Positions 1-64,000 of a stretch of DNA of 64,000 bases are shown here, one piece after another. Position 1 is the stretch's first letter; every line of letters begins with the position of its first letter. Source of the stretch: Clavibacter sepedonicus (lineage in GTDB: Bacteria; Actinomycetota; Actinomycetes; Actinomycetales; Microbacteriaceae); assembly GCF_000069225.1 (NCBI RefSeq), contig NC_010407.1, forward strand, positions 2,666,001 through 2,730,000, in the 5' to 3' direction. The position numbers were made by a program, and so were the translations under genes. The notes beneath the pieces are model-generated. The model saw only the letters and a program-made list of their open reading frames with translations, made no database searches and was not told where the DNA came from.

Positions 1-1
1 C

Positions 2-307
2 GGCCCCGCGAACGACGGCGGCTTCTGGGCGCTGGGCCTCCGGGATCCGGACGGCGCGCTCGTGCGCGGCGTGCCCATGTCCCGGGACGACACGGGCGCG
101 GTGCAGCTGTCGCGGCTGATCGACGCGGGGCTCGACGTGGCGATGCTGCCCGAGCTCACCGACGTGGACACGGTCGCCGACGCGCGCGACGCGGCCGCAG
201 CGGCGCCCGCCCATCGCTTCGCCGCCGTGCTCCGAACCCTGGACACCGGCGCGGGCACCCGCGCCGCCACCACCGCATCCGCGACATCGCAGAGGGACCC
301 CGCATGA
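2..307 (+). CDS. DUF2064 family glycosyltransferase-like protein (5' end outside window)
   Basis: Only the C-terminal ~101 residues are present. The stretch begins GPANDGGFWALGL, the conserved 'P-x-x-DGGF-x-ALG' block of DUF2064 (TIGR04282) proteins, which have a nucleotidyltransferase/GT-A fold. The exact reaction is not established for the family. The stop TGA overlaps the ATG of the next gene (ATGA), so the two are translationally coupled. In actinobacteria DUF2064 genes often sit beside a SAM methyltransferase and a sulfite-oxidase-like molybdoenzyme, and both follow here. The start lies upstream of base 1. Confidence 0.75.
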   Translation, partial: GPANDGGFWALGLRDPDGALVRGVPMSRDDTGAVQLSRLIDAGLDVAMLPELTDVDTVADARDAAAAAPAHRFAAVLRTLDTGAGTRAATTASATSQRDPA

Positions 308-999
308 GCCTGGCCGTCGACCACCCCGAGGACCGCGCCTCCGCGCGCGTCCGCACCTTCGGATCCGGTGGCGGCGAACCGTACGCCCGGGCCCTCCGCG
401 ACTCCGGGGTCCTCTTCCTGTCGCTCGCGTCCGACGACGACAGCGCCGAGGCGATGGACATCAGCCGCTGGAGCGCGGACGCCGACGCCGTGGACGCGAG
501 CCTCCTCGCGGGCGCGGCCGGTCCCGTCCTCGACATCGGCTGCGGCCCGGGCCGCATGGTCCGCGCGGCTATGGACGCCGGGCTCGGCGCGCTCGGCATC
601 GACGTCTCCCCCACCGTGGTCGAGATGGCCGCGGGCCTCGGCCTCCCCGTGCTCCACCGCTCGGTCTTCGAGCGCCTGCCCCGCGAGGGCGGCTGGGGCA
701 CGCTTCTGCTGCTCGACGGCAACATCGGCATCGGCGGCGACGCGGCCGCGCTCCTCGCGCGCTGCGGCGACCTCCTCGACGACCAGGGCGCGCTCGTGGT
801 CGAGACCCACCCGGATCCCGCCCGCGACCGCACCTTCGAGTGCACGGTCGAGGACGGCCAGGGCCGCGCGAGCGACCCGTTCCCGTGGGCGCAGGTCGGC
901 CGCGACGCCGTCGCGCGCATGGCCGCTGGCGCGGGCCTCGACCTCGTTCAGTGCTGGGAGACCGACGGCCGGTCCTTCTGCCGCCTCGTGCGCGCGTAG
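304..999 (+). CDS. Class I SAM-dependent methyltransferase
   Basis: A 231-aa protein with the Rossmann SAM-binding motif I VLDIGCGPGRM at residues ~75-85 and an acidic motif II end (LGIDVSPTVV) at ~100-108. The motif IV region reads LLLLDGNIGIGGD, and a beta strand ALVVET follows. The substrate cannot be told from sequence. It starts four bases inside the preceding DUF2064 gene (ATGA). Its last 52 bases overlap, on the opposite strand, the 3' end of the convergent membrane-protein gene that ends at 948, which is unusually deep for convergent genes. Confidence 0.85.
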   Translation: MSLAVDHPEDRASARVRTFGSGGGEPYARALRDSGVLFLSLASDDDSAEAMDISRWSADADAVDASLLAGAAGPVLDIGCGPGRMVRAAMDAGLGALGIDVSPTVVEMAAGLGLPVLHRSVFERLPREGGWGTLLLLDGNIGIGGDAAALLARCGDLLDDQGALVVETHPDPARDRTFECTVEDGQGRASDPFPWAQVGRDAVARMAAGAGLDLVQCWETDGRSFCRLVRA

Positions 1000-1448
1000 A
1001 GCGCCGCGACCACGGCCGTCGCCACCGCGGTGGCGACCCACATGAGCGCGAGGCGCGGCGCGTAGTCCGCGATGAGGATCGTCGGGTTGTCGTTGCCGAT
1101 GGCGCGAGCCCGGATCTCGGGGACGACCACCAGGGTCATCACCGCCATCACGACCACGCCGGCCTGCACGATCACGAGCGAGCCCGGAGGGAGGCGCCGG
1201 CCCGCCTTCCGCAGCAGCAGGCCGGTGACGAAGACGACGGGCGACAGGATCGCGTCGTGCACGAGGATCGCGAGGAGCAGGAACACGGCGACGCCGACGA
1301 CCTGGTCGGTGCGCTGGGTCTCGAGCAGGGTGCGCGCGCCGAACGCGAGGCCGACGACGCCGATCGCGACGAGCGCGATCCGGGCGGCCACCATGCCGCG
1401 CGTCACGCGGGCGCCGTCGCCGGGCGCGGGGGTGCGGGTGCCGGACAT
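948..1448 (-). CDS. Small four-helix membrane protein partnering the molybdoenzyme
   Basis: A 166-aa protein with four predicted membrane helices (starting roughly at residues 20, 48, 85 and 125) and a basic C-terminus (RTRRQKDR). I do not recognise a named family. Its ATG shares bases with the TGA of the upstream molybdoenzyme gene (TGATG), so it is translationally coupled and may be a membrane subunit or electron-transfer partner. Its C-terminal codons overlap the convergent methyltransferase by 52 bp. Confidence 0.7.
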   Translation of the reverse strand: MSGTRTPAPGDGARVTRGMVAARIALVAIGVVGLAFGARTLLETQRTDQVVGVAVFLLLAILVHDAILSPVVFVTGLLLRKAGRRLPPGSLVIVQAGVVVMAVMTLVVVPEIRARAIGNDNPTILIADYAPRLALMWVATAVATAVVAALYARTRRQKDRPSVSQH

Positions 1449-2686
1449 CACATGACCTCCAGGGTCGAGAGCCACTTGGTCTGCAGCACGCCGGGACGCC
1501 CGGGCGCGATCATGCGCGCCGGGTAGCCGTGCTGGATGTCGAGGGGCGCGCCGTCGAGCTCGAGCGCCACCAGGGTGAGCGGGTCGCGCACGTACTCCGG
1601 GCCCATCTCGGTGCGCCGGAAGCCGCCGCTCTTCTCGAGGCTTGTGACGCGGAGGCGCGCCACAGGGTCGGCGCCGACCTGGTCCATCAGGTCCATGAGG
1701 CGGACGCCGCGCCACGTCGCCGACTGGCTCCAGCCCTCGACGCAGGAGATGGGCAGCGTCGCGGTGACGAGCCCCATGCCGCGGAGGTCGTCCATCGTGA
1801 AGGCCCTGGAGACGGATCCGTTCGAGACGGTGAGCGCCCACGCGGGGTCGACCGCGGACTCCGTCACGCCCGCGGCCTCGGCCGTGCGGTTGACGGGCAG
1901 CCCCTGCGGGCCGGTGCCCATGACGCGCGGGCCGAAGGCGTTGAGCGGGGCGAGGATCCGGAACGACTGGCCCGCGGTGAGGCCCACGACCGCGGCGACG
2001 GATGCGCCGACCGCCACGAGGAAGCCGCGGCGGGCGATGGGCGTCGGCGTGACGGGGGTGTCGTCGATCCAGGCGAGCACGCGGCCGGTGACGCCGCGGG
2101 GCGCGCGGGCCGGGGTGCCGTCGGCGGCGGTCGCGGCCGACTGGTCCTCGACGATGGGCGACTCGTCCGCCTGCCCGCGCCGCCAGTGGCCCGCGATGGC
2201 GGGCAGCTTCACGCCGATGTGGATCGCGAGCGACCCGATCACGACGAACGCCAGCGCGAAGTGCGTCTGCCGGAAGTAGAAGGGGAACGGCACCCACTGG
2301 AAGGTGTTGAGGAGGCCCATCGCCACCTCGAGCAGCGACGCCCCGACGAAGACGGCGATGGACGCGCGCTCGAGGAACGAGACGACCCCGGTGACCGGCG
2401 GGTACGTGAGCAGCTCGGGGAAGACGATCCAGAGCTTGGCGAGCAGGAGCGGCACGCACGCGATGCCGGCCGTGATGTGGATCCCCTGCGACAGCCGGTA
2501 GAGCGACACGGGCGCGGTCGGGAAGCGCATCCACGGCAGCGGGTCCTGCAGGAAGTGGCTGTAGAGGCCCGTCGCGAAGCAAACCAGGAAGGCGAGGCCG
2601 AGGAGGCGGCCGATCACGACCGCCAGCCGGGTCGTGCGCGCGGGCGAGGCGAGGCGGCGCCTGGTCTCGTGCATCAGCGTCCGCAT
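1448..2686 (-). CDS. Membrane-anchored sulfite-oxidase-family molybdopterin oxidoreductase
   Basis: A 412-aa fusion. The N-terminal ~200 residues hold four or five helices with histidines typical of a b-type cytochrome (YSHFL, GIHITAG, THFALAF, AIHIGVK). After a linker and a further hydrophobic segment (GFLVAVGASVAAVVGLT) comes an oxidoreductase domain of the SUOX/YedY type. Cys315 in LPISCVEGWSQ is the expected molybdenum ligand, and WRGVRL and HGYPARMIAPG are conserved cofactor-pocket blocks. The likely role is a membrane-bound Mo-dependent redox reaction outside the cytoplasm; the substrate is unknown. I chose ATG 2686 because GGAGGAC precedes it at usual SD spacing. modABC and moaA/moaD lie a few kb away, which fits a Mo-enzyme neighbourhood. 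Confidence 0.85.
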   Translation of the reverse strand: MRTLMHETRRRLASPARTTRLAVVIGRLLGLAFLVCFATGLYSHFLQDPLPWMRFPTAPVSLYRLSQGIHITAGIACVPLLLAKLWIVFPELLTYPPVTGVVSFLERASIAVFVGASLLEVAMGLLNTFQWVPFPFYFRQTHFALAFVVIGSLAIHIGVKLPAIAGHWRRGQADESPIVEDQSAATAADGTPARAPRGVTGRVLAWIDDTPVTPTPIARRGFLVAVGASVAAVVGLTAGQSFRILAPLNAFGPRVMGTGPQGLPVNRTAEAAGVTESAVDPAWALTVSNGSVSRAFTMDDLRGMGLVTATLPISCVEGWSQSATWRGVRLMDLMDQVGADPVARLRVTSLEKSGGFRRTEMGPEYVRDPLTLVALELDGAPLDIQHGYPARMIAPGRPGVLQTKWLSTLEVM

Positions 2687-2764
2687 CGGATCCGTCCTCC
2701 GTCCGGCGGACGGCGGGCCGCGGCCGGTCGGCGGCCGTCGAGCCGCGCGCCGCCATGATGGGGT

Positions 2765-4213
2765 GTGCGCACAGCCCTCACCGCCTTCGTCCTCGTCGTC
2801 ATGGCCGCGCTCACCGGATGGTCGGTGGTCGCGTTCGATCTGTTCGGCGATGCCGACGACGAGGCGTTCTTCCGTCGCGAGGGTGCCGCGCCGCTGTTCT
2901 GGCTCGTGGTCGTCATCTGGGTGGTCTTCGGAGCGGCGGTCCTCCTGGTGCGGAAGCTGCCGGCACGATCCGCCGCTGCGCTCATCATCCTCGGATCGGT
3001 GGGCCTCGGCGCGGTCGCCATGGCCGGGCCGCCGAACACCAGCACCGACTCCGCGCGCTACGCCTGGGACGGCATCGTGCAGAACGCGGGCGAGTCGCCC
3101 TATCGCTACACGCCGGCCGACCCCGAGCTGCGGGACCTCCGGCCCGACTGGCTCTATCCGAAGACCGTCGTCGGGTCGGATGGAGCCGCCACCTGCGAGG
3201 GGAAGCGGATCATAGGCGTCCGCGAGGAGGAGACGCACGAGCCGATGTGCACGGCGCTCAACCGCCCCAAGGTCCCCACCATCTACCCGCCCATGGCCGA
3301 GCTGTTCTTCGCGGGCGTGCGCGCCGCAGTCCCGGTGACGGCCGAGTACTGGGCGTTCCAGGCCGCCGGGCTCCTGATGATGACGGCGGTGACGCTCCTG
3401 CTCGTCCGCGCGCTGCGGAAGCGCGGCAAGCCCGTGTGGTGGGCGGCGCTCTGGGCGTGGTGCCCGCTGGTGGCGAGCGAGGTGGTCACGAACTCGCACG
3501 TCGACGCGCTCGGGGCGCTGCTCGCGCTCGCGGCGTCGCTCCTCGTCGCGGGCGGGATGCGGTGGCGCGGCGGCATCGCCCTCGGCGCGGCCATCGCGAC
3601 GAAGCTCATCCCGGTGATCGCGGCGCCGGCGCTGCTGCGGAAGCAGCCCTGGAAGGTGATCACCGCGGCGGTCGTCACGTTCGCCCTGCTCTACGTGCCG
3701 TACGTGCTCAGCACCGGGATCGCGGTGCTCGGCTACCTGCCCGGCTACCTGCAGGAGGAGGGCTACGGCGACGGCGGGCGGTTCCCGCTCGTGGAGCTCG
3801 TCGTTCCCGGGCAGTACGGGCTCATCGCGGTCGGGCTGATCCTCGCCGTGACCGCCGGCCTCGTCTGGTGGAGGACCGACCCGGCGGATCCGTGGCTCGG
3901 CCAGCTCGTGATGATCGGCGTGACGCTCCTCGCCGTGAGCCCGCGCTACCCCTGGTACGCGCTGCTGCTCATCCCGTTCATCGCGATGACGGGCCGCGGC
4001 GAGTGGTTCGCGGTGGTGGCCGCGCTCGCGCTGCGGCTGTTCGCGCCGGACGAGTGGGCCTGGCAGATCGCGCTCGCGGCCGCCCTGGTGATCGTCGTGG
4101 CCGGCTCGCTCGTGCGGCTCGGGCCGGACGGGCGCGCTCGGCTGATCCCCGCGGTCGTGCGGCGGCGGCTGGGCCGGGAGCGCGTGACCGCCGGCGGGCC
4201 GGACGCCGGCTGA
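2765..4213 (+). CDS. Polytopic membrane glycosyltransferase, GT87-like
   Basis: A 482-aa protein with about ten to twelve membrane helices. A large extracytoplasmic loop after helix 3 carries SARYAWDGIVQNAGESPYRY, in the position where GT-C mannosyltransferases have an acidic catalytic loop. TIYPPMAELFF and ATKLIPVIAAP are typical of GT87/DUF2029 proteins, which transfer sugars from polyprenyl-phosphate donors. It starts at GTG 2765, divergent from the molybdoenzyme with 78 bp between starts. It ends in TGATCA, a palindrome in which its TGA and the TGA of convergent modC abut. The donor and acceptor are unknown. Confidence 0.75.
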   Translation: MRTALTAFVLVVMAALTGWSVVAFDLFGDADDEAFFRREGAAPLFWLVVVIWVVFGAAVLLVRKLPARSAAALIILGSVGLGAVAMAGPPNTSTDSARYAWDGIVQNAGESPYRYTPADPELRDLRPDWLYPKTVVGSDGAATCEGKRIIGVREEETHEPMCTALNRPKVPTIYPPMAELFFAGVRAAVPVTAEYWAFQAAGLLMMTAVTLLLVRALRKRGKPVWWAALWAWCPLVASEVVTNSHVDALGALLALAASLLVAGGMRWRGGIALGAAIATKLIPVIAAPALLRKQPWKVITAAVVTFALLYVPYVLSTGIAVLGYLPGYLQEEGYGDGGRFPLVELVVPGQYGLIAVGLILAVTAGLVWWRTDPADPWLGQLVMIGVTLLAVSPRYPWYALLLIPFIAMTGRGEWFAVVAALALRLFAPDEWAWQIALAAALVIVVAGSLVRLGPDGRARLIPAVVRRRLGRERVTAGGPDAG

Positions 4214-5305
4214 TCAGATCCCGCGCGGGATCCGCACGGTGAGGCGCTCGGCCGCGACCGGGCGGAGCGCGGCGAAGGACGCGGCGTCGAGCTCGGCGGT
4301 GATCTCGGTGCCCGGCTCGATGGCGACCGCGGCGGGATCGAGCGCGGTGACGGCGGCATCCGGTTCGGCGACGCGCAGCGCCACGCGGACGCGGCCCGCT
4401 GCGCCCTCCACCCGCCGCACGGTGCCGGTCGTCACGACGTCGCGGGTGCCGCCGCCGATGCCTTCCGGGGCGGGTCCGCGGGCCAGCCGCACGTCCGCCG
4501 GCGCGGCGATGATCACGACGGCCTGACCGTCGGCGTCCCGCCCCGTCAAGCGGTTCATGCCCACGAGCCTGGCCACGTACGCCGTCGCGGGCCGGGCGGC
4601 GACCTCGGCGGGCGCGCCCTCCTGCACCTGGCGGCCGTCCTCGAGCACGTGGATCCGGTCGGTCAGCGCGAGCGCGTCCACCGGATCGTGCGTCACCATC
4701 ACCGCCGCCCCGCCGAAGCGCCGCAGCTCGTCGGCGAGGAGGTCGCGCACGTCGAGTCGCGTGCCCGCGTCGAGCGCCGCCATCGGCTCGTCGAGGAGGA
4801 GGAGCGCCGGCTCGAGCACGAGGGCGCGGGCGAGCGCGACGCGCTGCGACTGGCCGCCCGACAGCGCGGCGGGCCGGCGGTCGGCGAGCTGTGCGATCCC
4901 GAGCCGGTCGAGCAGGGCGCGCGCCCGGTCGTCGGCATCCGCGCGCGGGACCCCGTGCGCGCGCGGCCCGAAGGCCACGTTCTGGAGCGCTGACAGGTGC
5001 GGGAAGAGGAGGTGGTCCTGGAAGACGACGCCGATGCCGCGGCCCTCGGCGGGGATCCGCGCCGCGCCCCCGCCCGGCTCCTCGAGCACCCGGCCGTCGA
5101 GCGCGACGCGTCCCGCCGTGAGCGGCGCGAGCCCCGCGAGCGCGCGGAGCAGCGTGGACTTGCCTGCACCGTTCGGGCCGACGACCGCGGTCGCGGATCC
5201 GGCCGGCACCCGCAGGCGCACGTCGAGCCGGAACGCGGGTCGCTCGACGACGACGTGCGCGTCGAGCCCGTCGGCCGCCGTCCCGCGGCACGCCGACGCG
5301 CTCAC
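4214..5305 (-). CDS. modC: Molybdate ABC transporter ATP-binding protein
   Basis: A 363-aa ATPase that energises molybdate import. Walker A GPNGAGKS is at ~43-50, the Q-loop at VVFQDHLLFPHLS (~93-105), signature LSGGQSQR at ~148-155, Walker B LLLLDEP at ~168-174, and the switch histidine in VMVTHDP. The C-terminal ~110 residues form an oxyanion-binding (TOBE-like) domain, as usual for ModC. It starts at GTG 5305, overlapping the modB stop (GTGA). It is the last gene of the operon regulator-modA-modB-modC, and its stop abuts that of the convergent GT87 gene in TGATCA. Confidence 0.92.
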   Translation of the reverse strand: MSASACRGTAADGLDAHVVVERPAFRLDVRLRVPAGSATAVVGPNGAGKSTLLRALAGLAPLTAGRVALDGRVLEEPGGGAARIPAEGRGIGVVFQDHLLFPHLSALQNVAFGPRAHGVPRADADDRARALLDRLGIAQLADRRPAALSGGQSQRVALARALVLEPALLLLDEPMAALDAGTRLDVRDLLADELRRFGGAAVMVTHDPVDALALTDRIHVLEDGRQVQEGAPAEVAARPATAYVARLVGMNRLTGRDADGQAVVIIAAPADVRLARGPAPEGIGGGTRDVVTTGTVRRVEGAAGRVRVALRVAEPDAAVTALDPAAVAIEPGTEITAELDAASFAALRPVAAERLTVRIPRGI

Positions 5306-6165
5306 GCGTGCACCCCCGACGCCCACCGGTCGCGCAGGCTCACCAGCACGACCACCGACACCGCGAGCAGCACGAGGCTCAGCACGACGGCGGCGTCCGG
5401 ATCCGTCTGCAGCGCGAGGTAGGCGGACAGCGGCACCGTCTGGGTCACGCCGGGAAAGCTGCCCGCGAAGGTGAGCGTCGCGCCGAACTCGCCGAGCGCG
5501 CGGGCGAAGCAGAGCACCGCGCCCGCGCCGATGCCCGGCGCGACGAGCGGCAGGGTCACCCGGCGGAGCACGGTCCAGCGGCTCGCGCCGAGGGTCGCGG
5601 CCGCGTCCTCGAAGCGGCGGTCGGCGCCGCGCAGCGCCCCCTCCACCGCCAGCACGAGGAACGGCATGGCCACGAAGGTCTCGGCGATCACCACGGCGGG
5701 CGTCGTGAAGGGGATGGTGATCCCGGTCAGCGCCTCGAGCGGTCCGCCGATCAGCCCCCGCCGTCCGAGCAGGAGCAGCAGGGCCACGCCGCCGATCACG
5801 GGCGGCAGCACGAGCGGCACGGTCACGAGCGCGCGGAGGATCCGCTGCACCACGGGCGGGCGCCCCGCCGAGCGCGAGAGCACGAACGCGAGCGGCACCC
5901 CGAGCAGGAGGCTGAGCCCGGTCGCGGCGAGCGCGCTGCCGAGGGAGAGGCCGAGGGCGCGCGCGATGCCGGGATCCGCGAGCCGCTCCCCCAGCGTCGC
6001 CCACGGCGCGCGCACCACGAGGGCCGCGAGCGGCAGCACGAGGAACGCGAGGGCGACGCCCGCGGGGATCCAGAGCAGCACCGGGACGCGGTCGGCACGC
6101 TCGCCCGCGGGGACGCGCGTGCGGCTGCGGGCGCGGCTGCGGTCGGCGCGCAGCTCAGGGCGCAC
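5302..6165 (-). CDS. modB: Molybdate ABC transporter permease
   Basis: A 287-aa inner-membrane permease with about five to six helices. The EAA-loop region, which contacts ModC, reads FEDAAATLGASRWTVLRRVTLP; the downstream ALGEFGATLTFAGSFPG is the hallmark of molybdate/tungstate permeases. It overlaps modA by 11 bp at its start and modC by 4 bp at its end, so the three subunits are tightly coupled. Confidence 0.93.
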   Translation of the reverse strand: MRPELRADRSRARSRTRVPAGERADRVPVLLWIPAGVALAFLVLPLAALVVRAPWATLGERLADPGIARALGLSLGSALAATGLSLLLGVPLAFVLSRSAGRPPVVQRILRALVTVPLVLPPVIGGVALLLLLGRRGLIGGPLEALTGITIPFTTPAVVIAETFVAMPFLVLAVEGALRGADRRFEDAAATLGASRWTVLRRVTLPLVAPGIGAGAVLCFARALGEFGATLTFAGSFPGVTQTVPLSAYLALQTDPDAAVVLSLVLLAVSVVVLVSLRDRWASGVHA

Positions 6166-6946
6166 GGAACCCCGCGGCGGTGAACACGGACCGGGCGTCG
6201 TCGCCCGCCACGTAGTCGGCGAAGGCGGCGGCGAGGGCGGGCGACGCGGATTCGGCGAGCGGCGCCACGACGCAGTCCGTCGTCACGTTCACCTCGTCCG
6301 GCAGCGGCACGCCCTCGACCCGGTCGCCCGCGGCCCGCACGTCCGTCTCATAGACCACCGCCGCATCCACCTCGCCGAGCTCGACGCGCGTGAGGGCGGC
6401 GCGCACGTCCTGCTCGAGCGAGTCCGGCTGCGGCGTGACGCCCGCCTCCCGGAACGCCTGCGCCGCCGCGGCACCGCACGGCACCTCGGGCGCGCAGAGG
6501 GCGAGGGTGCGGGCGGGGTCGGCGAAGTCGGCGAGGCCGGCGATGCGGGCGGGGTTCCCGGGCGGCACCGCGATCTCGAGCGCGTTGCGGGCGAACACGC
6601 GCGGGTCCGCGGCCGTCTCGCCCGCGTCGACGACCGTCGTCATGGTGGCGTCGGAGGCGGACGCGAACACGTCCGCGGGCGCGCCCTGCACGATCTGCTG
6701 CGCGAGCGTCGAGCTGCCGCCGTACGACACCGTGACCGTCACGCCCGGGTGCGCGCCCTCGAAGCCGCGGGCGACCTCGTCCATGCTGCCGGTGAGCGAC
6801 GCCGCGGCCTGCACGACGAGCGTGCCGGCGAGGGAGTCGGGGGCGGGATCGGGGACGCCGGAGGGCGCGGATCCACCGGCCGAGCAGCCGGCGAGGAGCC
6901 CCGCAGCCAGGGCGCCGACGACGACCGCGCGCGCTCCGCGCATCAC
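6155..6946 (-). CDS. modA: Molybdate-binding lipoprotein
   Basis: A 263-aa substrate-binding protein. A short signal peptide ends in the lipobox LLAGC (Cys ~21). The mature domain has ModA landmarks: VQAAASLTGSMDEVARGFE near the N-terminus, SYGGSSTLAQQIVQGAPADVFASA, and AAVVYETDVRAAG near the C-terminus. It overlaps the regulator gene upstream by four bases (ATGA) and modB by 11. It captures molybdate outside the membrane for ModBC. Confidence 0.92.
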   Translation of the reverse strand: MMRGARAVVVGALAAGLLAGCSAGGSAPSGVPDPAPDSLAGTLVVQAAASLTGSMDEVARGFEGAHPGVTVTVSYGGSSTLAQQIVQGAPADVFASASDATMTTVVDAGETAADPRVFARNALEIAVPPGNPARIAGLADFADPARTLALCAPEVPCGAAAAQAFREAGVTPQPDSLEQDVRAALTRVELGEVDAAVVYETDVRAAGDRVEGVPLPDEVNVTTDCVVAPLAESASPALAAAFADYVAGDDARSVFTAAGFRAP

Positions 6947-7455
6947 GCCCGCCCGCCCGTCAGCGTCTCGGGCGCGAGCAGCTCGACGCCCACGTTCGTG
7001 GCCTTCACGGTCGCGGCGGCGGGCGCTCCCACCTCGAGCCCCAGCTCGTCGGCGGCCTCGCGGCTGATCAGCGACACCATCCGGAACGGCCCCGCCTGGA
7101 TCTCGACCTGCGCCATGACGCCGTCCCGCACGACGCGCGTGACGATGCCCGGCATGCGGTTCCGCGCCGAGGCCGGCGGACGCCCGGCGCCGGATGCGGC
7201 GAGCGACCCGTCCGCGGCCAGCTCGGTCGCGAGGTGGGCGAGCTGCACGCCGTCGACCTGGATCAGCCGCCCCTCGCCGCGCACGAGGTCGAGCCGGCCG
7301 GCGTCGGCCCAGCGGCGGAGGGTGTCGTCGCTCACGCCGATGAGCGCGGCGGCCTCGCTCACGCGGTAGCGGAAGGGCCCGGATGCGGGTGCGACGGTGA
7401 CGGGCGGCTCGGCATCCGCGGCGCGTGCGGGCGTGCGGTCCCTCTTCTGCGTCAT
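6943..7455 (-). CDS. Mop-domain transcriptional regulator of molybdate transport
   Basis: A 170-aa protein. Residues ~30-75 form a MerR/excisionase-like winged helix (YRVSEAAALIGVSDDTLRRW, then DLVRGEGRLIQVDG). Residues ~100-165 form a molybdate-binding Mop/TOBE domain (RNRMPGIVTRVVRDGVMAQV ... LGLEVGAPAAATVKATNVGVE). This layout, a short HTH plus one Mop domain, occurs in actinobacteria in place of full-length ModE. It is first in the operon and overlaps modA by 4 bp, so it probably represses its own operon when molybdate is sufficient; that is inference from family and position. Confidence 0.85.
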   Translation of the reverse strand: MTQKRDRTPARAADAEPPVTVAPASGPFRYRVSEAAALIGVSDDTLRRWADAGRLDLVRGEGRLIQVDGVQLAHLATELAADGSLAASGAGRPPASARNRMPGIVTRVVRDGVMAQVEIQAGPFRMVSLISREAADELGLEVGAPAAATVKATNVGVELLAPETLTGGRA

Positions 7456-7536
7456 GCGACGATCCTAGGCACCGCAGGCGCGGCTCGTGCCCGTCGCCCG
7501 CATCCGCTCGGCGTCGGCCCCGCTCCGACGCGCGCG

Positions 7537-7542
7537 TAGCCT
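7537..7542 (+). promoter_or_regulatory. -10 box of leaderless moaA promoter
   Basis: TAGCCT followed by exactly six bases and then the moaA ATG at 7549, so transcription would start at or next to the start codon. No SD-like sequence fits in between. Confidence 0.6.
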
Positions 7543-7548
7543 GGGGGA

Positions 7549-8634
7549 ATGAGCACCTCGCTGGGGATGCCGGCGATGCCGCGTCCCGCCGCCGCTCCGG
7601 GCCCCGCCCGGCCCGACGACCCGGCGCTCCTCGACCCCTTCGGCCGCCGCGCGACCGACCTCCGCATCTCGCTCACCGACCGCTGCAACCTGCGCTGCAC
7701 CTACTGCATGCCGGCCGAGGGCCTCCCGTTCACGCCCGACCGGCAGGCGCTGCAGCTCGCCGAGATCGAGCGGCTCGTGCGCATCGGCACGCGCGACCTC
7801 GGCGTGCGCCAGGTGCGGTTCACGGGCGGTGAGCCGCTGCTGCGCCGCGACCTCATCGAGATCATCGCCGCGTGCGCCGCCCTCCCCGACCGGCCCGAGA
7901 TCTCGCTCACCACCAACGCGATCGGCCTCGCGTCCCGCGCGCAGGCGCTCAAGGACGCGGGCCTCGACCGGATCAACGTCTCGCTCGACTCCGTGCACGC
8001 CGAGACGTTCCGGCTCATCACGCGGCGCCCGTTCCTCGACCGCGTGCTCGACGGCATCGACGCCGCCGCAGCCGCCGGGCTCACGCCCATCAAGATCAAC
8101 GCGGTGCTCGTGCGCGGCGTCAACGACGACCAGGCGGCGGACCTCCTCGCCTGGGCCGTCGCGGGCGGCCACCAGCTGCGCTTCATCGAGCAGATGCCGC
8201 TCGACGCCGACCACGCGTGGGACCGCGACGAGATGATCACCGCCGCCGAGATCCGCGCGCGCCTGTCGGAGCGCTTCACGCTCGTGCCCGACGAGGAGCC
8301 GCGCGACGGATCCCCCGCCGAGCTCTGGCGCGTGCACTCGCTCGACGGCGGCGCGGGCACGGCGATGCTCGGCCGCGTGGGCGTCATCGCGAGCGTCACC
8401 GAGCCGTTCTGCGCCGACTGCCGCCGCACGCGCCTCACCGCGACGGGCGGCGTCCGCAGCTGCCTGTTCTCGCACGAGGAGACCGACCTGCTCGCGCCGC
8501 TGCGCTCCGGCGCGTCCGACGCCGAGATCGCCGACCTCTGGCGCGGCGCCATGTGGGCGAAGCCGAAGGGCCACGGCATGGACGACGCCGACTTCATCCA
8601 GCCCGCCCGCTCCATGAGCGCGATCGGGGGCTGA
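7549..8634 (+). CDS. moaA: GTP 3',8-cyclase MoaA (molybdenum cofactor biosynthesis)
   Basis: A 361-aa radical SAM enzyme for the first step of molybdopterin synthesis, GTP to 3',8-cyclo-GTP. The radical SAM cluster motif is CNLRCTYC (Cys46, Cys50, Cys53), followed by FTGGEPLLR. The second cluster is C288-x2-C291-x13-C305 (EPFCADCRRTRL...SCLF). The protein ends in the Gly-Gly pair typical of MoaA. An N-terminal Pro/Ala-rich extension of ~28 residues precedes the core. It is divergent from the mod operon and followed after one base by moaD. Confidence 0.95.
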   Translation: MSTSLGMPAMPRPAAAPGPARPDDPALLDPFGRRATDLRISLTDRCNLRCTYCMPAEGLPFTPDRQALQLAEIERLVRIGTRDLGVRQVRFTGGEPLLRRDLIEIIAACAALPDRPEISLTTNAIGLASRAQALKDAGLDRINVSLDSVHAETFRLITRRPFLDRVLDGIDAAAAAGLTPIKINAVLVRGVNDDQAADLLAWAVAGGHQLRFIEQMPLDADHAWDRDEMITAAEIRARLSERFTLVPDEEPRDGSPAELWRVHSLDGGAGTAMLGRVGVIASVTEPFCADCRRTRLTATGGVRSCLFSHEETDLLAPLRSGASDAEIADLWRGAMWAKPKGHGMDDADFIQPARSMSAIGG

Positions 8635-8635
8635 C

Positions 8636-8899
8636 GTGATCGTCCCCGTGGAGCTCTTCGCCGCCGCCGCCGCGCTCGGTCGCACGACCGACACGCTCGA
8701 CCTGCCGTCCGCGGCCGTCCTCGGCGACCTGATGGACGCGCTCGGCACGCGGGCCGCCGCGTCGGAGGATCCCGCGAACGCCGCCGCTGTCCTCGCCCGC
8801 TGCACCTACCTCGTCGAGGGCGTCGCGACCACCGACCGCGACGCGCCCCTCACGGCCGGCAGCGCGGTGGACGTGCTGCCGCCGTTCTCGGGCGGCTGA
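8636..8899 (+). CDS. moaD: MoaD-like small sulfur-carrier subunit of molybdopterin synthase
   Basis: An 87-aa ubiquitin-fold protein ending in the diagnostic FSGG tail (VDVLPPFSGG), which is thiocarboxylated and supplies sulfur for the dithiolene of molybdopterin. It starts at GTG 8636, one base after the moaA stop, so the two are cotranscribed. The MoeB-like adenylyltransferase at 20468-21655 is the likely activating enzyme. The low-GC foreign island begins right after its stop codon. Confidence 0.88.
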   Translation: MIVPVELFAAAAALGRTTDTLDLPSAAVLGDLMDALGTRAAASEDPANAAAVLARCTYLVEGVATTDRDAPLTAGSAVDVLPPFSGG

Positions 8900-9087
8900 T
8901 CCGATTTTCGGCATACTCGAGGACCGCCACGACTCCAGCCGCCAGCCGCTGATGGGCCGCAGAACCACGTAAAGCGATCGCGTTGTGCATTACTCGCAGC
9001 CGACCTGGCGCGATCGGGAGCATCGGCGCTTGGATTCACCCCTGACCTGGGGGCCTAACGGACTAGAGCGACCTTTATGCTGTAAGC
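8900..9087. other. Left junction of the low-GC island, noncoding
   Basis: 188 bases between moaD and the island ATPase. Composition drops from native high GC to mixed here. I see no tRNA, integrase remnant or clear attachment repeat shared with the right end. Confidence 0.5.
9076..9081 (+). promoter_or_regulatory. -10 box driving the ATPase/HNH operon
   Basis: TATGCT followed by exactly six bases (GTAAGC) and GTG at 9088, the same leaderless geometry as in native genes of this window. It supports GTG 9088, not ATG 9177, as the intended start of the ATPase. No convincing -35 box is seen. Confidence 0.6.
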
Positions 9088-10751
9088 GTGAATGACACAC
9101 AGAGCGTGACTTTCGTGACGGAGGCCGTCAAGCCAATTAGCGATTCAAGGAACGTTATCGCTTTTGTACGTGCGGAATGGAACGACTGTTTACATGGCGC
9201 ACTCTTGTTTACGCTTACTACTATGACCACCAGGGATCGCGATTTGAAATCGGTGGCGTCAAGATTGCCAAGCTCGACTTCGAATACAAAAACGACTCGG
9301 AGCATACCACGCCATTACCCACCCAATTCACGACTCTAGATAATACATATGCGCCCCTTGGGCAAGATGAATCGTACTACGCAAACTTGTTAAACCTCTT
9401 CGGCGTAAAGGAGACGAAACGCATCCTCGCTGCGGTCGGTGATATGGCCGTAGACCTGCGACGTTTCGAAAAGTTGCGGTCAGAACCGGTGGTATTCGAG
9501 TCGCTCATGCGCGACATTACCGGGAGTACCGTCACGGGCACTTACGCCCGCATACTCGCGGGTGACGGGCAGGATTCGTTTGCGCTTAAATACACAAGGC
9601 CTTCCACTAACGACCTAGCGGAATCAGTAATCCTTGACTTTGCGGTTCAGCCGGAATCTTTCCCGCCGACTAACGTACACGTGTTGGTTGGACGCAACGG
9701 TTCCGGTAAGACGACGCACCTTCGGGATATGGCCCTATCGCTTCTTGGGCCGAGCGCCGGTGAGAGTATCGGAACGTTTCGCGAACACGCCGACGTTTTG
9801 CCGGACATTGCCAACGTAGTCTATGTTTCCTTTAGTGCATTTGATAACGCGATCTTGCCGCATGAAGACAGCGTTGACAAATACGAAGTACGATATTCAT
9901 ACGTGGGCCTTGTAACGTCCGCTCCGGAGAATGAGACCAGCAGAACGTTTGGCACCAGCCATTCGGAAGACCATATTTCAATCGAGTCAAGAGCCCGGGA
10001 TAAGATTGTGCCTACTCGGACACGGGCACCAGAAGAATTGGCTGAAGAGTTCGCGCGAAGCGCTTGGGTTGTAGTCCGTGAGAAATCGCGAGGTCTCTGG
10101 CGCGAAGCGCTTGAGACCCTAGAGTCGGACCCAATCTTTGCAGACGCAGACGTATCATCACTGGCCCAGCTGCATCACGAACCTTCATTCAAGCAGTTTG
10201 CTGCGCACGCCAAGATCATCTACGGGACATTAAGTTCTGGCCACAAGATAGTTCTACTCACTGTGACCAGGCTCGCTCAAAGCGTGACAGAGAAAAGCCT
10301 CGTGCTGATAGACGAACCCGAAGGGCATCTGCACCCTCCCCTTCTGTCAGCGTTTATCCGCACACTGTCAAACTTGATGAGCAGTCGCAATGGAATCGCC
10401 ATTGTCGCGACGCACTCTCCGGTGGTCTTGCAAGAAGTACCTAGGAACTCCGCGTGGAAGATTCGGCGGGTCGCAGGAGTATCTCGTGCTAATCGACTTA
10501 AGGTGGAGTCATTTGGAGAAAACATAGGCGTGTTGACATCATCGGTTTTTGGCCTAGAGGTCTCCGCTTCTGGATTTCATAAGCTACTTCTTGACACCGC
10601 GGCCGAGGTACGTGACTTCTACCTAGTCCTTGAACGATTCAATGGGCAAATTGGCGGGGACGGGAGGGCCTTATTGTTATCTTGGTTTGCGAACCAAGGC
10701 CTGCCCGTGAGGTCATTCAAAGCAAATCGTGATTGGCCAGGCTACGAGTAA
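9088..10751 (+). CDS. Septu-like (PtuA-type) SMC/ABC ATPase, N-terminus frameshifted
   Basis: A large P-loop ATPase of the SMC/OLD-like ABC class that pairs with HNH nucleases. Numbered from ATG 9177 (524 aa): Walker A VGRNGSGKTT at ~171-180, signature LSSGHKIVLLT at ~352-362, Walker B LVLIDEPEGHLHP at ~375-387, switch-His VATHSPVVLQEV at ~410-421. The leaderless GTG 9088 opens a frame whose residues ~25-34 (VIAFVRAEWND) run into the family's N-terminal W-x-D-W-x-x-[FY]-x-T motif, but the frame then fails. LFTWRTLVYAYYYDHQG continues in the frame of ATG 9177. Adding one G after 'gactg' near 9188 restores EWNDWFTWRT. So either the gene has a one-base deletion, or the base is a sequencing error, or a shorter protein is made from 9177. 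Codon use is AT-rich, unlike all neighbours. Its TAA overlaps the HNH ATG. Confidence 0.8.
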
Positions 10752-11572
10752 TGCGAATCTCCTCAGCGCCGGCCGTCAATGTCGCATCCGTCCTCGACCG
10801 CTTATCATCCGGTGTTCGTATTGATACCGTCCACGCCTCCCGTAGCATGTTAATAAGGGCCGAGAAGACCTATAACTATTACTTGAGTCAGCAGGCCGCC
10901 ACCAACGTTCCAACGGTTAATGCCGGCATCAGCTCGTCGACGGCAAAAAGCGTTAGGTGGGCTTACAAAAATCACCTTCGCTCTAGGAAAAGTGCTGGCC
11001 GGGAAATTTATGCCCTCTTGCGATCCCTAGCCGACTTGTGCCCAACTTGTCGAGTAAGAGATGCTGTGGCGCTCGATCACTACTTGCCGAAGGAAACATA
11101 TCCTACATACGCGATCCAGCCAACGAATCTAGTCCCTATATGCACGTCGTGCAACGACAAAAAGTGGCACAAGCAAGCATCAAGCATTTATGATCAATTC
11201 TTACATCCGTATTTTGATGACTTACATGATGACTCATGGTTGATCGCCTCTGCCGTTAGGGGTGCGGGTCGATCTGTAACTTATAGCGTCGCGGCACAAC
11301 ACTTTTCAGACCCAATTCTCCAAAAACGCGTCGAGTTTCACCTTGAGTTTTTTGGACTTTCGCTCCTGTATGCCTCGAAGGCTAGTACCTATGTTGGAGG
11401 ACATATAGCAATGCTTCAAGACGCTCATGCTAAAGGTGACCCCGAACATGTCAGCGACTTTCTATTCACTTTAAGTAGCTCGGTACAAATCTTCGGCGAA
11501 GAACCGTGGGTTGCAGCCGCACTTGCAGCTTGGGCAGCGGACTTGGAGTTTTGCGACGAAGGGTGGTACTAG
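10751..11572 (+). CDS. Septu-like (PtuB-type) HNH endonuclease
   Basis: A 273-aa protein. An HNH domain sits at ~95-140: zinc pair CPTC (97-100), catalytic-type LDHYLPKETYP with His110, then NLVPICTSCNDKKWH supplying Asn126, the second zinc pair CTSC (131-134) and Asn135. The LDHYLPK...NL-P-C--CN--K layout is that of HNH effectors found next to SMC-like ATPases in Septu-type anti-phage systems. The C-terminal ~130 residues are not recognised. I chose ATG 10751 because it shares its A with the ATPase stop (TAATG); an in-frame TTG at 10733 is less likely. Low GC and AT-ending codons mark recent transfer. Expected role: DNA or RNA cleavage triggered by the ATPase during phage infection (inference from family). 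Confidence 0.8.
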   Translation: MRISSAPAVNVASVLDRLSSGVRIDTVHASRSMLIRAEKTYNYYLSQQAATNVPTVNAGISSSTAKSVRWAYKNHLRSRKSAGREIYALLRSLADLCPTCRVRDAVALDHYLPKETYPTYAIQPTNLVPICTSCNDKKWHKQASSIYDQFLHPYFDDLHDDSWLIASAVRGAGRSVTYSVAAQHFSDPILQKRVEFHLEFFGLSLLYASKASTYVGGHIAMLQDAHAKGDPEHVSDFLFTLSSSVQIFGEEPWVAAALAAWAADLEFCDEGWY

Positions 11573-12119
11573 CTTCTTAAATCTGCCTAAGGTGCATTTA
11601 TGAAAGAATTGCGACCCGTGTGCAAAAGGCTATGACCGATGGGCCGGTCATGGTGGCCGATGCTTATGTCTTGCTTCAGATATCCGGCGTCCTGAATAGA
11701 CAACTGGTCCGCCGGAGAATCTGGCGAGATGGGCAGATTTACTGCCACCCTTACCCAACTTGCTGTTAAAACAACTTGCGTTTACCGTCGATTATTAGTC
11801 AGAGGCTTATGTGCTTCGTATGGCCGCACACTTGTGACGATAAGTGCTGCAAGCAGGCAAAATTGTCTCCAACGTCCTGTTGTCCAGATTGGGTTTAACA
11901 ACGGCGAAACACGTGACCGTCCGAGTGATCCGACGGCAGTCAAGCATCCTGCGAGTGCCGTGCCTGCCTAACCTGCTGCACCCGCCCCGGCGAGAGATTC
12001 CCGATCACCGACCGCGTCGAGCAAATCCCGGCTGGCAGAATCTCGGGCTTGCGCATGCCATGCCCGCGTGCCTCAGCCGCACTCCGATCCTGCCGAACCG
12101 GGACAGCGATTGAACGGCG
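11573..12119. other. Right part of the low-GC island, no convincing gene
   Basis: 547 bases between the HNH gene and the VOC gene. GC rises towards the right end. One short frame (about 11581-11766) has coding-like text around a M at 11632 but no family I can name, and other frames are broken. This looks like decayed accessory DNA or the junction itself. No tRNA, terminator hairpin of note, or att-like repeat was found. Confidence 0.45.
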
Positions 12120-12599
12120 TCAGCGCCCGTCGTACGCGGCCTGCAGCTCGGCCACGACGAGGCGGCCCATGCCCATCATCGCGGCCATCGCGCGCGCCGC
12201 GCCCTCGGGGTCGGGCCCGCCGATCGTGGTCGCCATCGCCTCCGGGACCACCTGCCACCAGAATCCCCAGCGGTCGCGCACCCAGCCGCAGCGGCCCTCC
12301 GTCCCGCCGTCGGCGAACGCGTCCCAGTAGCGGTCGACCTCCTGCTGGTCCGCAGCGGAGATCGACAGGGACACCGCCTCGGTCGCCTGCATGCCGGGGC
12401 CGCCGTTGAGCAGGCGGTGCGGCTGGCCGTCGAGCTCGAGGTCGACCACGAGGGCCGTGCCGCGCAGGGCCGGGTCGGGGAAGTCGTCCGGGTAGCGCGA
12501 GGTGTCGAGGATCCGCGAGCCCGGGAACAGGTCGACGTAGAACCGCGCCGCCTCCTCGATCCCCTCGCCGAACCAGAGGGTGGGGGTGATGCGCGACAT
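12120..12599 (-). CDS. VOC family protein (PhnB/3-demethylubiquinone methyltransferase-like fold)
   Basis: A 159-aa protein of the glyoxalase/VOC fold, '3-dmu-9_3-mt'/PhnB type. Seen motifs: TPTLWFGEGIEEAARFYVDLFP at the N-terminus, a central LDGQPHRLLNGGP, and WDAFADGG followed by CGWVRDRWGFWWQVVPEAM. The paired beta-alpha-beta-beta-beta units are as expected. The substrate is unknown for most members. GAGGAG precedes ATG 12599. It is the first native gene right of the foreign island. Confidence 0.85.
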   Translation of the reverse strand: MSRITPTLWFGEGIEEAARFYVDLFPGSRILDTSRYPDDFPDPALRGTALVVDLELDGQPHRLLNGGPGMQATEAVSLSISAADQQEVDRYWDAFADGGTEGRCGWVRDRWGFWWQVVPEAMATTIGGPDPEGAARAMAAMMGMGRLVVAELQAAYDGR

Positions 12600-12708
12600 G
12601 GCTGCTCCTCGTGTCCGACGGCGGCCTCGTCGCGCACCGTCGGGGCCACGCTAGCCACCGGCGAGCCTGCCGACCAGAGTCCGACCGACAGCGGATGCGG
12701 CGGGCGGC

Positions 12709-13674
12709 TCAGGCCGCGCGGCGCCCCGCGAGGAGCGCCTCGAGGACGGCAGCGCCGCGATCCGCATCCGCCACGGTGACCAGCCGGGCGCGCCCGCCGG
12801 TGAGCCGCACGACGAGGCCGGGCCCGGAGCGCGTCACGTAGGCGACGCCGCGGCCCGACACGCGCAGACCCCAGCCGCCCCACTGCCCCGGCGAGACGTC
12901 CTCCCACCCCGCCGACTCGATGCGGGCGAGGGGCACGCGCATGATCGGGATCCGCGTCCAGGTCGAGACGACCCGGAGCCCGCGCCGGTCGACCGTCACG
13001 TCGACGCGCGCGAGCGCCAGCATCGCGAGGCCGGCCACGACGAGCGGGATGCCGGAGAGGGCGGCCGTGTCGGCGTCCACCGCCGACGCGCTTGCCGCGG
13101 CGACGAACCCGAGCACCACGACGACCGCGCCGATCCCCGCGAACCACCCGCTGCCGGTCCGAGCGCGCCAGGCGACCCGGGCCGTGGCGGGGATCTCGAG
13201 CGGCGCCACGTCGTGCGCGGGCAGAGGCCCGGCGGCGCGGACCAGGACAGCCACGGGGATCCCGGCCGCCGTTGCGCCCGCGCCCAGCAGCACGACGCTC
13301 CACCAGACGGGGAGGGTGCCGTCGCCGACGGCGGCGGACGCCGCGGTCGCGATCCATCCCGCGGCGAGGATGCCCGTCACGAGGTTCGCGACGAGGAGCA
13401 CCGTGGCCGCCGTGCGCCGATCCCGCGCTCGCAGGGCGGCGACGGCCAGCGCCACGGCCACGACCGCGAGTCCCAGCGCGACCGCGAGCATCGCCCAGGG
13501 CGAGCCCCATCCGTCGGGCGTCCCGTCGGCGGCGAAGTGCACGGCGATCCGGCCGGGGAGCGTCGGCGCGAGCACCACGGCCGCGACGCCGAGCGCCAGG
13601 GCGATGACCGCCGCGGGGGCGACGACCGCGACACGCGCGCCGGTCGGCAGGGGCAGGGGTGCTGGGGTGGTCAT
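12709..13674 (-). CDS. DUF1648-type polytopic membrane protein
   Basis: A 321-aa membrane protein with about six helices. After the first helix it has IAVHFAADGTPDGWGSPW, the DUF1648 signature (SdpI-like proteins). The C-terminal ~100 residues are soluble (ARVDVTVDRRGLRVVSTWTR ...). It starts four bases inside the upstream GntR-type regulator gene (ATGA), so regulator and membrane protein form one operon. By analogy with YtrA operons it may act in envelope-stress or antimicrobial-peptide response; that is inference. Confidence 0.75.
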   Translation of the reverse strand: MTTPAPLPLPTGARVAVVAPAAVIALALGVAAVVLAPTLPGRIAVHFAADGTPDGWGSPWAMLAVALGLAVVAVALAVAALRARDRRTAATVLLVANLVTGILAAGWIATAASAAVGDGTLPVWWSVVLLGAGATAAGIPVAVLVRAAGPLPAHDVAPLEIPATARVAWRARTGSGWFAGIGAVVVVLGFVAAASASAVDADTAALSGIPLVVAGLAMLALARVDVTVDRRGLRVVSTWTRIPIMRVPLARIESAGWEDVSPGQWGGWGLRVSGRGVAYVTRSGPGLVVRLTGGRARLVTVADADRGAAVLEALLAGRRAA

Positions 13675-14021
13675 CGTGCTCCCTTGATCATGGTGAACAG
13701 GTCGTCCATGGGCACGCCGAGGGTGTCGGCCTGCTCGCGCAGCTCCTCGACGAGGGTGCGGAGGCGGTCGAAGGACGCGTTGCCCGAGCGGATCACCGTG
13801 GCGCCGCGACCGCGCCGCAGCTCGATGAGCCCGTCTGCTTGGAGGCTCGCGTAGGCGCGCAGCACCGTGTGCATGTTCACGTCGATGGAGGCCGCGAGGT
13901 CGCGCGCCGACGGCAGCCGCTCCCCGCTCGCGACCTCGCCGCGCGCAATGGCGTAGCGGATCTGCGTGGCCACCTGCTCGGCGAGCGAGGTCTTCGCCGT
14001 GGGATCCACCGTGATGAGCAT
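13671..14021 (-). CDS. YtrA-type GntR family transcriptional regulator
   Basis: A 116-aa short GntR protein: winged helix at ~10-75 (LAEQVATQIRYAIARGEVASGERLPSARDLA, split here by ASIDVNMHTVLRAY) and only a short C-terminal helix, as in the YtrA subfamily, which lacks a large effector domain. Its start codon follows a leaderless -10 box (TAGAAT plus six bases) that lies inside a perfect inverted repeat, the classic layout for autorepression. It overlaps the membrane-protein gene by four bases. Confidence 0.88.
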   Translation of the reverse strand: MLITVDPTAKTSLAEQVATQIRYAIARGEVASGERLPSARDLAASIDVNMHTVLRAYASLQADGLIELRRGRGATVIRSGNASFDRLRTLVEELREQADTLGVPMDDLFTMIKGAR

Positions 14022-14040
14022 GTTCGCATTCTATGCGAAC
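14022..14040 (-). promoter_or_regulatory. Autoregulatory operator/promoter of the GntR operon
   Basis: Perfect 8-bp inverted repeat GTTCGCAT-TCT-ATGCGAAC, directly before the start codon at 14021. The minus-strand -10 box TAGAAT (14033-14028) is embedded in it and sits six bases before ATG, so a bound regulator would block transcription. Confidence 0.75.
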
Positions 14041-14068
14041 AATCCCACGCATGGCCAGGGCCAGAGGA

Positions 14069-15100
14069 TCACGCCGACTCGCGCACCACCAGCTGGTGCC
14101 GCACCGTGCGGATCACCTCGGGGCCGGAGCGCGGGAGCTCGCCCGCGATCATGGCGACGGCGAGGTCGAGCGCGTGGCGGGCGAGCTCGTCGAGGTCCAC
14201 CGCGAGCGTCGTGAGGGTGGGGGCGAGCAGGCGGCCGAGCGACAGGCCGTCGATCCCGACCACGCGCACGTCGCCCGGCACGTCGACGCCCGCGCGGCGG
14301 CAGGCGGAGAGCACGCCGAGGGCGCAGACGTCGTTGAAGGCGACGATCGCGTCGGCCGTGCGCGGGCGCGCGACCACGCGCTCGGTCGCGACGGCGGCGG
14401 CCTCCGCGGTGGGCGCCGACGCGCGGACGACGGAGACCTCCATCGACCGCGCCTCGAACGCGCGCACGAGCAGGGCGGCGCGCGGGCTGGGTCCGGCGGC
14501 GACCGCCGCGTCCAGCACCACCGGGTGCCGCACGCCGACCGCCTCGAGGTGGTCGGCGAGGGCGTCGATGGCCTCCGACGGATCCAGCTGCACGGCGGCG
14601 CGGAGCGGGTCGCCGCGCGGATCCAGCTCCACGACGGGCACCGAGCCCAGCCGGGCGATCCACTCGGCGGCCCGCGACCCGAGCGTCCCGATCACGGCGT
14701 CGGTCTGCGCGCCGAGCGCCTCCACCATGCGGTCGGAGTCGGCGGCGAGGCCCACGTCGGCAAGGGACACGTTCCAGCCGCGGGCCGCCGCGATCCGCAC
14801 CACCGCGGCCGCGAGCTCGGGCGACCACGGGTTCCGCAGGTCGTCGACGACGAGGCCGAGCTGGTGGTCCCCGCCCGTCACGAGGCCGCGGCCGAACCGC
14901 GACGGCCGGTACGCGAGCGCCTCGGCGGCGTCGAGCACGCGCCGCTTCGTCTCCTCGCTGATGCCCGGCATGCCGTTCATCGCGCGCGTGACGGTCTGGC
15001 GGGAGACGCCCGCGGCGGAGGCGACGTCGTAGATCGTGGCGCGGCCGGCCGGCTCCCGACCGGTCGCGCCCGGTCCGCTCAGCCCCGCAGGTCCAGCCAC
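14069..15100 (-). CDS. LacI family transcriptional regulator
   Basis: About 343 aa. The HTH is ATIYDVASAAGVSRQTVTRAMN with the hinge region RPSRFGRGLVTG, then a periplasmic-binding-protein-like effector domain (LGLVVDDLRNPWSPELAAAV, ADAIVAFNDVCALGVLSA, VRVVGIDGLSLGRLLAPTLTT). The start is uncertain: GTG 15100 (used here) overlaps the upstream gene by 22 bp; a CTG at 15082 is also possible. It is in one operon with the fused dehydrogenase/reductase gene and probably binds the two GTGAACGTTCAC operators upstream of it. Confidence 0.85.
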   Translation of the reverse strand: MAGPAGLSGPGATGREPAGRATIYDVASAAGVSRQTVTRAMNGMPGISEETKRRVLDAAEALAYRPSRFGRGLVTGGDHQLGLVVDDLRNPWSPELAAAVVRIAAARGWNVSLADVGLAADSDRMVEALGAQTDAVIGTLGSRAAEWIARLGSVPVVELDPRGDPLRAAVQLDPSEAIDALADHLEAVGVRHPVVLDAAVAAGPSPRAALLVRAFEARSMEVSVVRASAPTAEAAAVATERVVARPRTADAIVAFNDVCALGVLSACRRAGVDVPGDVRVVGIDGLSLGRLLAPTLTTLAVDLDELARHALDLAVAMIAGELPRSGPEVIRTVRHQLVVRESA

Positions 15101-17112
15101 GCCACCTGCTCCGGGGTGAGCTCGACGGACAGGCCGCGCATCGAGGAGCGCACCTCCGAGATGGTGCGCGGCCCGAAGAGCGGGAAGGTCGGGAACGGCT
15201 GCGCGAGCACGTACGCGAGCGCGATCGCCGTGGCCTGGACACCGTGCTCGGCCGCGAGCTCCTCGGCGCGGCGGAGGCGCTCGAAGTTGTCGTCGCCGTA
15301 GTAGCAGCGCACGAGCTCCGGGTCGCTCAGGTCGTCGGGGCGGGCACGGCCCGTGAAGAAGCCGCGCGCCTGCGACGACCACGGCAGCAGCGGGACCTGC
15401 CGCTCCTCGAGCCACGCCTTTGACGCTGGATCCGTGACGTGGACGCAGCCCGCCCACGGCACGTCGTACGCCTCGGCCAGGCCGAAGTGGTCGCTCAGCG
15501 CCTGGAACCCGGCGCGGCCGTTCGCCTGCGCGTAGGCCTGCGCCTCGTCGAACCGCTCGGGCGTCCAGTTGGAGACGCCGTAGGAGCGGATCCGCCCGGC
15601 GCGCTGGTGCTCGTCCATCACGTCGACGAACTCCCCCACCGGCACGTCCGGGTTGTCGCGGTGCATGAGGTAGATGTCGGCGTAGTCGGTGCCCTGGCGC
15701 TCGAGGCTCTCGAGCAGCTGGCTCGTCAGCGACTCCGGGTCGCAGTGCGGGGTGTGGGCGCCCTTGGTGATGACGACCACGTCCTCGCGGATGCCGCGGT
15801 TCCGGATCCACTTCCCCAGGCGCCCCTCGAGCACACCGCCGCCGTAGATGTAGCCGGTGTCGAAGGCGTTGCCGCCCTGCTCGACGAAGTGGTCGAAGAT
15901 CGCGGACGCGTGCGCGAGGTCGGGCTGGTTGTCGACGCCCATGACGAGCCGCGACATGCGCTTGCCGACGCCGGGGATCTCGCCGTAGAGCATGGGGCTG
16001 TCGTCGCGGACGCGGAGCGGGCGGCCGGAGACGGTGGGGATGTCGGCGTCCTCGGCCTCGAACGGGTAGCGCAGCTCGAGCGCGGCGCGCCAGCGGTCGA
16101 GCGTGCGGGCGGTGGCGAGCGTCTCGTCGAGGGTCATCTGCGCGGACTCGCCGAGGCCGGCCGCGAGGGCGTCGGTCGTGGCGTCGGCCTCGATCGCGTA
16201 CGGCTTCGCGCCCGCGAACGAGAGCGTGCGCGGCTCCTCGCCGACGACGGAGACCTCGATGGTCGGCGCATCGCCGAGGGTCCACGGGTCGCTGAGGTGG
16301 ATGCGGCCCTTCGAGCCGAGGATCGTGAGCGCCTGCGGCTCGTCGAGCGCGACGCCCGTGCGGAGGGTCGCGGTGATGCCCGGCTTCCCCGCGACGCCGC
16401 GGTAGGTCGCGCGCGCGACGGACCACTCGTCGACGCCGGTGGGGCCGACCGTGCCGTCGACCTCGAGGGTCAGCGGCTCGGCGACGGCGATCCCGGTCGC
16501 TGCCTGCACCACGGCGGCCACGGCGGTGACCGTGTAGCCGCCGACGTCGAGGATCCCGCCGCCCGCGGTCGCGGTGTCGTAGAGGCGGCCGGTGCGGGAT
16601 CCGGTGCGGAAGGAGAAGGACGCGTCGACGTGGGCGACGTCGCCGATCACGCCGTCGCGCAGCAGCTGGAGGAGCGCCGCGGTCTGCGGGTGGAAGCGGT
16701 ACATGTACGCCTCGACGAGCGGCAGGCCGGCCTCGCGGGCCGCGTCGACGAGCGCCATCGCGGTGCCGTGGTTGACGGCGAGCGGCTTCTCGCAGAGGAC
16801 GGCCTTGCCAGCGTCGAGCGCGCGGATCACGAGGTCGGCGTGGCCGGTGTGCACGGTGGAGATGTAGACGGCGTGGACGGCGGGATCCGCGAGGACGGCG
16901 TCGTAGTCGGCGCCCGTGACGTCGGCGAAGCCGTGATCGGCCGCCTCGGTCGCGAAAGCCTCGGCGCGCTCGGCGCTCGAGCTGCCGGCGGCGACGAGTC
17001 GCGCGCCGCGCTCGCTCGCGGGGAGCTGGGAGAGGAAGCGGCGGGCGATGCTGCCCGGGCCGAGCACCGCCCAGCCGGGTGCGGTCGGGGTGGTCGTGGT
17101 GGGGTCGGTCAT
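15079..17112 (-). CDS. Fused Gfo/Idh/MocA oxidoreductase - aldo/keto reductase
   Basis: A 677-aa two-enzyme fusion. Residues ~12-330: Gfo/Idh/MocA dehydrogenase with NAD(P) motif VLGPGSIARRF, the CEKPLA lysine block, and EAYMYRFHPQ. After a short linker, residues ~345-677 form an aldo/keto reductase with the tetrad residues in FDTGYIYGG (Asp, Tyr), VVITKGAH (Lys) and YLMHRDNP (His), plus YGVSNW. Both halves look complete, so one chain could interconvert a sugar or inositol-type polyol by two NAD(P)-dependent steps; the substrate is unknown. ATG 17112 has GAAGGG upstream. Two operators in its promoter and a LacI gene overlapping its 3' end indicate sugar-inducible control. Confidence 0.85.
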   Translation of the reverse strand: MTDPTTTTPTAPGWAVLGPGSIARRFLSQLPASERGARLVAAGSSSAERAEAFATEAADHGFADVTGADYDAVLADPAVHAVYISTVHTGHADLVIRALDAGKAVLCEKPLAVNHGTAMALVDAAREAGLPLVEAYMYRFHPQTAALLQLLRDGVIGDVAHVDASFSFRTGSRTGRLYDTATAGGGILDVGGYTVTAVAAVVQAATGIAVAEPLTLEVDGTVGPTGVDEWSVARATYRGVAGKPGITATLRTGVALDEPQALTILGSKGRIHLSDPWTLGDAPTIEVSVVGEEPRTLSFAGAKPYAIEADATTDALAAGLGESAQMTLDETLATARTLDRWRAALELRYPFEAEDADIPTVSGRPLRVRDDSPMLYGEIPGVGKRMSRLVMGVDNQPDLAHASAIFDHFVEQGGNAFDTGYIYGGGVLEGRLGKWIRNRGIREDVVVITKGAHTPHCDPESLTSQLLESLERQGTDYADIYLMHRDNPDVPVGEFVDVMDEHQRAGRIRSYGVSNWTPERFDEAQAYAQANGRAGFQALSDHFGLAEAYDVPWAGCVHVTDPASKAWLEERQVPLLPWSSQARGFFTGRARPDDLSDPELVRCYYGDDNFERLRRAEELAAEHGVQATAIALAYVLAQPFPTFPLFGPRTISEVRSSMRGLSVELTPEQVAWLDLRG

Positions 17113-17138
17113 GGTGGAGCCCTTCGCGGCGTCGTCGG

Positions 17139-17152
17139 CGTGAACGTTCACG
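17139..17152. promoter_or_regulatory. LacI-type operator 1 of the fused dehydrogenase operon
   Basis: Perfect palindrome CGTGAACGTTCACG with the central CG typical of LacI-family sites, 27 bases upstream of the start codon at 17112. Confidence 0.75.
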
Positions 17153-17205
17153 ACAACGCTAAGGGGCAGGGCGCCGGGTCGTCAAGGGTCGTGGTGATGG
17201 CGGCC

Positions 17206-17219
17206 CGTGAACGTTCACG
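17206..17219. promoter_or_regulatory. LacI-type operator 2 of the fused dehydrogenase operon
   Basis: Second identical palindrome CGTGAACGTTCACG, 67 bp from operator 1 centre to centre. The two could be bridged by a LacI tetramer or act cooperatively. Confidence 0.75.
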
Positions 17220-17251
17220 TGCTGCGTGGCGATCGTGGAGCGGAAGGGTTG

Positions 17252-17731
17252 TCAGGACCGCTCCCCGCCCTCCGCCTCGATCTCCGCGACGAGCCGCCCG
17301 AGCAGCCGCGTCAGCTCGGTGCGCTCCCGGGCCGACCAGTCCCCTACGAGCTCGCCGAGGAGCGCGCGGGCCGTCGCGGAGTTGCGGTCGAGCACGCGCT
17401 CGGCGTCGGGGGTCGCGCGCACGAGGACCGCGCGCCGGTCGTCGGGGTCGGGCTCGCGGATCACGAGACCCCGCGCCTCGAGGCGCTGGACGTGCGCGGT
17501 CATCGTCGACTTGTCGACGCCCTGCCAGTCGGCGAGCACGCGCATCCGGGTCGCGCCGCACTCGGCGAGGTGGCCGAGGAGCCAGGTGTCGGTGGACGAG
17601 AACGCCTCGCCCTCGTCGGCCAGCATGCGCCGGCGCACGTCGGGCCGGGACGCCCAGCGGGTGATCGCGAGGACCGCCCGCTCCATCACCGCCCCGACCG
17701 CGGCGCCCTCCTTGCCTGGGAGCTCGCTCAC
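17252..17731 (-). CDS. MarR family transcriptional regulator
   Basis: A 159-aa winged-helix protein. Seen motifs: DTWLLGHLAECGATRMRVLAD, recognition-helix region VDKSTMTAHVQRLEARGLV, and wing DPDDRRAVLVRATPDAE, all typical of MarR. I chose GTG 17731 because GGAGGGG lies upstream; longer frames reach into the operator region. It is divergent from the stress-protein gene at 17838. The AT-rich inverted repeat between them is the likely operator. Confidence 0.85.
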   Translation of the reverse strand: MSELPGKEGAAVGAVMERAVLAITRWASRPDVRRRMLADEGEAFSSTDTWLLGHLAECGATRMRVLADWQGVDKSTMTAHVQRLEARGLVIREPDPDDRRAVLVRATPDAERVLDRNSATARALLGELVGDWSARERTELTRLLGRLVAEIEAEGGERS

Positions 17732-17766
17732 CGTTCGATCCCCGTCCCCTCCGTACTCGCCGACCG

Positions 17767-17786
17767 TTGGTATCCTCAAACCATAT
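17767..17786. promoter_or_regulatory. Probable MarR operator / divergent promoter
   Basis: TTGGTATCCTCAAACCATAT, an AT-rich imperfect inverted repeat (TGGT...ACCA) in otherwise GC-rich DNA, between the divergent MarR and stress-protein genes. It includes TATCCT, usable as a -10 box for the rightward gene. Confidence 0.5.
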
Positions 17787-17837
17787 CGCCCGATCCGGCT
17801 GGATCGGCACACCGCACGATCCGAGAGGAAGCACCCC

Positions 17838-18335
17838 ATGTCCACCCCGAGCACCGACCCCCGCGCGCACGCCGTCCCGGCCACGCCCCGCGAGGTGATC
17901 GCGAGCTACACCGAGTACGCCGACGCGCAGGCCGCCGTCGACACGCTCTCCGACCGGGAGTTCCCGGTCGCCTCGACGCAGATCGTGGGCCACGACGTCC
18001 GCACCGTCGAGACCGTCACGGGTCGGGTCACCAACAGCAGCGCCGCGGTGCGCGGGGCCGCGGGCGGCGCGTGGTTCGGACTGATGCTGGGCTTCCTGTT
18101 CGGCATCTTCACCCCCGGCGTCGCCTGGCTCGGCGTGTTGCTGGTCGCGGTCGGCATCGGCGCGCTCTGGGGCGCGCTGTTCGGCTTCGTCGGCCACTAC
18201 GCCACGCGCGGCAAGCGCGACTTCGCCTCCGTCCAGACGCTGACCGCCGGCCGCTACGACGTGCTGGTCGACAGCGCGCGGGCCGCCGAGGCGTCGCGGA
18301 TCCTGTTCGACACGACGGGCGCGCCGCGCGCCTGA
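17838..18335 (+). CDS. General stress protein 17M (YflT)-like membrane protein
   Basis: A 165-aa protein. The N-terminal ~60 residues fit the GSP17M/YflT domain (VIASYTEYADAQAAVDTLSD, FPVASTQIVGHDVRTVETV). Two adjacent membrane helices follow (AWFGLMLGFLFGIFTPG, WLGVLLVAVGIGALWGALFGF), and a soluble tail repeats the beta-strand pattern (RYDVLVDSARAAEAS). GAGAGGAA precedes ATG 17838. The function is not established; members are stress-induced. It is divergent from a MarR regulator that likely controls it. Confidence 0.75.
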   Translation: MSTPSTDPRAHAVPATPREVIASYTEYADAQAAVDTLSDREFPVASTQIVGHDVRTVETVTGRVTNSSAAVRGAAGGAWFGLMLGFLFGIFTPGVAWLGVLLVAVGIGALWGALFGFVGHYATRGKRDFASVQTLTAGRYDVLVDSARAAEASRILFDTTGAPRA

Positions 18336-18349
18336 CCCGCGGCATCGCC

Positions 18350-18388
18350 ACGACGCGGACAGACGGCTCAGCCGCCCGTCCGCGTCGT
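18350..18388. terminator. Bidirectional terminator between convergent genes
   Basis: 11-bp perfect stem ACGACGCGGAC / GTCCGCGTCGT (18350-18360 and 18378-18388) with a small inner hairpin (CGGCT...GCCG), placed between the convergent stress-protein and GNAT genes. Confidence 0.75.
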
Positions 18389-18999
18389 CATGTCCGGGGT
18401 GCGTCCCGCGGCGCCTCGAGCGTGAGCCACTCCTCGTCGACGCGGTAGCCGAGCGCCGTGCCGGCCGCGATGATCGCCGCGTTCTCGCTCGATCCGCCCG
18501 TGCGGAAGACGGCGACGCCCGCCTCGACCAGCGCCAGCACGGACGCCGCCTTCACCGCGGTGCCAAGTCCGCGCCCGCGATGGGCGGCGTCGACGACCGT
18601 CACGTCCGTCTCGGCGGCGCGGCCGGCGGGATCAACATCGACGAACGTCATCGCCAGGAGCCCGCCCGCGGGGTCGAACGCGCCGAAGCCGCGGCGTCCT
18701 GCCGCCGGGACGCGGGCCGAGTCCGGTGTGAGGCCCGCATGGCGGGTGGCCGGGCCGCCCGGGTAGTCGGCCAGCGTGGCGGCGTCGAGGGCGAGGATCG
18801 CCGGGACGTCGTGCGGTGCGAGCTCGCGCAGCACCGCGGATGCGGTGACGCGGTCGACGAGCGCCCGCAGCCGTGCGGGATCCGCGTCCGCCGCATCGAG
18901 CTGCGCGCCCCACGAGCGGGCGGTCACGATCCAACCGGCGGCACGCAGCTCCGACGCCCGCAGGTCGTCGGATCGGGCGATGACGGGCTCGGCGCTCAT
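18388..18999 (-). CDS. GNAT family N-acetyltransferase
   Basis: A 203-aa protein. The acetyl-CoA pyrophosphate loop reads AHRGRGLGTAVKAASV near residue ~150, preceded by the strand LLAMTFVDVDP and followed by VFRTGGSSENAAIIAAGTALGYR, the usual GNAT motif B and C-terminal helix. The N-terminal ~60 residues are a less conserved half, possibly a degenerate GNAT repeat. A CAGGCT box sits six bases before ATG 18999, a variant of the leaderless pattern. The substrate is unknown. Confidence 0.85.
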   Translation of the reverse strand: MSAEPVIARSDDLRASELRAAGWIVTARSWGAQLDAADADPARLRALVDRVTASAVLRELAPHDVPAILALDAATLADYPGGPATRHAGLTPDSARVPAAGRRGFGAFDPAGGLLAMTFVDVDPAGRAAETDVTVVDAAHRGRGLGTAVKAASVLALVEAGVAVFRTGGSSENAAIIAAGTALGYRVDEEWLTLEAPRDAPRT

Positions 19000-19170
19000 C
19001 CTGCGAGCCTGGCATGGCGGGGCCGCGCATCGGGCACCCGGGCCCGTGCCGGTCACCCTGCGGGCGGGCCGCGTGCGGGTGCCCCGATCGGGGGCGACAC
19101 GGGCGGCTGGCGCGGTGGGAGACTCGCGCCGTACCCGACCGGGCCGCGCGGCCCACCCGAAGGAGTCCCC

Positions 19171-20442
19171 GTGGATGACGACGTCCAGCTGATCAGCGAT
19201 GGAGACGGCCTGGCCGTCATCGGCGAGCCGGCCGCGGTGGAGCGGTTCCTCGCGGCGAACGAGCTGCCGAAGGGGCGGGACCTCGGGCTCGAGCGGCTGA
19301 AGCCCGTCGCCGGCATGGCGGCGGCCGCGGTGCAGGCGGGCTCGGTCGTCGCCGAGAACCACGGGCGGTGGGTGAAGCTGTCGGAGAAGTCGACGGCGCT
19401 CCTCAAGCAGCACTCCGCCATGAAGGGGTCGCTGCCCACCCTCGAACGCGGCGTGATCATGGACGGCAACAAGATCAAGGGCATCGTCGAGTTCGCGCGG
19501 GGCCCGGGCGCGTACCTGACCAACCCGGCGATCCTCTCCGGCGCCGCCGGGATCATGGCCCAGTACGCCATGCAGCAGGCCATGGACGAGATCAGCGACT
19601 ACCTCGCCGTCATCGACGCGAAGGTCGACGACATCCTCCGCGGCCAGAAGGACGCCGTGCTCGCCGACATGATCGGCGTGGAGATGGTCATCGACGAGGC
19701 GACGCTGATCCGGGCCCAAGCCGGCCGCGTCTCCGACATCACCTGGTCGAAGGCGCAGGGCACGACGCAGACCCTCGCGCGCACGCAGGGCTACGCGCTC
19801 CGCCAGCTCGACGCCCTCGCCGAGAAGTTGGAGCGCACCACGAAGGTCGACGACCTCGTCAGGGTCACGAAGGACGCCGAGGCGACCGTGCGCGAGTGGC
19901 TCGCGGTGATCGCCCGCTGCTTCCAGCTCCAGGACGCGGTCGCCGTGCTCGAGCTCGACCGCGTGCTCGACGCGTCGCCCGAGGAGCTCGACGAGCACCG
20001 CCTCGCGCTGCGCGTCGTGCGGCAGAACCGGCTCGCCGTGATCGGCCGCACGACCGACCGGCTGCTCGAGCGCATGGACGCCGCAGCCGGCACCGCGAAC
20101 GCGAAGGTGCTGCTCAACCCGTTCGACTCCCGAGCGATCGTGGGATCAAGCAATCGCGCCGCCACCGGCGTCGTGCAGTTCAACGGCCTGCTCGGCGTCG
20201 CCGACGAGCGCGAGTCGCTGGAGGCGCGCCGCTGGCTGGCGGCGGTCGGCGACACGTGGGACTCCGCGCGAGACCAGGGCGCCGAGGGAGTGGACGCCGC
20301 ACGGCGGCTCGGAGCGGCAGCGTTCGGACGCGGTCGCGCGGCAGCCGACGGCCTGTCGCTGAAGCTCGCGGAAGGCGCGCTGCGTCGCTGCAAGGGCAAG
20401 GGCGATCAGACGACGGACGCCCCAGAGGACGACGCGAGCTGA
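19171..20442 (+). CDS. Hypothetical helical protein, 423 aa, no recognised family
   Basis: Starts at GTG 19171 behind GAAGGAG. The N-terminal ~40 residues (LISDGDGLAVIGEPAAVERFL) look like a small beta/alpha unit. From ~50 on it is mostly long amphipathic helices rich in Ala, Asp, Leu and Lys, with a short hydrophobic stretch (AILSGAAGIMAQYAMQQAM, ~125-145). Then comes a long helical region with IDAKVDDILRGQKDAVLADM and LDALAEKLERTTKVDDLVRV that is probably coiled coil. The C-terminus is charged (GKGDQTTDAPEDD). No enzyme motif is seen. Composition is native. It could be a structural, toxin-like or membrane-associated protein; I do not assign a function. Confidence 0.7.
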   Translation: MDDDVQLISDGDGLAVIGEPAAVERFLAANELPKGRDLGLERLKPVAGMAAAAVQAGSVVAENHGRWVKLSEKSTALLKQHSAMKGSLPTLERGVIMDGNKIKGIVEFARGPGAYLTNPAILSGAAGIMAQYAMQQAMDEISDYLAVIDAKVDDILRGQKDAVLADMIGVEMVIDEATLIRAQAGRVSDITWSKAQGTTQTLARTQGYALRQLDALAEKLERTTKVDDLVRVTKDAEATVREWLAVIARCFQLQDAVAVLELDRVLDASPEELDEHRLALRVVRQNRLAVIGRTTDRLLERMDAAAGTANAKVLLNPFDSRAIVGSSNRAATGVVQFNGLLGVADERESLEARRWLAAVGDTWDSARDQGAEGVDAARRLGAAAFGRGRAAADGLSLKLAEGALRRCKGKGDQTTDAPEDDAS

Positions 20443-20467
20443 TCGCTCCGGGGCGCAGGGCCGCCCG

Positions 20468-21655
20468 TCACGCCCGCCCCGCCACGCTCCGCCACGACTT
20501 GATCCCGCCGCGCAGGCTCACCGCATCCCGGCCCGCCTCGCGGAGCGCCGCCGCGGCCGCCCGCGAGCGCACGCCCGAGGCGCAGTAGACGACGACGCGG
20601 TCGGTGATCTCGCCGGGCACCGCGCCCGGATCCACCGTGACGATGCGCACCGGCACCGCGACGTGGCCGGGGATGGAGTCGACGAGGCGCTCGTCGGGCT
20701 CGCGCACGTCGAGGAGGACGACCCGCTCGTCGGAGGCGAGGATCCGCTCCACCTCCTCCGCGTCGAGCTCCGTGCCGTCGGTAGCGGCGCCCACGCCGCA
20801 GAAGAGGTCGTAGTCGGCGAGCGCCGTGACCCGCTGGCGGCCCTTCGCGCGCTTCACGCCGATGGTGCGGCTGGTGCCGGCGAGCGCGTCGAGCACGACC
20901 ACCCGGCCGAGGAGCGGCTGACCCGCGCCCGTGACGAGCTTGATGACCTCGGTCACCATGAGCGAGCCGACCGTGCCGCAGACCGCGCCGAACACGCCCG
21001 CCTCCTCGCAGGAGAGCACGGCGCCGTCGGCGGGCGGCTCGGGGAACACGTCGCGGTAGTCGATGCCGCGGCCGTCGGGCGCCGCGTCCCAGAAGACGGT
21101 GACCTGCGCGTCCCAGCGGTACACGGATCCCCACACGCACGGCACGCCCACGAGGGCCGCCGCGTCGCTGATGAGGTACCGGGTGGCGAAGTTGTCGGTG
21201 GCGTCGACGACCACGTCGTAGCCGCTGAGGATCCCGATGGCGTTGTCATTGGTGAGCCGCTCGGCGTGCTCCACGACCTCGACGCCGGGGTCGGTGCGGT
21301 GCACGGAATCCGCCGCTGACGAGGTCTTCGGGCGGCCCACGTCGGGCGTGCCGTGGATGGTCTGGCGCTGGAGGTTGGAGAGGTCCACAGCATCGTCGTC
21401 TACGATTCCGAGGGTCCCGATCCCCGCCGCGGCCAGGTACTGCAGCACGGGGGAACCGAGGCCGCCCGCGCCGATCACGAGCACGCGCGCCTGGTCGATG
21501 CGGGACTGACCCCCCATCCCGATGCCGGGAAGGGCGAGGTGCCGGGAGTGGCGTTCGCGCCTCTCCTGCGCATCCTGCCCGGAGCCATGACCACCGAGGC
21601 CCCGCCCCCCGGGGTGCGTGCCGTCCAGATCGACGAGCGGCAGAGACGACCCCAT
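20468..21655 (-). CDS. moeB: MoeB/ThiF-type adenylyltransferase fused to rhodanese
   Basis: A 395-aa protein that adenylates, and may sulfurate, the C-terminal Gly-Gly of MoaD/ThiS carriers. The N-terminal E1 domain has RHSRHLALPGIGMGGQ, the nucleotide-binding VLVIGAGGLGSPVLQYLAAA, and SNLQRQTIH. An active-site Cys candidate lies in LSCEEAGVFGAVCG. The C-terminal rhodanese domain (~300-395) has the catalytic loop VVYCASGVRSRAAAAAL. GGAGG sits seven bases before ATG 21655. That ATG overlaps the ATG of the divergent GT39 gene in the tetramer CATG. It probably serves the MoaD at 8636. Confidence 0.88.
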   Translation of the reverse strand: MGSSLPLVDLDGTHPGGRGLGGHGSGQDAQERRERHSRHLALPGIGMGGQSRIDQARVLVIGAGGLGSPVLQYLAAAGIGTLGIVDDDAVDLSNLQRQTIHGTPDVGRPKTSSAADSVHRTDPGVEVVEHAERLTNDNAIGILSGYDVVVDATDNFATRYLISDAAALVGVPCVWGSVYRWDAQVTVFWDAAPDGRGIDYRDVFPEPPADGAVLSCEEAGVFGAVCGTVGSLMVTEVIKLVTGAGQPLLGRVVVLDALAGTSRTIGVKRAKGRQRVTALADYDLFCGVGAATDGTELDAEEVERILASDERVVLLDVREPDERLVDSIPGHVAVPVRIVTVDPGAVPGEITDRVVVYCASGVRSRAAAAALREAGRDAVSLRGGIKSWRSVAGRA

Positions 21656-23360
21656 GACAGACCTCCGTACGGACGGCGGACGCGGACCCGCGTCGACCGG
21701 ACCCAGCGTACGACGGCCCGCCGACGGTCCCCGCGGCGGCCGCCCGCACGGCCCCCTCGGCCGCTTCCACCACCGTCGCTGGGGCGACGCCTGGCTCATC
21801 GGCCTCCTCGGCTTCCTGCTCGCGCTCCCCCTCGCCGGCGCGCCCTCCGTCTGGTACGACGAGGCCGCCACCGTGATCTCGGCCACGCGCGGCTGGGACG
21901 ACCTCCTCCGCGAGCTCGGCACGGTCGACGCCGTCCACGGCCTCTACTACGCGGGCATGAAGGTGTGGTTCGAGCTGGTCGGCTACTCGCCCACGTCGCT
22001 CCGCTTCCCGAGCGCGGTCTTCATCGGGCTCGCCGCGGCGGGCGTGGTGCTCCTCACGCGCACGGTCTCCACGCGCGCGACCGGCATCGTCGCCGGCATC
22101 GTGTTCGTCGTGATCCCCCGCTCGGCGTGGATGGGCACCGAGGGCCGCTCGTTCGCGCTCGGCACCCTCATCGCGGTCGCGCTCACGATCGTGCTGGTGC
22201 TCGCGGCCCGCCGCGCCGGATCCCGCTGGCAGGTGCAGGCCAGGTGGTGGGCGCTATACGGGCTGCTCGCGTGGCTCGGCGCATCCACGTTCGTGTACCT
22301 GGCGCTGCTCGTGGGCGCGCACGGCGTCGTGATCCTGTGGGCCATCGCGTCCGCGCGCGTCGGCCGCCGCAGCCGCCGGCCCATGGTCGTGTCGCTGCTC
22401 GGCTGGGCGCTCTCCTCCATCGCGGCCGGGCTCCTGTCGCTGCCGCTCGTGCGCGTGGTGACGGAGCAGTCCGGCCAGGTCGGGTGGATCGATCCCATCG
22501 GCCCGAACACGGTCACGCAGGTGCTCTCGACGCAGCTCTTCTACCAGAACGACGTCTTCGCGGTGATCGCGTGGGTGCTCGCGCTCCTGGGCCTCGCGCT
22601 GCTGGTGCGCCGCGGGATCCGACTGGTGCGCGCCCGCCGCGCCTCCACGGTCGAGCCCGAGGGCGGCATCGCCGAGTTCGAGTCCGCGTACCTGCACGCC
22701 GGGTGGTCGCCGACGATCCTGCAGCTCGCGGTGGTGTGGTTCGCCGTTCCGACGCTGCTGCTCATCGGCGCGTCCACCCTCATGTCGCCGCTGTACTCGC
22801 CGCGCTACATGGCGTACACGGCACCCGCGTTCGCGATGCTCATGGCCGTGGGGATCCTCGCGCTCAAGTGGAAGCCGCTCATCGCCGCCGTCACCGCCGT
22901 ACTGGTGACACTGTCGCTCATGCAGCTCGTGCACGACCGCACCACCACCGTGAAGGCCGACTCCGACTGGGCCGCCATCGCGCGGATCGTCTCCGAGGAG
23001 CGCGCCCAGGAGGCGCCCGACACGACCGATGCCGTGATCTTCGGGCCGGTCCGCCGCCACCCGAAGGCGACCTCGCGCATCGTCGCGTACTCCTACCCGG
23101 ACGCGTTCCGCGGCATGGACGACATCCTGCTGCGCACGCCGCCCGGCGACACCGACGGCCTCTGGGAGGAGACGTACCCGCTGGCCGACCGGGTCGACGA
23201 GGTCGAGGGCGCCGACGTGGTGTGGCTGGTCACGAGCGACAAGCAGGACATCCGGGACGACGTGGCCGAGGCCCTCACCCCGCGCGGCTTCGCGAAGACC
23301 GACGACTGGCACGTGAAGAACGCGAACATCGAGCGCTACGAGCGGGTCGCGGCGGGCTGA
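21654..23360 (+). CDS. GT39-like (ArnT/PMT family) membrane glycosyltransferase
   Basis: A 568-aa membrane protein with about ten helices. The first extracytoplasmic loop has SVWYDEAATVISATRGWDDLL, the acidic (D/E) motif of GT-C lipid-phosphate-sugar transferases, and GLYYAGMKVWFELVG and RFPSAVF follow. The C-terminal ~170 residues are soluble and extracytoplasmic. The start is uncertain: ATG 21654 has no clear SD, and a GTG at 21618 is in frame. The acceptor is unknown. It is divergent from moeB with overlapping start codons. Confidence 0.78.
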   Translation: MTDLRTDGGRGPASTGPSVRRPADGPRGGRPHGPLGRFHHRRWGDAWLIGLLGFLLALPLAGAPSVWYDEAATVISATRGWDDLLRELGTVDAVHGLYYAGMKVWFELVGYSPTSLRFPSAVFIGLAAAGVVLLTRTVSTRATGIVAGIVFVVIPRSAWMGTEGRSFALGTLIAVALTIVLVLAARRAGSRWQVQARWWALYGLLAWLGASTFVYLALLVGAHGVVILWAIASARVGRRSRRPMVVSLLGWALSSIAAGLLSLPLVRVVTEQSGQVGWIDPIGPNTVTQVLSTQLFYQNDVFAVIAWVLALLGLALLVRRGIRLVRARRASTVEPEGGIAEFESAYLHAGWSPTILQLAVVWFAVPTLLLIGASTLMSPLYSPRYMAYTAPAFAMLMAVGILALKWKPLIAAVTAVLVTLSLMQLVHDRTTTVKADSDWAAIARIVSEERAQEAPDTTDAVIFGPVRRHPKATSRIVAYSYPDAFRGMDDILLRTPPGDTDGLWEETYPLADRVDEVEGADVVWLVTSDKQDIRDDVAEALTPRGFAKTDDWHVKNANIERYERVAAG

Positions 23361-23378
23361 TCGTGGCCGGCCTCGCGG

Positions 23379-24239
23379 TCACAACCCGTCGTGCCACTCC
23401 CCGATCGCCGCGAGGACGCGGTCGAGGTCCGACTCGAGCAGGAAGTGCCCGCCGTCGACGAGCTCGATCCGCGCGTGCGGGGCGTCGCGCCGGAAGGCCT
23501 CCGCGCCGGACGCGGCGAAGATCTCGTCGTTCCGCCCCCAGATCGCGAGCACCGGCACCCGCGACTCCCGCAGCCACGCGTGCACCGCCGGGTACAGGTC
23601 GCGGTTGGTGGCGTAGTCGCGGAACAGCGCGAGCTGCACGTCGTCCTGACCCGGGCGGGCGAGGAGCGCGAGGTCGTGCTCCCAGGCGTCGGGATCCACG
23701 ACCGTCGGATCCGGCACGCCGTGCGTGTACTGCCACTCGACCGCATCGCGGCCGAGGGCCGGGCGGAGGGCGTCGCGCGTGGCGTCGGTGCGCTCGGCGG
23801 CATCGGCCCAGATCGGATCCCAGAACGAGGGCATGAAGCCCTCCTCGTAGGCGTTGCCGTTCTGCGTGATGACGCCCGTGACGGCGGCCGGGTCGGCGAG
23901 CGCCAGGCGCCAGCTGATGGGCGCGCCGTAGTCCTGCACGTAGATCGCGTAGCGGGTGACCCCGATGGCCGCGAGGAACCCGCGGGTCACCTCGGTGAGC
24001 GCGGCGAACGAGTAGTCGAAGTCCTCGGCGGACGGCGCGGACGAGCGGCCGAACCCGACGTGGTCCGGCGCGATGACGCGGAACCGGCCCGCGAGCGCGG
24101 GGATCAGGTGCCGGAACATGTGCGAGCTCGACGGGTACCCGTGCAGGAGCAGGAGCACGGGCGCGTCGGCGGGCCCGGCCTCGCGCCAGAAGACGTCGAG
24201 GCCGTCGATCGAGACGGTGCGGTGGTGGACGGTGACCAT
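23379..24239 (-). CDS. Alpha/beta hydrolase, haloalkane dehalogenase/epoxide hydrolase-like
   Basis: A 286-aa hydrolase. Oxyanion region LLLLHGYPSSSHMFRHLIP near ~30-48; nucleophile elbow YVQDYGAPISWRLA at ~105, where the residue is Asp as in dehalogenases and epoxide hydrolases rather than Ser. A late acid lies in IWGRNDEIF and the catalytic His in VDGGHFLLE near the C-terminus. AAGGGG precedes ATG 24239. It is divergent from the CGNR regulator gene, with a perfect inverted repeat starting one base before its start codon. The natural substrate is unknown. Confidence 0.87.
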   Translation of the reverse strand: MVTVHHRTVSIDGLDVFWREAGPADAPVLLLLHGYPSSSHMFRHLIPALAGRFRVIAPDHVGFGRSSAPSAEDFDYSFAALTEVTRGFLAAIGVTRYAIYVQDYGAPISWRLALADPAAVTGVITQNGNAYEEGFMPSFWDPIWADAAERTDATRDALRPALGRDAVEWQYTHGVPDPTVVDPDAWEHDLALLARPGQDDVQLALFRDYATNRDLYPAVHAWLRESRVPVLAIWGRNDEIFAASGAEAFRRDAPHARIELVDGGHFLLESDLDRVLAAIGEWHDGL

Positions 24240-24273
24240 GACTAACCCCTTAGACTTGTTTTGGTGGTTAGTC
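24240..24273. promoter_or_regulatory. Operator between hydrolase and CGNR regulator
   Basis: Perfect 8-bp inverted repeat GACTAACC (24240-24247) and GGTTAGTC (24266-24273), 18-bp AT-rich spacer, one base from the hydrolase start and 10 bases before the regulator ATG. Likely bound by the CGNR protein. Confidence 0.7.
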
Positions 24274-24283
24274 GGACGGTAGC

Positions 24284-24829
24284 ATGAATCCATCGCGCCA
24301 CCCGAGCGCGGAGGATCGAGGAGCCGTGGACCACGACGAGGAGCTGCTGCTGGCGCTGCTGAACAGCGCGCCCGTGGTCGACGGCCACCGGGACGACCGG
24401 CTCGCCGGGGCATCCGGCCGCGGGCTGGCCCGCGGTTGGGGCGGCACCGGCACCGCTGCCGAGGTCGAGCGCCTCCGCCGCACGCGCGACGCCCTGCACG
24501 CCGTGATCCGCGGCGGAGCGCCCGCGACACCGGCGGTCGACGAGCTCGCGGCCGTGGTCGACGGTGTCGTCCGCACGCCGCGCGTCACCCCCGACGGCGT
24601 CACCTGGGACCTGCACGTGCCCGCCGACGACCGCCTCCCGGTGGACGCCGTGCTCGCCTGGTCGAGCGTCACCGCCCGGCTGCCCGGCCGACTCCGCCCG
24701 TGCGCCAACGCCGAGTGCGAGCTCTTCCTCATCGACCACAGCCGCCCGGGCACGGCCCGCTGGTGCTCGATGGCGACCTGCGGCAACCGGATGAAGGCCC
24801 GCGCGCACGCGCAGCGGGTGCGCGACTGA
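24284..24829 (+). CDS. CGNR zinc-finger (ABATE domain) regulator
   Basis: A 181-aa protein. The N-terminal ABATE-like domain (ELLLALLNSAPVVDGHRDDRL ...) is followed by a C-terminal CGNR zinc finger: CANAECELFLIDHSR, then WCSMATCGNRMKARAHAQR, with four cysteines positioned to bind zinc and a basic helix for DNA. Such proteins act as transcription regulators, often of a divergently encoded enzyme, here the alpha/beta hydrolase. The 8-bp inverted repeat before its start is the obvious target. Confidence 0.87.
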   Translation: MNPSRHPSAEDRGAVDHDEELLLALLNSAPVVDGHRDDRLAGASGRGLARGWGGTGTAAEVERLRRTRDALHAVIRGGAPATPAVDELAAVVDGVVRTPRVTPDGVTWDLHVPADDRLPVDAVLAWSSVTARLPGRLRPCANAECELFLIDHSRPGTARWCSMATCGNRMKARAHAQRVRD

Positions 24830-24870
24830 GGCGGCCCGTACCCGACGCGCCGCGCCATCACGGCAGCCGC

Positions 24871-24876
24871 TACCGT
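24871..24876 (+). promoter_or_regulatory. -10 box of leaderless promoter for the gene at 24883
   Basis: TACCGT six bases before GTG 24883. Confidence 0.5.
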
Positions 24877-24882
24877 CACCCC

Positions 24883-25302
24883 GTGAGCACATTCTTCGTC
24901 GCCGGCAGCTGGCGCAACCGGGAGGCCGTGGGCGACGTGGTCGCTGCGCTCGATGCCGTCGGCGTGCGGTCGTACTGCTTCGTCCGCGCCGCCTACGACG
25001 CGGATGCGGCCGTCTTCGCGGCGCCGGGTGGTGCGGACGATGCCGACCTCGACGACCCGGGGATCCGGCGGCTGTTCGAGCAGGATCTCGCCGCGCTCCG
25101 GGCAGCCGACCGGTTCGTGCTCGTGCTCCCCGCCGGTGCCGCCGCGCACATGGAGGCGGGCATCGCCGTCGGGCTCGGGAAGCCGTGCGTCGCGGTCGGC
25201 GCGGCGGAGCGTACGGAGACGCTGCACCTCGCCTTTGAGGCGATGTGCGCCGGACCGACCGGACGGATCCGTCACCTCCGCGACACGGGAGCCGTGGGCT
25301 AG
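24883..25302 (+). CDS. Nucleoside 2-deoxyribosyltransferase-like small protein
   Basis: A 139-aa protein with a Rossmann-like layout: STFFVAGSWRNREAVGDVV at the N-terminus, LFEQDLAALRAADRFVLVLPAG in the middle, then HMEAGIAVGLGKPCVAVGA. These resemble the 'D-x-x-x-A-D...LP.G...E.G.A.ALGKPV' pattern of nucleoside 2-deoxyribosyltransferases and TIR-like NAD hydrolases. The substrate is not established. Its stop TAG lies inside the CTAG target site of the downstream IS. Before the insertion that CTAG was also the stop of the convergent MarR gene. Confidence 0.7.
   Translation: MSTFFVAGSWRNREAVGDVVAALDAVGVRSYCFVRAAYDADAAVFAAPGGADDADLDDPGIRRLFEQDLAALRAADRFVLVLPAGAAAHMEAGIAVGLGKPCVAVGAAERTETLHLAFEAMCAGPTGRIRHLRDTGAVG
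25299..25302. repeat. Left target-site duplication CTAG
   Basis: CTAG directly before the IS, repeated directly after it at 26358. It contains the TAG stop of the upstream gene. Confidence 0.8.
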
Positions 25303-25303
25303 C

Positions 25304-25330
25304 TGTAGTTCCTCGGGAGGTTGTGAACGC
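25304..25330 (+). repeat. IS left terminal inverted repeat
   Basis: 27 bases, TGTAGTTCC...GTTGTGAACGC, matching the complement of 26330-26356 at 24 positions. Confidence 0.85.
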
Positions 25331-25398
25331 TGGGGCGGATAGCGAAGACCTCCGGGACGATGTGAGTTACCAAGCACACGTCATCACCGGAGGTCTTC

Positions 25399-26361
25399 GT
25401 GACTCACGCTAACGCCCCGTTCACTCCCGCGGGCAGGGTTCGGCTTGCCCGGTTGATCATCGAGGACGGGTGGCCGGTCCGGCGTGCGGCGGAGAGGTTC
25501 CAGTGCTCGCCGGCGACGGCGTCGAGATGGGCTCGCCGGTATCGGGCCGGGTTGCCGATGACGGACCGCTCATCCCGCCCGCACCGGCAACCGACCCGCA
25601 CGAGTCAGCGTCGGGAGCGGCGGATCATCGCGCTGAGATTCACTCGCCGGTGGGGCCCGCACCGCATCAGCTACCACCTGCGTATCCCCCGTTCCACGGT
25701 CGAGCGGGTCCTCCGTCGCTACCGGATGCCGTTGCTCACGCACCTGGATTCCGCGACGGGACTCCCCGTCCGACGCTCGCCCGCGCGACGTTACGAGCAC
25801 TCCTCACCGGGAGATCTGGTCCACGTCGACATCAAGAAGCTCGGCCGCATCCCGGACGGCGGCGGGCACCGAGTCCTCGGCAGAGCGGCCGGCCGGAAGA
25901 ACACTCCCCGGACCGGGCGGGGATACGCGTTCCTGCACCACGCCGTGGATGACCACTCCCGACTGGCGTACTCCGAGATCCTCACCGACGAGCGCAAGGA
26001 GACCGCTGCCGCGTTCTGGGCCCGCGCGAACGCGTTCTTCACCGCCGCGGGCATCACCGTGATCCGTGTCCTGACGGACAACGGCTCCTGCTACCGCTCC
26101 CACGCCTTCACCGAGGCGCTCGGATCGATCACGCACAAACGCACCCGCCCCTACCGGCCCCAGACCAACGGGAAGGTCGAGCGCTTCAACCGCACCCTCG
26201 CCACCGAGTGGGCCTACGCCCATCCCTATCGCACCGACGAGGCCCGCGCCGCGACCTACCCTGCCTGGCTGCATCACTACAACCACCACCGCCCCCACAC
26301 CGGCATCGGCGGACTCACGCCCGCCGAACGCGTTCACAACCTCACTGGGAACTACAACTAG
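25399..26361 (+). CDS. IS481-family transposase
   Basis: A 320-aa protein. The N-terminal HTH is RVRLARLIIEDGWPVRRAAERF with SPATASRWARRY; a second helical HTH region (WGPHRISYHLRIPRSTVERVL) is at ~85-115. The DDE integrase core has DLVHVDIKKLG (first Asp), VLTDNGSCYRS (second Asp) and RPQTNGKVERFNRTLATEW (Glu). The tail is typical IS481 (YNHHRPHTGIGGLTPAERV). GTG 25399 follows GGAGG. The TAG stop lies outside the element, in the duplicated CTAG target, so the insertion site supplies the stop. Confidence 0.93.
   Translation: MTHANAPFTPAGRVRLARLIIEDGWPVRRAAERFQCSPATASRWARRYRAGLPMTDRSSRPHRQPTRTSQRRERRIIALRFTRRWGPHRISYHLRIPRSTVERVLRRYRMPLLTHLDSATGLPVRRSPARRYEHSSPGDLVHVDIKKLGRIPDGGGHRVLGRAAGRKNTPRTGRGYAFLHHAVDDHSRLAYSEILTDERKETAAAFWARANAFFTAAGITVIRVLTDNGSCYRSHAFTEALGSITHKRTRPYRPQTNGKVERFNRTLATEWAYAHPYRTDEARAATYPAWLHHYNHHRPHTGIGGLTPAERVHNLTGNYN
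26330..26356 (-). repeat. IS right terminal inverted repeat
   Basis: Complement of the left repeat with three mismatches. It also encodes the last residues of the transposase. Confidence 0.85.
26358..26361. repeat. Right target-site duplication CTAG
   Basis: CTAG after the IS. Read rightwards it gives the transposase stop; read leftwards it gives the stop of the MarR gene. Confidence 0.8.
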
Positions 26362-26846
26362 GCCTCGGCGACGCTCCCGCGCAGCTTGTCGGTGAGTGCG
26401 CGCAGCGTGTTCAGCTCGTCCGGCGTGAGCGCCCCGCCCACGGTCGAGGCGATGGACTCCATGTGCACGCGCGCGACCGCGCGGAAGGCCGCGTCGCCGA
26501 CGTCGGTGAGCCGCACGATGGTGGCCCGGCCGTCGCTCTCGTCGCCGCACTTGACGACGAGGCCCCGCGCCACGAGCCGGTCGATGAGCCGGCTCACGCT
26601 GGGCTGGGTCAGCAGCACATGCTGGTTGAGGTCGCGCAGGCGGAGGCGCCCCTCGGGCTGGCGCGAGATGTTGAACAGCACGTCGTACTCGTTGAACGAG
26701 AGCTCACGGCTGGGGAACTCGGCGGTGAGGCGTCGCATGACGCTGACCTGCGCGCGGAACAGGGACTCCCACGCCCGCACGGCGTCCGCTGTCTCGCCCA
26801 CCAGGCCTCCTCGTCCGGTGCGCATCGCGATGTGGATCGGGCGCAC
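26358..26846 (-). CDS. MarR family transcriptional regulator
   Basis: A 162-aa winged-helix protein. Seen: LSFNEYDVLFNISRQPEGRL, recognition region LLTQPSVSRLIDRLVARGLV, wing DESDGRATIVRLTDVGDAAF, and a C-terminal dimerisation helix. The start is GTG 26846 or ATG 26825; a TAGACT box at 26864-26859 lies upstream. Its stop codon is the complement of the CTAG that received the IS, so the insertion left it intact. The target is unknown. Confidence 0.85.
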   Translation of the reverse strand: MRPIHIAMRTGRGGLVGETADAVRAWESLFRAQVSVMRRLTAEFPSRELSFNEYDVLFNISRQPEGRLRLRDLNQHVLLTQPSVSRLIDRLVARGLVVKCGDESDGRATIVRLTDVGDAAFRAVARVHMESIASTVGGALTPDELNTLRALTDKLRGSVAEA

Positions 26847-26916
26847 GCATCCGACGGAAGTCTACTGAGCGGCGATCCCGGGAGTGCCCGGGGCGGATCC
26901 GCGCCGGACATGACTG

Positions 26917-26948
26917 AGGGCCGACCCCAGAGGCATGGGGCCGGCCCT
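26917..26948. terminator. Terminator-like hairpin
   Basis: 12-bp nearly perfect stem AGGGCCGACCCC / GGGGCCGGCCCT (one mismatch), 8-base loop, followed by CTCTCCCTT. It lies in the 288-bp gap downstream of the winged-helix gene at 27135-27911 (read leftwards). The same gap also holds a second weaker hairpin at 26954-26975 (TTGC/AGGA...TCCT/GCAA) and an AT-rich TATAAC at ~27026. Confidence 0.6.
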
Positions 26949-27134
26949 CTCCCTTGCACCAGGAGTGTCCTGCAATCACATTCCGTCTCCACCGCCACAG
27001 CAAACGGTGGGACGACATGACTGTATAACGATCCCGTAACGCCCCGCTACCTCGAAGCGGCCCGATCTGCTGGGAGATCGCCGACAGCTCCGCAAGGGCA
27101 GGCTGAGCCCGAACGGCCGCCTCGGGGCGGCGCC

Positions 27135-27911
27135 TCAGAACAGGTCGGGCGACTGCGTGCTGGCGTGGTGGACGGCCACGTCCGCGTGCCGGTCGAAGCG
27201 GTAGCCGGCGCCCCGCACCGTGCGGACGATCTCCTCGTAGCGGCCGAGCTTGGAGCGCAGCCGGCGGACGTGCACGTCGATGGTGCGCTCGTTCGGCACG
27301 TCGTCCTCGTCCGCGGCGGACCACAGCGAGGAGATGAGCTCCGATCGCTCGATGGTGCGTCCCTCGCGGAGCACCAGGTACTGCAGGAGTTCGAACTCCT
27401 TGTAGGTGAGCGGGGCCGTCTCGCCGTCGAGCACGACGCGCTTGCGGGAGAGGTCGACCGTCACACCGCCGTCGACGCGGTCGTCGTCCTCGGGCTGCTC
27501 GCGGTGCTGGGCGACGGCCGCGGGATCCTGCAGCGCGAGCCGGACCACGTCGATGTCGCGGCCGCCGGCGCCCTCGGGGGCCAGGGCGACGGCGGCGTGC
27601 GTCTCGACGCCCGGGGCGAGCTCGGCGGCCAGGCGCTTGAGCGCGGCGACGACGGTACCGAGGTCGGTGCCGGCGGCGGACGCCTTCAGCTCGTCGAGGC
27701 CGACGTAGATGGCGAAGCCGCGAGCCTCGGTGCCCTCGGGCACGGCGCGCAGGCGGGCCGGACGAGCGGGCGCGGCGGACGTTGTGGTCGGTGCGGGGAC
27801 GGCCTGCGGGCGGCGGAGCGGCGGGGCGAGCGGCGTCGCGGCGCGCAGCACGGGAGCGGCGGGAGCGGATCGGAGGGAGGTGCGGGCGGGGTCGATGGTC
27901 GCGAGCGACAT
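27135..27911 (-). CDS. OmpR/PhoB-type winged-helix regulator without receiver domain
   Basis: A 258-aa protein. The first ~60 residues are Ala/Pro-rich and low complexity. Residues ~65-130 form an unrecognised alpha/beta region (GFAIYVGLDELKASAAGTDL). Residues ~150-245 are a clear Trans_reg_C winged helix (LDGETAPLTYKEFELLQYLV, RSELISSLW, ERTIDVHVRRLRSKLG, IVRTVRGAGYRF). No phospho-acceptor receiver domain is present, so it is not a classical response regulator. Its 5' region carries a candidate leader ORF, a strong TTGACA and palindromic or repeated sites. The target genes are unknown. Confidence 0.82.
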   Translation of the reverse strand: MSLATIDPARTSLRSAPAAPVLRAATPLAPPLRRPQAVPAPTTTSAAPARPARLRAVPEGTEARGFAIYVGLDELKASAAGTDLGTVVAALKRLAAELAPGVETHAAVALAPEGAGGRDIDVVRLALQDPAAVAQHREQPEDDDRVDGGVTVDLSRKRVVLDGETAPLTYKEFELLQYLVLREGRTIERSELISSLWSAADEDDVPNERTIDVHVRRLRSKLGRYEEIVRTVRGAGYRFDRHADVAVHHASTQSPDLF

Positions 27912-28063
27912 GGCGGAGTCCTTGTGATGATGCGGGTGCGGCGCAGCTGGGTTGCGCGGGACCTCAGGGGAGTGCGAGACGCCTCAGGGGGCGGATGCGC
28001 CGAGGACGGCGAGGAGGGTCGGCGACGGACGCGTCGCGGGACCGCTCAGGCGAAGGTGGCGGC

Positions 28064-28165
28064 TCAGGCCGACATTCGACAGGACATCGCGACACGGCCG
28101 GGCATCATCATGCCGGCGACTCCCGAGGCCTCGGAGGAGGTCAGGACGTGCGCGTTCGGAGTCAT
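28064..28165 (-). CDS. Candidate 33-aa leader peptide upstream of the winged-helix regulator
   Basis: ATG at 28165 follows TTGACA (28198-28193), an 18-base spacer, CAAGCT (28174-28169) and exactly six bases. That is the same leaderless geometry as genuine genes nearby, with a consensus -35. The peptide runs MTPNAHVLTSSEASG, then a Met-rich GMMMPGRVAMSCRMSA with one Cys near the end. It lies ~150 bp before the regulator gene in the same direction. It may be a regulatory leader ORF or a small protein; no homology is claimed. Confidence 0.4.
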   Translation of the reverse strand: MTPNAHVLTSSEASGVAGMMMPGRVAMSCRMSA

Positions 28166-28176
28166 GGGGAGAGCTT

Positions 28177-28190
28177 GCACGGATCCGTGC
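28177..28190. promoter_or_regulatory. Perfect 14-bp palindrome in promoter spacer
   Basis: GCACGGATCCGTGC lies between the -35 and -10 boxes of the leader-ORF promoter, where a bound protein would block transcription. Confidence 0.55.
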
Positions 28191-28212
28191 GCCCGTGTCA
28201 ACAGCAGCGACC

Positions 28213-28243
28213 GGAATCGTGCGGGACGCGCAGGAATCGTGCG
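28213..28243. repeat. Two 11-bp direct repeats upstream of the promoter
   Basis: GGAATCGTGCG at 28213-28223 and again at 28233-28243, 20 bp (about two helical turns) apart, just upstream of the -35 box as read on the minus strand. A plausible activator site for the winged-helix protein. Confidence 0.5.
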
Positions 28244-28304
28244 TGCACGGACAGCGGCGCCCATCTCCGCGGGGAGACGGACGCCGGATGGAGCGGGACG
28301 CGGG

Positions 28305-28943
28305 TCAGTGCGCGGCGGTGCCGTACAGGCGGTCGCCCGCGTCGCCGAGGCCCGGGATGATGTAGCCGACCTCGTCGAGCTTCTCGTCGAGCGCGCCCAG
28401 CACGATCGTGACCTCGCGGCCCGCGGTCGCCTCCTCGACGGCCTTCAGGCCCTCGGGCGCGGCGATGAGGCAGATGCAGGTGACGTCGACGGCGCCGCGG
28501 TCGAAGAGGTACTCGATGGCGGCGATGAGGGATCCGCCCGTGGCGAGCATGGGATCCACCACGAAGCACTGGCGGTTGGAGAGGTCGGTGGGGAGGCGCT
28601 CGGCGTAGATGTCCGGCTGCAGCGTCTCCTCGTTGCGCACCATGCCGAGGAAGCCGACCTCGGCGCTCGGCATGAGGCGCATCAGTCCGTCGAGCATGCC
28701 GAGCCCGGCGCGGAGGATGGGGACGACGAGCGGCTTCGGGTCGCTGAGGGTGAGGCCCTCCGCGGGGGCGACCGGCGTCTGCACCGTGATGGTCTCGACG
28801 CGGACGTCGCGGGTGGCCTCGTAGGCGAGGAGCGTGACGAGCTCGTCGGCCAGGCTGCGGAACACGGGGGAGGGGGTGGTGCGGTCCCGCAGCGCCGTCA
28901 GCTTGTGCGTGATGAGCGGGTGGTCGGCTACGTGGACTCGCAT
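28305..28943 (-). CDS. upp: Uracil phosphoribosyltransferase
   Basis: A 212-aa enzyme converting uracil and PRPP to UMP in pyrimidine salvage. The start [16 protein letters not shown] is typical of Upp. The PRPP-binding loop is [13 protein letters not shown], and uracil-binding residues lie in the C-terminal [19 protein letters not shown]. An in-frame ATG at 28952 adds three residues. It is divergent from tadA with 32 bp between starts. Confidence 0.95.
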
Positions 28944-28975
28944 AGGCTCCATTCAACCAGCAAGGGGGATCGCGA

Positions 28976-29452
28976 TTGGACCTGCCCGTCCCCGGCGACT
29001 ACGAGCGCTGGATGGCCGTCGCGCTCGACGAGGCCCGGGCCTGCGCGGAGACCGGAGACGTGCCCGTGGGGGCGGTCGTGGTGGACGCGGCGGGGGTCGT
29101 CATCGGGCGCGGGCGCAACCTCCGCGAGGCCAGGCAGGATCCCACCGCGCACGCCGAGGTGGAGGCGCTGCGTGCTGCAGCCGAGGCGACCGGCGACCGG
29201 CACCTCGTGGGCGCGACGCTCGTGGTCACGCTCGAGCCGTGCGTGATGTGCGCGGGCGCGATACTCGCGGCCCGGGTGCCGCGCGTGGTGTTCGGCGCGT
29301 GGGACGAGAAGGCCGGCGCGGCCGGATCCCTGTACGACGTGCTGCGCGATCGCCGGCTGCCGCATCGCGCCGAGGTGTTCGCGGGTGTGCTCGCGGCCGA
29401 GTGCGCCGCTGTGCTCGACGACTTCTTCGCGGACCGTCGCGCCGACGCCTGA
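28976..29452 (+). CDS. tadA: tRNA-specific adenosine deaminase
   Basis: A 158-aa zinc deaminase that makes inosine at tRNA position 34. Zinc and catalytic motifs: HAEVEALR (His-Ala-Glu) and PCVMCAGA (PCxxC). Near the C-terminus are VVFGAWDEKAGAAGSLYD and the expected HRAEVFAGVL. It starts at TTG 28976, supported by AAGGGGG seven bases upstream. The stop TGA lies in CTGATCCGG, one arm of a long-range inverted repeat with 29511-29519. Confidence 0.93.
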   Translation: MDLPVPGDYERWMAVALDEARACAETGDVPVGAVVVDAAGVVIGRGRNLREARQDPTAHAEVEALRAAAEATGDRHLVGATLVVTLEPCVMCAGAILAARVPRVVFGAWDEKAGAAGSLYDVLRDRRLPHRAEVFAGVLAAECAAVLDDFFADRRADA

Positions 29453-29519
29453 TCCGGTGTCGGGATCGCCGCCCGCATGGAGGAGGCGAGTGCGGAGCCG
29501 GGCGCGGTGCCCGGATCAG
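29449..29519. terminator. Long-loop inverted repeat between convergent genes
   Basis: CTGATCCGG (29449-29457) and CCGGATCAG (29511-29519). Each arm contains the stop codon of one convergent gene (tadA and the small ORF at 29516-29776). The 53-base loop may fold further (CCGGGCGCGGTGCCCGG). Confidence 0.4.
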
Positions 29520-29776
29520 CCTGCGCAGCCTACGCAGATGCGCCCCTGATGCGGCTGGTGCTGCTCGTGGTCCCGGCCCCCGTCGCGTCCGTCCCCCGCC
29601 CGAGCATGCCGGCGCTCCTGCGCCGTGAGGTCTCCGGCGGCGCGCTCCCCGGGCACGCGCGCGGGGGTGCCGGTCGGCGCGTGCCGGGTGTCCGCCTGGG
29701 CGGCGCCGGTCGCCGGGAGGAGCAGTCCCGGGGCGAGCGCCGTCGCCGCGGCCGCGGCCCTCATCGCACGCGTCAA
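29516..29776 (-). CDS. Possible small secreted peptide, 86 aa
   Basis: It starts at TTG 29776 with AGAGGAGA upstream at SD distance. The first ~27 residues look like a signal peptide (MRAAAAATALAPGLLLPATG, then AAQA before a likely cleavage site). The rest is hydrophilic, rich in Arg/His/Gly (DGRDGGRDHEQHQPHQG) and ends CVGCAG. No family recognised. In such GC-rich DNA a chance open frame cannot be ruled out. Confidence 0.4.
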   Translation of the reverse strand: MTRAMRAAAAATALAPGLLLPATGAAQADTRHAPTGTPARVPGERAAGDLTAQERRHARAGDGRDGGRDHEQHQPHQGRICVGCAG

Positions 29777-29940
29777 CTTCGGTCTCCTCTGTCGGCCGCG
29801 CCCCGAGCGGCGTGCTCGAGCGTCCGCGACGTGCGGGCCGCGTGACCCGTCCGGCCGTCATGGTCGCAGCGCGCACGCTGCGGCGGATCGGCCCCTGCAC
29901 AGCGCGGGCGTCTCCACGGCGCCGCCGCGGGACGGGCGGA

Positions 29941-30858
29941 TCAGCGCGTCGCGACCCGCACGTCGGGCTCGAGGTAGATGACGCGGGCGACCGGCACGGC
30001 CTCACGGACGCGGCGCTCGATCGCGTCGATCCCCGCGGCCAGGTCGCCGAGCGAGCTGGTGGCGGGCATCGCGATCTTGGCGGCGACGAGGAGCTCGTCT
30101 GGGCCGAGGTACAGCGTCTTCATGTGGATGATCGACTCGGCCTCGTGTCCGGAGGTGATGGCCGCGCGGATGGCAGCCAGGTCGGGCTTCGACGCGCCCT
30201 CGCCGACGAGGAGGCTGCTCATCTCGACCCCGAGGATCACCGCGACCGCCACCAGGAGCACGCCGATGAGGAGGGTGCCGATGCCGTCGTAGATCCCGTC
30301 GCCCGTGATGATCGAGGCCGTGACGCCGAGCAGCGCGAACACGAGGCCGGAGAGCGCGGCCGTGTCCTCGAGCAGCAGGACGGGGAGCTCCGGGCTCTTG
30401 GCGCGGCGCACGAACTGCACCCACGTCTGCGTGCCGCGCAGCGGGTTCGACTCCGTGATGGCCGTGCGCAGCGAGAACGACTCGAGGCCGATCGCGATGA
30501 CGAGCACGACGATCGGCAGCCACGGCACGTCGAGCGGCTCCGGGTGCTCGATCTTGTGGATCCCCTCGTACAGCGAGTACACGCCGCCGACCGAGAACAG
30601 GATGATCGAGACGATGAACGCGTAGACGTAGCGGACCCGGCCGTAGCCGAAGGGGTGCTCCTCGTCCGCCATGCGCTTGGCGCGCTTGCCGCCGATGAGC
30701 AGAAGGATCTGGTTGCCGGAGTCGGCGAGCGAGTGGACGCCCTCGGCCAGCATCGAGGAGGAGCCCGAGAAGAACGCGGCGACGAACTTCGTGATCGCGA
30801 TGCCGACGTTCGCGGCGAGGGCGGCGAAGATCGCCTTGCTGCCGTGGGATTCGCTCAA
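29941..30858 (-). CDS. Cation diffusion facilitator family transporter
   Basis: A 305-aa membrane antiporter of divalent metal ions. Helix 2 carries the metal site region SMLAEGVHSLADSGNQILLL (HxxxD). A second site is in LLLEDTAALSGLVFALLG. DEEHPFGYGRVRYVYAF is the conserved loop after helix 2. The C-terminal cytoplasmic domain (~215-305) has the CDF ferredoxin-like pattern (IHMKTLYLGPDELLVAAKI). It starts at TTG 30858 behind GAGGAGG. The metal is not predictable. Confidence 0.87.
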   Translation of the reverse strand: MSESHGSKAIFAALAANVGIAITKFVAAFFSGSSSMLAEGVHSLADSGNQILLLIGGKRAKRMADEEHPFGYGRVRYVYAFIVSIILFSVGGVYSLYEGIHKIEHPEPLDVPWLPIVVLVIAIGLESFSLRTAITESNPLRGTQTWVQFVRRAKSPELPVLLLEDTAALSGLVFALLGVTASIITGDGIYDGIGTLLIGVLLVAVAVILGVEMSSLLVGEGASKPDLAAIRAAITSGHEAESIIHMKTLYLGPDELLVAAKIAMPATSSLGDLAAGIDAIERRVREAVPVARVIYLEPDVRVATR

Positions 30859-30977
30859 GGCCGGACCTCCTCGACCGGCGAGGCGGCTCGGGCCGCCCGG
30901 GCGCGCATGCCCCGGTCGCCTCAGCCTAGCCACGCGGCCGTCCCCGCCGACCGCCCGACCGCGCGGCACCTGATCCC

Positions 30978-30983
30978 TAGGAT
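30978..30983 (+). promoter_or_regulatory. -10 box of leaderless proC promoter
   Basis: TAGGAT six bases before ATG 30990. Confidence 0.55.
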
Positions 30984-30989
30984 CGACGC

Positions 30990-31880
30990 ATGCCCGACGC
31001 CTCCCACCCCGCCATGTCCGCTCCCGCCATGTCCGCTCCCGCCGAGGCCGTCCGCCTCCCGTCGCTCGCGATGCTCGGCACCGGATCCATGAACGGCGCC
31101 ATCCTCGGCGGCCTGCTGCAGCCGGGCGTCGAGGTCGACGGCGACGTGCGCGTGACCACCCGCTCGGCGGCCAGCGCCGCGGCGCTCGGCGAGCGGGACG
31201 GCGTGGCGGCAGCGAGCGTCGAGGAGGACGCCGACGCGAACCGCCGCGCGGTCCGCGGCGCGCGCGTCGTCATCGTGGGCGTCAAGCCGCACATGGTGCC
31301 CGACCTGCTGCGCGAGATCGCGGACGACCTGGATGCCGGGGCGCTCGTGATCAGCGTGGCGGCCGGCGTCACGATCGCGACCTTCGAGTCGCTGCTGCCC
31401 GACCACGTGGCAGTGCTCCGCTCGATGCCGAACACGCCGTCGCTCGTCGGCCGCGGGGTCACCGGGCTCGCCGCGGGCACGCGCTCCACGCAGGAGGACC
31501 GCGCGCTCGCCCGGGCGGTGTTCGCGACCGTCGGCGACGTGGTCGAGGTGCCCGAGGAGCGCATCGACGCGCTCAGCACGATCTCCGGATCCGGCCCCGC
31601 CTACGTCTTCCTGCTCATCGAGGAGCTGACCCGCACCGCCGAGGCGAAGGGCTTCAGCCCCGACGAGGCGCGCGTGCTCGTGCAGGGCACGTTCCGCGGC
31701 GCGGTGGAGCTGCTCGCCGCGTCCGACGTGGATCCCGCCGAGCTCCGCCGCCGTGTCACGAGCCCCAAGGGCACGACCGAGCGGGCCGTCGAGGTGCTGC
31801 AGGCGGCTGGACTGTCCGGCCTCTTCGACCGCGCGACCGACGCCGCGCTCGCCCGGGCCCGCGAGCTCGCGGCCGGCTGA
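30990..31880 (+). CDS. proC: Pyrroline-5-carboxylate reductase
   Basis: A 296-aa NAD(P)H-dependent enzyme for the last step of proline synthesis. A short N-terminal repeat (MSAPAMSAPA) precedes the Rossmann motif LGTGSMNGAILGGLL. The family signature is ISGSGPAYVFLLIEEL with RTAEAKGFSPDEA, then VTSPKGTTERAVEVL. It is leaderless. Confidence 0.95.
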   Translation: MPDASHPAMSAPAMSAPAEAVRLPSLAMLGTGSMNGAILGGLLQPGVEVDGDVRVTTRSAASAAALGERDGVAAASVEEDADANRRAVRGARVVIVGVKPHMVPDLLREIADDLDAGALVISVAAGVTIATFESLLPDHVAVLRSMPNTPSLVGRGVTGLAAGTRSTQEDRALARAVFATVGDVVEVPEERIDALSTISGSGPAYVFLLIEELTRTAEAKGFSPDEARVLVQGTFRGAVELLAASDVDPAELRRRVTSPKGTTERAVEVLQAAGLSGLFDRATDAALARARELAAG

Positions 31881-31928
31881 TCCCGCGCCCGGCCAGGCCC
31901 GGCCCGACTTGCTCCGCCCGCCCGCGGG

Positions 31929-32597
31929 TCAGGACAGCGACGCGAACTTCTCGATGTCGGCCGACGTGCCCGACACGATGATGAGGTCGTGGTTCGAGAC
32001 CAGCGTCTCCGAGGTGGCGTAGGTGAAGGGCTTGCCCGGCGTCTTCACGCCGACCACCGTGATCCGGTAGCGCCGCCGCACGGCCGACTCGAGCAGCGTC
32101 ATCCCGCGGATGGGCTTCGGCGGGTACATCTTCGCGAGCACGAAGTCGTCGTCGAACTCGATGAAGTCGAGCATCCGCCCGGACACCAGGTGCGCCACGC
32201 GCTCGCCGGCCTCCGCCTCCGGGTAGATGACGTGGTTCGCGCCGATGCGCTCGAGGATCTTGCCGTGCGACTGGCTGATGGCCTTGGCCCAGATCTGCGG
32301 GATCTTCAGGTCCACCAGGTTCGCGGTGATGAGCACGCTCGCCTCGATGGACGACCCCACCGCGACGACCGCGATCGAGAAGTCCTTGGCGCCGAGCTGC
32401 TGCAGCGCCTCGATGTTGCGGGCGTCGGCCTGCACGGCGTGGGTGACCCGGTCGGACCACTTCTGCACGAGCCCCTCGCTCGCGTCGATCGCGAGCACCT
32501 CGCGGTCGAGCCGGGCGAGCTGGCCCGCGGTCGCGGCGCCGAAGCGGCCGAGCCCGATCACGAGCACGGGGGCGTTGTGGGGGATGCGTTCGCCCAT
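31929..32597 (-). CDS. Potassium uptake protein TrkA/KtrA (RCK regulatory subunit)
   Basis: A 222-aa cytoplasmic gating subunit. RCK_N domain: VLVIGLGRFGAATAGQLARL nucleotide fold, REVLAIDASE, VTHAVQADARN, then a TrkA_C domain at ~140-222 (IRGMTLLESAVRRRYRITVV). It binds ATP/ADP or NAD and controls the channel encoded just upstream in the same operon (32651-34075). AGAGG precedes ATG 32597. Confidence 0.92.
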   Translation of the reverse strand: MGERIPHNAPVLVIGLGRFGAATAGQLARLDREVLAIDASEGLVQKWSDRVTHAVQADARNIEALQQLGAKDFSIAVVAVGSSIEASVLITANLVDLKIPQIWAKAISQSHGKILERIGANHVIYPEAEAGERVAHLVSGRMLDFIEFDDDFVLAKMYPPKPIRGMTLLESAVRRRYRITVVGVKTPGKPFTYATSETLVSNHDLIIVSGTSADIEKFASLS

Positions 32598-32650
32598 GAG
32601 GGGCCTCTCTGATCGGGTCTCGCGGTGGTCGGATCGTGCCGGGTGCCGGC

Positions 32651-34075
32651 TCAGCCGACGATCGGCCGCTCCTCGGAGCGCTGGAAGAGCTGCCGGCGGG
32701 TGCTCGCGGCGAGGGCCGCCGCGAGCGTCACGGTGCCGACGCGCCCCAGGAACATGGTGGCCGCGAGCACGTACTTCGCGGGATCCGACGCCTCGGCCGT
32801 GAAGCCCGTGCTGAGCCCCGAGGTGGCGAACGCGCTGATGGCGTCGAAGAGCACGTAGTCGAGGCGCTCGCCGGAGATCTGCAGCAGCACGATGCTGCTG
32901 AGCGCCACAGTCGTCGCGCCCCAGAGCACGATGCTCACCGCGAGGCGGAGCACATCGCTCGGGATGCGGCGCTCGAACACCTCCATCGACTCGCTGCCGC
33001 GGGCCTCGGCGAAGGCCGCGAGGAACAGGATCGCCAGGGTCGTGACCTTGATGCCGCCTGCGGTCGACGCAGATCCGCCGCCGATGAACATGAGCATGTC
33101 CGTGACCAGCAGGCTCGCGTTGCCGAAGTCGGCCATGTCCAGCGTCGAGAAGCCGCCCGAGCGCGTCATCACGGAGAGGAACAGGGCCTGGAAGCCGTGC
33201 TGCACCGGGTCCATGAGCGCGAACGTCTTCGTGTTGTCCCACTCGAGCACGACGTAGGCGAGCGTGCCCAGCACGATGAGGATGAGCGACGTCCAGAGCG
33301 TGAGCTTCACGTGCACCGAGAAGCGCCGCGGCTTGCGCCAGCCGCGGTACACGGCGTAGATGACGGGGAAGCCGATGCTGCCGAGGAAGACGCCGATCAT
33401 GAGCAGGCTGAGGAACCAGTAGTCCTGGTGGTAGAGCTCGAACCCGGCCTCGCTGAAGACGAAGCCCGTGTTCGTGAACGCCATGAGCGAGTAGTAGAAG
33501 GAGTCGAGCGCGGCCTGGCCGACGGGGATGCCCTCCAGCAGGATCCGCGGGAACAGCAGCGCCGCGATGGACAGCTCGATGACGAGGGCGCTGATCGCGA
33601 CCGTGAGCAGCAGCGTGCCGATCTCGCCGAGCTTCACGGCCTGGCCCTCGGCGACGGGGCCGTGGTGGATCCGCAGCGGGTTGCTGTCGCTCGCCGCCAT
33701 GAGCCGCGCCTTGAGCCCGAGGCGGCGCGACACGATGAGGCCCATGATCGACGCGAGGGTGAGCACGCCGATGCCGCCGATCTGCACGCCGAGCGCGATG
33801 AAGGCGTGGCCGAGCGGGGTCCAGTACGTGGCCATGTCGACCGTCGCGAGGCCCGTGACGCAGATGGCGGATACCGCCGTGAAGAGCGCGTCGGCGAAGG
33901 GCGCGGTGTCGCCGGTGGAGGTCATGCCGGGGAGCATGAGGATCGTCGTCAGCGTGAGGACGAGCGCGGCGAATATGAGGATCGCGAAGCGGGCCGGCGT
34001 GGAGTGCGCGAAGTAGTCGAGGAAGTCGCGGATGCGCCCGAGGAGGGGACGTCCGTGATCCGGCCTGACGCGCAT
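32651..34075 (-). CDS. Potassium uptake protein TrkH/KtrB (channel subunit)
   Basis: A 474-aa membrane protein with four pore repeats. Selectivity-filter regions seen: AVSAICVTGLATVDMATYW, AFTNTGFVFSEAGF, MTRSGGFSTLDMADFG and AISAFATSGLSTGF. The gating loop GSASTAGGIKVTTLAILF is after helix 3 as in KtrB. ATG 34075 has AGGGGA upstream. It forms an operon with the RCK subunit and mediates K+ uptake. Confidence 0.93.
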   Translation of the reverse strand: MRVRPDHGRPLLGRIRDFLDYFAHSTPARFAILIFAALVLTLTTILMLPGMTSTGDTAPFADALFTAVSAICVTGLATVDMATYWTPLGHAFIALGVQIGGIGVLTLASIMGLIVSRRLGLKARLMAASDSNPLRIHHGPVAEGQAVKLGEIGTLLLTVAISALVIELSIAALLFPRILLEGIPVGQAALDSFYYSLMAFTNTGFVFSEAGFELYHQDYWFLSLLMIGVFLGSIGFPVIYAVYRGWRKPRRFSVHVKLTLWTSLILIVLGTLAYVVLEWDNTKTFALMDPVQHGFQALFLSVMTRSGGFSTLDMADFGNASLLVTDMLMFIGGGSASTAGGIKVTTLAILFLAAFAEARGSESMEVFERRIPSDVLRLAVSIVLWGATTVALSSIVLLQISGERLDYVLFDAISAFATSGLSTGFTAEASDPAKYVLAATMFLGRVGTVTLAAALAASTRRQLFQRSEERPIVG

Positions 34076-34142
34076 GGTCCCCTGTCCGCTCCGAGAGGCG
34101 CAGTGGCCCGGATCGCCATGGTACTGCGAGCGCGGGACGGAA

Positions 34143-34148
34143 TACCCT
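34143..34148 (+). promoter_or_regulatory. -10 box of leaderless ArsR-type gene
   Basis: TACCCT six bases before ATG 34155. Confidence 0.55.
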
Positions 34149-34154
34149 TCGGGC

Positions 34155-34700
34155 ATGGCTGACATCTTCGACGTCGTGGCGGATCCCACGAGGCGCGACC
34201 TCCTCCGCGTGCTGCTCGACCGACGCGCGGTGCCCGAGGCGCCCACCGGGGAGATCAGCGTCTCGGAGCTCGTGCAGACGCTCGGGATCAGCCAGCCGAC
34301 CGTGTCGAAGCACCTGCGCGTGCTGCGCGACAGCGACCTGGTCTCGGTTCGCGAGGAGGGGCAGCACCGCTACTACCGGCTGGAGTCCGCGCCGCTCGAG
34401 GCGCTGGACGCCTGGGTCGCGCCCTTCGTCGACGACGACCAGGACGAGGCCTCCGACGACGGGCACGCGGATCCCGACACGGGCCTGCTCGGCGGCGGCC
34501 TGTCCGCCGACCCCGACGGGGACGACGACGGCGATCCGGCCGGCTACCCGTTCGCCGCGTCCCTCGGCCGGATCTGGGCCGACACCCGCTACCAGGCGGC
34601 CGCCGCCGTGCACGACGCGACGCGCGTCGCGGGCAGCGCGGGCCAGGCGGGCCTCGGTCGGCTGCGCGGCAGGAAGCCGGGGAACTCGCGGGACGCGTGA
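34155..34700 (+). CDS. ArsR family winged-helix regulator with acidic C-terminal extension
   Basis: A 181-aa protein. The winged helix is at ~5-85 (IFDVVADPTRRDLLRVLL, VSELVQTLGISQPTVSKHL, EEGQHRYYRLESAPLEALD). The tail from ~90 is strongly acidic (VDDDDQDEASDD, DPDGDDDGDP) and ends in an Ala-rich basic helix. No metal-binding Cys pair is seen, so the inducer is unlikely to be a thiophilic metal. ArsR proteins with such tails are common in Microbacteriaceae; the target is unknown. It is divergent from the potassium channel gene. Confidence 0.85.
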   Translation: MADIFDVVADPTRRDLLRVLLDRRAVPEAPTGEISVSELVQTLGISQPTVSKHLRVLRDSDLVSVREEGQHRYYRLESAPLEALDAWVAPFVDDDQDEASDDGHADPDTGLLGGGLSADPDGDDDGDPAGYPFAASLGRIWADTRYQAAAAVHDATRVAGSAGQAGLGRLRGRKPGNSRDA

Positions 34701-34741
34701 TGCAGGATGTGACACGATGGACACGCGTCCACCCGGACCCC

Positions 34742-34747
34742 TAGAAT
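34742..34747 (+). promoter_or_regulatory. -10 box for the BldC-like gene
   Basis: TAGAAT about 75 bases upstream of the BldC-like ATG, giving a conventional leadered mRNA with GAGGAG as SD. Confidence 0.45.
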
Positions 34748-34822
34748 CGCGCACCAGCGCCCGCATCGCGGGGGCTACGAGGTCCGTGAGCCGGTCACGC
34801 AGAACGAGGAGTCGATCCGCCC

Positions 34823-35062
34823 ATGTCGCGTGACCTGTCCGACGTCCGATTCCTCACGGTGGCCGAGGTGGCCGAGATGATGCGCGTCTCCAAGATGACC
34901 GTCTACCGCCTCGTGCACTCGGGCGACCTGCCCGCCATCCGCTTCGGCCGCTCGTTCCGCGTGCCCGAGTCCGCCGTGCTCGCCGCGATCGACCCGTCGA
35001 ACGCGGTGCCCGGCCAGCCCGGGGAGGCCTCGCGTCACTCCGGCATGTCGGATGTCGGCTAG
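34823..35062 (+). CDS. BldC-like MerR/excisionase-type DNA-binding protein
   Basis: A 79-aa protein that is almost entirely one winged helix: RFLTVAEVAEMMRVSKMTVY, LVHSGDLPAIRFGRSFRVPE. This matches BldC, the small actinobacterial developmental regulator that binds DNA as head-to-tail oligomers. GAGGAG precedes ATG 34823. It lies just upstream of the bS22 gene, an arrangement I recall as common in actinobacteria. Confidence 0.88.
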   Translation: MSRDLSDVRFLTVAEVAEMMRVSKMTVYRLVHSGDLPAIRFGRSFRVPESAVLAAIDPSNAVPGQPGEASRHSGMSDVG

Positions 35063-35136
35063 ACTCCTCTGAGGCTATTTTCCGCGGGTCCTCCCAGTGC
35101 CCGCGTGTTCCGTCCGGCAACAGATGAGGTGCCCCT

Positions 35137-35235
35137 ATGGGTTCAGTGATCAAGAAGCGTCGCAAGCGCATGGCGAAGAAGAAGCACCGCAAGCTGCTTC
35201 GCAAGACGCGCCACCAGCGCCGCAACAAGAAGTAG
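35137..35235 (+). CDS. Ribosomal protein bS22-type (AURKAIP1/COX24 domain) miniprotein
   Basis: A 32-aa, extremely basic protein starting MGSVIKKRRKRMAKKKHRK and ending RRNKK. This matches the small protein bS22 found bound to the 30S subunit in mycobacteria. GAGGTG precedes ATG 35137. It is followed by a strong terminator and is too short for most gene callers. Confidence 0.9.
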   Translation: MGSVIKKRRKRMAKKKHRKLLRKTRHQRRNKK

Positions 35236-35270
35236 AGCGCACGCGTCCACGAGGGCGCCGCACGCGATCG

Positions 35271-35306
35271 AGAGGACGCCGGCCCGGTGACGGGGCGGCG
35301 TCCTCT
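35271..35306 (+). terminator. Intrinsic terminator after bS22
   Basis: 11-bp perfect stem AGAGGACGCCG / CGGCGTCCTCT (35271-35281, 35296-35306) followed by TCG. It sits between bS22 and the convergent HAD gene. Confidence 0.75.
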
Positions 35307-35353
35307 TCGTGCGTCGAGGGTGCGGCGTTCGGGGTGCGGGGGCGTGCGGCCGA

Positions 35354-36106
35354 TCAGTTCCGGGCGGGCCCGTCCGCCTGCGCGGCCTCGCGGCGCACGC
35401 GCCTGCGGGCGTCGCGGATGCTCTGGCGCCACAGCCGCATCGACGGCCAGCCGGATCCCCGCGCGTGGGCCGCGAGCGCCCGGTCCGGGTTCACCACGAC
35501 CGGGCGCCCGACGAGCGAGAGCAGCGGGATGTCGTGGCGCGAGTCGGAGTACGCCCAGCACTCGGCGGCGTCCGCGCCTGTCCGCGCGAGGAGGCCCCGC
35601 GCGGCGGCGGCCTTGTGCGCGCCGTGCAGGAACTCGCCCTCGAGGCGGCCCGTGTACGCGCCGTCGCGCACCTGGAGCACGGTGCCGAGCGCTCCCGTGA
35701 GGCCGAGGCGCCGGGCGATGACGTCGGCCAGGAACGACGGCGACGCCGTGACCAGCCAGACCTGGTGGCCCTTCGCGAGGTGCTCCCGCGCCAGGCCGAG
35801 CGTCTCCGGCCAGACCATCGGCGCGGTGTGCTGCTCGTAGATGTCGTCCGCGAGCACCGCCATGTCGGCCACAGTGACGCCGGTCACGACCTCGAGGCCG
35901 CGGGCGCGCGCCGACGCGAGGTGCCGGTCGTTCTCGCCGCGCGCCTTGAAGCGCGCGTGCTTCCATCCGGACCCGACGATGTCGCGCACCGTGAGGAGGC
36001 CGGCCGAGCGGAGCCCGCGCACGAGATGGAACGCGCTCGCGCCGTGGATGAGGGTGTTGTCCACGTCGAAGAACGCGAGGATCGGGGTGCCCGCCTGCTC
36101 GACCAT
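35354..36106 (-). CDS. HAD-IB family hydrolase (SerB-like)
   Basis: A 250-aa phosphatase. HAD motif I FFDVDNTLIHG at ~12-22 with the nucleophilic Asp, motif II VWLVTASPSF, motif III/IV with AECWAYSDSRHDIPLLSLVG. HAD-IB members include phosphoserine-phosphatase-like and lipid-associated enzymes; the substrate is unknown. I chose ATG 36106 because TACGCT (36121-36116) lies just upstream. An in-frame ATG at 36169 would add 21 residues and crowd the divergent promoter. Confidence 0.88.
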   Translation of the reverse strand: MVEQAGTPILAFFDVDNTLIHGASAFHLVRGLRSAGLLTVRDIVGSGWKHARFKARGENDRHLASARARGLEVVTGVTVADMAVLADDIYEQHTAPMVWPETLGLAREHLAKGHQVWLVTASPSFLADVIARRLGLTGALGTVLQVRDGAYTGRLEGEFLHGAHKAAAARGLLARTGADAAECWAYSDSRHDIPLLSLVGRPVVVNPDRALAAHARGSGWPSMRLWRQSIRDARRRVRREAAQADGPARN

Positions 36107-36182
36107 GATCGGGTCAGCGTAGGCGACGCTCCTGGGTCGGGTGGCGGGCAGGGCCGCGGGCGGGGCCATCCGCGGCCTCGCC

Positions 36183-36188
36183 TACGCT
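36183..36188 (+). promoter_or_regulatory. -10 box of leaderless glutaredoxin-like gene
   Basis: TACGCT six bases before ATG 36195. Confidence 0.55.
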
Positions 36189-36194
36189 GGGCGG

Positions 36195-36458
36195 ATGAGC
36201 GCAACGGTCCTCACCCTCGTCGGCAAGCCCGGCTGCCACCTCTGCGACGATGCGCGCGGGGTGGTGACGCAGGTGCTCGAGGGCCTCGACGCGACGCGCG
36301 CCGCCGAGGTGACGCTGGAGGAGCGCAGCATCCTCGACGACCCGGCGCTCGCGGACCGGTTCGCCGAGGAGATCCCCGTGCTGCTGATCGACGGTCGCGT
36401 GCACAACTACTGGCGCATCGACGCCGAACGGCTCCGGCAGGCGCTCGTCGAGCGCTGA
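36195..36458 (+). CDS. Glutaredoxin-like (DUF836) family protein
   Basis: An 87-aa thioredoxin-fold protein. The redox site is VGKPGCHLCDDARG (CxxC, Cys14 and Cys17), and the cis-Pro region is EIPVLLIDGRVH. This is the small glutaredoxin/DUF836 type. It may act in thiol-disulfide exchange in the cytosol. Confidence 0.88.
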   Translation: MSATVLTLVGKPGCHLCDDARGVVTQVLEGLDATRAAEVTLEERSILDDPALADRFAEEIPVLLIDGRVHNYWRIDAERLRQALVER

Positions 36459-36480
36459 CCGTGGCCCGGTCGACTGCGGA

Positions 36481-36486
36481 TAGGGT
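36481..36486 (+). promoter_or_regulatory. -10 box of leaderless Dabb gene
   Basis: TAGGGT six bases before ATG 36493. Confidence 0.55.
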
Positions 36487-36492
36487 CGGTGC

Positions 36493-36795
36493 ATGACCCT
36501 CCGCCACGTCGTCTCCTGGAAGCTCGCCGACCGTGATCCCGCCGCCATCGACCGCGACGCCGCGCGCATCGCGGAGGTGCTCGGGACGCTGCCCGGCCTC
36601 GTGCCCGGCATCCGCTCGTTCCAGGTGGGGCGCGACGTGGTCGGCTCCGCGCGCAGCCACGACGTGGTGCTGATCGCCGACTTCGACGACCGGGCCGCCC
36701 TCGACGCGTACGACGTGCACCCCGAGCACCAGCGCGTCGCCGCCGTCGTGCGCGGCCTCGTGGGCTCCGCGGCCTCGGTCGACTTCGAGGTGTGA
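36493..36795 (+). CDS. Dabb family stress-responsive alpha/beta-barrel protein
   Basis: A 100-aa ferredoxin-like barrel monomer. LRHVVSWKL at the start, LPGLVPGIRSFQVGRDV in the middle, then DVVLIADFDDRAALDAYDVH and HQRVAAVVRGLV match the Dabb (stress-responsive A/B barrel) pattern. It forms dimers in the family. The substrate, if any, is unknown. Confidence 0.9.
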   Translation: MTLRHVVSWKLADRDPAAIDRDAARIAEVLGTLPGLVPGIRSFQVGRDVVGSARSHDVVLIADFDDRAALDAYDVHPEHQRVAAVVRGLVGSAASVDFEV

Positions 36796-36838
36796 CTCCG
36801 GCCGCCGGCCCGCCCGCGACGTACGGGAGGATGGCCGG

Positions 36839-37480
36839 ATGGGGGATGCCGTCGAGGTCGAGCGGGTGTCGGTGGTCGTCGACGGGATCCCGCTCCTGCA
36901 TCCGACCGACCTGACGGCGGCGCCCGGCGAGGCCCTCGCGGTCACCGGGCCGAACGGCGCCGGGAAGACCACCCTGCTGCGGGTCGTCGCGGGGCTCACG
37001 CGGCCGAGCACGGGGACCGCGCGCGTGCAGGGCCGTCCGGTCGACGAACGCGACGCGGCCCTCCGGCGCGCGGTGTCGGGATCCATCGGGCACCCGCCCG
37101 TGGCGCGCGACCTGACGCTCGCCGAGCACCTCGCCGTCATCGCCGCGACGTGGGGGATGGACGCGTCGGCCGCCCGGGACCGCGCCGCGGTGCACCTCGA
37201 GCGGTGGCGGCTGGCGCCCCTCGCCCGCCGGTTCCCGCACGAGCTGTCGTCCGGGCAGTCGCAGCTCGCGGCGCTGGCGATGGCGACGGTGCGGCCCTAC
37301 GACGTCCTGCTGCTCGACGAGCCGGAGCAGCGGCTCGATCCCGACCGGCTGCAGCTGGCGATCGGGATCCTCCGCGCCGAGCTCGAGGACGGCCGCGCGC
37401 TCGTGCTCGCCACCCACAGCCCGACGCTGCGCGAGGCGGTGGCGCACCGGTCGATCGCGCTCGTCGGCGACGCCGCGTGA
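36839..37480 (+). CDS. ABC transporter ATP-binding protein
   Basis: A 213-aa ATPase. Walker A GPNGAGKTT at ~39-47, signature LSSGQSQLAAL at ~141-151, Walker B VLLLDEPEQRLDP at ~158-170, and LATHSPTL switch-His. It is a stand-alone half that overlaps the following permease gene by four bases (GTGA), so they form an exporter. GAGGAT lies six bases before ATG 36839, a variant of the leaderless pattern. Confidence 0.9.
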   Translation: MGDAVEVERVSVVVDGIPLLHPTDLTAAPGEALAVTGPNGAGKTTLLRVVAGLTRPSTGTARVQGRPVDERDAALRRAVSGSIGHPPVARDLTLAEHLAVIAATWGMDASAARDRAAVHLERWRLAPLARRFPHELSSGQSQLAALAMATVRPYDVLLLDEPEQRLDPDRLQLAIGILRAELEDGRALVLATHSPTLREAVAHRSIALVGDAA

Positions 37481-39003
37481 GCACCCGGCGCGTCCTCCGC
37501 ACGGTCCGGGCCCTGCGCCGCGAGCGTGGCGGCGCGACCCCGATGGACCTCGCCTACGTCCTGTACGCGGGGGCGCTCACGGTGCTCATCGTGGGGGTGC
37601 CGGTGCTGCGCGCCATCGTGCTGGAGCTCGCGGAGCCGGATGCGGCGGCCGCCCTCCGCGACCTCGGGCCGCAGGCTTCCGCCGCGGTCGTCGGCCTCGC
37701 GGCCACCACGCTCGTGATGGCCGGCGGCGCGCGGGGCCCGGCGCTGCTGTCCCCGTTCCTCACCGCGGCGCTCGCCGGCAGCGGGCTGGCGCGCCGGAGC
37801 GTGCTCGCGCGCCCGTTCGCCCGCGCCGCGCTCGGATCCTCCGCGCTCGCCGGGCTCGTCGCGCTGCTGCCCGCGCTCGCGCTGCTGGTCGCGGGCGACG
37901 CGGACCCCTGGCCGGTCGCCGTCTGGACGGCCGGCGGCGCGCCGGTCGGCGTGATCCTCGCGGGCTGCTGGCTCGCGGGCCAGCGACTCGGCCCGGGCGG
38001 CCGTGCCGTCGGGGGAGCCGTCCTGCTCGGATCCACGGTCGTCGCGGTCCTGGTGCCGGCGGCGATCACGCCGTGGTCGGCCGTGCGGGTGCTGTTCCCG
38101 GCCCGTGGCGCGTGGCCGCCGGCGCCCGACGCCGCCCTCGCGCTCGGGGTGCTGGGCGGCCTCACGCTCGCCGTCGTCGCGCTGGCGCCGGTGCTCCTCG
38201 GCGGGCTGCGCGGGCCCGAGCTGCTCGCGCAGGCGCAGCGCTGGCAGGCGGCGACGACCCTCGCGACGACCGGCGACCTCGCGATGGCGGTGGGTGGGTT
38301 CCGGCCGCTCCCGCGGATCGGGCGCGGCTGGGGAGCCGTGCGCGGCGGGTCGCCCGCGGCCCTCGTCGCGTGGCGCGACCTCGTCGGGGCGGCGCGCACG
38401 CCGGTCCGCGCGGCGTCCGCGTGCCTCGGGGTCGCGGCGTCCGGCGCCCTGCTGGCGGTGTCGCTCGACGGCGCGGGGGCCGGGCTCGTGATCCCCGCCC
38501 TCGGTGCCGTGCTCGTCGGCTTCCTGGCGCTCGGGGTCGGCGCGGACGGCTTCCGGCACGTCGTCGACGTCGCCTCCGCCCCGCCCCTGTACGGGATCCC
38601 GACGGGTCGCCTGCTGCTCCTGCACGCGACGCTCCCCGCGGCGGCCGGCGTCGCGTGCGCGCTCGTGGGCGCCGGGATCGCCGTGGCGGGCGGTGCGGGT
38701 GCCGCCGCGCTCGTCGTCGCGCCGGCGGTGACGCTGCTGCTCGTCGTGGTGCGCGCGCTCGACGCCGCGAAGGGACCGCTGCCCCTGGAGGTGATGGCGC
38801 CCGTGATCACGCCGGCCGGCGACGCGTCCGCGCTCGTGATCGCCGCGTGGCAGGCCGACGCGCTCCTGCTGGCGGGCGGATCCGTCCTCGCGGTCGTCTC
38901 CGCGGCCGCGACGGTCGGCCCGGTGGCCGCGGCGCTCGTGCTGCCGCTGGGCGCGGGCGTGGCATCCCGGGTGCGGCACCGGATCCAGGCGGTGCGGGAC
39001 TAG
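37477..39003 (+). CDS. ABC exporter membrane subunit, partner of 36839-37480
   Basis: A 508-aa polytopic protein with about ten to twelve Ala/Val/Leu-rich helices and few charged residues. It starts at GTG 37477 inside the stop of the ATPase gene. It resembles the large integral subunits that accompany single ABC ATPases in Microbacteriaceae (possibly DUF6297-like), but I see no specific motif. The cargo is unknown. Confidence 0.7.
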   Translation: MSTRRVLRTVRALRRERGGATPMDLAYVLYAGALTVLIVGVPVLRAIVLELAEPDAAAALRDLGPQASAAVVGLAATTLVMAGGARGPALLSPFLTAALAGSGLARRSVLARPFARAALGSSALAGLVALLPALALLVAGDADPWPVAVWTAGGAPVGVILAGCWLAGQRLGPGGRAVGGAVLLGSTVVAVLVPAAITPWSAVRVLFPARGAWPPAPDAALALGVLGGLTLAVVALAPVLLGGLRGPELLAQAQRWQAATTLATTGDLAMAVGGFRPLPRIGRGWGAVRGGSPAALVAWRDLVGAARTPVRAASACLGVAASGALLAVSLDGAGAGLVIPALGAVLVGFLALGVGADGFRHVVDVASAPPLYGIPTGRLLLLHATLPAAAGVACALVGAGIAVAGGAGAAALVVAPAVTLLLVVVRALDAAKGPLPLEVMAPVITPAGDASALVIAAWQADALLLAGGSVLAVVSAAATVGPVAAALVLPLGAGVASRVRHRIQAVRD

Positions 39004-39036
39004 CCGCGCTCAGCCGGTGCGAGCCGCGCTCAGCCG
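39002..39036. repeat. Short tandem duplication around convergent stops
   Basis: AGCCGCGCTCAGCCG occurs at 39002-39016 and again at 39022-39036, 20 bp apart. The copies overlap the stop of the exporter gene and the stop of the convergent small gene respectively. It probably arose by slippage. Confidence 0.6.
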
Positions 39037-39245
39037 CGCGGCATCGCCTGCTCGAGGATCCGCACGGCCTCGTCGGCCGGGACGGTCCACGAGATCGTCG
39101 CCGTGATGCGCGCGACGCCGTCCTCGCCGACGCCGGTGCCGGTGAAGTCGACCTGCACGTCGCGCACCTCGCGGCTGATGGCGTTCGCGGACTCGGCGGC
39201 GCCGAGGATCGCCTCGTCGTCGTAGGGGAGGTTGGTGAGGGCCAT
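39030..39245 (-). CDS. Hypothetical 71-aa protein
   Basis: MALTNLPYDDEAILGAAESA at the start, then a beta-rich middle (VQVDFTGTGVGEDGVARITA, TISWTVP) and a short C-terminal helix (DEAVRILEQAM). It looks like a small, soluble alpha/beta protein. No family recognised. Confidence 0.6.
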   Translation of the reverse strand: MALTNLPYDDEAILGAAESANAISREVRDVQVDFTGTGVGEDGVARITATISWTVPADEAVRILEQAMPRG

Positions 39246-39321
39246 GGTCGTCCTTCGGTCGCGGGTCGGGCGGGTCGGGCAGGGCGGGCGGCAGGTCGCC
39301 GGAGGCCCGTGGCGTGTGCCG

Positions 39322-39654
39322 TCAGTCGGCGCGCGGCTCCGGGTGCGGCGACGATCCGGGCGGCGGCTCCGGGATCAGGTGCAGCCCGGATCCGGTGTTC
39401 GCGCTCTCCATGAGCACCTCCACCCACGCGGGGTTGATCGCCGGGACGCGGCTGCCCGAGAACCGGAAGTGCAGCGGGAGCTCGGGCGCGACCCACACGG
39501 TGCTGCGTCCGTCGCCCTCGGATGCCGGGTACTTCCACGAGAACGCGAAGCTCTCCCGGCGGCGCAGCTTGTTGATCATCACGATCTGCAGGTGCGCGAG
39601 CGCTCGGTCGTCGATGGTGGTGCGGGTGGTGCTGTCGAAGATCAGCTGGCCCAT
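39322..39654 (-). CDS. DUF7882-like small protein
   Basis: A 110-aa protein. MGQLIFDSTTRTTIDDRALA at the start, then HLQIVMINKLRRRESFAFSW, VWVAPELPLHFRFSGSR and VPAINPAWVEVLMESAN. This pattern is shared by small Microbacteriaceae proteins (DUF7882; some are mis-annotated as 'ATP-dependent DNA ligase'). The C-terminus is Pro-rich. ATG 39654 sits inside a longer open frame that also covers the kinase-like gene upstream only because of that gene's frameshift. Confidence 0.75.
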   Translation of the reverse strand: MGQLIFDSTTRTTIDDRALAHLQIVMINKLRRRESFAFSWKYPASEGDGRSTVWVAPELPLHFRFSGSRVPAINPAWVEVLMESANTGSGLHLIPEPPPGSSPHPEPRAD

Positions 39655-39830
39655 GCCCTGCCCTCCTCCATGTCCCGTCCTCAGGTCTCGTCGGCGGCGC
39701 GGATCCTGCGGATCCCGCGGCGTCGACGGCTCGGCGGCCCGCGGGTGGGGGCATCGAGTGATGGGCCCGATATTACGGCAACAGAGGAAACAGTTCTCCG
39801 GCGGGCGGGGATCCCGTCGCCCGCGGATCC

Positions 39831-40374
39831 CTAGCGGGCGGCGGCGTCGAACGCGTCGAGCACCGCCCGCGCCACCTGCCGGGGGGGGGCGGTCGTCGGT
39901 CGGGATCGTCGTCTCGTCGAGGCCGGACTCCCGCAGCCGCGCGGCGAGCTGCGCGTGGCGGGCCAGGTGCCAGTCGCGCGCGGCACTGCGGTCGTCGTCG
40001 TAGCGGGAGCGCAGGCGCGCCTCGACGACCGTGGGCGACGCGGTCAGGAGCACGCTGCGCACGTCGATCCCGAGCGCGTCGCGGTACCTGTCGAGGTCGG
40101 CGCGCTCCGCCGCCACCCCGCTGATCACGAGCTGCCGCGGCCCCGCCTCCTGGAACAGCGCCCACGTGGCGGCCATGGCCCGCGCCTCGACGACGATGTT
40201 CTCCGGATCCCACGACGCGGGCGGCCAGGACCGGTGGAACCAGTCCACGTCCATCAGGCTGAACGGCCGCCCGGCCTCGGCGAGCAGCTCGCCGAGGTGG
40301 TCGAGCACGGCGCTCTTGCCGACGCCGTAGGTGCCGTTGACGAGGAGGAGGGCGGGCGGGCTGGCATCAGCCAT
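39831..40374 (-). pseudogene. P-loop nucleotide kinase-like gene with frameshift in a 9-G run
   Basis: It encodes ~180 aa: Walker A LLVNGTYGVGKSAVL at ~10-24, LMDVDWFHRSW, QLVISGVAAERADL and ARLRSRYDDDRSAARDWHLA, as in small AAA/kinase-like proteins. Just after TTIPTDDRPP the frame hits nine Gs on the + strand (39881-39889) and continues as low-complexity text for over 80 codons. Removing one G gives RPPRQVARAVLDAFDAAAR and a stop at 39831, a natural ending. So the gene has a +1 slip in a homopolymer: mutation, phase-variable tract, or sequencing error. ATG 40374 overlaps the LCP gene by 8 bp. Confidence 0.75.
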
Positions 40375-41596
40375 TCGAGCAGGTCTCCTCCGCGGCCGTC
40401 TGGCCCGTGACGCCCGAGGGGAGCACGGCGGGGGCGGAGGGCTCGGCGGACGGCGTGCTTCCGGCGTCGGGCGCGGGGGTCTCCCCGGCCGCGGGCTCTG
40501 GCGCGGCCACTCCCTGTCCGGTGCTGCCCGGCGCGAGGGAGAAGTCCGCGTCGGCCGCGATCAGCCGGATCATCTCGTCGCCCTTCACGACGTCCTGCGC
40601 CACGCGCTGGCTCTCGAGCCGGATGCTCGGGTACTGCACGAAGGTGAAGCGGTCGAGCGGGATGTCCTTGGCCGTGAGGGCGAGCGACGTGATGGCGGAC
40701 GGGGTGTCCAGCGAGGTCGAGAGCACCATGTTGTCGACCGCGGCGCGCGCGATGCCGTACAGCTTGGCCGGGTTGGTCAGCGTGTCCGTCGACGTGATGG
40801 TGCGCAGGAGGGCGCTGAGGAACACCTGCTGGTTGCTGATGCGGTCGATGTCGCTGCCGTCGCCCACGCCGTGGCGGGTGCGGAGGAACTGGACGGCTTC
40901 GCGCCCCTGCAGCGGGTGCACCCCGGGCTGCAGGTCGAGATCGGTCTTGGGGTCGTAGATGCGCTTGGCGACGCAGACGGGCACCCCGCCGACCGCGTTC
41001 GACATCGCGAGGACGCCGTTGAACTGGATGACGCCGCCGTAGGGGACCTCGAGTCCCGTGATCGCCTCGACGGTCCGCACGACGCACGGGAGCCCACCGC
41101 GCTTGAGCGCCACGTTGATCTGCTCGTCCGAGGACGCGGGCTCCTCCGAGGCGTCCGGACGGGTGCAGGCGGGCATGTCGACGAGCATGTCGCGCGGGAA
41201 GGAGACGACGGTCGCGCGCGTGTGGTCCTCGCTGATGTGTAGGAGCATCGTGACGTCGTTGAGGTTGCCGGTCTGGACGTCCTTGCCCGTGCCGTAGCCA
41301 TCGCCCTGACCCTCGCGGGTGTCGCCGCCGACCAGCAGGATGTTGGCGCCCCCGTCGATCCCGCCGATGGAGGGCGGCGCTGCCTTCCCGTCCCCGATGT
41401 CCACGGCGTTCGCCTGCACGGTGCGCGCGAGGTCCCAGGCGGCGACCGCGGCGACGGATCCGGTGCTCACGACGGCGACGGCTGCCACCACGACCACGGC
41501 GAGGACCGCGGTGCGCACCGCGCTCGGCTTCCGCAGCCGACCGTGCCGGGCGATCCCGGGCGCGAGGCTCCGGTCGTGTCGCGTCTCGTGGGGCAT
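40367..41596 (-). CDS. LytR-CpsA-Psr (LCP) family cell-wall glycopolymer transferase
   Basis: A 409-aa protein with one N-terminal membrane anchor (residues ~28-58) and an extracytoplasmic LCP domain: NILLVGGDTREG, VTMLLHISEDHTRATVVSFP with RDMLVDMP, GVIQFNGVLAMSNAVGGV, LQGREAVQFLRTRHG, DIDRISNQQVFL. Two Cys pairs may form disulfides. The C-terminus is Pro/Ala-rich (APEPAAGETPAPDAG) and ends EETCSNG. LCP enzymes attach teichoic-acid-like or other polymers to peptidoglycan. GGAG precedes ATG 41596. Confidence 0.92.
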   Translation of the reverse strand: MPHETRHDRSLAPGIARHGRLRKPSAVRTAVLAVVVVAAVAVVSTGSVAAVAAWDLARTVQANAVDIGDGKAAPPSIGGIDGGANILLVGGDTREGQGDGYGTGKDVQTGNLNDVTMLLHISEDHTRATVVSFPRDMLVDMPACTRPDASEEPASSDEQINVALKRGGLPCVVRTVEAITGLEVPYGGVIQFNGVLAMSNAVGGVPVCVAKRIYDPKTDLDLQPGVHPLQGREAVQFLRTRHGVGDGSDIDRISNQQVFLSALLRTITSTDTLTNPAKLYGIARAAVDNMVLSTSLDTPSAITSLALTAKDIPLDRFTFVQYPSIRLESQRVAQDVVKGDEMIRLIAADADFSLAPGSTGQGVAAPEPAAGETPAPDAGSTPSAEPSAPAVLPSGVTGQTAAEETCSNG

Positions 41597-41731
41597 GCGG
41601 GCTCCTCGGGGTCCGGGCGTGCGGCCGCCCGGGCGGGTCGGCGGTGCCTGCCACGCTACGGGCGGGTCGGCGTCCGCGGTTCCCCCGAGCGATGTAGATC
41701 CGCACGCCCGGACCGGGGCCGCCGACGCGGA

Positions 41732-41765
41732 ACGGCCCGACCCCCTGCTGAGGGGATCGGGCCGT
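41732..41765 (-). terminator. Intrinsic terminator downstream of aspS
   Basis: 15-bp stem ACGGCCCGACCCCCT / AGGGGATCGGGCCGT with one mismatch and loop GCTG, placed 15 bases after the aspS stop as read on the minus strand. Confidence 0.8.
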
Positions 41766-41780
41766 CCGGTGGAGCAGGAC

Positions 41781-43097
41781 CTACGGGGCGAGCCGGTTCG
41801 GCCCGCGGAACAGGTAAGTGACCTCGCGGAGGTTCGACTGGTGCAGCAGCAGCATCAGCACGCGGTTGAGGCCCATGCCGAAGCCGCCGTGCGGGGGCAC
41901 TCCGTAGCGGAAGAAGTCGAGGTAGGAGCCGAGCTCCTCGGGGTCGAGGCCCTTCTCGCGGGCCTGCGCCTCGAGCACGTCGACGCGGTGCTCGCGCTGG
42001 GCGCCCGTGGTGATCTCGACGCCGTTCCAGATGAGGTCGTAGCTGTTCGTGATCGACGGGTCCTCGGCGTTCCGCATGTGGTAGAACGGCCGGATCGTCG
42101 ACGGGTAGTCCGTGAGGAACACGAACTCGTGGCCGAACTCCTCCATCACGTGCGCCGCGATCTGGCGCTCGCCCTCGGGGTCGAGGTCGTCGTCGGCGCG
42201 GTCGATCACATGGCCGCGCTTCGCGACGATGTCCTTGGCCTCGAGCAGCGGGATCCGCGGGAACGGGATGCTCGGCACAGTCACCTCCACGTCGAACAGC
42301 TCGCGGATCTCGTCGCCGTGCTTCTCCTTCACCGCGGTGAGCGCGGCGACGATGAGCTCCTCCTGGAGGCGCGCGACGTCCTCGTGGCTCTCGATCCAGC
42401 TGATCTCCGCGTCCACCGAGGTGAACTCGGTCGCGTGGCGCGAGGTGAAGGACGGGTCGGCGCGGAACGCCGGGCCGACCTCGAACATCTTGCCGAAGCC
42501 GGCGGACTGCGCCATCTGCTTGAAGAACTGCGGGCTCTGCGCGAGGTACGCGACGCCGTCGAAGTAGTCGACCTTGAACAGCTCGGCGTTCGACTCGGAG
42601 GGCGTGGCCATGAGCTTGGGGGAGAAGACCTCGATGAAGTCGTGCTCGACCCAGTAGGTGCGCAGCGCGTGGACCAGCGTGGTCTGCACGCGGAAGATGA
42701 GCGAGTTGCGCGGCGCGCGCAGGTCGATGAAGCGCCAGTCGAGGCGCTTGTCGATGGAGGAGTCGGCCGCGATGGGCGTCTCGGGGATGGCGGCCGCGGC
42801 GACCTCGATGCCGGACAGGCCGATCTCCAGCCCGCCGAGCTTCACGCGCTCGTCGTGCTTGAGCGTGCCGGTCGCGGTGAGGAAGGTGCCCGCCGCGAGC
42901 CCGGAGATGGTGTCGGCGGTCGCGTCCTCGTCGCCCTGGCGCTTGTAGGTGAGCTGCACCGCGCCCGACTCGTCGCGGAGGATCACGAACTGGATCTTCT
43001 TCTGATCCCGGACGGTCTCGACCCAGCCGGAGACGGCCACGTCCCCGTCGTCGAGGGCGGCCAGGTTCTTGATGAGGGTGCGTGAGGTCACGGTCAT
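41781..43097 (-). CDS. aspS: Aspartate--tRNA(Asn) ligase, archaeal-genre AspRS
   Basis: A 438-aa class II synthetase. OB-fold anticodon domain at ~1-105 (VSGWVETVRDQKKIQFVILR), then the catalytic core: motif 1 (LVHALRTYWVEHDFIEVFSP), motif 2 (MFEVGPAFRADPSFTSRHATEF), motif 3 (HGGFGMGLNRVLMLLLHQSN). Length and lack of the bacterial GAD insertion place it in the archaeal/eukaryotic type. Such enzymes can be non-discriminating and then need GatCAB. It starts at ATG 43097 or GTG 43091. Confidence 0.93.
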   Translation of the reverse strand: MTVTSRTLIKNLAALDDGDVAVSGWVETVRDQKKIQFVILRDESGAVQLTYKRQGDEDATADTISGLAAGTFLTATGTLKHDERVKLGGLEIGLSGIEVAAAAIPETPIAADSSIDKRLDWRFIDLRAPRNSLIFRVQTTLVHALRTYWVEHDFIEVFSPKLMATPSESNAELFKVDYFDGVAYLAQSPQFFKQMAQSAGFGKMFEVGPAFRADPSFTSRHATEFTSVDAEISWIESHEDVARLQEELIVAALTAVKEKHGDEIRELFDVEVTVPSIPFPRIPLLEAKDIVAKRGHVIDRADDDLDPEGERQIAAHVMEEFGHEFVFLTDYPSTIRPFYHMRNAEDPSITNSYDLIWNGVEITTGAQREHRVDVLEAQAREKGLDPEELGSYLDFFRYGVPPHGGFGMGLNRVLMLLLHQSNLREVTYLFRGPNRLAP

Positions 43098-43217
43098 CGA
43101 GTCTATCCGCGCCGCTGTCGGGCCGGTCGCCCCGCGGGCCGCCTAGCCTGGTCGCACGGCCCCGCGACGGGCGGTCGCCGGCGCCGGTCGCGGCGCGACC
43201 ACCGCAGGGGAGACGCC

Positions 43218-44060
43218 ATGCAGATCGACCTCAACAGCGACCTGGCCGAGTCCTTCGGCCGCTGGACCCTCGGCGACGACGACGCGATGCTCGACGTCGT
43301 CTCGAGCGCGAACGTGGCGTGCGGGTTCCACGCGGGGGATCCGCTCGTCATGCTGCACGCGCTCGAGCGCGCGGCCCGGAACGGCGTCGCCGTCGGCGCC
43401 CACGTGGCCTACCGCGACCTCCAGGGCTTCGGCCGCCGCGACCTCGACGCGTCGCCCGCCGAGCTCACGGGCGACGTGCTCTACCAGCTGGCCGCGATCT
43501 CCGGCTTGGCGCGCACGGTCGGCGCCCGCGTCTCCTACATCAAGCCGCACGGCGCCCTCTACAACCGCATCGCGCACGATCCCGTGCAGGCGCAGGCCGT
43601 GGTGGACGCGGTCGTGGCGCTGGATCCGACGCTCCCCGTCCTCGGGTTGCCCGGCTCGGAGATCCTCCGGCTCGCCGACGCCGCCGGCCTGCCGACGCGC
43701 GTCGAGGCGTTCACCGACCGGGCGTACACGCCCGAGGGCGCGCTCGTGTCCCGGCGGCAGGAGGGGTCCGTGATCCACGACCCGGCCGATGTCGCGGCCC
43801 GCTCTGTGCGCATGGCGACGGAGGGCACGGTCGTGGCGATCGACGGATCCGTGGTGCGGCTCGACCCCGACTCCCTCTGCGTGCACAGCGACACCCCCGG
43901 GGCCGTCGGGCTGGCCCGCGCGGTGCGGGACGCGCTCGAGGCGGCGGGCGTGGAGATCCGGCCGGTGCCGGATGCGGCTGGCGCAGACGCCGCTGCGACG
44001 GCGGCTCCCGCCGGCGCCGACCGTCGCGCGCTCCCCGCCCGCGACCGGCGCGCGCTGTGA
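43218..44060 (+). CDS. pxpA: 5-oxoprolinase subunit A (LamB/YcsF family)
   Basis: A 280-aa protein. IDLNSDLAESFGRWTLGDDD at the start, SANVACGFHAGDP, VGAHVAYRDLQGFGRRDLDA, and YIKPHGALYN are the LamB/YcsF signature blocks. PxpA hydrolyses ATP-activated 5-oxoproline (pyroglutamate) to glutamate together with PxpBC. An Ala-rich C-terminal extension of ~25 residues is present. AGGGGAG precedes ATG 43218. It overlaps pxpB by 4 bp. Confidence 0.95.
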   Translation: MQIDLNSDLAESFGRWTLGDDDAMLDVVSSANVACGFHAGDPLVMLHALERAARNGVAVGAHVAYRDLQGFGRRDLDASPAELTGDVLYQLAAISGLARTVGARVSYIKPHGALYNRIAHDPVQAQAVVDAVVALDPTLPVLGLPGSEILRLADAAGLPTRVEAFTDRAYTPEGALVSRRQEGSVIHDPADVAARSVRMATEGTVVAIDGSVVRLDPDSLCVHSDTPGAVGLARAVRDALEAAGVEIRPVPDAAGADAAATAAPAGADRRALPARDRRAL

Positions 44061-44686
44061 CCCTCCGGCTCCTGCCGTGCGGCGACGCGGCGGTCATGCT
44101 CGACCTCGACTCGCTCGACGAGGTGCTCCGCCTGCAGCCGGTGCTCGACGCGACGCGGCCGCGAGGCGTCGTCGACATCGTGCCCGGCGCGCGGAGCATC
44201 CTCGTCACGGTGGATCCGCACGTGCTCCCGCTCGCCGCCGCCCGCTCCTGGGCGCTCGCCGCCGAGCCGGCCCGGCCCGCCGACGAGGCCGGCTCCCGGG
44301 GTGACGCGCCCGTCGAGATCGACGTGGTCTACGACGGCGAGGACCTGGCCGACGTCGCCGCGCTCCTCGGCATCGGGGTCCGCGAGGTCGTGGAGCGCCA
44401 CACCTCGGGCACCTGGACGGTCGCGTTCGGCGGCTTCGCGCCGGGCTTCGGCTACCTCGCCGGCGTCCCCGGCCTCGAGGTGCCGCGCCGCACGTCGCCG
44501 CGCCCGCGGGTCCCGGCCGGCGCCGTCGCGCTCGCGGGCGAGTTCAGCGGGATCTACCCGCGCGTCTCGCCGGGCGGCTGGCAGCTCATCGGCACCACGC
44601 GGGCGGTGCTGTGGGATCCCGAGCGCGAGCCGGCCGCGCTGCTGCAGCCCGGATCCGCCGTGCGCTTCCGCGAGGTCGACGCGTGA
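44057..44686 (+). CDS. pxpB: 5-oxoprolinase subunit B (KipI family)
   Basis: A 209-aa protein. LLPCGDAAVMLDLD at the start; the conserved KipI core is TVAFGGFAPGFGYLAGVPGL, then RTSPRPRVPAGAVALAGEFS and IYPRVSPGGWQLIGTT. It starts at GTG 44057 inside the pxpA stop. It forms the kinase-like half with PxpC that phosphorylates 5-oxoproline. Confidence 0.94.
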   Translation: MTLRLLPCGDAAVMLDLDSLDEVLRLQPVLDATRPRGVVDIVPGARSILVTVDPHVLPLAAARSWALAAEPARPADEAGSRGDAPVEIDVVYDGEDLADVAALLGIGVREVVERHTSGTWTVAFGGFAPGFGYLAGVPGLEVPRRTSPRPRVPAGAVALAGEFSGIYPRVSPGGWQLIGTTRAVLWDPEREPAALLQPGSAVRFREVDA

Positions 44687-45600
44687 GCGACGCGCCGGCT
44701 CCCCGCCGCGGTCGCCGCGCGACGACCGTGGCCGCGCCCGGCCTCGTGATCGAGCGCACGGGGCCGCTCATGCTCGTGCAGGACGCGGGCCGACCCGGCC
44801 ACGGCGGCATCGGCGTCTCGCCGTCCGGTGCGCTGGATCCCCGCGCCCTCGCCGACGCGAACCTCCTCGTCGGCAACGCGCCCGGCGCGGCGGGCCTCGA
44901 GATCGTGCTCGGCGGCGCCGTGCTGCGGGCGACGGCCGCCGTGTGGGTCGCCGTCACGGGCGCCGTCGGACCGCTCGTGCGCACGGTGGGCCGCCGGTCG
45001 CGGCCCGCGCCGTACGCCGCGGCCGTGCTGCTCGACGCCGGCGACGCCCTCGAGATCGGGTCGGCTGTCGCGGGGATCCGCTGGTACCTGGCGGTGCGCG
45101 GCGGCATCGACGTCGCGCCCGTCCTCGGCTCCCGCGCGACCGACATGCTCTCCCGCGTGGGACCCGCGCCCGTCGCGGTGGGCGACGTGCTGCCCGTCGG
45201 ATCCGCGCCCGCCCGGCCCGTGCCCCCGATCGACTCGCTCGCGGTCTCCGCGCCCGCCGACGGCGACGTGGTCCTCCGCGCGTCGCCCGGCCCGCGCCTC
45301 GACTGGTTCGTCGACGGATCCTGGACCGCGCTCCTCGACCGCGGGTGGGAGGTGACCGCCGAGGCCGACCGCGTGGGCGTCCGCCTCGACGGCGAGCCGC
45401 TCGAGCGGCGGATCCCGGGTGAGCTCCCCAGCGAGGGCGTCGTCACCGGCGCGCTCCAGGTGCCGCCGTCGGGCCGGCCGATCCTGTTCCTCGCCGACCA
45501 CCCCATGACGGGCGGCTACCCGGTCATCGGCGTGGTCGCCCGCGACGACGTCCGCCTCGCCGCGCAGCTGCGCCCCGGCCAGCGCATCCGCTTCGTGTGA
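44683..45600 (+). CDS. pxpC: 5-oxoprolinase subunit C (KipA/DUR1 C-terminal family)
   Basis: A 305-aa protein. MLVQDAGRPGHGGIGVSPSG, ALADANLLVGNAPGAAGLEI, RWYLAVRGGIDVAPVLGSRA and ILFLADHPMTGGYPVIGVVA are the expected urea-carboxylase-like (KipA) blocks. It starts at GTG 44683 with a 4-bp overlap to pxpB, so pxpABC is fully coupled and completes the ATP-dependent pyroglutamate hydrolysis complex. Confidence 0.94.
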   Translation: MSDAPAPRRGRRATTVAAPGLVIERTGPLMLVQDAGRPGHGGIGVSPSGALDPRALADANLLVGNAPGAAGLEIVLGGAVLRATAAVWVAVTGAVGPLVRTVGRRSRPAPYAAAVLLDAGDALEIGSAVAGIRWYLAVRGGIDVAPVLGSRATDMLSRVGPAPVAVGDVLPVGSAPARPVPPIDSLAVSAPADGDVVLRASPGPRLDWFVDGSWTALLDRGWEVTAEADRVGVRLDGEPLERRIPGELPSEGVVTGALQVPPSGRPILFLADHPMTGGYPVIGVVARDDVRLAAQLRPGQRIRFV

Positions 45601-45652
45601 GCGGACGCGCCGACCGGGGCGCGGGACGTGCGGCGGGCGGGCCGACTGCGGA

Positions 45653-46471
45653 TCAGTAGCGGCCGGTGCTGTACATCTGCATCGTCGTGGAGAAGGCCTC
45701 GACGAACTTGACGATGGAGATGAACGCGACGATGACGTTGAGCCCGACCCAGAGCCAGATCGGCGACAGCGCGTTCGCGGGCGCGCCCTCGATGCGGCGG
45801 CGGACGACGATCGACCGCCCGATGAGGTAGACGCCGCCGGCGACGGGGATGAACGCCCACGCCCAGTGGAAGGGGCGGACGATGCCGCGGCGCGTGAGGT
45901 CGCGCCAGTCGACGAACGCGAGCGCGACGGATCCGCCCCACAGGAGGAACTGGACGAGGCTGCTGATCGCCGAGGCGACCAGGGCGTCGGGTCGCGGGCC
46001 GCGGGGACTCATCTCGAGCGCGGTGCGGTAGTCGACGTTCAGCGCGAGGACGATCGAGACGAGCGGCAGCGCCGCGAGGACCCAGATCGCCCACGTGAAC
46101 GGGGACGTGGACGCGGGCACCTGCGGGGGAGGGGTCGGGGCGGCATAGGGCGTCTGCGCGTACCCGGCCTGCGCGTAGGGCTGCTGCCCGTACGGCTGGC
46201 CGGGAGCCTGCTGGCCGTAGGCCGGCGGCGCGGCTGCGGCCCCCGGGGCCTCCGGGGCCACGTGGCCGGAGCCCGGAGCGGCGGCGGGCTGCCCCGCGGA
46301 TCCCTGAACGTCACCCTGCTGGCCCGCGGACGACGAGGCCGCGGCGGCGGCCGGCGCGTCGGCCAGGTGGTCGGTCCAGCGCGTGCCGTCCCACCAGCGC
46401 AGGCGGTCGGATCCTGCGGGGTCCGCGTACCAGCCCGCGGGCGTGGAGGGTGTACCGGTCGAGTCAGTCAC
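45653..46471 (-). CDS. DUF2510-domain multipass membrane protein
   Basis: A 272-aa protein. The N-terminal DUF2510 unit is AGWYADPAGSDRLRWWDGTR with WTDHL. A long linker (~45-120) rich in Ala, Gln, Pro, Gly and Tyr has repeats of the type YGQQAPGQPYGQQPYAQAGY. About four membrane helices follow (~128-272). The function is unknown; DUF2510 is a small actinobacterial extracellular or membrane-proximal module. Confidence 0.8.
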   Translation of the reverse strand: MTDSTGTPSTPAGWYADPAGSDRLRWWDGTRWTDHLADAPAAAAASSSAGQQGDVQGSAGQPAAAPGSGHVAPEAPGAAAAPPAYGQQAPGQPYGQQPYAQAGYAQTPYAAPTPPPQVPASTSPFTWAIWVLAALPLVSIVLALNVDYRTALEMSPRGPRPDALVASAISSLVQFLLWGGSVALAFVDWRDLTRRGIVRPFHWAWAFIPVAGGVYLIGRSIVVRRRIEGAPANALSPIWLWVGLNVIVAFISIVKFVEAFSTTMQMYSTGRY

Positions 46472-46589
46472 GAGGTGCTCCTAGGGGCGTGCGGGATGGA
46501 GGCGAGCGCGTCGGACGCACCGGGGCGCGACCGCAAGAGGTCAGACTACCCACGTCGCGCTGGGCCCGTGCCGTCCTGCGCGACCCGTC

Positions 46590-49088
46590 TCAGGAGGCGT
46601 CGAGCCGCCGCGCGAGGTACGGCGCCGTCCGGCTCCCCGCGGCGTCGGCGACCTCCCGCGGGGTGCCCTGCGCCACGATCCGGCCGCCTTGGTCGCCGCC
46701 CGACGGCCCGAGGTCGATCACGCGGTCGGCATCCGCCACCACGTCCATCTCGTGCTCCACCACGACGACCGTGTTGCCCGCGTCCACCAGCCCCTGCAGC
46801 TGCCGGAGGAGGAGCACCACGTCGGCCGGATGGAGGCCCGTCGTCGGCTCGTCGAGCAGGTAGAGGGTGTGGCCGCGCGGCGCCCGCTGCAGCTCGGTGG
46901 CCAGCTTGATCCGCTGCGCCTCGCCGCCCGACAGCTCGGTCGCGGGCTGGCCGAGCCGCAGGTAGCCGAGGCCCACGTCGCGGAGCGTCGCGAGGGCGCG
47001 GGCCGCGAGCGGCACGTCCTGCAGGAAGCCGTGCGCCTCGTCCACCGTCATGCCCAGGACGTCCGCGATCGACTTCCCGTGGTACTCGATCTCCCGCGTC
47101 GCCGGCTCGTACCTGGCGCCGTGGCAGGTGGGGCACGGGCCGTAGGAGCCCGGCAGGAAGAGGAGCTCGACCGTCACGGATCCCTCGCCCTGGCAGGTCT
47201 CGCACCGCCCGCCCGCGACGTTGAACGAGAACCGGCCGGCGCCGTAGCCGCGGGCGCGCGCCTCATCGGTGGCGGCGTACGTGCGCCGCACCGCGTCGAA
47301 GAGCCCGGTGTAGGTGGCGAGCGTCGAGCGGGGCGTGCGGCCGATGGGGCGCTGGTCGACCGACACGAGCCGGTCGACGGCGTCGGCCCCCTCCACCCGG
47401 GCGATCCGCGCGGGGCCCGACGCGTCGTCGTCGCCATCCGCGTCGTCCGCCTGCTCGACCACCACGCGGTCGGGCGCGAGCGAGGCCCGCAGCAGGTCCG
47501 GCAGCACGCGGCTCACGAGCGTCGACTTGCCGGATCCGGACACGCCCGTCACCGCGACCATCACGCCGAGCGGGATCTCCACGTCGAGGTCCACGAGGTT
47601 GTGCAGCGTCACGCCCGTCGCCCGGATGCTCCCGGTCGGCGTGCGCGGCGTCCGCTCGGCGCGCGGAGGCGCGAGGTCCGGGAAGAGGTGCGGTCGGGTC
47701 GCCGACGCCTCCACCTCGCGGAGCCCGTCGACGGGACCGCTGTAGACGACGGATCCGCCCGCCTGCCCCGCGCCCGGCCCCACGTCCACGATCCAGTCGG
47801 CGCGCCGCACGACGTCCATGTCGTGCTCGACCACGAACACGGAGTTGCCGGAGTCGCGCAGCTGCTCGAGCACCTCGAGCAGCGGCTCGGCGTCGGCCGG
47901 GTGCAGCCCCGCCGACGGCTCGTCGAGCACGTAGACGACGCCGAAGAGCCCCGACCGCAGCTGCGTCGCGAGACGGAGCCGCTGCATCTCGCCGGGCGAC
48001 AGCGTCGTGGTGACGCGACCGAGGCTGAGGTAGCCGAGCCCGAGGTCCACCAGCACGGCGAGGCGTGCGACGAGGTCGGTCGTGATGGTCACGGCCACGT
48101 CGCCCATGCCGTCCGCCGGCGCGATGGCCGTCGCGAGGTCCGCGAGCGTCAGCGCGTTGAGCTCCTGGATGCTGCGGCCCGCGAAGGTCACGGCCAGCGC
48201 CTCCGGCGTGAGCCCGCTCCCGCCGCACCGCTCGCACGTGCCCGAGACCATGTGCGCGAGCGCGGCGTCGCGGAGCCGCGGGCTCGCCGAGTCGGCGAGC
48301 GTGTGCAGCACGTAGGAGCGCGCGCTCCAGAACCGCCCGTTGTAGGGCTTCGCCACGCGGTCGCGCTGCGGCGTGATCTGCACCACCGGCTGCTCCTCGG
48401 TGAAGAGGATCCAGTCGCGCGACTCCCGCGGCAGCTCGCGCCACGGCACGTCCACGTCGTACCCGAGCGCGATGGTGACGTCGCGCAGGTTCTTGCCCTG
48501 CCAGGCGCCCGGCCATGCGGAGATCGCGCCTTCTCGGATGGAGAGCGACGGATCCGGCACGAGCGACGCCTCGGTCACGGTGTGCGCGACGCCGAGCCCG
48601 TGGCACACGGGGCACGCGCCCGCGGCCGTGTTGGGCGAGAAGGCGTCGGAGTCGAGCCGGCCCTGGCCCGCGGGGTACGTCCCGGCCCGCGACATGAGCA
48701 TCCGGAGCGAGTTGGACAGCGTGGTCACGGTGCCGACGGTCGAGCGCGTGCTCGGTGCTCCGCGGCGCTGCTGCAGCGCGACCGCCGGCGGTAGGCCCGT
48801 GATGCTCTCGACGTGCGGCGTCTGCTCCTGCCGGATCAGCCGGCGCGCGTAGGGCGCCACCGACTCGAAGAAGCGGCGCTGCGCCTCTGCGTAGACGGTG
48901 CCGAACGCGAGCGACGACTTGCCGGACCCCGAGACGCCCGTGAAGGCCACGATCCGGTCGCGCGGGATGTCGACGTCCACGTCGCGGAGCGTGTTCTCGG
49001 ACGCACCTCGCACCCGGACGAAGCCGTCGGCCTGCCCGGTGTCGGCGGCGTGGTGGTCGGATGCGGGAGGCGTGGGGGAGGCAGGCAC
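46590..49088 (-). CDS. Class II UvrA-like excinuclease ABC subunit A paralog
   Basis: An 832-aa double ABC ATPase. First half: Walker A FTGVSGSGKSSLAFGTVYAE, zinc CPVCHGLG, signature TTLSPGEMQRLRLATQL, Walker B VYVLDEPSAGLHP. Second half: GVSGSGKSTLVSRVLPDLL, zinc CETCQGEG...CPTCHGARY, signature ELSGGEAQRIKLATEL, LYLLDEPTTGLHP. At 832 aa it is shorter than canonical UvrA (~950). It fits class II UvrA, which lacks the UvrB-binding domain and is linked to drug or damage tolerance. It starts at GTG 49088, seven bases after TAGGGT. Confidence 0.88.
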   Translation of the reverse strand: MPASPTPPASDHHAADTGQADGFVRVRGASENTLRDVDVDIPRDRIVAFTGVSGSGKSSLAFGTVYAEAQRRFFESVAPYARRLIRQEQTPHVESITGLPPAVALQQRRGAPSTRSTVGTVTTLSNSLRMLMSRAGTYPAGQGRLDSDAFSPNTAAGACPVCHGLGVAHTVTEASLVPDPSLSIREGAISAWPGAWQGKNLRDVTIALGYDVDVPWRELPRESRDWILFTEEQPVVQITPQRDRVAKPYNGRFWSARSYVLHTLADSASPRLRDAALAHMVSGTCERCGGSGLTPEALAVTFAGRSIQELNALTLADLATAIAPADGMGDVAVTITTDLVARLAVLVDLGLGYLSLGRVTTTLSPGEMQRLRLATQLRSGLFGVVYVLDEPSAGLHPADAEPLLEVLEQLRDSGNSVFVVEHDMDVVRRADWIVDVGPGAGQAGGSVVYSGPVDGLREVEASATRPHLFPDLAPPRAERTPRTPTGSIRATGVTLHNLVDLDVEIPLGVMVAVTGVSGSGKSTLVSRVLPDLLRASLAPDRVVVEQADDADGDDDASGPARIARVEGADAVDRLVSVDQRPIGRTPRSTLATYTGLFDAVRRTYAATDEARARGYGAGRFSFNVAGGRCETCQGEGSVTVELLFLPGSYGPCPTCHGARYEPATREIEYHGKSIADVLGMTVDEAHGFLQDVPLAARALATLRDVGLGYLRLGQPATELSGGEAQRIKLATELQRAPRGHTLYLLDEPTTGLHPADVVLLLRQLQGLVDAGNTVVVVEHEMDVVADADRVIDLGPSGGDQGGRIVAQGTPREVADAAGSRTAPYLARRLDAS

Positions 49089-49160
49089 CTGCTCGACCCT
49101 AGGCCTGCGCGCGCGCGATCGTCGATCCGGTGCGAGCGCGGCCGGGAGGTGCTATCGGCC

Positions 49161-49191
49161 GCCGGGCGGGCGCATGCAACGCCCGCCCGGC
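49161..49191 (-). terminator. Terminator after the 70-aa gene
   Basis: 11-bp perfect stem GCCGGGCGGGC / GCCCGCCCGGC (49161-49171, 49181-49191), 9-base loop, directly downstream of the stop at 49199 on the minus strand. Confidence 0.7.
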
Positions 49192-49198
49192 GCTCGGG

Positions 49199-49411
49199 TC
49201 AGCCGAGCGCGCGGCGCGCCTCCTGGAGCGTGGGGAAGTCGCCGACGTCGCGGCCGAGGCGGTCGGTGACGTGGAAGCCGACGCCCCACCGCTCCTCGGA
49301 GAGACCCGCGAACTCGTCGCCGCGTCGGGCGACCCAGAGCCCCGCGGCGACGGGGGACCAGCTGATGCCGGGGATGTCGGTCTGGCCGGGTGCGGCCTGC
49401 GTGAGAGCCAT
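49199..49411 (-). CDS. Hypothetical 70-aa protein
   Basis: MALTQAAPGQTDIPGISWSP, then VAAGLWVARRGDEFAGLSEE, WGVGFHVTDRLGRDVGDFPT and a C-terminal helix LQEARRALG. The middle resembles a small beta-sheet plus helix unit. No family recognised. ATG 49411 follows GAAGGAGGAG, a very strong SD, and a terminator follows, so it is a real single-gene unit. Confidence 0.7.
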   Translation of the reverse strand: MALTQAAPGQTDIPGISWSPVAAGLWVARRGDEFAGLSEERWGVGFHVTDRLGRDVGDFPTLQEARRALG

Positions 49412-49540
49412 TGCTCCTCCTTCTCCGCGGCTCGTCATCGAGCCGCCTGCTGTCGTCGTCGACGTGGATGCGCGTCGCGACGCCTTCCGATGGGGTGGAA
49501 CACGACTGTATGCGCACTAACGGCTAGTGGGCGCTCTTCT

Positions 49541-49576
49541 GAGCGGATCCGCAGGACCGGGCCCGCGGATCCGCTC
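49541..49576 (-). terminator. Terminator after the beta-galactosidase gene
   Basis: 12-bp perfect stem GAGCGGATCCGC / GCGGATCCGCTC (49541-49552, 49565-49576), 12-base loop, 14 bases after the stop at 49590. Confidence 0.8.
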
Positions 49577-49589
49577 GTCCACGGTCCGG

Positions 49590-51611
49590 TCATCCGGCCG
49601 TGCGCACCACCCGCACCGCGCCTGCCGGCACCTCGAGCGCCCCGTCCGCCTCGGTCCCGGTGAGCAGCTCGGCGCCGCGGATCGCCACCGTCCGCGGATC
49701 GTCGGCGTGGTTGACGAGGAAGGTGAACGCCTCGCCATCGCCGTGCCGCGTCACGCGCTCCAGGCCGTCCGGGGCCGGCTCCGCGTCGATGCCCGCCTGG
49801 GCCAGCACGTCGGCGAGCAGCGCGTCGAGCGCCGCCGGGTCGAGGCGCGTCGAGACGTACCAGGCGGCGCCGGATCCGACGGCATTCCGTGTGATCGCGG
49901 GTCCATCTGCTGCCGGTCCCGACGCGTAGCGCACGAGCGCCTCGGCGCCGCACAGCACGATGTCGTCGGCCCAGCCGGTTCCCGTCGCGCCGGAGTCGAG
50001 CGCCACGGTCTCGTCGGCGCGCAGCGGAATGAACTCCTGCACGCCGAGCCCCAGCACGTCGCGGAGCGCGCCGGGCGCCATCCCCTCGTGCACGGCGTCG
50101 TCCTGATCCACGATGCCGCTGAAGTACGACACCACGAGCCGCCCGCCGCCCGCGACGAAGTCCCTGAGGTTCCGCGACCCCTCCTCGTCGAGCAGGTACT
50201 GGGCGGGTGCGAGCACCACGTCGTAGCCCGACAGGTCGTGGTGCGGATGCGCGAAGTCGACCGTCACACCCCGGTGCCAGAGCGCCGTGTAGAAGGCCTC
50301 GACGCGCTCGCGGTGGTCGAGCTCCACCGACGGGCGCCACTCGAGATCCTGCGCCCAGGACGACTGGATGTCCCAGAGGATCGCGACGCGGGCGCGGACG
50401 CGGGATCCGCGCACGGGCGCGAGCGCGGCCACGTCCGCGCCGAGCGCCACGACCTCGCGCCAGATCCGCGTGTCCGTGCCACCGTGCGGCAGCATCGCCG
50501 AGTGGAACTTCTCCGCGCCGAAGCGGGAGGCGCGGAACTGGAAGAACATGACGGCGTCGGATCCGCGCGCCACGTGGGCGAGGCTGTTGCGCGCCATCTC
50601 CCCGGGCCGCTTCGCGATGTTGCGCGGCTGCCAGTTCACGGCGGATGTGGAGTGCTCCATGAGCATCCACGGCCGGTTGCCCGCGAAGGAGCGCGTGAGG
50701 TCGGCGTCGAGCGCGAGCATCACGTGGCTGTCCCGGCGCTCGGCCGTGAGGTAGTGGTCGTTCGCGACGACGTCGACCTCCCGGCTCCACCGCCAGTAGT
50801 CGATGGACGGGCAGCTCGATGCCATGAAGTTCGTGGTGATCGGCAGATGGGGCGTGTGCTCCCGGATCGCGTCACGCTCGGCGGTGAAACAGGCGAGGAG
50901 CGCATCCGACGTGAAGCGCGCGAAGTCGAGCCGCTGCGTCTGATTCGTGGTGCTCGCCGACTGCCGGGGGGCGTCGATCTCGTCCCACGTCCCGTATCGC
51001 TGACCCCAGAACGACGTGCCCCACGCGCGGTTGAGTTCATCCAGCGAGCCGTATCGGGCCTCGAGCCAGGCACGGAAGGCGCGCACCGAGTGGTCGGAGT
51101 AGCAGTCGCTGATGGGCGCGCCGTACTCGTTGTGCACGTGCCACATCACGAGAGAGGGGTGGTCCCGGTAGCGCTCGGCGAGCCGGCGGGCGATCTCCGT
51201 CGCCGCCCTGCGGTACTCGGGGCTCGAAGGGCTGACCATGCCGCGGGATCCGAAGCCGAGCGCCGTGCCGGAGCGCGTGACGGGACGCGAGTCGGGGTAG
51301 CGCGCCCAGAACCAGGCGGGCGGAGCGGCGGTGGGCGTGCCCAGGTCGACGTCGATCCCGTTGGCGTGGAGGAGGTCCATGACCTCGTCGAGCAGCGCGA
51401 AGTCGTACACGCCTTCGCTCGGCTCCAGCACGGACCACGAGAAGATGCCGATGCTCACGAGGTTCACGCCAGCCTCGCGCATCAGCCGGACGTCCTCGTG
51501 CCACGTCTCGCGGGGCCACTGCTCCGGGTTGTAGTCACCGCCGTATCGCAGGGCTTCGGTGCCGCGCGGCCAGGTGAGCGGGCGCGGGCTGTCGCGGCGA
51601 TCCGGATCCAT
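49590..51611 (-). CDS. GH42 family beta-galactosidase
   Basis: A 673-aa cytosolic glycosidase. GH42 landmarks: ALRYGGDYNPEQWPRETWHE, VNLVSIGIFSWSVLEPSEGV, MVSPSSPEYRRAATEIARR, VMWHVHNEYGAPISDCYSDH (acid/base Glu in HNEYG), and PWMLMEHSTSAVNWQ (nucleophile Glu). Trimerisation and C-terminal beta domains follow (~400-673). ATG 51611 has AAAGGAG upstream. It is divergent from a sugar ABC importer, and an operator lies in its leader. It likely hydrolyses galactosides imported by the neighbouring transporter. Confidence 0.93.
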   Translation of the reverse strand: MDPDRRDSPRPLTWPRGTEALRYGGDYNPEQWPRETWHEDVRLMREAGVNLVSIGIFSWSVLEPSEGVYDFALLDEVMDLLHANGIDVDLGTPTAAPPAWFWARYPDSRPVTRSGTALGFGSRGMVSPSSPEYRRAATEIARRLAERYRDHPSLVMWHVHNEYGAPISDCYSDHSVRAFRAWLEARYGSLDELNRAWGTSFWGQRYGTWDEIDAPRQSASTTNQTQRLDFARFTSDALLACFTAERDAIREHTPHLPITTNFMASSCPSIDYWRWSREVDVVANDHYLTAERRDSHVMLALDADLTRSFAGNRPWMLMEHSTSAVNWQPRNIAKRPGEMARNSLAHVARGSDAVMFFQFRASRFGAEKFHSAMLPHGGTDTRIWREVVALGADVAALAPVRGSRVRARVAILWDIQSSWAQDLEWRPSVELDHRERVEAFYTALWHRGVTVDFAHPHHDLSGYDVVLAPAQYLLDEEGSRNLRDFVAGGGRLVVSYFSGIVDQDDAVHEGMAPGALRDVLGLGVQEFIPLRADETVALDSGATGTGWADDIVLCGAEALVRYASGPAADGPAITRNAVGSGAAWYVSTRLDPAALDALLADVLAQAGIDAEPAPDGLERVTRHGDGEAFTFLVNHADDPRTVAIRGAELLTGTEADGALEVPAGAVRVVRTAG

Positions 51612-51626
51612 GTCATCTCCTTTGAC

Positions 51627-51640
51627 TGTGTGCGCTCCCA
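51627..51640. promoter_or_regulatory. LacI-type operator, beta-galactosidase side
   Basis: TGTGTGCGCTCCCA, degenerate copy of the operators at 51715 and 51773, just upstream of the GH42 start. Confidence 0.6.
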
Positions 51641-51686
51641 GTTCTAACACACGCAGTTCGGGAGGTAACGACCGCATCACGGGTAA

Positions 51687-51716
51687 TTGACACGCCCTTT
51701 GTGCTGTGCGTTACTG
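51687..51716 (+). promoter_or_regulatory. Promoter of the sugar ABC transporter operon
   Basis: TTGACA at 51687-51692 and, at ~17-18 bp, a weak -10 (GTTACT/TTACTG). The next operator begins at its downstream edge, so repressor binding would block initiation. Confidence 0.5.
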
Positions 51717-51728
51717 AGAGCGCTCACA
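51715..51728. promoter_or_regulatory. LacI-type operator, transporter side 1
   Basis: TGAGAGCGCTCACA with palindromic core GAGCGCTC. Confidence 0.72.
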
Positions 51729-51772
51729 GTCAGCGTCGACCCGTATCTCGTCACCCGACGGCCTGTGCTCTG

Positions 51773-51786
51773 CGTGAGCGCTCCCA
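51773..51786. promoter_or_regulatory. LacI-type operator, transporter side 2
   Basis: CGTGAGCGCTCCCA with the same GAGCGCTC core, 58 bp from the previous site, 25 bases before the binding-protein ATG. Confidence 0.72.
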
Positions 51787-51811
51787 CTCAGCCTTTCGCC
51801 AAGGAGGACGA

Positions 51812-53106
51812 ATGCGCACATCCATCCGCACAGCCGCGGTCGCGGCGGCAGCTGCCGCCGTGCTGATCACCACCGGATGCGCCCCGGGCGCAGCAGACGA
51901 CGGGCCCGTCGAGCTCAGCTATTGGGCTTGGGCGCCCGACCTCGACAAGGTCGTCGACATCTGGAACCAGCAGAACCCCGACATCCAGGTCACCGTGAAC
52001 AAGCAGGACGGCGGCGACCCCGCCGTCACCAAGCTGCTCACCGCGATCAAGGCAGGCAGCGGCGCCCCGGACCTGATGCAGGCCGAGTACCAGAAAATCC
52101 CGACCCTCGTCTCCGCCGACGCGATCGCGGACATCTCCGAGCAGGGCGCCGGAGACCTCGAGGGCGACTTCAGCGCAGGCGTGTGGTCGAGCGTGACCCT
52201 GGGCGGCGACGCCGTCTACGCGATCCCGCAGGACGTCGCACCCATGATGCTCTTCTACCGCGCGGACATCCTCGCCGAGCGCGGCATCGCCGTCCCGACG
52301 ACGTGGGACGAGTACCGTGCCGCGGCGGACGCCGTGCACGCGGCCGACCCCTCGCAGTGCCTCGGCACGTTCTCCGCGAGCGACGCCGGATCCTTCGCGG
52401 GACTCGCGCAGCAGGCGGGTGCCTCCTGGTGGTCCATCGACGGCGACGCGTGGGGAGTGGGCATCGCGGCGCAGCCCACGGAGGAGGTCGCGTCGTACTG
52501 GGCGACCTCGTCGAGTCCGGCGCCATCGACAACAAGCCCATGTACACGCCGGAGTGGAACCAGGGGCTGAACGACGGCACGCAGGTCGGCTGGATCAGCG
52601 CCGTGTGGGCGCCCAGCGTCCTCGCTTCCAACGCGCCGGACACTGCGGGGAAGTGGGCCGCGGCACCGCTGCCGCAGTGGGACGCGTCGTCGCCCGCGAC
52701 CGGCACGTGGGGCGGATCCACCACCGCCGTCACCACGCAGTCGGAGCACAAGGAAGCGGCCGTGGAGTTCGCCAAGTGGCTGAACACCGACCCGGAGGCG
52801 GTGAAGGCGCTCGCCGACATCTCGAACGTCTACCCGGCGGACACCGAGGCAGTGGCCGACGCGCTCGACACCGCGCCCGAGTTCTTCAGCTCGCAGCCCG
52901 ACTTCTACGACGTCGCGGCCGAGGCTGCCGACTCGATCGCGCCGTTCACCTACGGTCCGAACGTCAACGTCGCGTACAGCGCCTTCAACGACGAGTTCGC
53001 GAAGGCCGCTGACAGCCGCAAGAGCGCCGACTTCCTCGCGGCCGTCGACGCCATGCAGCGGATCACGGTGGCCGACATGGAGAAGAACGGCTTCACGGTC
53101 AGGTGA
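51812..53106 (+). pseudogene. Sugar ABC transporter substrate-binding lipoprotein, frameshifted
   Basis: It encodes ~431 aa if repaired. The signal peptide and lipobox ITTGC end at Cys23; then LSYWAWAPDLDKVVDIWNQQ, SGAPDLMQAEYQKIPTLVSA, GGDAVYAIPQDVAPMMLFYR, typical of family 1 carbohydrate-binding proteins. At TEEVASYW (near 52500) the frame breaks. GDLVESGAIDNKPMYTPEWN continues in the next frame to 53106 and reads naturally to the end (DMEKNGFTVR). The DNA has TGGGCGAC where TGGGGCGAC would restore the frame, a one-G deletion. AAGGAGGAC precedes ATG 51812. Either importer function is lost in this strain or this is a sequencing error. Confidence 0.85.
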
Positions 53107-53210
53107 CCCCACCGTTCCGCCGGTCGGTGCACGATGCCGGCCGGCGGATCCCCCGGCGCCCGAGGCGCCATCCGCGCCGACGCGCATCCCCAGACAGAGA
53201 GGTCTCCCAC

Positions 53211-54203
53211 GTGACCGAGACGGCGGCGCCCGCGCGCCCGACCCCCACCGGCGCAGGCTCCGCACCGCGCCTCCCCGCGGCGCGTCCGCGCACGCACGGC
53301 ACGTTCCGCTCGCGCGTGCTGGTGCCCTATGCGATGCTCGCCCCGGGTATCATCCTGTTCGCCCTGTTCATGCTCGCCCCCATCGTCTACACGCTGATGC
53401 TCAGTTTCCAGAGAAAGCAGGTCGTGGGCCTCGGGCTGGGCTCGGGCGGCAGTACCACGGTCTTCGCCGGGCTCGACAACTACGCGGGTGCGCTCGGGGA
53501 TCCCGAGTTCGCCGCGTCGGTCGGCCGGGTCCTCCTCTACGGGCTCATCCTCATCCCGTGCATGCTCGGCCTCGCCCTGCTGTTCGCGCTCCTGCTCGAC
53601 TCCCGGCGCTCCCGGGCCACGGGCTTCTCGCGCGTCGCGATCTTCCTGCCCTACGCCGTCCCGGCGGTCATCAGCTCACTGCTCTGGGGCTTCCTCTACC
53701 TGCCGGCCGTGAGCCCCTTCTACTACCTCGCGGACCTCGTCGGATGGGACGCACCCGAGGTGCTGTCCAGCGGCCTCATCATGTTCGGCATCGCCAACAT
53801 CGCGCTATGGGGCGGCGTCGGCTTCAACATGATCGTGATGTACACGTCCCTCAAGGCCGTGCCCACCGAGATCTACGAGGCCGCCCGCATCGACGGCGCG
53901 AGCGAGGTGCAGGTGGCGCTGCGCATCAAGATCCCCATCATCACGCCATCGCTCATCATGACCGGCTTATTCTCGATCATCGCGACGCTGCAGGTCTTCG
54001 CCGAGCCGACGACGCTGCGTCCCCTCACCAACACCCTCTCCACGAGCTGGACGCCGCTCATGAAGATCTACCGCGACGCGTTCACGCGCGACGACATCTA
54101 CTCGGCGGCCGCCAGCTCGATCGTGATCGCAGGAGCCACGTTCCTCGTGTCGTTCCTGTTCCTCCGCGTCGTGCAGAAGCGCGCCTTCGGACAGGAGGAC
54201 TGA
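53211..54203 (+). CDS. Sugar ABC transporter permease (MalF type)
   Basis: A 330-aa protein with six helices. SRVLVPYAMLAPGIILFALF is helix 1; the EAA loop is EIYEAARIDGASEVQVALRI followed by KIPIITPSL. It starts at GTG 53211 behind AGAGAGG; a longer frame from 53103 is Arg-rich and unlikely. Second gene of the importer operon. Confidence 0.92.
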   Translation: MTETAAPARPTPTGAGSAPRLPAARPRTHGTFRSRVLVPYAMLAPGIILFALFMLAPIVYTLMLSFQRKQVVGLGLGSGGSTTVFAGLDNYAGALGDPEFAASVGRVLLYGLILIPCMLGLALLFALLLDSRRSRATGFSRVAIFLPYAVPAVISSLLWGFLYLPAVSPFYYLADLVGWDAPEVLSSGLIMFGIANIALWGGVGFNMIVMYTSLKAVPTEIYEAARIDGASEVQVALRIKIPIITPSLIMTGLFSIIATLQVFAEPTTLRPLTNTLSTSWTPLMKIYRDAFTRDDIYSAAASSIVIAGATFLVSFLFLRVVQKRAFGQED

Positions 54204-54206
54204 CCC

Positions 54207-55109
54207 GTGTCCACGATCACCGCCCCGCGCGCCGCTGGCGAGCGCGCCCTCACCCCACCGCTCGCCCCGCGCCGCCGCGCGCCCGGTCGTCCCAGCGCGG
54301 TCGCGACCGTCATCCTGATCCTCGGCGCCGTCTACTGCCTGCTGCCCGTCGTCTGGGTCGTCATGGCCTCGACCAAGAGCTCGGGCGAGCTGTTCTCCAC
54401 CTTCACGTTCGCGCCGAGCGCCAACCTGTTCGCGAACATCGCCGAGCTCAGCGCCTACCGCGACGGCATCTACTGGCGCTGGATGCTCAACACCGCCCTC
54501 TACGCGGGCGTCGGCGCCATCCTCTCCACCTACGTCTCCGCGCTGTCCGGCTACGTGCTCGCGAAGTTTGCGTTCCCCGGCCGCGACGCCGTGTTCACCG
54601 TACTGCTCATGGGTGTGCTGGTCCCCGGTGTGATCCTCGCCATCCCGCAGTACTTCTTGATGGCGCAGGTGGGCCTCACCAACACGTACTGGGCGGTGCT
54701 GCTGCCGCAGATCATCAGCCCCTACGGCATCTACCTCGCTCGGATCTACTCGGCGGCGTCCGTGCCGACCGATGTCATGGAGGCGGCGCGCACCGACGGC
54801 GCGAAAGAGATGTACGTGTTCCACCGCATCGCGATGCCGATGATGCTGCCGGGCCTCGTCACGATCCTGCTGTTCCAGTTCGTCGCGATCTGGAACAACT
54901 TCCTGCTGCCGTACATCATGCTCGGCGACGACAGCCTGTTCCCGCTCACGGTCGGGCTCAACGGCCTGCTGAACCAGGGGGCGTCGGCGCCGTCGATGTA
55001 CACGCTCGTGATCACGGGGGCCCTGCTGTCGATCCTGCCGCTCATCGCGATGTTCCTGCTGCTGCAGCGGTTCTGGCGCGTCGACCTCGCGGCCGGCGCC
55101 GTCAAGTAA
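54207..55109 (+). CDS. Sugar ABC transporter permease (MalG type)
   Basis: A 300-aa protein with six helices. The EAA loop is DVMEAARTDGAKEMYVFHRI followed by AMPMMLPGL; MASTKSSGELFSTFTFAPS is the usual MalG N-terminal loop. It starts at GTG 54207, three bases after the previous stop. No ATPase gene is present, as is usual where a shared MsiK-type ATPase energises many sugar importers. Confidence 0.92.
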   Translation: MSTITAPRAAGERALTPPLAPRRRAPGRPSAVATVILILGAVYCLLPVVWVVMASTKSSGELFSTFTFAPSANLFANIAELSAYRDGIYWRWMLNTALYAGVGAILSTYVSALSGYVLAKFAFPGRDAVFTVLLMGVLVPGVILAIPQYFLMAQVGLTNTYWAVLLPQIISPYGIYLARIYSAASVPTDVMEAARTDGAKEMYVFHRIAMPMMLPGLVTILLFQFVAIWNNFLLPYIMLGDDSLFPLTVGLNGLLNQGASAPSMYTLVITGALLSILPLIAMFLLLQRFWRVDLAAGAVK

Positions 55110-55122
55110 GGGGGGGCGACCC

Positions 55123-55128
55123 TAGACT
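55123..55128 (+). promoter_or_regulatory. -10 box of leaderless lacI-type gene
   Basis: TAGACT six bases before ATG 55135, giving the regulator its own promoter downstream of the importer genes. Confidence 0.55.
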
Positions 55129-55134
55129 CGCGCC

Positions 55135-56151
55135 ATGGTCACCAGAAGCGGCAGGCGGCGTCCCACCATCGAGGACGTCGCGGCCGAGGCGGGGGTGTCC
55201 CGGGGCACCGTGTCCCGCGTCCTCAACGGCGGCCACTGGGTGAGCGCGGACAAGCTGCAGGCCGTCAACGCGGCGATCAAGAAGACGCAGTACCGCGTGA
55301 ACCCCCACGCCCGAGGGCTGGTCACGCGCCGATCCGACTCTGTGGCGTTCCTCCTCACGGAGCGGCACGAGCTCCTGTTCGAGGACCCGAACTTCTCCCG
55401 GCTGATGCGCGGCACGGCGGAGGCGCTCGCCGAGCGCGATGTGTCGCTCGTGCTGATCATGGCGGGCACGCCGGACGAGCAGCGGCGGGCGAAGGAGTTC
55501 ATCATCGCGGGCCACATCGACGGCGTGCTGCTCGTGTCGTGGCACAGCGGAGCGCGGGACCTCGTCAACGACATCCACCTCGCGGGCGTGCCGGTCGTCG
55601 CGTGCGGGGTGCCCCTCGGCTTCGAGCGGAGCCTCGGCTACGTCGCGGCGGACGACGAGGAGGGCGCGCGCACCATGACGGCGCATCTGCGCGGCCTCGG
55701 GCGCACGCGCGTCGAGACGATCACGGGCCCGCCGGACACCTCGGGCGGCACGAAGCGGCTCGAGGGATATCGGGCCGAGCTCGGCGACGCCTTCGATCCG
55801 GCGCTCGTCGCGGTCGGGGACTACGGAGTGGAGAGCGGCGCGCGGGCGATGGCCGAGCTGCTCGAACGGGCTCCGGACCTCGACGCGGTGTTCGCCGCCA
55901 ACGATCTCATGGCGACGGGCGCGTTGCGTGTGCTCGCCGAGCGCGGCCGCCGCGTGCCCGAGGACGTCGCCGTCGGCGGGTTCGACGACTCGCCCGTCGC
56001 CGCCACCGCGTCGCCGGCCCTCACCACGATGCGGCAGCCGTTCGACCGCGTCAGCTCCGAGATGGTGCGCCTGCTCATGCAGGTGATCGAGGGGGAGCGG
56101 CCCGCGAGCATCGTGCTGCCGACCGACCTCGTGATCCGCGACTCCGCCTGA
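55135..56151 (+). CDS. LacI family regulator of the galactoside regulon
   Basis: A 338-aa protein. HTH: RPTIEDVAAEAGVSRGTVSR with VLNGGHWVSADKL, hinge NPHARGLVTRRSDSVAFLL, and effector domain (LFEDPNFSRLMRGTAEALAE, DGVLLVSWHSGARDLVNDI, VFAANDLMATGALRVLAERG, VAVGGFDDSPVAATASPALT). It ends the importer cluster and most likely binds the three GAGCGCTC-type operators between the GH42 and importer genes, responding to a galactoside. Confidence 0.9.
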   Translation: MVTRSGRRRPTIEDVAAEAGVSRGTVSRVLNGGHWVSADKLQAVNAAIKKTQYRVNPHARGLVTRRSDSVAFLLTERHELLFEDPNFSRLMRGTAEALAERDVSLVLIMAGTPDEQRRAKEFIIAGHIDGVLLVSWHSGARDLVNDIHLAGVPVVACGVPLGFERSLGYVAADDEEGARTMTAHLRGLGRTRVETITGPPDTSGGTKRLEGYRAELGDAFDPALVAVGDYGVESGARAMAELLERAPDLDAVFAANDLMATGALRVLAERGRRVPEDVAVGGFDDSPVAATASPALTTMRQPFDRVSSEMVRLLMQVIEGERPASIVLPTDLVIRDSA

Positions 56152-56177
56152 CCGGATCAAGCCGGGCGACCTCGTGC

Positions 56178-56218
56178 ACACGAGGGCCGCCCGCGACGTG
56201 CGCGGACGGCCCTCGTGT
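56178..56218. terminator. Bidirectional terminator
   Basis: 12-bp perfect stem ACACGAGGGCCG / CGGCCCTCGTGT (56178-56189, 56207-56218) between the convergent LacI and sigma-factor genes. Confidence 0.82.
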
Positions 56219-56230
56219 CGTGCGGCGGGA

Positions 56231-57274
56231 TCAGCCGCGGATGTACATCTCCAGCTCCGGGATGCGGAGCTTGGCGAGCACCTTCTTCTCGATCTGGCGC
56301 ACGCGCTCGCGCGTCACGCCGAGCTGCTGGCTCACGAAGGCGAGCGAGCGCGGCTCGAGGCCGGCCAGGCCGAAGCGCATCCGCACGACCTCGGCGTCGC
56401 GCTCGGCGAGCCCGTCGATGAGGCGCGTGACGTGCGCGGCCATGAGCTGCTGCGTCACCACGTCGATGGGCTGCGTGACGTCGGCGTCCTCGATGAGGTC
56501 GGCCATCTCGGTGTCGCCGTCGCCGCCGCTGCCGCCCACGAGGACCTGCAGCGACATGGGCTCCTGCGCGCGGTCGAGCAGGTAGCGCACCTTGGTGACG
56601 GGCGTGTCGGACTCGCGCGCGATCTCCTCCATGGAGGGGTCGCGGCCGAGCTCGTCTCCGAGCTCGCGCTGCACGGCGTTGATGCGGTTGATGTGCTCGA
56701 CCGTGTGCACGGGGATCCGGATGGTGCGGCTCGTGTCGGCCATGCCGCGGGTGATGGACTGCTTGATCCACCAGGACGCGTAGGTCGAGAACTTGAAGCC
56801 GGCCTGGTAGTCGAACTTCTCGACGGCGCGGACGAGGCCCATGTTGCCCTCCTGGATGAGGTCCAGGAACGGCAGGCCGCGGCCCGTGTAGCGCTTGGCG
56901 ATGCTGACGACGAGGCGCAGGTTCGCGTTCACGAGGTGCTGCTTGGCGCGCATCCCGTCCTGGGCCAGCGTCTGGTACTCGCGGCGCTCGGCGGGGGTGA
57001 GGTCGGTGCGGGTGTCGAGGACCTCCTGCGACAGCACGCCCACCTCGATGCGGCGGGCGACGCTCACCTCGAGCTCGGCGGTCAGCAGCGGCACGCGGCC
57101 GATCTGGCGCAGGTAGTCCTTCACGGCGTCGGTGCTGGCGCCGGGGGTGACGAGCGAGGGCTCGGGGAGGTCGGAGTCCGCGTACGGATCCACGGGGCGG
57201 GCGGACTCGATGTGGTCGAGCTCGGTGTCGGAGGCGGTCTCGGCGGCCGTGGTCCTGGTCGGTGTCATCGTCAT
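56231..57274 (-). CDS. Group 2 sigma-70 family sigma factor (SigB/HrdB-like)
   Basis: A 347-aa protein. Region 1.2 [19 protein letters not shown]; region 2 [38 protein letters not shown] and [20 protein letters not shown]; region 3 [20 protein letters not shown]; region 4 [20 protein letters not shown] and [20 protein letters not shown]. It lacks the long region 1.1 of the primary sigma, so it is a group 2 paralog. It recognises -10 boxes of the TANNNT kind. The long AT-rich 5' region suggests complex control. Confidence 0.9.
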
Positions 57275-57590
57275 GGTGCCCGTTCCTTCCGTGCCGTCGC
57301 GGACGGCATCGTCATGCGGGCCCGCGTCCGTTAGACGGGGGTCTCTGCGAGGTCCCGTGTTCCACAGGGCTCTCGCTGGGAGGCCGGATCACGACCTCGA
57401 GCACCTAACTTAGCGTGCGATTCCTTTGGGGCCCAAACGTTTGTATACACACGTAATATCCGGTCGAAGCCGGTCTCGAGAGGCCGGCCCCCACCGGTGC
57501 GCACAATCTTATTGGGGACGAATGATTAGCGCAGGGGGTTGCGTCTGATCCTCGGCGGTTGTACATCTGCTCGCCACCTACACTTGACGG
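57275..57590. other. 316-bp AT-rich promoter region between sigma factor and phosphatase genes
   Basis: It holds TGTATACA palindrome (57442-57449), an interrupted hairpin GCCGGTCTCGAGAGGCCGGC (57469-57488), several TA-rich boxes usable as -10 elements, and the leaderless box for 57591. No coding sequence. Confidence 0.55.
57579..57584 (+). promoter_or_regulatory. -10 box of leaderless phosphatase gene
   Basis: TACACT six bases before GTG 57591. Confidence 0.55.
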
Positions 57591-58235
57591 GTGGTCGCCT
57601 CACGAATCCATCTCGTCCGCCATGGCGAGGTGCACAACCCGCACGGAGTCCTCTACGGACGCATCCCGGGATACGGCCTCTCCGAGCTCGGCCACCGCAT
57701 GGCCGACGCCGCCGCGCAGGCGCTGGAGGAGGCGGGTGCCCCCGTCAACCGCGTCATCGCCTCGCCGCTGCAGCGCGCGCAGGAGTCCGCGGCCCCGTGG
57801 GCCGAGCGCTTCGCCCTCGAGGTCCAGACCGACGAGCGGGTCATCGAGCCCACCAACCGCTTCGAGGGATCCAAGTTCCCCTCGCCCGCCCGCATCGCGC
57901 GCTCGCCGCGCCTCTGGCCGCTGGTCGTCGATCCCGTGAAGCCCAGCTGGGGCGAGTCGTACCGCTCCATCGCCGCGCGCATGGCGGAGGCCGTGAAGGC
58001 CGCGTACCGCTCCGTGCCCGACGGCGACGTCGTCATCGTCAGCCACCAGCTGCCCATCTGGATGGTCCACCTCTCCCTCTCGGGCGAGCGCCTCTTCCAC
58101 GACCCGCGCCAGCGCCGCTGCGCCCTGTCGAGCATCACCACGGTCGAGCGCGTCGGCGACCGCTTCGTCGAGACGGGCTACATCGACCCGGCGGCCGGTC
58201 TCGCCGCCGACGCCGTCGACCAGGGGGCGGTGTGA
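57591..58235 (+). CDS. Histidine phosphatase (phosphoglycerate mutase-like) family protein
   Basis: A 214-aa protein. The catalytic RHG motif is RIHLVRHGEVHNPHG at ~6-20; VIASPLQRAQESAAPWAERF and WGESYRSIAARMAEAVKAAY follow, and the second His is in VVIVSHQLPIWMV. It precedes the cytochrome c maturation genes with a TGATG overlap into the ResA-like gene, so it is the first gene of that operon. The substrate is unknown. Confidence 0.9.
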   Translation: MVASRIHLVRHGEVHNPHGVLYGRIPGYGLSELGHRMADAAAQALEEAGAPVNRVIASPLQRAQESAAPWAERFALEVQTDERVIEPTNRFEGSKFPSPARIARSPRLWPLVVDPVKPSWGESYRSIAARMAEAVKAAYRSVPDGDVVIVSHQLPIWMVHLSLSGERLFHDPRQRRCALSSITTVERVGDRFVETGYIDPAAGLAADAVDQGAV

Positions 58236-58843
58236 TGCCCGGCGTCAGCCGTCGCAGCATCCTCGCCGCCGCCGCATCCGCCGTGCTGGGTGCCGTCGCG
58301 CTCTCGGGCTGCACCGAGGATCCGCTCGCCGCCGAGTTCAAGGCCGGCGACAACAAGCGCTACATCGCCGGCGACGGCACGTTCACCGAGATCCCGCTCG
58401 CCGAGCGCGCGGCACCCGTCGAGTTCTCCGGCACGCTGTCGGACGGCACGGAGATCACCTCGGCTGACTACGTCGGCGCCGTCACGGTCCTCAACTTCTG
58501 GTACGCCGAGTGCCCGCCCTGCCGCCTCGAGGCGAAGGACCTGCAGGCCGCGAGCGAGGAGCACGCGCCCGACGGCGTCAAGTTCCTCGGCGTCAACACG
58601 CGCGACCAGCGCCCGAACGTCGACTCCTTCGACAAGACCTACGGCATCACCTACCCGTCCGTCCTCGACGTCGAGGACACGTCCATGCAGCTCGCGTTCG
58701 CCGGCACCATCGCGCCGAACGCCGTGCCCGCCACCATCATCCTCGACCGCCAGGGGCGCGTCGCCTCCCGGGTGCTCGGGCAGATCGACCCCGGGGTGCT
58801 CCGCACGCTCGTGAAGGACACCGTCGCCGAGGCGGCGGGGTAG
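58235..58843 (+). CDS. TlpA/ResA-like thiol-disulfide oxidoreductase lipoprotein
   Basis: A 202-aa thioredoxin-fold protein. The signal peptide ends in lipobox ALSGC; the redox site is NFWYAECPPCRLEAKDL (CPPC); the cis-Pro region is NAVPATIILDRQGRV. It acts outside the membrane to reduce apocytochrome c cysteines before haem attachment, receiving electrons from CcdA, whose gene follows immediately. Confidence 0.92.
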   Translation: MPGVSRRSILAAAASAVLGAVALSGCTEDPLAAEFKAGDNKRYIAGDGTFTEIPLAERAAPVEFSGTLSDGTEITSADYVGAVTVLNFWYAECPPCRLEAKDLQAASEEHAPDGVKFLGVNTRDQRPNVDSFDKTYGITYPSVLDVEDTSMQLAFAGTIAPNAVPATIILDRQGRVASRVLGQIDPGVLRTLVKDTVAEAAG

Positions 58844-59584
58844 GTGGACCAGATCCAGAGCGTCCTCTCCGGCCAGCTCCTCGTCGCGGTGCCGCTCGCG
58901 CTGCTCGCGGGCCTGGTCTCGTTCGCGTCGCCGTGCGTGCTGCCGCTCGTGCCCGGCTACCTCGGGTACATCGGCGGCATGGCGGAGGCGAAGGGCGGAT
59001 CGGCGACGCGTCGCCGGCTGCTCCTCGGCACGGCGCTGTTCGTGCTCGGCTTCTCCGCCGTCTTCATCGTCACCACGCTCGTCTCGGCCACGGCCGGCTT
59101 CTGGCTCATGCGCTGGCAGGACGTCATCACGCGCATCCTCGGCGTGGTCCTCATCGTCATGGGACTCGTCTTCACCGGTCGGCTCGGCTTCCTGCAGCGG
59201 CAGGTGAAGAGCTCGTGGCGCCCGGCGACCGGCCTCGCGGGCGCGCCGCTCCTCGGCGTCGTGTTCGGCATCGGCTGGGCGCCCTGCATCGGCCCGACGC
59301 TCGCCGTCGTCATCTCCATGAGCCTCACCTCGGCCGACGCGGGCCGCGGCGTGCTGCTCGGGGTGGCCTACTGCATCGGGCTCGGCGTGCCGTTCCTCCT
59401 CGTGGCCCTCGGCCTCGGCTGGATGACGCGCACCGTCGGGTTCCTCCGTCGCCACATCCGCACCCTCAACCTCGTGGGGGGAGCGCTGCTGGTCATCACC
59501 GGCGTGCTCATGGTCTCCGGCCTCTGGTCGGCGTGGATGCTCCAGCTCCAGGGGGTGATCGCCACGTATGTCCCGGCCATCTGA
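58844..59584 (+). CDS. ccdA: Cytochrome c biogenesis protein CcdA
   Basis: A 246-aa membrane protein with six helices. The two redox Cys lie in FASPCVLPLVPGYLGYIGG and GWAPCIGPTLA, in helices 1 and 4. It moves electrons from cytoplasmic thioredoxin to the ResA-like protein. It starts at GTG 58844 directly after the previous TAG and overlaps resB by 17 bp. Confidence 0.93.
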   Translation: MDQIQSVLSGQLLVAVPLALLAGLVSFASPCVLPLVPGYLGYIGGMAEAKGGSATRRRLLLGTALFVLGFSAVFIVTTLVSATAGFWLMRWQDVITRILGVVLIVMGLVFTGRLGFLQRQVKSSWRPATGLAGAPLLGVVFGIGWAPCIGPTLAVVISMSLTSADAGRGVLLGVAYCIGLGVPFLLVALGLGWMTRTVGFLRRHIRTLNLVGGALLVITGVLMVSGLWSAWMLQLQGVIATYVPAI

Positions 59585-61214
59585 CCACGTCGACTCCCCG
59601 CGGCAGGCGCCGCGCGAGGGGGCGCCCATCACGCAGCCCAAGCTCGGCTTCCTCGGCACGCTGCGGTGGTTCTGGCGTCAGCTCACGAGCATGCGCACGG
59701 CGCTGTTCCTGCTGCTGATGCTCGCGTTCGCAGCGATCCCCGGATCCCTCGTGCCGCAGCGCAGCTCCGACCCGAACGGCGTGACGCAGTTCCGCGCCGA
59801 CAACCCGGACCTGTACCCGATCCTCGACAAGCTCCAGGTGTTCGACACGTACAGCTCCGTCTGGTTCTCCTCCATCTACCTGCTGCTGTTCATCAGCCTC
59901 ATCGGCTGCGTCGTGCCGCGCGCCAAGCACCACTTCGATGCGCTCCGCCAGGCGCCGCCCAAGACGCCCGCCCGGCTCTCCCGCCTCGCCGGGTACACGA
60001 CGCGGGCGACCACCGCGGATCCGGTCGACGCGATCCGCCAGGCGCGCGCGCTGCTCAAGCGCCAGCGCTACCGCACCGTCCTCGTCGACGACGCGTCGGA
60101 CGCGGGCGGCGTGCTCTCCGTCTCGGCCGAGCGCGGCTACATGCGCGAGACCGGCAACCTGGTCTTCCACTCCGCGCTCGTGGGGATCCTCGTCACGGTC
60201 GGCATCGGCGGCGGCTTCGGCTACTCCGGGCAGAAGGTGCTCGTGGAGGGGCAGTCGTTCGTGAACACGCTCTCCACCTTCGACTCGTTCAACCCGGGCC
60301 GCTTCTTCGACGACTCATCGCTCACCCCGTACCGCGTGAAGCTCAACGCCCTGCACGTGCAGTACGAGCAGGAGAACCCGAACGCCATCGGCCAGCCGCT
60401 CGACTTCACGGCCGACGTCACCGCGGACGTGCCGGGCGGACAGCCGCAGGACCGCGAGGTGAAGGTCAATGACCCTCTGGCCATCGGCGGCACCGACATG
60501 TACCTGCTCGGCAACGGGTACGCGCCGCACGTGACGGTGCGTGATCCCCAGGGCACCGTCGTCTACAGCGCCGACGTGCCGTTCCTCCCGCAGGATGCGA
60601 AGCTCACGTCCCTCGGCGTCGTCAAGGTGCCGGACGGGCTGCGCGAGCAGGTCGGGATGCTCGGCTTCTTCTACCCGACGCAGGGCGCGGAGAAGGCGCC
60701 GTTCTTCTCCTCCTACCCCGACCTCGACAACCCGCTGCTGACGTTGAACGTCTACACGGGTGACCTCGGGATCGACGGCGGCGTGCCGACGTCCGTCTAC
60801 ACGCTCGACACGGGGAACCTGACGCAGCTCACCGGCGGCAAGACGGGCGTCCAGTCCATCGAGCTCGCCCCCGGCCAGACGACGGACCTGCCCGACGGCC
60901 TCGGCAGCGTGAGCCTCGACTCCGTGCCGCGCTTCGTCTCGTTCGACGTGCACCACGACCCGACGCAGCGCTGGGTGCTGCTGTTCGCGATCCTCGTGCT
61001 CGGCGGCCTGCTCACCTCCCTCTTCGTGCCGCGCCGGCGCGTGTGGGTGAAGGCGGTGCCGCAGGCCGACGGATCCACGACCCTCGAGTACGCGGGACTC
61101 GCCCGCGGCGAGGACCCCACGCTGGAGGCCGCCGTCGCGGCCCTGGCCTCCACGCACGTCGCCGGTCTCACGCCGGACGCCGTGTCAGATGCAGAAGTTA
61201 GGCTCCACTCGTGA
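59568..61214 (+). CDS. resB: Cytochrome c biogenesis protein ResB (Ccs1)
   Basis: A 548-aa membrane protein. Helices include TALFLLLMLAFAAIPGSLVP and SIYLLLFISLIGCVVPR, then GNLVFHSALVGILVTVGIGG and a C-terminal WVLLFAILVLGGLLTSLFVP, with a large extracytoplasmic domain between (~240-460). With CcsB it forms the system II haem exporter/cytochrome c synthase. It overlaps ccdA by 17 bp. Its last codons contain the -10 box of ccsB. Confidence 0.93.
   Translation: MSRPSDHVDSPRQAPREGAPITQPKLGFLGTLRWFWRQLTSMRTALFLLLMLAFAAIPGSLVPQRSSDPNGVTQFRADNPDLYPILDKLQVFDTYSSVWFSSIYLLLFISLIGCVVPRAKHHFDALRQAPPKTPARLSRLAGYTTRATTADPVDAIRQARALLKRQRYRTVLVDDASDAGGVLSVSAERGYMRETGNLVFHSALVGILVTVGIGGGFGYSGQKVLVEGQSFVNTLSTFDSFNPGRFFDDSSLTPYRVKLNALHVQYEQENPNAIGQPLDFTADVTADVPGGQPQDREVKVNDPLAIGGTDMYLLGNGYAPHVTVRDPQGTVVYSADVPFLPQDAKLTSLGVVKVPDGLREQVGMLGFFYPTQGAEKAPFFSSYPDLDNPLLTLNVYTGDLGIDGGVPTSVYTLDTGNLTQLTGGKTGVQSIELAPGQTTDLPDGLGSVSLDSVPRFVSFDVHHDPTQRWVLLFAILVLGGLLTSLFVPRRRVWVKAVPQADGSTTLEYAGLARGEDPTLEAAVAALASTHVAGLTPDAVSDAEVRLHS
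61199..61204 (+). promoter_or_regulatory. -10 box of leaderless ccsB promoter
   Basis: TAGGCT, inside the end of resB, six bases before GTG 61211. Confidence 0.5.
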
Positions 61215-62236
61215 ACACGGCCATGCTCGACGACGTCTCCCTCATCGCGCTCATCGTCGCGATGGGGCTCTACGCGGCCGCGTTCATCGCGTTCGCCCTC
61301 GACCTCGCGCGGCGCTCCGCGCTCGTGGCGGACGCGGCCACCACCGCGGCACGTCAGCCCTCCGCCGTCGGCGCCACCGCCGCGCGCCGCGGAGGCACCA
61401 CCACCATCGAGCGCGAGCCCGCGTCGTCAGGCGGTGGCCGCGTCGCCACCGGGCCGGGCGCGCCCGTCGCCGCCGGCCGATCCCTCAGCCTCAACGTCGC
61501 CATGGTTCTGCTCGTCGTCGGGTTCGTCGCGCACGCGATCGCCACCGTGCTGCGGGGCCTCGCCGCCTCGCGCGTGCCGTGGGCCAACATGTACGAGTTC
61601 GCCATGACCGGCACGCTGCTCATCCTCAGCGTCTACCTCATCGTGCTCACGCGCCGCGACCTGCGCTTCCTCGGCACCTTCGTCACGGGCCTCATCCTCA
61701 TCCTGCTGGGCATCGCGGTGGTCCAGTACCGCGTCGAGGTGGCACCGCTGCCGCCGTCGCTGCAGTCGTACTGGCTCGTGATCCACGTCTTCGTCGCCGC
61801 GCTCGGCACCGGCTTCTTCGCCCTCGCGTTCGCGCTCTCGGGCGTGCAGCTGCTGCAGTTCCGGCGCGAGTCGCTGGCCGCCGACGCGCAGGCCGCCAAG
61901 ATGCGCTTCCTCGCCACGCTGCCCGACTCGGTCACGCTCGAGTCGATGGCGTACCGCCTCAACATCGTGGGCTTCATCTTCTGGACCTTCACGCTCATGG
62001 CCGGCGCCGTCTGGGCCGAGCGCGCGTGGGGCCGCTACTGGGGCTGGGACACCAAGGAGGTCTGGACCTTCATCATCTGGGTGCTCTACGCCGGCTACAT
62101 CCACGCGCGGGCCACGCGCGGCTGGCGCGGGTCGCGCTCGGCGTGGCTCGCCATCATCGGGTTCTCCGCCGTCATGTTCAACTTCGGCGTCGTCAACGTG
62201 TTCTTCAAGGGGCTGCACACCTACAGCGGGCTGTAG
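61211..62236 (+). CDS. ccsB: Cytochrome c biogenesis protein CcsB (ResC)
   Basis: A 341-aa membrane protein with about eight helices and a tryptophan-rich WWD-type haem-binding loop near the C-terminus (GRYWGWDTKEVWTFIIWVLY). Conserved His residues lie in WLVIHVFVAALGTGFFALAF and in GLHTYSGL at the end. It starts at GTG 61211, overlapping the resB stop by 4 bp. It is the haem-handling partner of ResB. Confidence 0.94.
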   Translation: MNTAMLDDVSLIALIVAMGLYAAAFIAFALDLARRSALVADAATTAARQPSAVGATAARRGGTTTIEREPASSGGGRVATGPGAPVAAGRSLSLNVAMVLLVVGFVAHAIATVLRGLAASRVPWANMYEFAMTGTLLILSVYLIVLTRRDLRFLGTFVTGLILILLGIAVVQYRVEVAPLPPSLQSYWLVIHVFVAALGTGFFALAFALSGVQLLQFRRESLAADAQAAKMRFLATLPDSVTLESMAYRLNIVGFIFWTFTLMAGAVWAERAWGRYWGWDTKEVWTFIIWVLYAGYIHARATRGWRGSRSAWLAIIGFSAVMFNFGVVNVFFKGLHTYSGL

Positions 62237-62275
62237 CCGCTCGGGCTGCCGCCGCTCGCGCTGCCGCCGATCGGG

Positions 62276-63259
62276 TCACGCGCGGGCGAGCACGGCGTGC
62301 GTGCGGCGGATCCGGTCGAGCCACCAGGCGCGGCGGTCGGCGTCGGCAGCGTGGGCGTCCAGGAGGCTCGCGTCCGGCGTCACGCGCCGCACCGGGATCC
62401 GGCCGTCGACCGGCACGAGCGGCTCGGCCACCACGTCCTCGACGAAGAGCGAGACCGTGCCGAGGCCGCAGTCGTGCGGGAGCTCGGGGATCGCGGCCGC
62501 GAGGTGCGCGGCCATCGAGATCCCGACGCTCGTGTCGAGCGCGCTCGAGACCACCACGGGCAGGCCCGCGTCGCGGGTGATCCGCAGCGCGCGGTGGATC
62601 CCGCCGAGCGGCTGCGCCTTGATCACCAGCAGGTCGGCGGCGCCGGCCCGGGCGACCCGCAGCGGGTCATCGGCCTTGCGCACGCTCTCATCGGCGGCGA
62701 TCGGCACGCCCAGGTGGCGGATCCGCCCGCGCAGCTCGGCGAGCTCCTCCACCGACGCGCACGGCTGCTCCGCGTACTCGAGGTCGTGCTCCGCGAGGGC
62801 GTGGATCGCGTGCTCCGCCTCGTCGACGTTCCATGCCGCGTTCGCGTCGATGCGCACGCGGCCCTCGGGGCCGAGCAGGCGGCGCACCTCGGCGACGCGC
62901 GTCACGTCGTCCGCGAGCGTCGTGCCGCGCTCGGCGACCTTGACCTTCGCGGTGCGGCAGCCCGGGAAGCGCGCGAGCACCTCGGCGACGCGCGACGCCT
63001 CGACGGCGGGGATCGTCGCGTTCACGAGCACGTGGTCCCGCAGGGGCGCGGGCGGCGCGGTCCACCCGAAGTCGAACGCGGCGACGAGCCAGGCGGCGGA
63101 CTCGGCGTCGTCGTACTCCGTGAACGGCGAGAACTCCGTCCAGCCGAGCGGCCCCTCGATCAGCACGGCCTCGCGCACGTCGAGGCCGCGAAAGCGCGTG
63201 CGGAGCGGCAGGGCGACGACGCGGGCGGTGGCGAGGAGGTCATCGAGGGCGGGGAGCAT
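62276..63259 (-). CDS. menC: o-Succinylbenzoate synthase (menaquinone biosynthesis)
   Basis: A 327-aa enolase-superfamily enzyme dehydrating SHCHC to o-succinylbenzoate. Catalytic KxK is in CRTAKVKVAERG; metal ligands are in VRIDANAAWNVDEA (Asp), LEYAEQPC (Glu) and IAADESVR (Asp); the second lysine is in LLVIKAQPLGG. A GAGGCT box sits six bases before ATG 63259. It is divergent from menB. Confidence 0.93.
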   Translation of the reverse strand: MLPALDDLLATARVVALPLRTRFRGLDVREAVLIEGPLGWTEFSPFTEYDDAESAAWLVAAFDFGWTAPPAPLRDHVLVNATIPAVEASRVAEVLARFPGCRTAKVKVAERGTTLADDVTRVAEVRRLLGPEGRVRIDANAAWNVDEAEHAIHALAEHDLEYAEQPCASVEELAELRGRIRHLGVPIAADESVRKADDPLRVARAGAADLLVIKAQPLGGIHRALRITRDAGLPVVVSSALDTSVGISMAAHLAAAIPELPHDCGLGTVSLFVEDVVAEPLVPVDGRIPVRRVTPDASLLDAHAADADRRAWWLDRIRRTHAVLARA

Positions 63260-63301
63260 GGAACCAGCCTCGCACCCGCGGGCGCCCGGCGGGGTGCCGC
63301 C

Positions 63302-63307
63302 TAGGCT
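63302..63307 (+). promoter_or_regulatory. -10 box of leaderless menB promoter
   Basis: TAGGCT six bases before ATG 63314. Confidence 0.55.
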
Positions 63308-63313
63308 GGACGC

Positions 63314-64000
63314 ATGGTGAAGCAGGTCTCTGACATCCACGATCCCACCCGCTGGCGCGACGTCCCCCTCGCGGAGGACTTCACCGACATCACCTACCAC
63401 CACGACCTCACGGGCCGGATCGCGCGCATCGCGTTCGACCGGCCCGAGGTGCGGAACGCGTTCCGTCCGCGTACGGTCGACGAGCTGTACCAGGCGCTCG
63501 ACGACGCCCGGCAGGATCCGCGCATCGGCGTCGTGCTCCTCACCGGCAACGGGCCCAGCCCGAAGGACGGCGGCTGGGCGTTCTGCAGCGGCGGCGACCA
63601 GCGGATCCGCGGACGCGACGGCTACAAGTACGGCGAGGGCGAGACCGCGGAGGGCGTCGACCCGGCGCGCGCCGGACGCCTGCACATCCTCGAGGTGCAG
63701 CGGCTGATCCGCTTCATGCCGAAGGTCGTCATCGCGGTCGTCCCCGGCTGGGCGGCCGGCGGCGGGCACTCGCTGCACGTGGTGTGCGACCTGACGATCG
63801 CCTCCGCCGAGCACGGCCGCTTCAAGCAGACCGACGCGGACGTCGGCTCGTTCGACGGCGGCTACGGATCCGCGTACTTCGCCCGCCAGGTCGGCCAGAA
63901 GGCCGCGCGCGAGGTGTTCTTCCTCGCCGAGGAGCACAGCGCCCAGCGCATGTACGAGATGGGCGCGGTGAACCGCGTCGTCCCGCACGCCGAGCTGGAG
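63314..64000 (+). CDS. menB: 1,4-dihydroxy-2-naphthoyl-CoA synthase (3' end outside window)
   Basis: The first 229 codons of a crotonase-fold enzyme that closes the naphthoquinone ring in menaquinone synthesis. ITYHHDLTGRIARIAFDRPE with VRNAFRP at the start, then WAFCSGGDQRIRGRDGYKY (the MenB-specific GGDQ block), VIAVVPGWAAGGGHSLHVVC (oxyanion-hole loop) and QTDADVGSFDGGYGSAYFAR. The reading frame is open to the window end. Confidence 0.94.
   Translation, partial: MVKQVSDIHDPTRWRDVPLAEDFTDITYHHDLTGRIARIAFDRPEVRNAFRPRTVDELYQALDDARQDPRIGVVLLTGNGPSPKDGGWAFCSGGDQRIRGRDGYKYGEGETAEGVDPARAGRLHILEVQRLIRFMPKVVIAVVPGWAAGGGHSLHVVCDLTIASAEHGRFKQTDADVGSFDGGYGSAYFARQVGQKAAREVFFLAEEHSAQRMYEMGAVNRVVPHAELE

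What the first reader, a model, noticed from the sequence alone, without database searches (positions are those of the whole stretch)
8900..12119. Low-GC island with a Septu-like ATPase/HNH pair inserted between moaD and a VOC gene
Seen: sampled lines are 35-47% GC against 70-80% in flanking genes, with AT-ending codons. It holds just two real genes, overlapping TAATG: an SMC/ABC-type ATPase (Walker A VGRNGSGKTT, signature LSSGH, Walker B LVLIDEPEGHLHP) and an HNH protein with two CxxC pairs around LDHYLPK. Known: Septu-type defence uses such PtuA/PtuB pairs. The ATPase N-terminus (W-x-D-W-x-x-[FY]-x-T, VKI, LGQDESYY) differs from the PtuA type I know best, so this may be a separate clade. No integrase or tRNA is seen.
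Basis: partly seen in the sequence, partly recalled or inferred. Interest (0 to 1): 0.75.

Follow-up and report, generated by a model that had tools for sequence, protein, structure and literature searches.

The report
Septu-like defence pair, ATPase gene broken
A foreign, AT-rich patch in a potato-pathogen chromosome carries a two-gene ATPase and nuclease pair related to Septu anti-phage systems and to two unexplained genes of phage lambda, but the ATPase gene's conserved start lies out of reading frame, so this copy is probably inactive.

Summary
In detail: a 3.2-kb AT-rich island (52.9% GC against 73.2 +/- 2.4%) lies directly after moaD and holds an overlapping ATPase/HNH pair. The pair belongs to a widespread family that PADLOC lists as candidate defence system PDC-M01 (and, for the ATPase, as one PtuA1 model). 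Phage lambda Ea59/Ea31 belong to the same family. The HNH partner follows the ATPase at 60 of 60 genome loci, 6 of 6 plasmid loci fetched and 43 of 43 viral loci that could be judged. The best solved-structure matches of the predicted folds are PtuB and PtuA, but the ATPase has an extra N-terminal region that the aligned PtuA structures do not cover. So 'Septu-like, separate clade' is largely right. Three things were missed: the conserved N-terminal segment is encoded in another reading frame, so this ATPase is truncated and probably inactive; lambda carries the same pair; and moaD's 3' end is an insertion hotspot, where 4 of 18 genus genomes carry AT-rich DNA, not all with the same genes. A new member of a known kind; no defence activity has been shown.

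The parts
8636..8899 (+). moaD; its 3' end is the left edge of the island
   Evidence: PF02597; found in 17 of 17 other genus genomes, 86-94% identical over the gene, after which the sequence differs
8900..12119 (.). AT-rich, probably horizontally acquired island
   Evidence: 52.9% GC versus 73.2 +/- 2.4%; no real relative of the ATPase in 17 of 17 other genus genomes
9088..9186 (+). remnant of the conserved N-terminal segment of the ATPase, out of frame with the rest
   Evidence: collinear with relatives' N-termini up to the W-[DN]-D-W motif; the 33-residue piece searched alone hits relative P0012 residues 2-29 at E 0.022, 23.1 bits against a maximum of 19.7 in 50 shuffles: weak alone
9177..10751 (+). 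PDC-M01A / PtuA-like / Ea59-like ABC-type ATPase ORF, 524 aa, lacking in frame the W and D columns that 49 of 50 aligned relatives have
   Evidence: PDLC04235 510.6 bits; 35% identity to lambda Ea59
10751..11572 (+). PDC-M01B / PtuB-like / Ea31-like HNH nuclease, 273 aa, intact
   Evidence: PDLC04264 205.8 bits; invariant C97 C100 D109 H110 N126 C131 C134 in 52 rows; PtuB-like fold
11943..12038 (+). degenerate second copy of part of moaD (matches 8766-8862), right edge of the island
   Evidence: 72% identity, E 5.2e-6; alignment score 56 against at most 36 in 15 other stretches of the window
   Evidence: PF06983; similar copies in 13 of 17 genus loci, two of them partial

Best explanation
This is a horizontally acquired Septu-like (PDC-M01, lambda Ea59/Ea31 family) ATPase-nuclease pair that inserted behind moaD, and its ATPase gene has lost reading-frame continuity at the N-terminus. 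In intact relatives the ABC-type ATPase probably forms ATP-bound head dimers that hold the PtuB-like HNH protein in an inactive assembly. An infection signal, perhaps read by the extra N-terminal region, would release or switch on the HNH nuclease, which then cuts nucleic acid (DNA or a tRNA) and stops phage growth. Shown here: family membership, strict pairing, intact catalytic motifs downstream of the frame break, PtuA/PtuB-like predicted folds, patchy distribution, and the frame break. Inferred: defence function, ATP control, target, sensing, and the inactivity of this copy.
Confidence: 0.6

Rival explanations
1. The pair is a working defence system: translation starts at ATG 9177, and the segment lost from the frame is dispensable.
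For: Walker, signature and HNH residues are intact; the ORF is otherwise open over 524 aa and its cluster covers 19 contigs; most of the fold is predicted well without the segment. The two closest relatives, P0002 and P0003, are recorded as starting just before W-N-D-W, without the longer leader.
Against: W and D of the motif are present in 49 of 51 aligned rows, P0002 and P0003 included; no ribosome-binding site is evident by eye before 9177; residues 1-4 of the model are below pLDDT 50; the host genome is rich in pseudogenes, frameshifts among them (PMC9190974 and PMC5358740, passages).
Confidence: 0.25
2. The frame break is an assembly or sequencing error and the gene is intact.
For: It is a small change at one spot; the leader remains recognisable.
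Against: The 90% cluster of the 524-aa form holds 3 member sequences on 19 contigs, and the next listed protein is only 56% identical. Member lengths were not shown, so a longer member inside the cluster is not excluded.
Confidence: 0.07
3. The family is not defence but a phage or plasmid DNA-processing pair (recombination, repair, host DNA breakdown) of which islands carry stray copies.
For: 46 viral contigs and lambda carry it; lambda ea59 and ea31 are scored non-essential (PMC10695390, one table passage), which fits accessory roles of any kind; PHROGs gives the ATPase family no function.
Against: It sits in chromosomes of several phyla, at some loci next to known defence genes (no control), and its folds are closest to PtuA/PtuB complexes.
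Confidence: 0.08

Closest known systems
PDC-M01 (PADLOC candidate defence system)
   Same: Both proteins match nearly full length with the best scores of the library.
   Different: No difference in kind found; the window's ATPase lacks the N-terminal segment in frame. Two papers of the library hold the name; in the one whose passages I saw, PMC11811056, it is among unpublished candidates and 41 of its calls coincide with Septu calls.
Phage lambda Ea59 and Ea31
   Same: 35% identity over nearly the whole ATPase, 30% over 126 residues of the HNH, same order and overlapping genes, same PHROGs (phrog_8066, phrog_10378).
   Different: Lambda sits in a distant branch (41 rows, support 100) rich in viral contigs; the window sits in another branch (17 rows, support 99) whose named members are actinobacterial. 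Lambda's N-terminal segment is in frame.
Septu type I (PtuA/PtuB, E. coli, PDB 8eea)
   Same: ABC ATPase plus HNH partner; PtuB-like fold over most of the HNH protein and PtuA-like head fold.
   Different: In the E. coli PtuA of PMC13096335 the Walker lysine is residue 43 (passage); here it is residue 178 of the ORF, after an extra N-terminal region. Identity in the structural alignments to Septu entries is 11-22%.
Retron I-A effectors PtuA/PtuB (Ec78/Eco7, Ec83)
   Same: Top structural matches.
   Different: No third gene of reverse-transcriptase size in the island, no Rfam match, NCBIfam PtuA cut-off not met.

Membership tests
PDC-M01 | ATPase matches PDC-M01A and HNH matches PDC-M01B models, adjacent | tested here: met
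   510.6 and 205.8 bits, overlapping genes
PDC-M01 | anti-phage activity | not testable with these tools
   no experiment seen for this candidate in the listings and passages looked at
Ea59/Ea31 (phrog_8066 / phrog_10378) | match of both proteins to the two families | tested here: met
   387.2 bits over profile 30-518 of 522; 119.8 bits over 63-230 of 296
Ea59/Ea31 (phrog_8066 / phrog_10378) | N-terminal segment with W-[DN]-D motif in frame with the ATPase | tested here: not met
   present in 49 of 51 aligned rows, absent from the window ORF and L107
Septu type I | two-gene operon: ABC-type ATPase then HNH nuclease | tested here: met
Septu type I | PtuB fold of the HNH protein | tested here: met
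Septu type I | PtuA fold of the ATPase over its whole length | tested here: inconclusive
Septu type I | PADLOC PtuA1 model | tested here: met
   PDLC00282 460.8 bits, but lambda Ea59 scores 610.8 on it and the next PtuA1 model gives the window only 74.6
Septu type I | anti-phage activity that needs Walker and HNH residues | not testable with these tools
   shown for an E. coli Septu in PMC13096335 (passages), not for this clade
Retron I-A (Septu type II) | reverse transcriptase gene and retron RNA beside ptuAB | tested here: not met
   only two genes of size in the island; no Rfam match
NCBIfam PtuA (NF041760) | score of at least 500 bits | tested here: not met
   38.4 bits

The most novel reading that the evidence does not exclude
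Phage lambda itself carries a Septu-like defence system, Ea59/Ea31, in its dispensable b region. The window's pair is an actinobacterial island branch of the same family, which senses infection with an N-terminal domain not found in known PtuA, and moaD's 3' end in Clavibacter is an insertion hotspot through which such cassettes come and go without an integrase of their own.
Probability: 0.4. Interest if true: 0.72.

Novelty: new member of a known kind. Interest (0 to 1): 0.42.

Why it matters
The instance itself is one more, probably decayed, defence cassette. The family is of wider use: it ties PADLOC's candidate PDC-M01 to two lambda genes, Ea59 and Ea31, scored non-essential (PMC10695390, table passage) and not explained in the listings and passages I saw. 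This makes an old question, what the lambda b-region genes do, directly testable in laboratory E. coli. It also suggests a Septu variant with its own N-terminal region as a candidate sensor.

Tried and rejected
Clean empty site: 17 of 17 genus relatives have moaD, but what follows differs, and no junction equal to the two flanks of the island was seen. tRNA or known RNA in the island: none. Small ORFs at 11729-11971 and 11844-12113: no Pfam match at E 0.01; treated as non-coding. Sequence search of PDB: ten ATPase hits, best E 0.0017, and none for the HNH. A tree against canonical PtuA could not be made: family searches with two PADLOC PtuA1 models in 296 genomes each of the phylum found nothing, and the 14 control genomes gave nothing either, so this shows no absence. 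The distance to other PtuA therefore rests on profile scores and folds. BFVD search with the HNH model gave 125 matches, none with E of 0.001 or less. Defence-island test: neighbours were scanned but no matched control was run; 97 of 104 genome neighbours and 84 of 122 viral neighbours picked were given to the scans, 2 of the dropped ones being pieces of the ATPase itself. Structure inputs: 37 of 54 (ATPase) and 42 of 59 (HNH) locus proteins were used, plus 13 and 9 database proteins.

Full report
What is there. The island 8900-12119 is 52.9% GC, while 545 other overlapping 3-kb windows of the same 64 kb average 73.2% (sd 2.4, minimum 68.8%). Third codon positions are 56% and 51% GC in its two genes against 95-98% in the flanking genes. 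It starts right after the moaD stop codon and ends at the 3' end of a convergent gene. The two genes overlap as TAATG. The genome has 3 contigs and 3,403,786 bases, the size given for C. michiganensis subsp. sepedonicus in Table 2 of PMC5358740, whose strain there is ATCC 33113 (passages), so I take the host to be that strain.

What family it is. PADLOC's best models are PDC-M01A (510.6 bits) and PDC-M01B (205.8 bits); one PtuA1 model also scores 460.8. Translated searches found the ATPase on 93 plasmid records and 24 phage records, with phage lambda Ea59 aligned over 96% of the query. In lambda, ea59 overlaps ea31, annotated as an HNH endonuclease. Lambda Ea59 and Ea31 score 667 and 375 bits on the PDC-M01 models, and window and lambda share phrog_8066 and phrog_10378. 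Thus PDC-M01, Ea59/Ea31 and the window pair are one family. NCBIfam's PtuA (retron effector) is not met: 38 bits against a cut-off of 500.

Pairing and spread. Of 63 loci returned from genome contigs, 60 are true relatives and 3 are generic ATPases without a partner. By blastp 60 of 60 have an HNH ORF downstream. The HMM test gives 59 of 60; the miss, L096, fails only the distance rule because its HNH ORF, taken from stop to stop, begins far upstream. It also gives 6 of 6 plasmid loci fetched (of 93 records with a match), 6 of 6 loci of the host's family (five genes, two loci being one gene of G416) and 43 of 46 viral loci, the other 3 ending at the contig edge. The HNH profile was built in part from these same genome loci, so only the viral, plasmid and family counts are independent of it. 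The genome loci span Pseudomonadota, Bacillota, Actinomycetota, Verrucomicrobiota, Acidobacteriota, Chloroflexota and Campylobacterota. In the host's own taxonomic family 6 of 398 genomes drawn, the window's own included, have it at E 1e-30, in 6 of 85 genera; 0 of 17 other genus genomes do, the matches in four of them being short stretches with E of 7e-5 or weaker. In a tree of 124 rows the window sits in a 7-row set (support 99) within a 17-row set (99) of database and host-family proteins; lambda sits in a different, 41-row set (100) rich in viral contigs (quick method, many open forks). So the pair probably did not come from a lambda-like phage.

The broken start. In the aligned relatives a segment ending in W-[DN]-D-W precedes the residues where the window ORF begins to match. 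The W and the second D occur in 49 of 51 aligned rows; the window and L107 lack them. In the window this segment is present upstream but in another frame; searched alone it gives one match with E below 0.1 (E 0.022; 23.1 bits against at most 19.7 in 50 shuffles), which is weak evidence by itself. No ATG, GTG or TTG stands further upstream in the ATPase frame before its stop, read from the sequence, and by eye no ribosome-binding site precedes 9177. The 90% cluster of the 524-aa form holds 3 member sequences on 19 contigs, the longest of 3,266,016 bases and so not this chromosome, and the HNH one sequence on 38 contigs, so the disruption is probably real; member lengths were not shown and the difference between 19 and 38 is unexplained. 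The host is reported to have 114 pseudogenes (PMC5358740, passages), most of those in the type strain due to nonsense, frameshift or partial deletion (PMC9190974, passages). Against this, the two closest relatives, P0002 and P0003, are recorded without the longer leader, though with W-N-D-W in frame, and the catalytic motifs downstream are intact. I judge this copy probably inactive, at about 60-65%.

The site. After moaD each genus relative has different DNA from the window. By the GC of the first 250 bases (below 60%), 3 of 17 relatives (54-57%) and the window (59%) carry AT-rich DNA at exactly this point; a fourth relative, G016, has 63% and the rest 72-82%. In G005 it is a two-gene cassette without Pfam or PADLOC match followed by a second, 95% identical copy of the last 111 bases of moaD. 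In G008 it is a DUF2971 gene, and in G015 the DNA begins alike. In the window a degenerate copy of part of moaD lies at the right edge (72%, E 5.2e-6; score 56 against at most 36 in 15 control stretches). G008 and G015 show no such second copy (score 31 each, within the control range). The simplest reading is repeated insertion at the moaD 3' end, in two cases with duplication of part of it; I recognised no integrase, but searched for none beyond the ORF list and family scans named here.

How it probably works. From published work on Septu and retron PtuAB: both the ATPase and HNH active sites are needed (PMC13096335, passages); tRNA-Tyr is the reported target of that Septu (abstract start) and of retron-Eco7 (PMC11555353, passages), while the latter paper cites nicked DNA for another Septu. 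By analogy an ATP-controlled ATPase assembly would restrain the HNH nuclease until infection. The ATP control, the target and the sensor in this family are inferences. Neighbouring genes of relatives include known defence families and integrases (6 of 84 viral and 4 of 97 genome neighbours), but without a matched control.

Novelty. The family is in PADLOC as a candidate, and a survey of Bacillus cereus genomes reports 41 calls shared by Septu and PDC-M01 (PMC11811056, passages). Searches for Ea59 with Ea31 (6 of 7 papers listed), Ea59 alone (20 of 57 listed), Ea31 with Septu or lambda (15 of 4,122 listed, mostly unrelated) and Ea31 with anti-phage terms (5 of 1,147 listed, none with Ea31) showed no title or abstract start that describes the lambda pair as a defence system. 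I read only listings and the passages named here; subscription papers and most preprints are not covered, so prior reports are quite possible. Lambda ea59 and ea31 are scored non-essential in PMC10695390 (table passage).

Noticed in passing
L039 (G005), 3300-5792: At the same moaD site a relative carries an AT-rich cassette of two genes on the opposite strand (501 and up to 243 aa) with no Pfam or PADLOC match, flanked on the right by a 95% identical copy of the last 111 bases of moaD.
   Followed up: partly
L041 (G008) 1018-1884 and L047 (G015) after moaD: G008 carries a DUF2971 gene directly after moaD in AT-rich DNA, and G015 begins alike; the G008 protein matches PADLOC candidate PDC-S31 weakly (28 bits). 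A DUF2971 gene also lies near the pair on a Janthinobacterium plasmid (L130).
   Followed up: partly
L110, L113, L114, L115, L116: In five of 60 genome relatives the ATPase is matched by two or more separate ORFs while an HNH ORF stays open, so a broken ATPase beside an open HNH gene is not unique to the window.
   Followed up: no
L132-L177: 46 viral contigs carry the ATPase; neighbours include tyrosine integrases (6 of 84 scanned ORFs), DNA methylases and a restriction endonuclease, as expected of accessory genes in temperate phages.
   Followed up: partly
L131 (Roseinatronobacter plasmid) 10499-11688: An IS3 transposase gene is annotated between the ATPase and the HNH gene.
   Followed up: no
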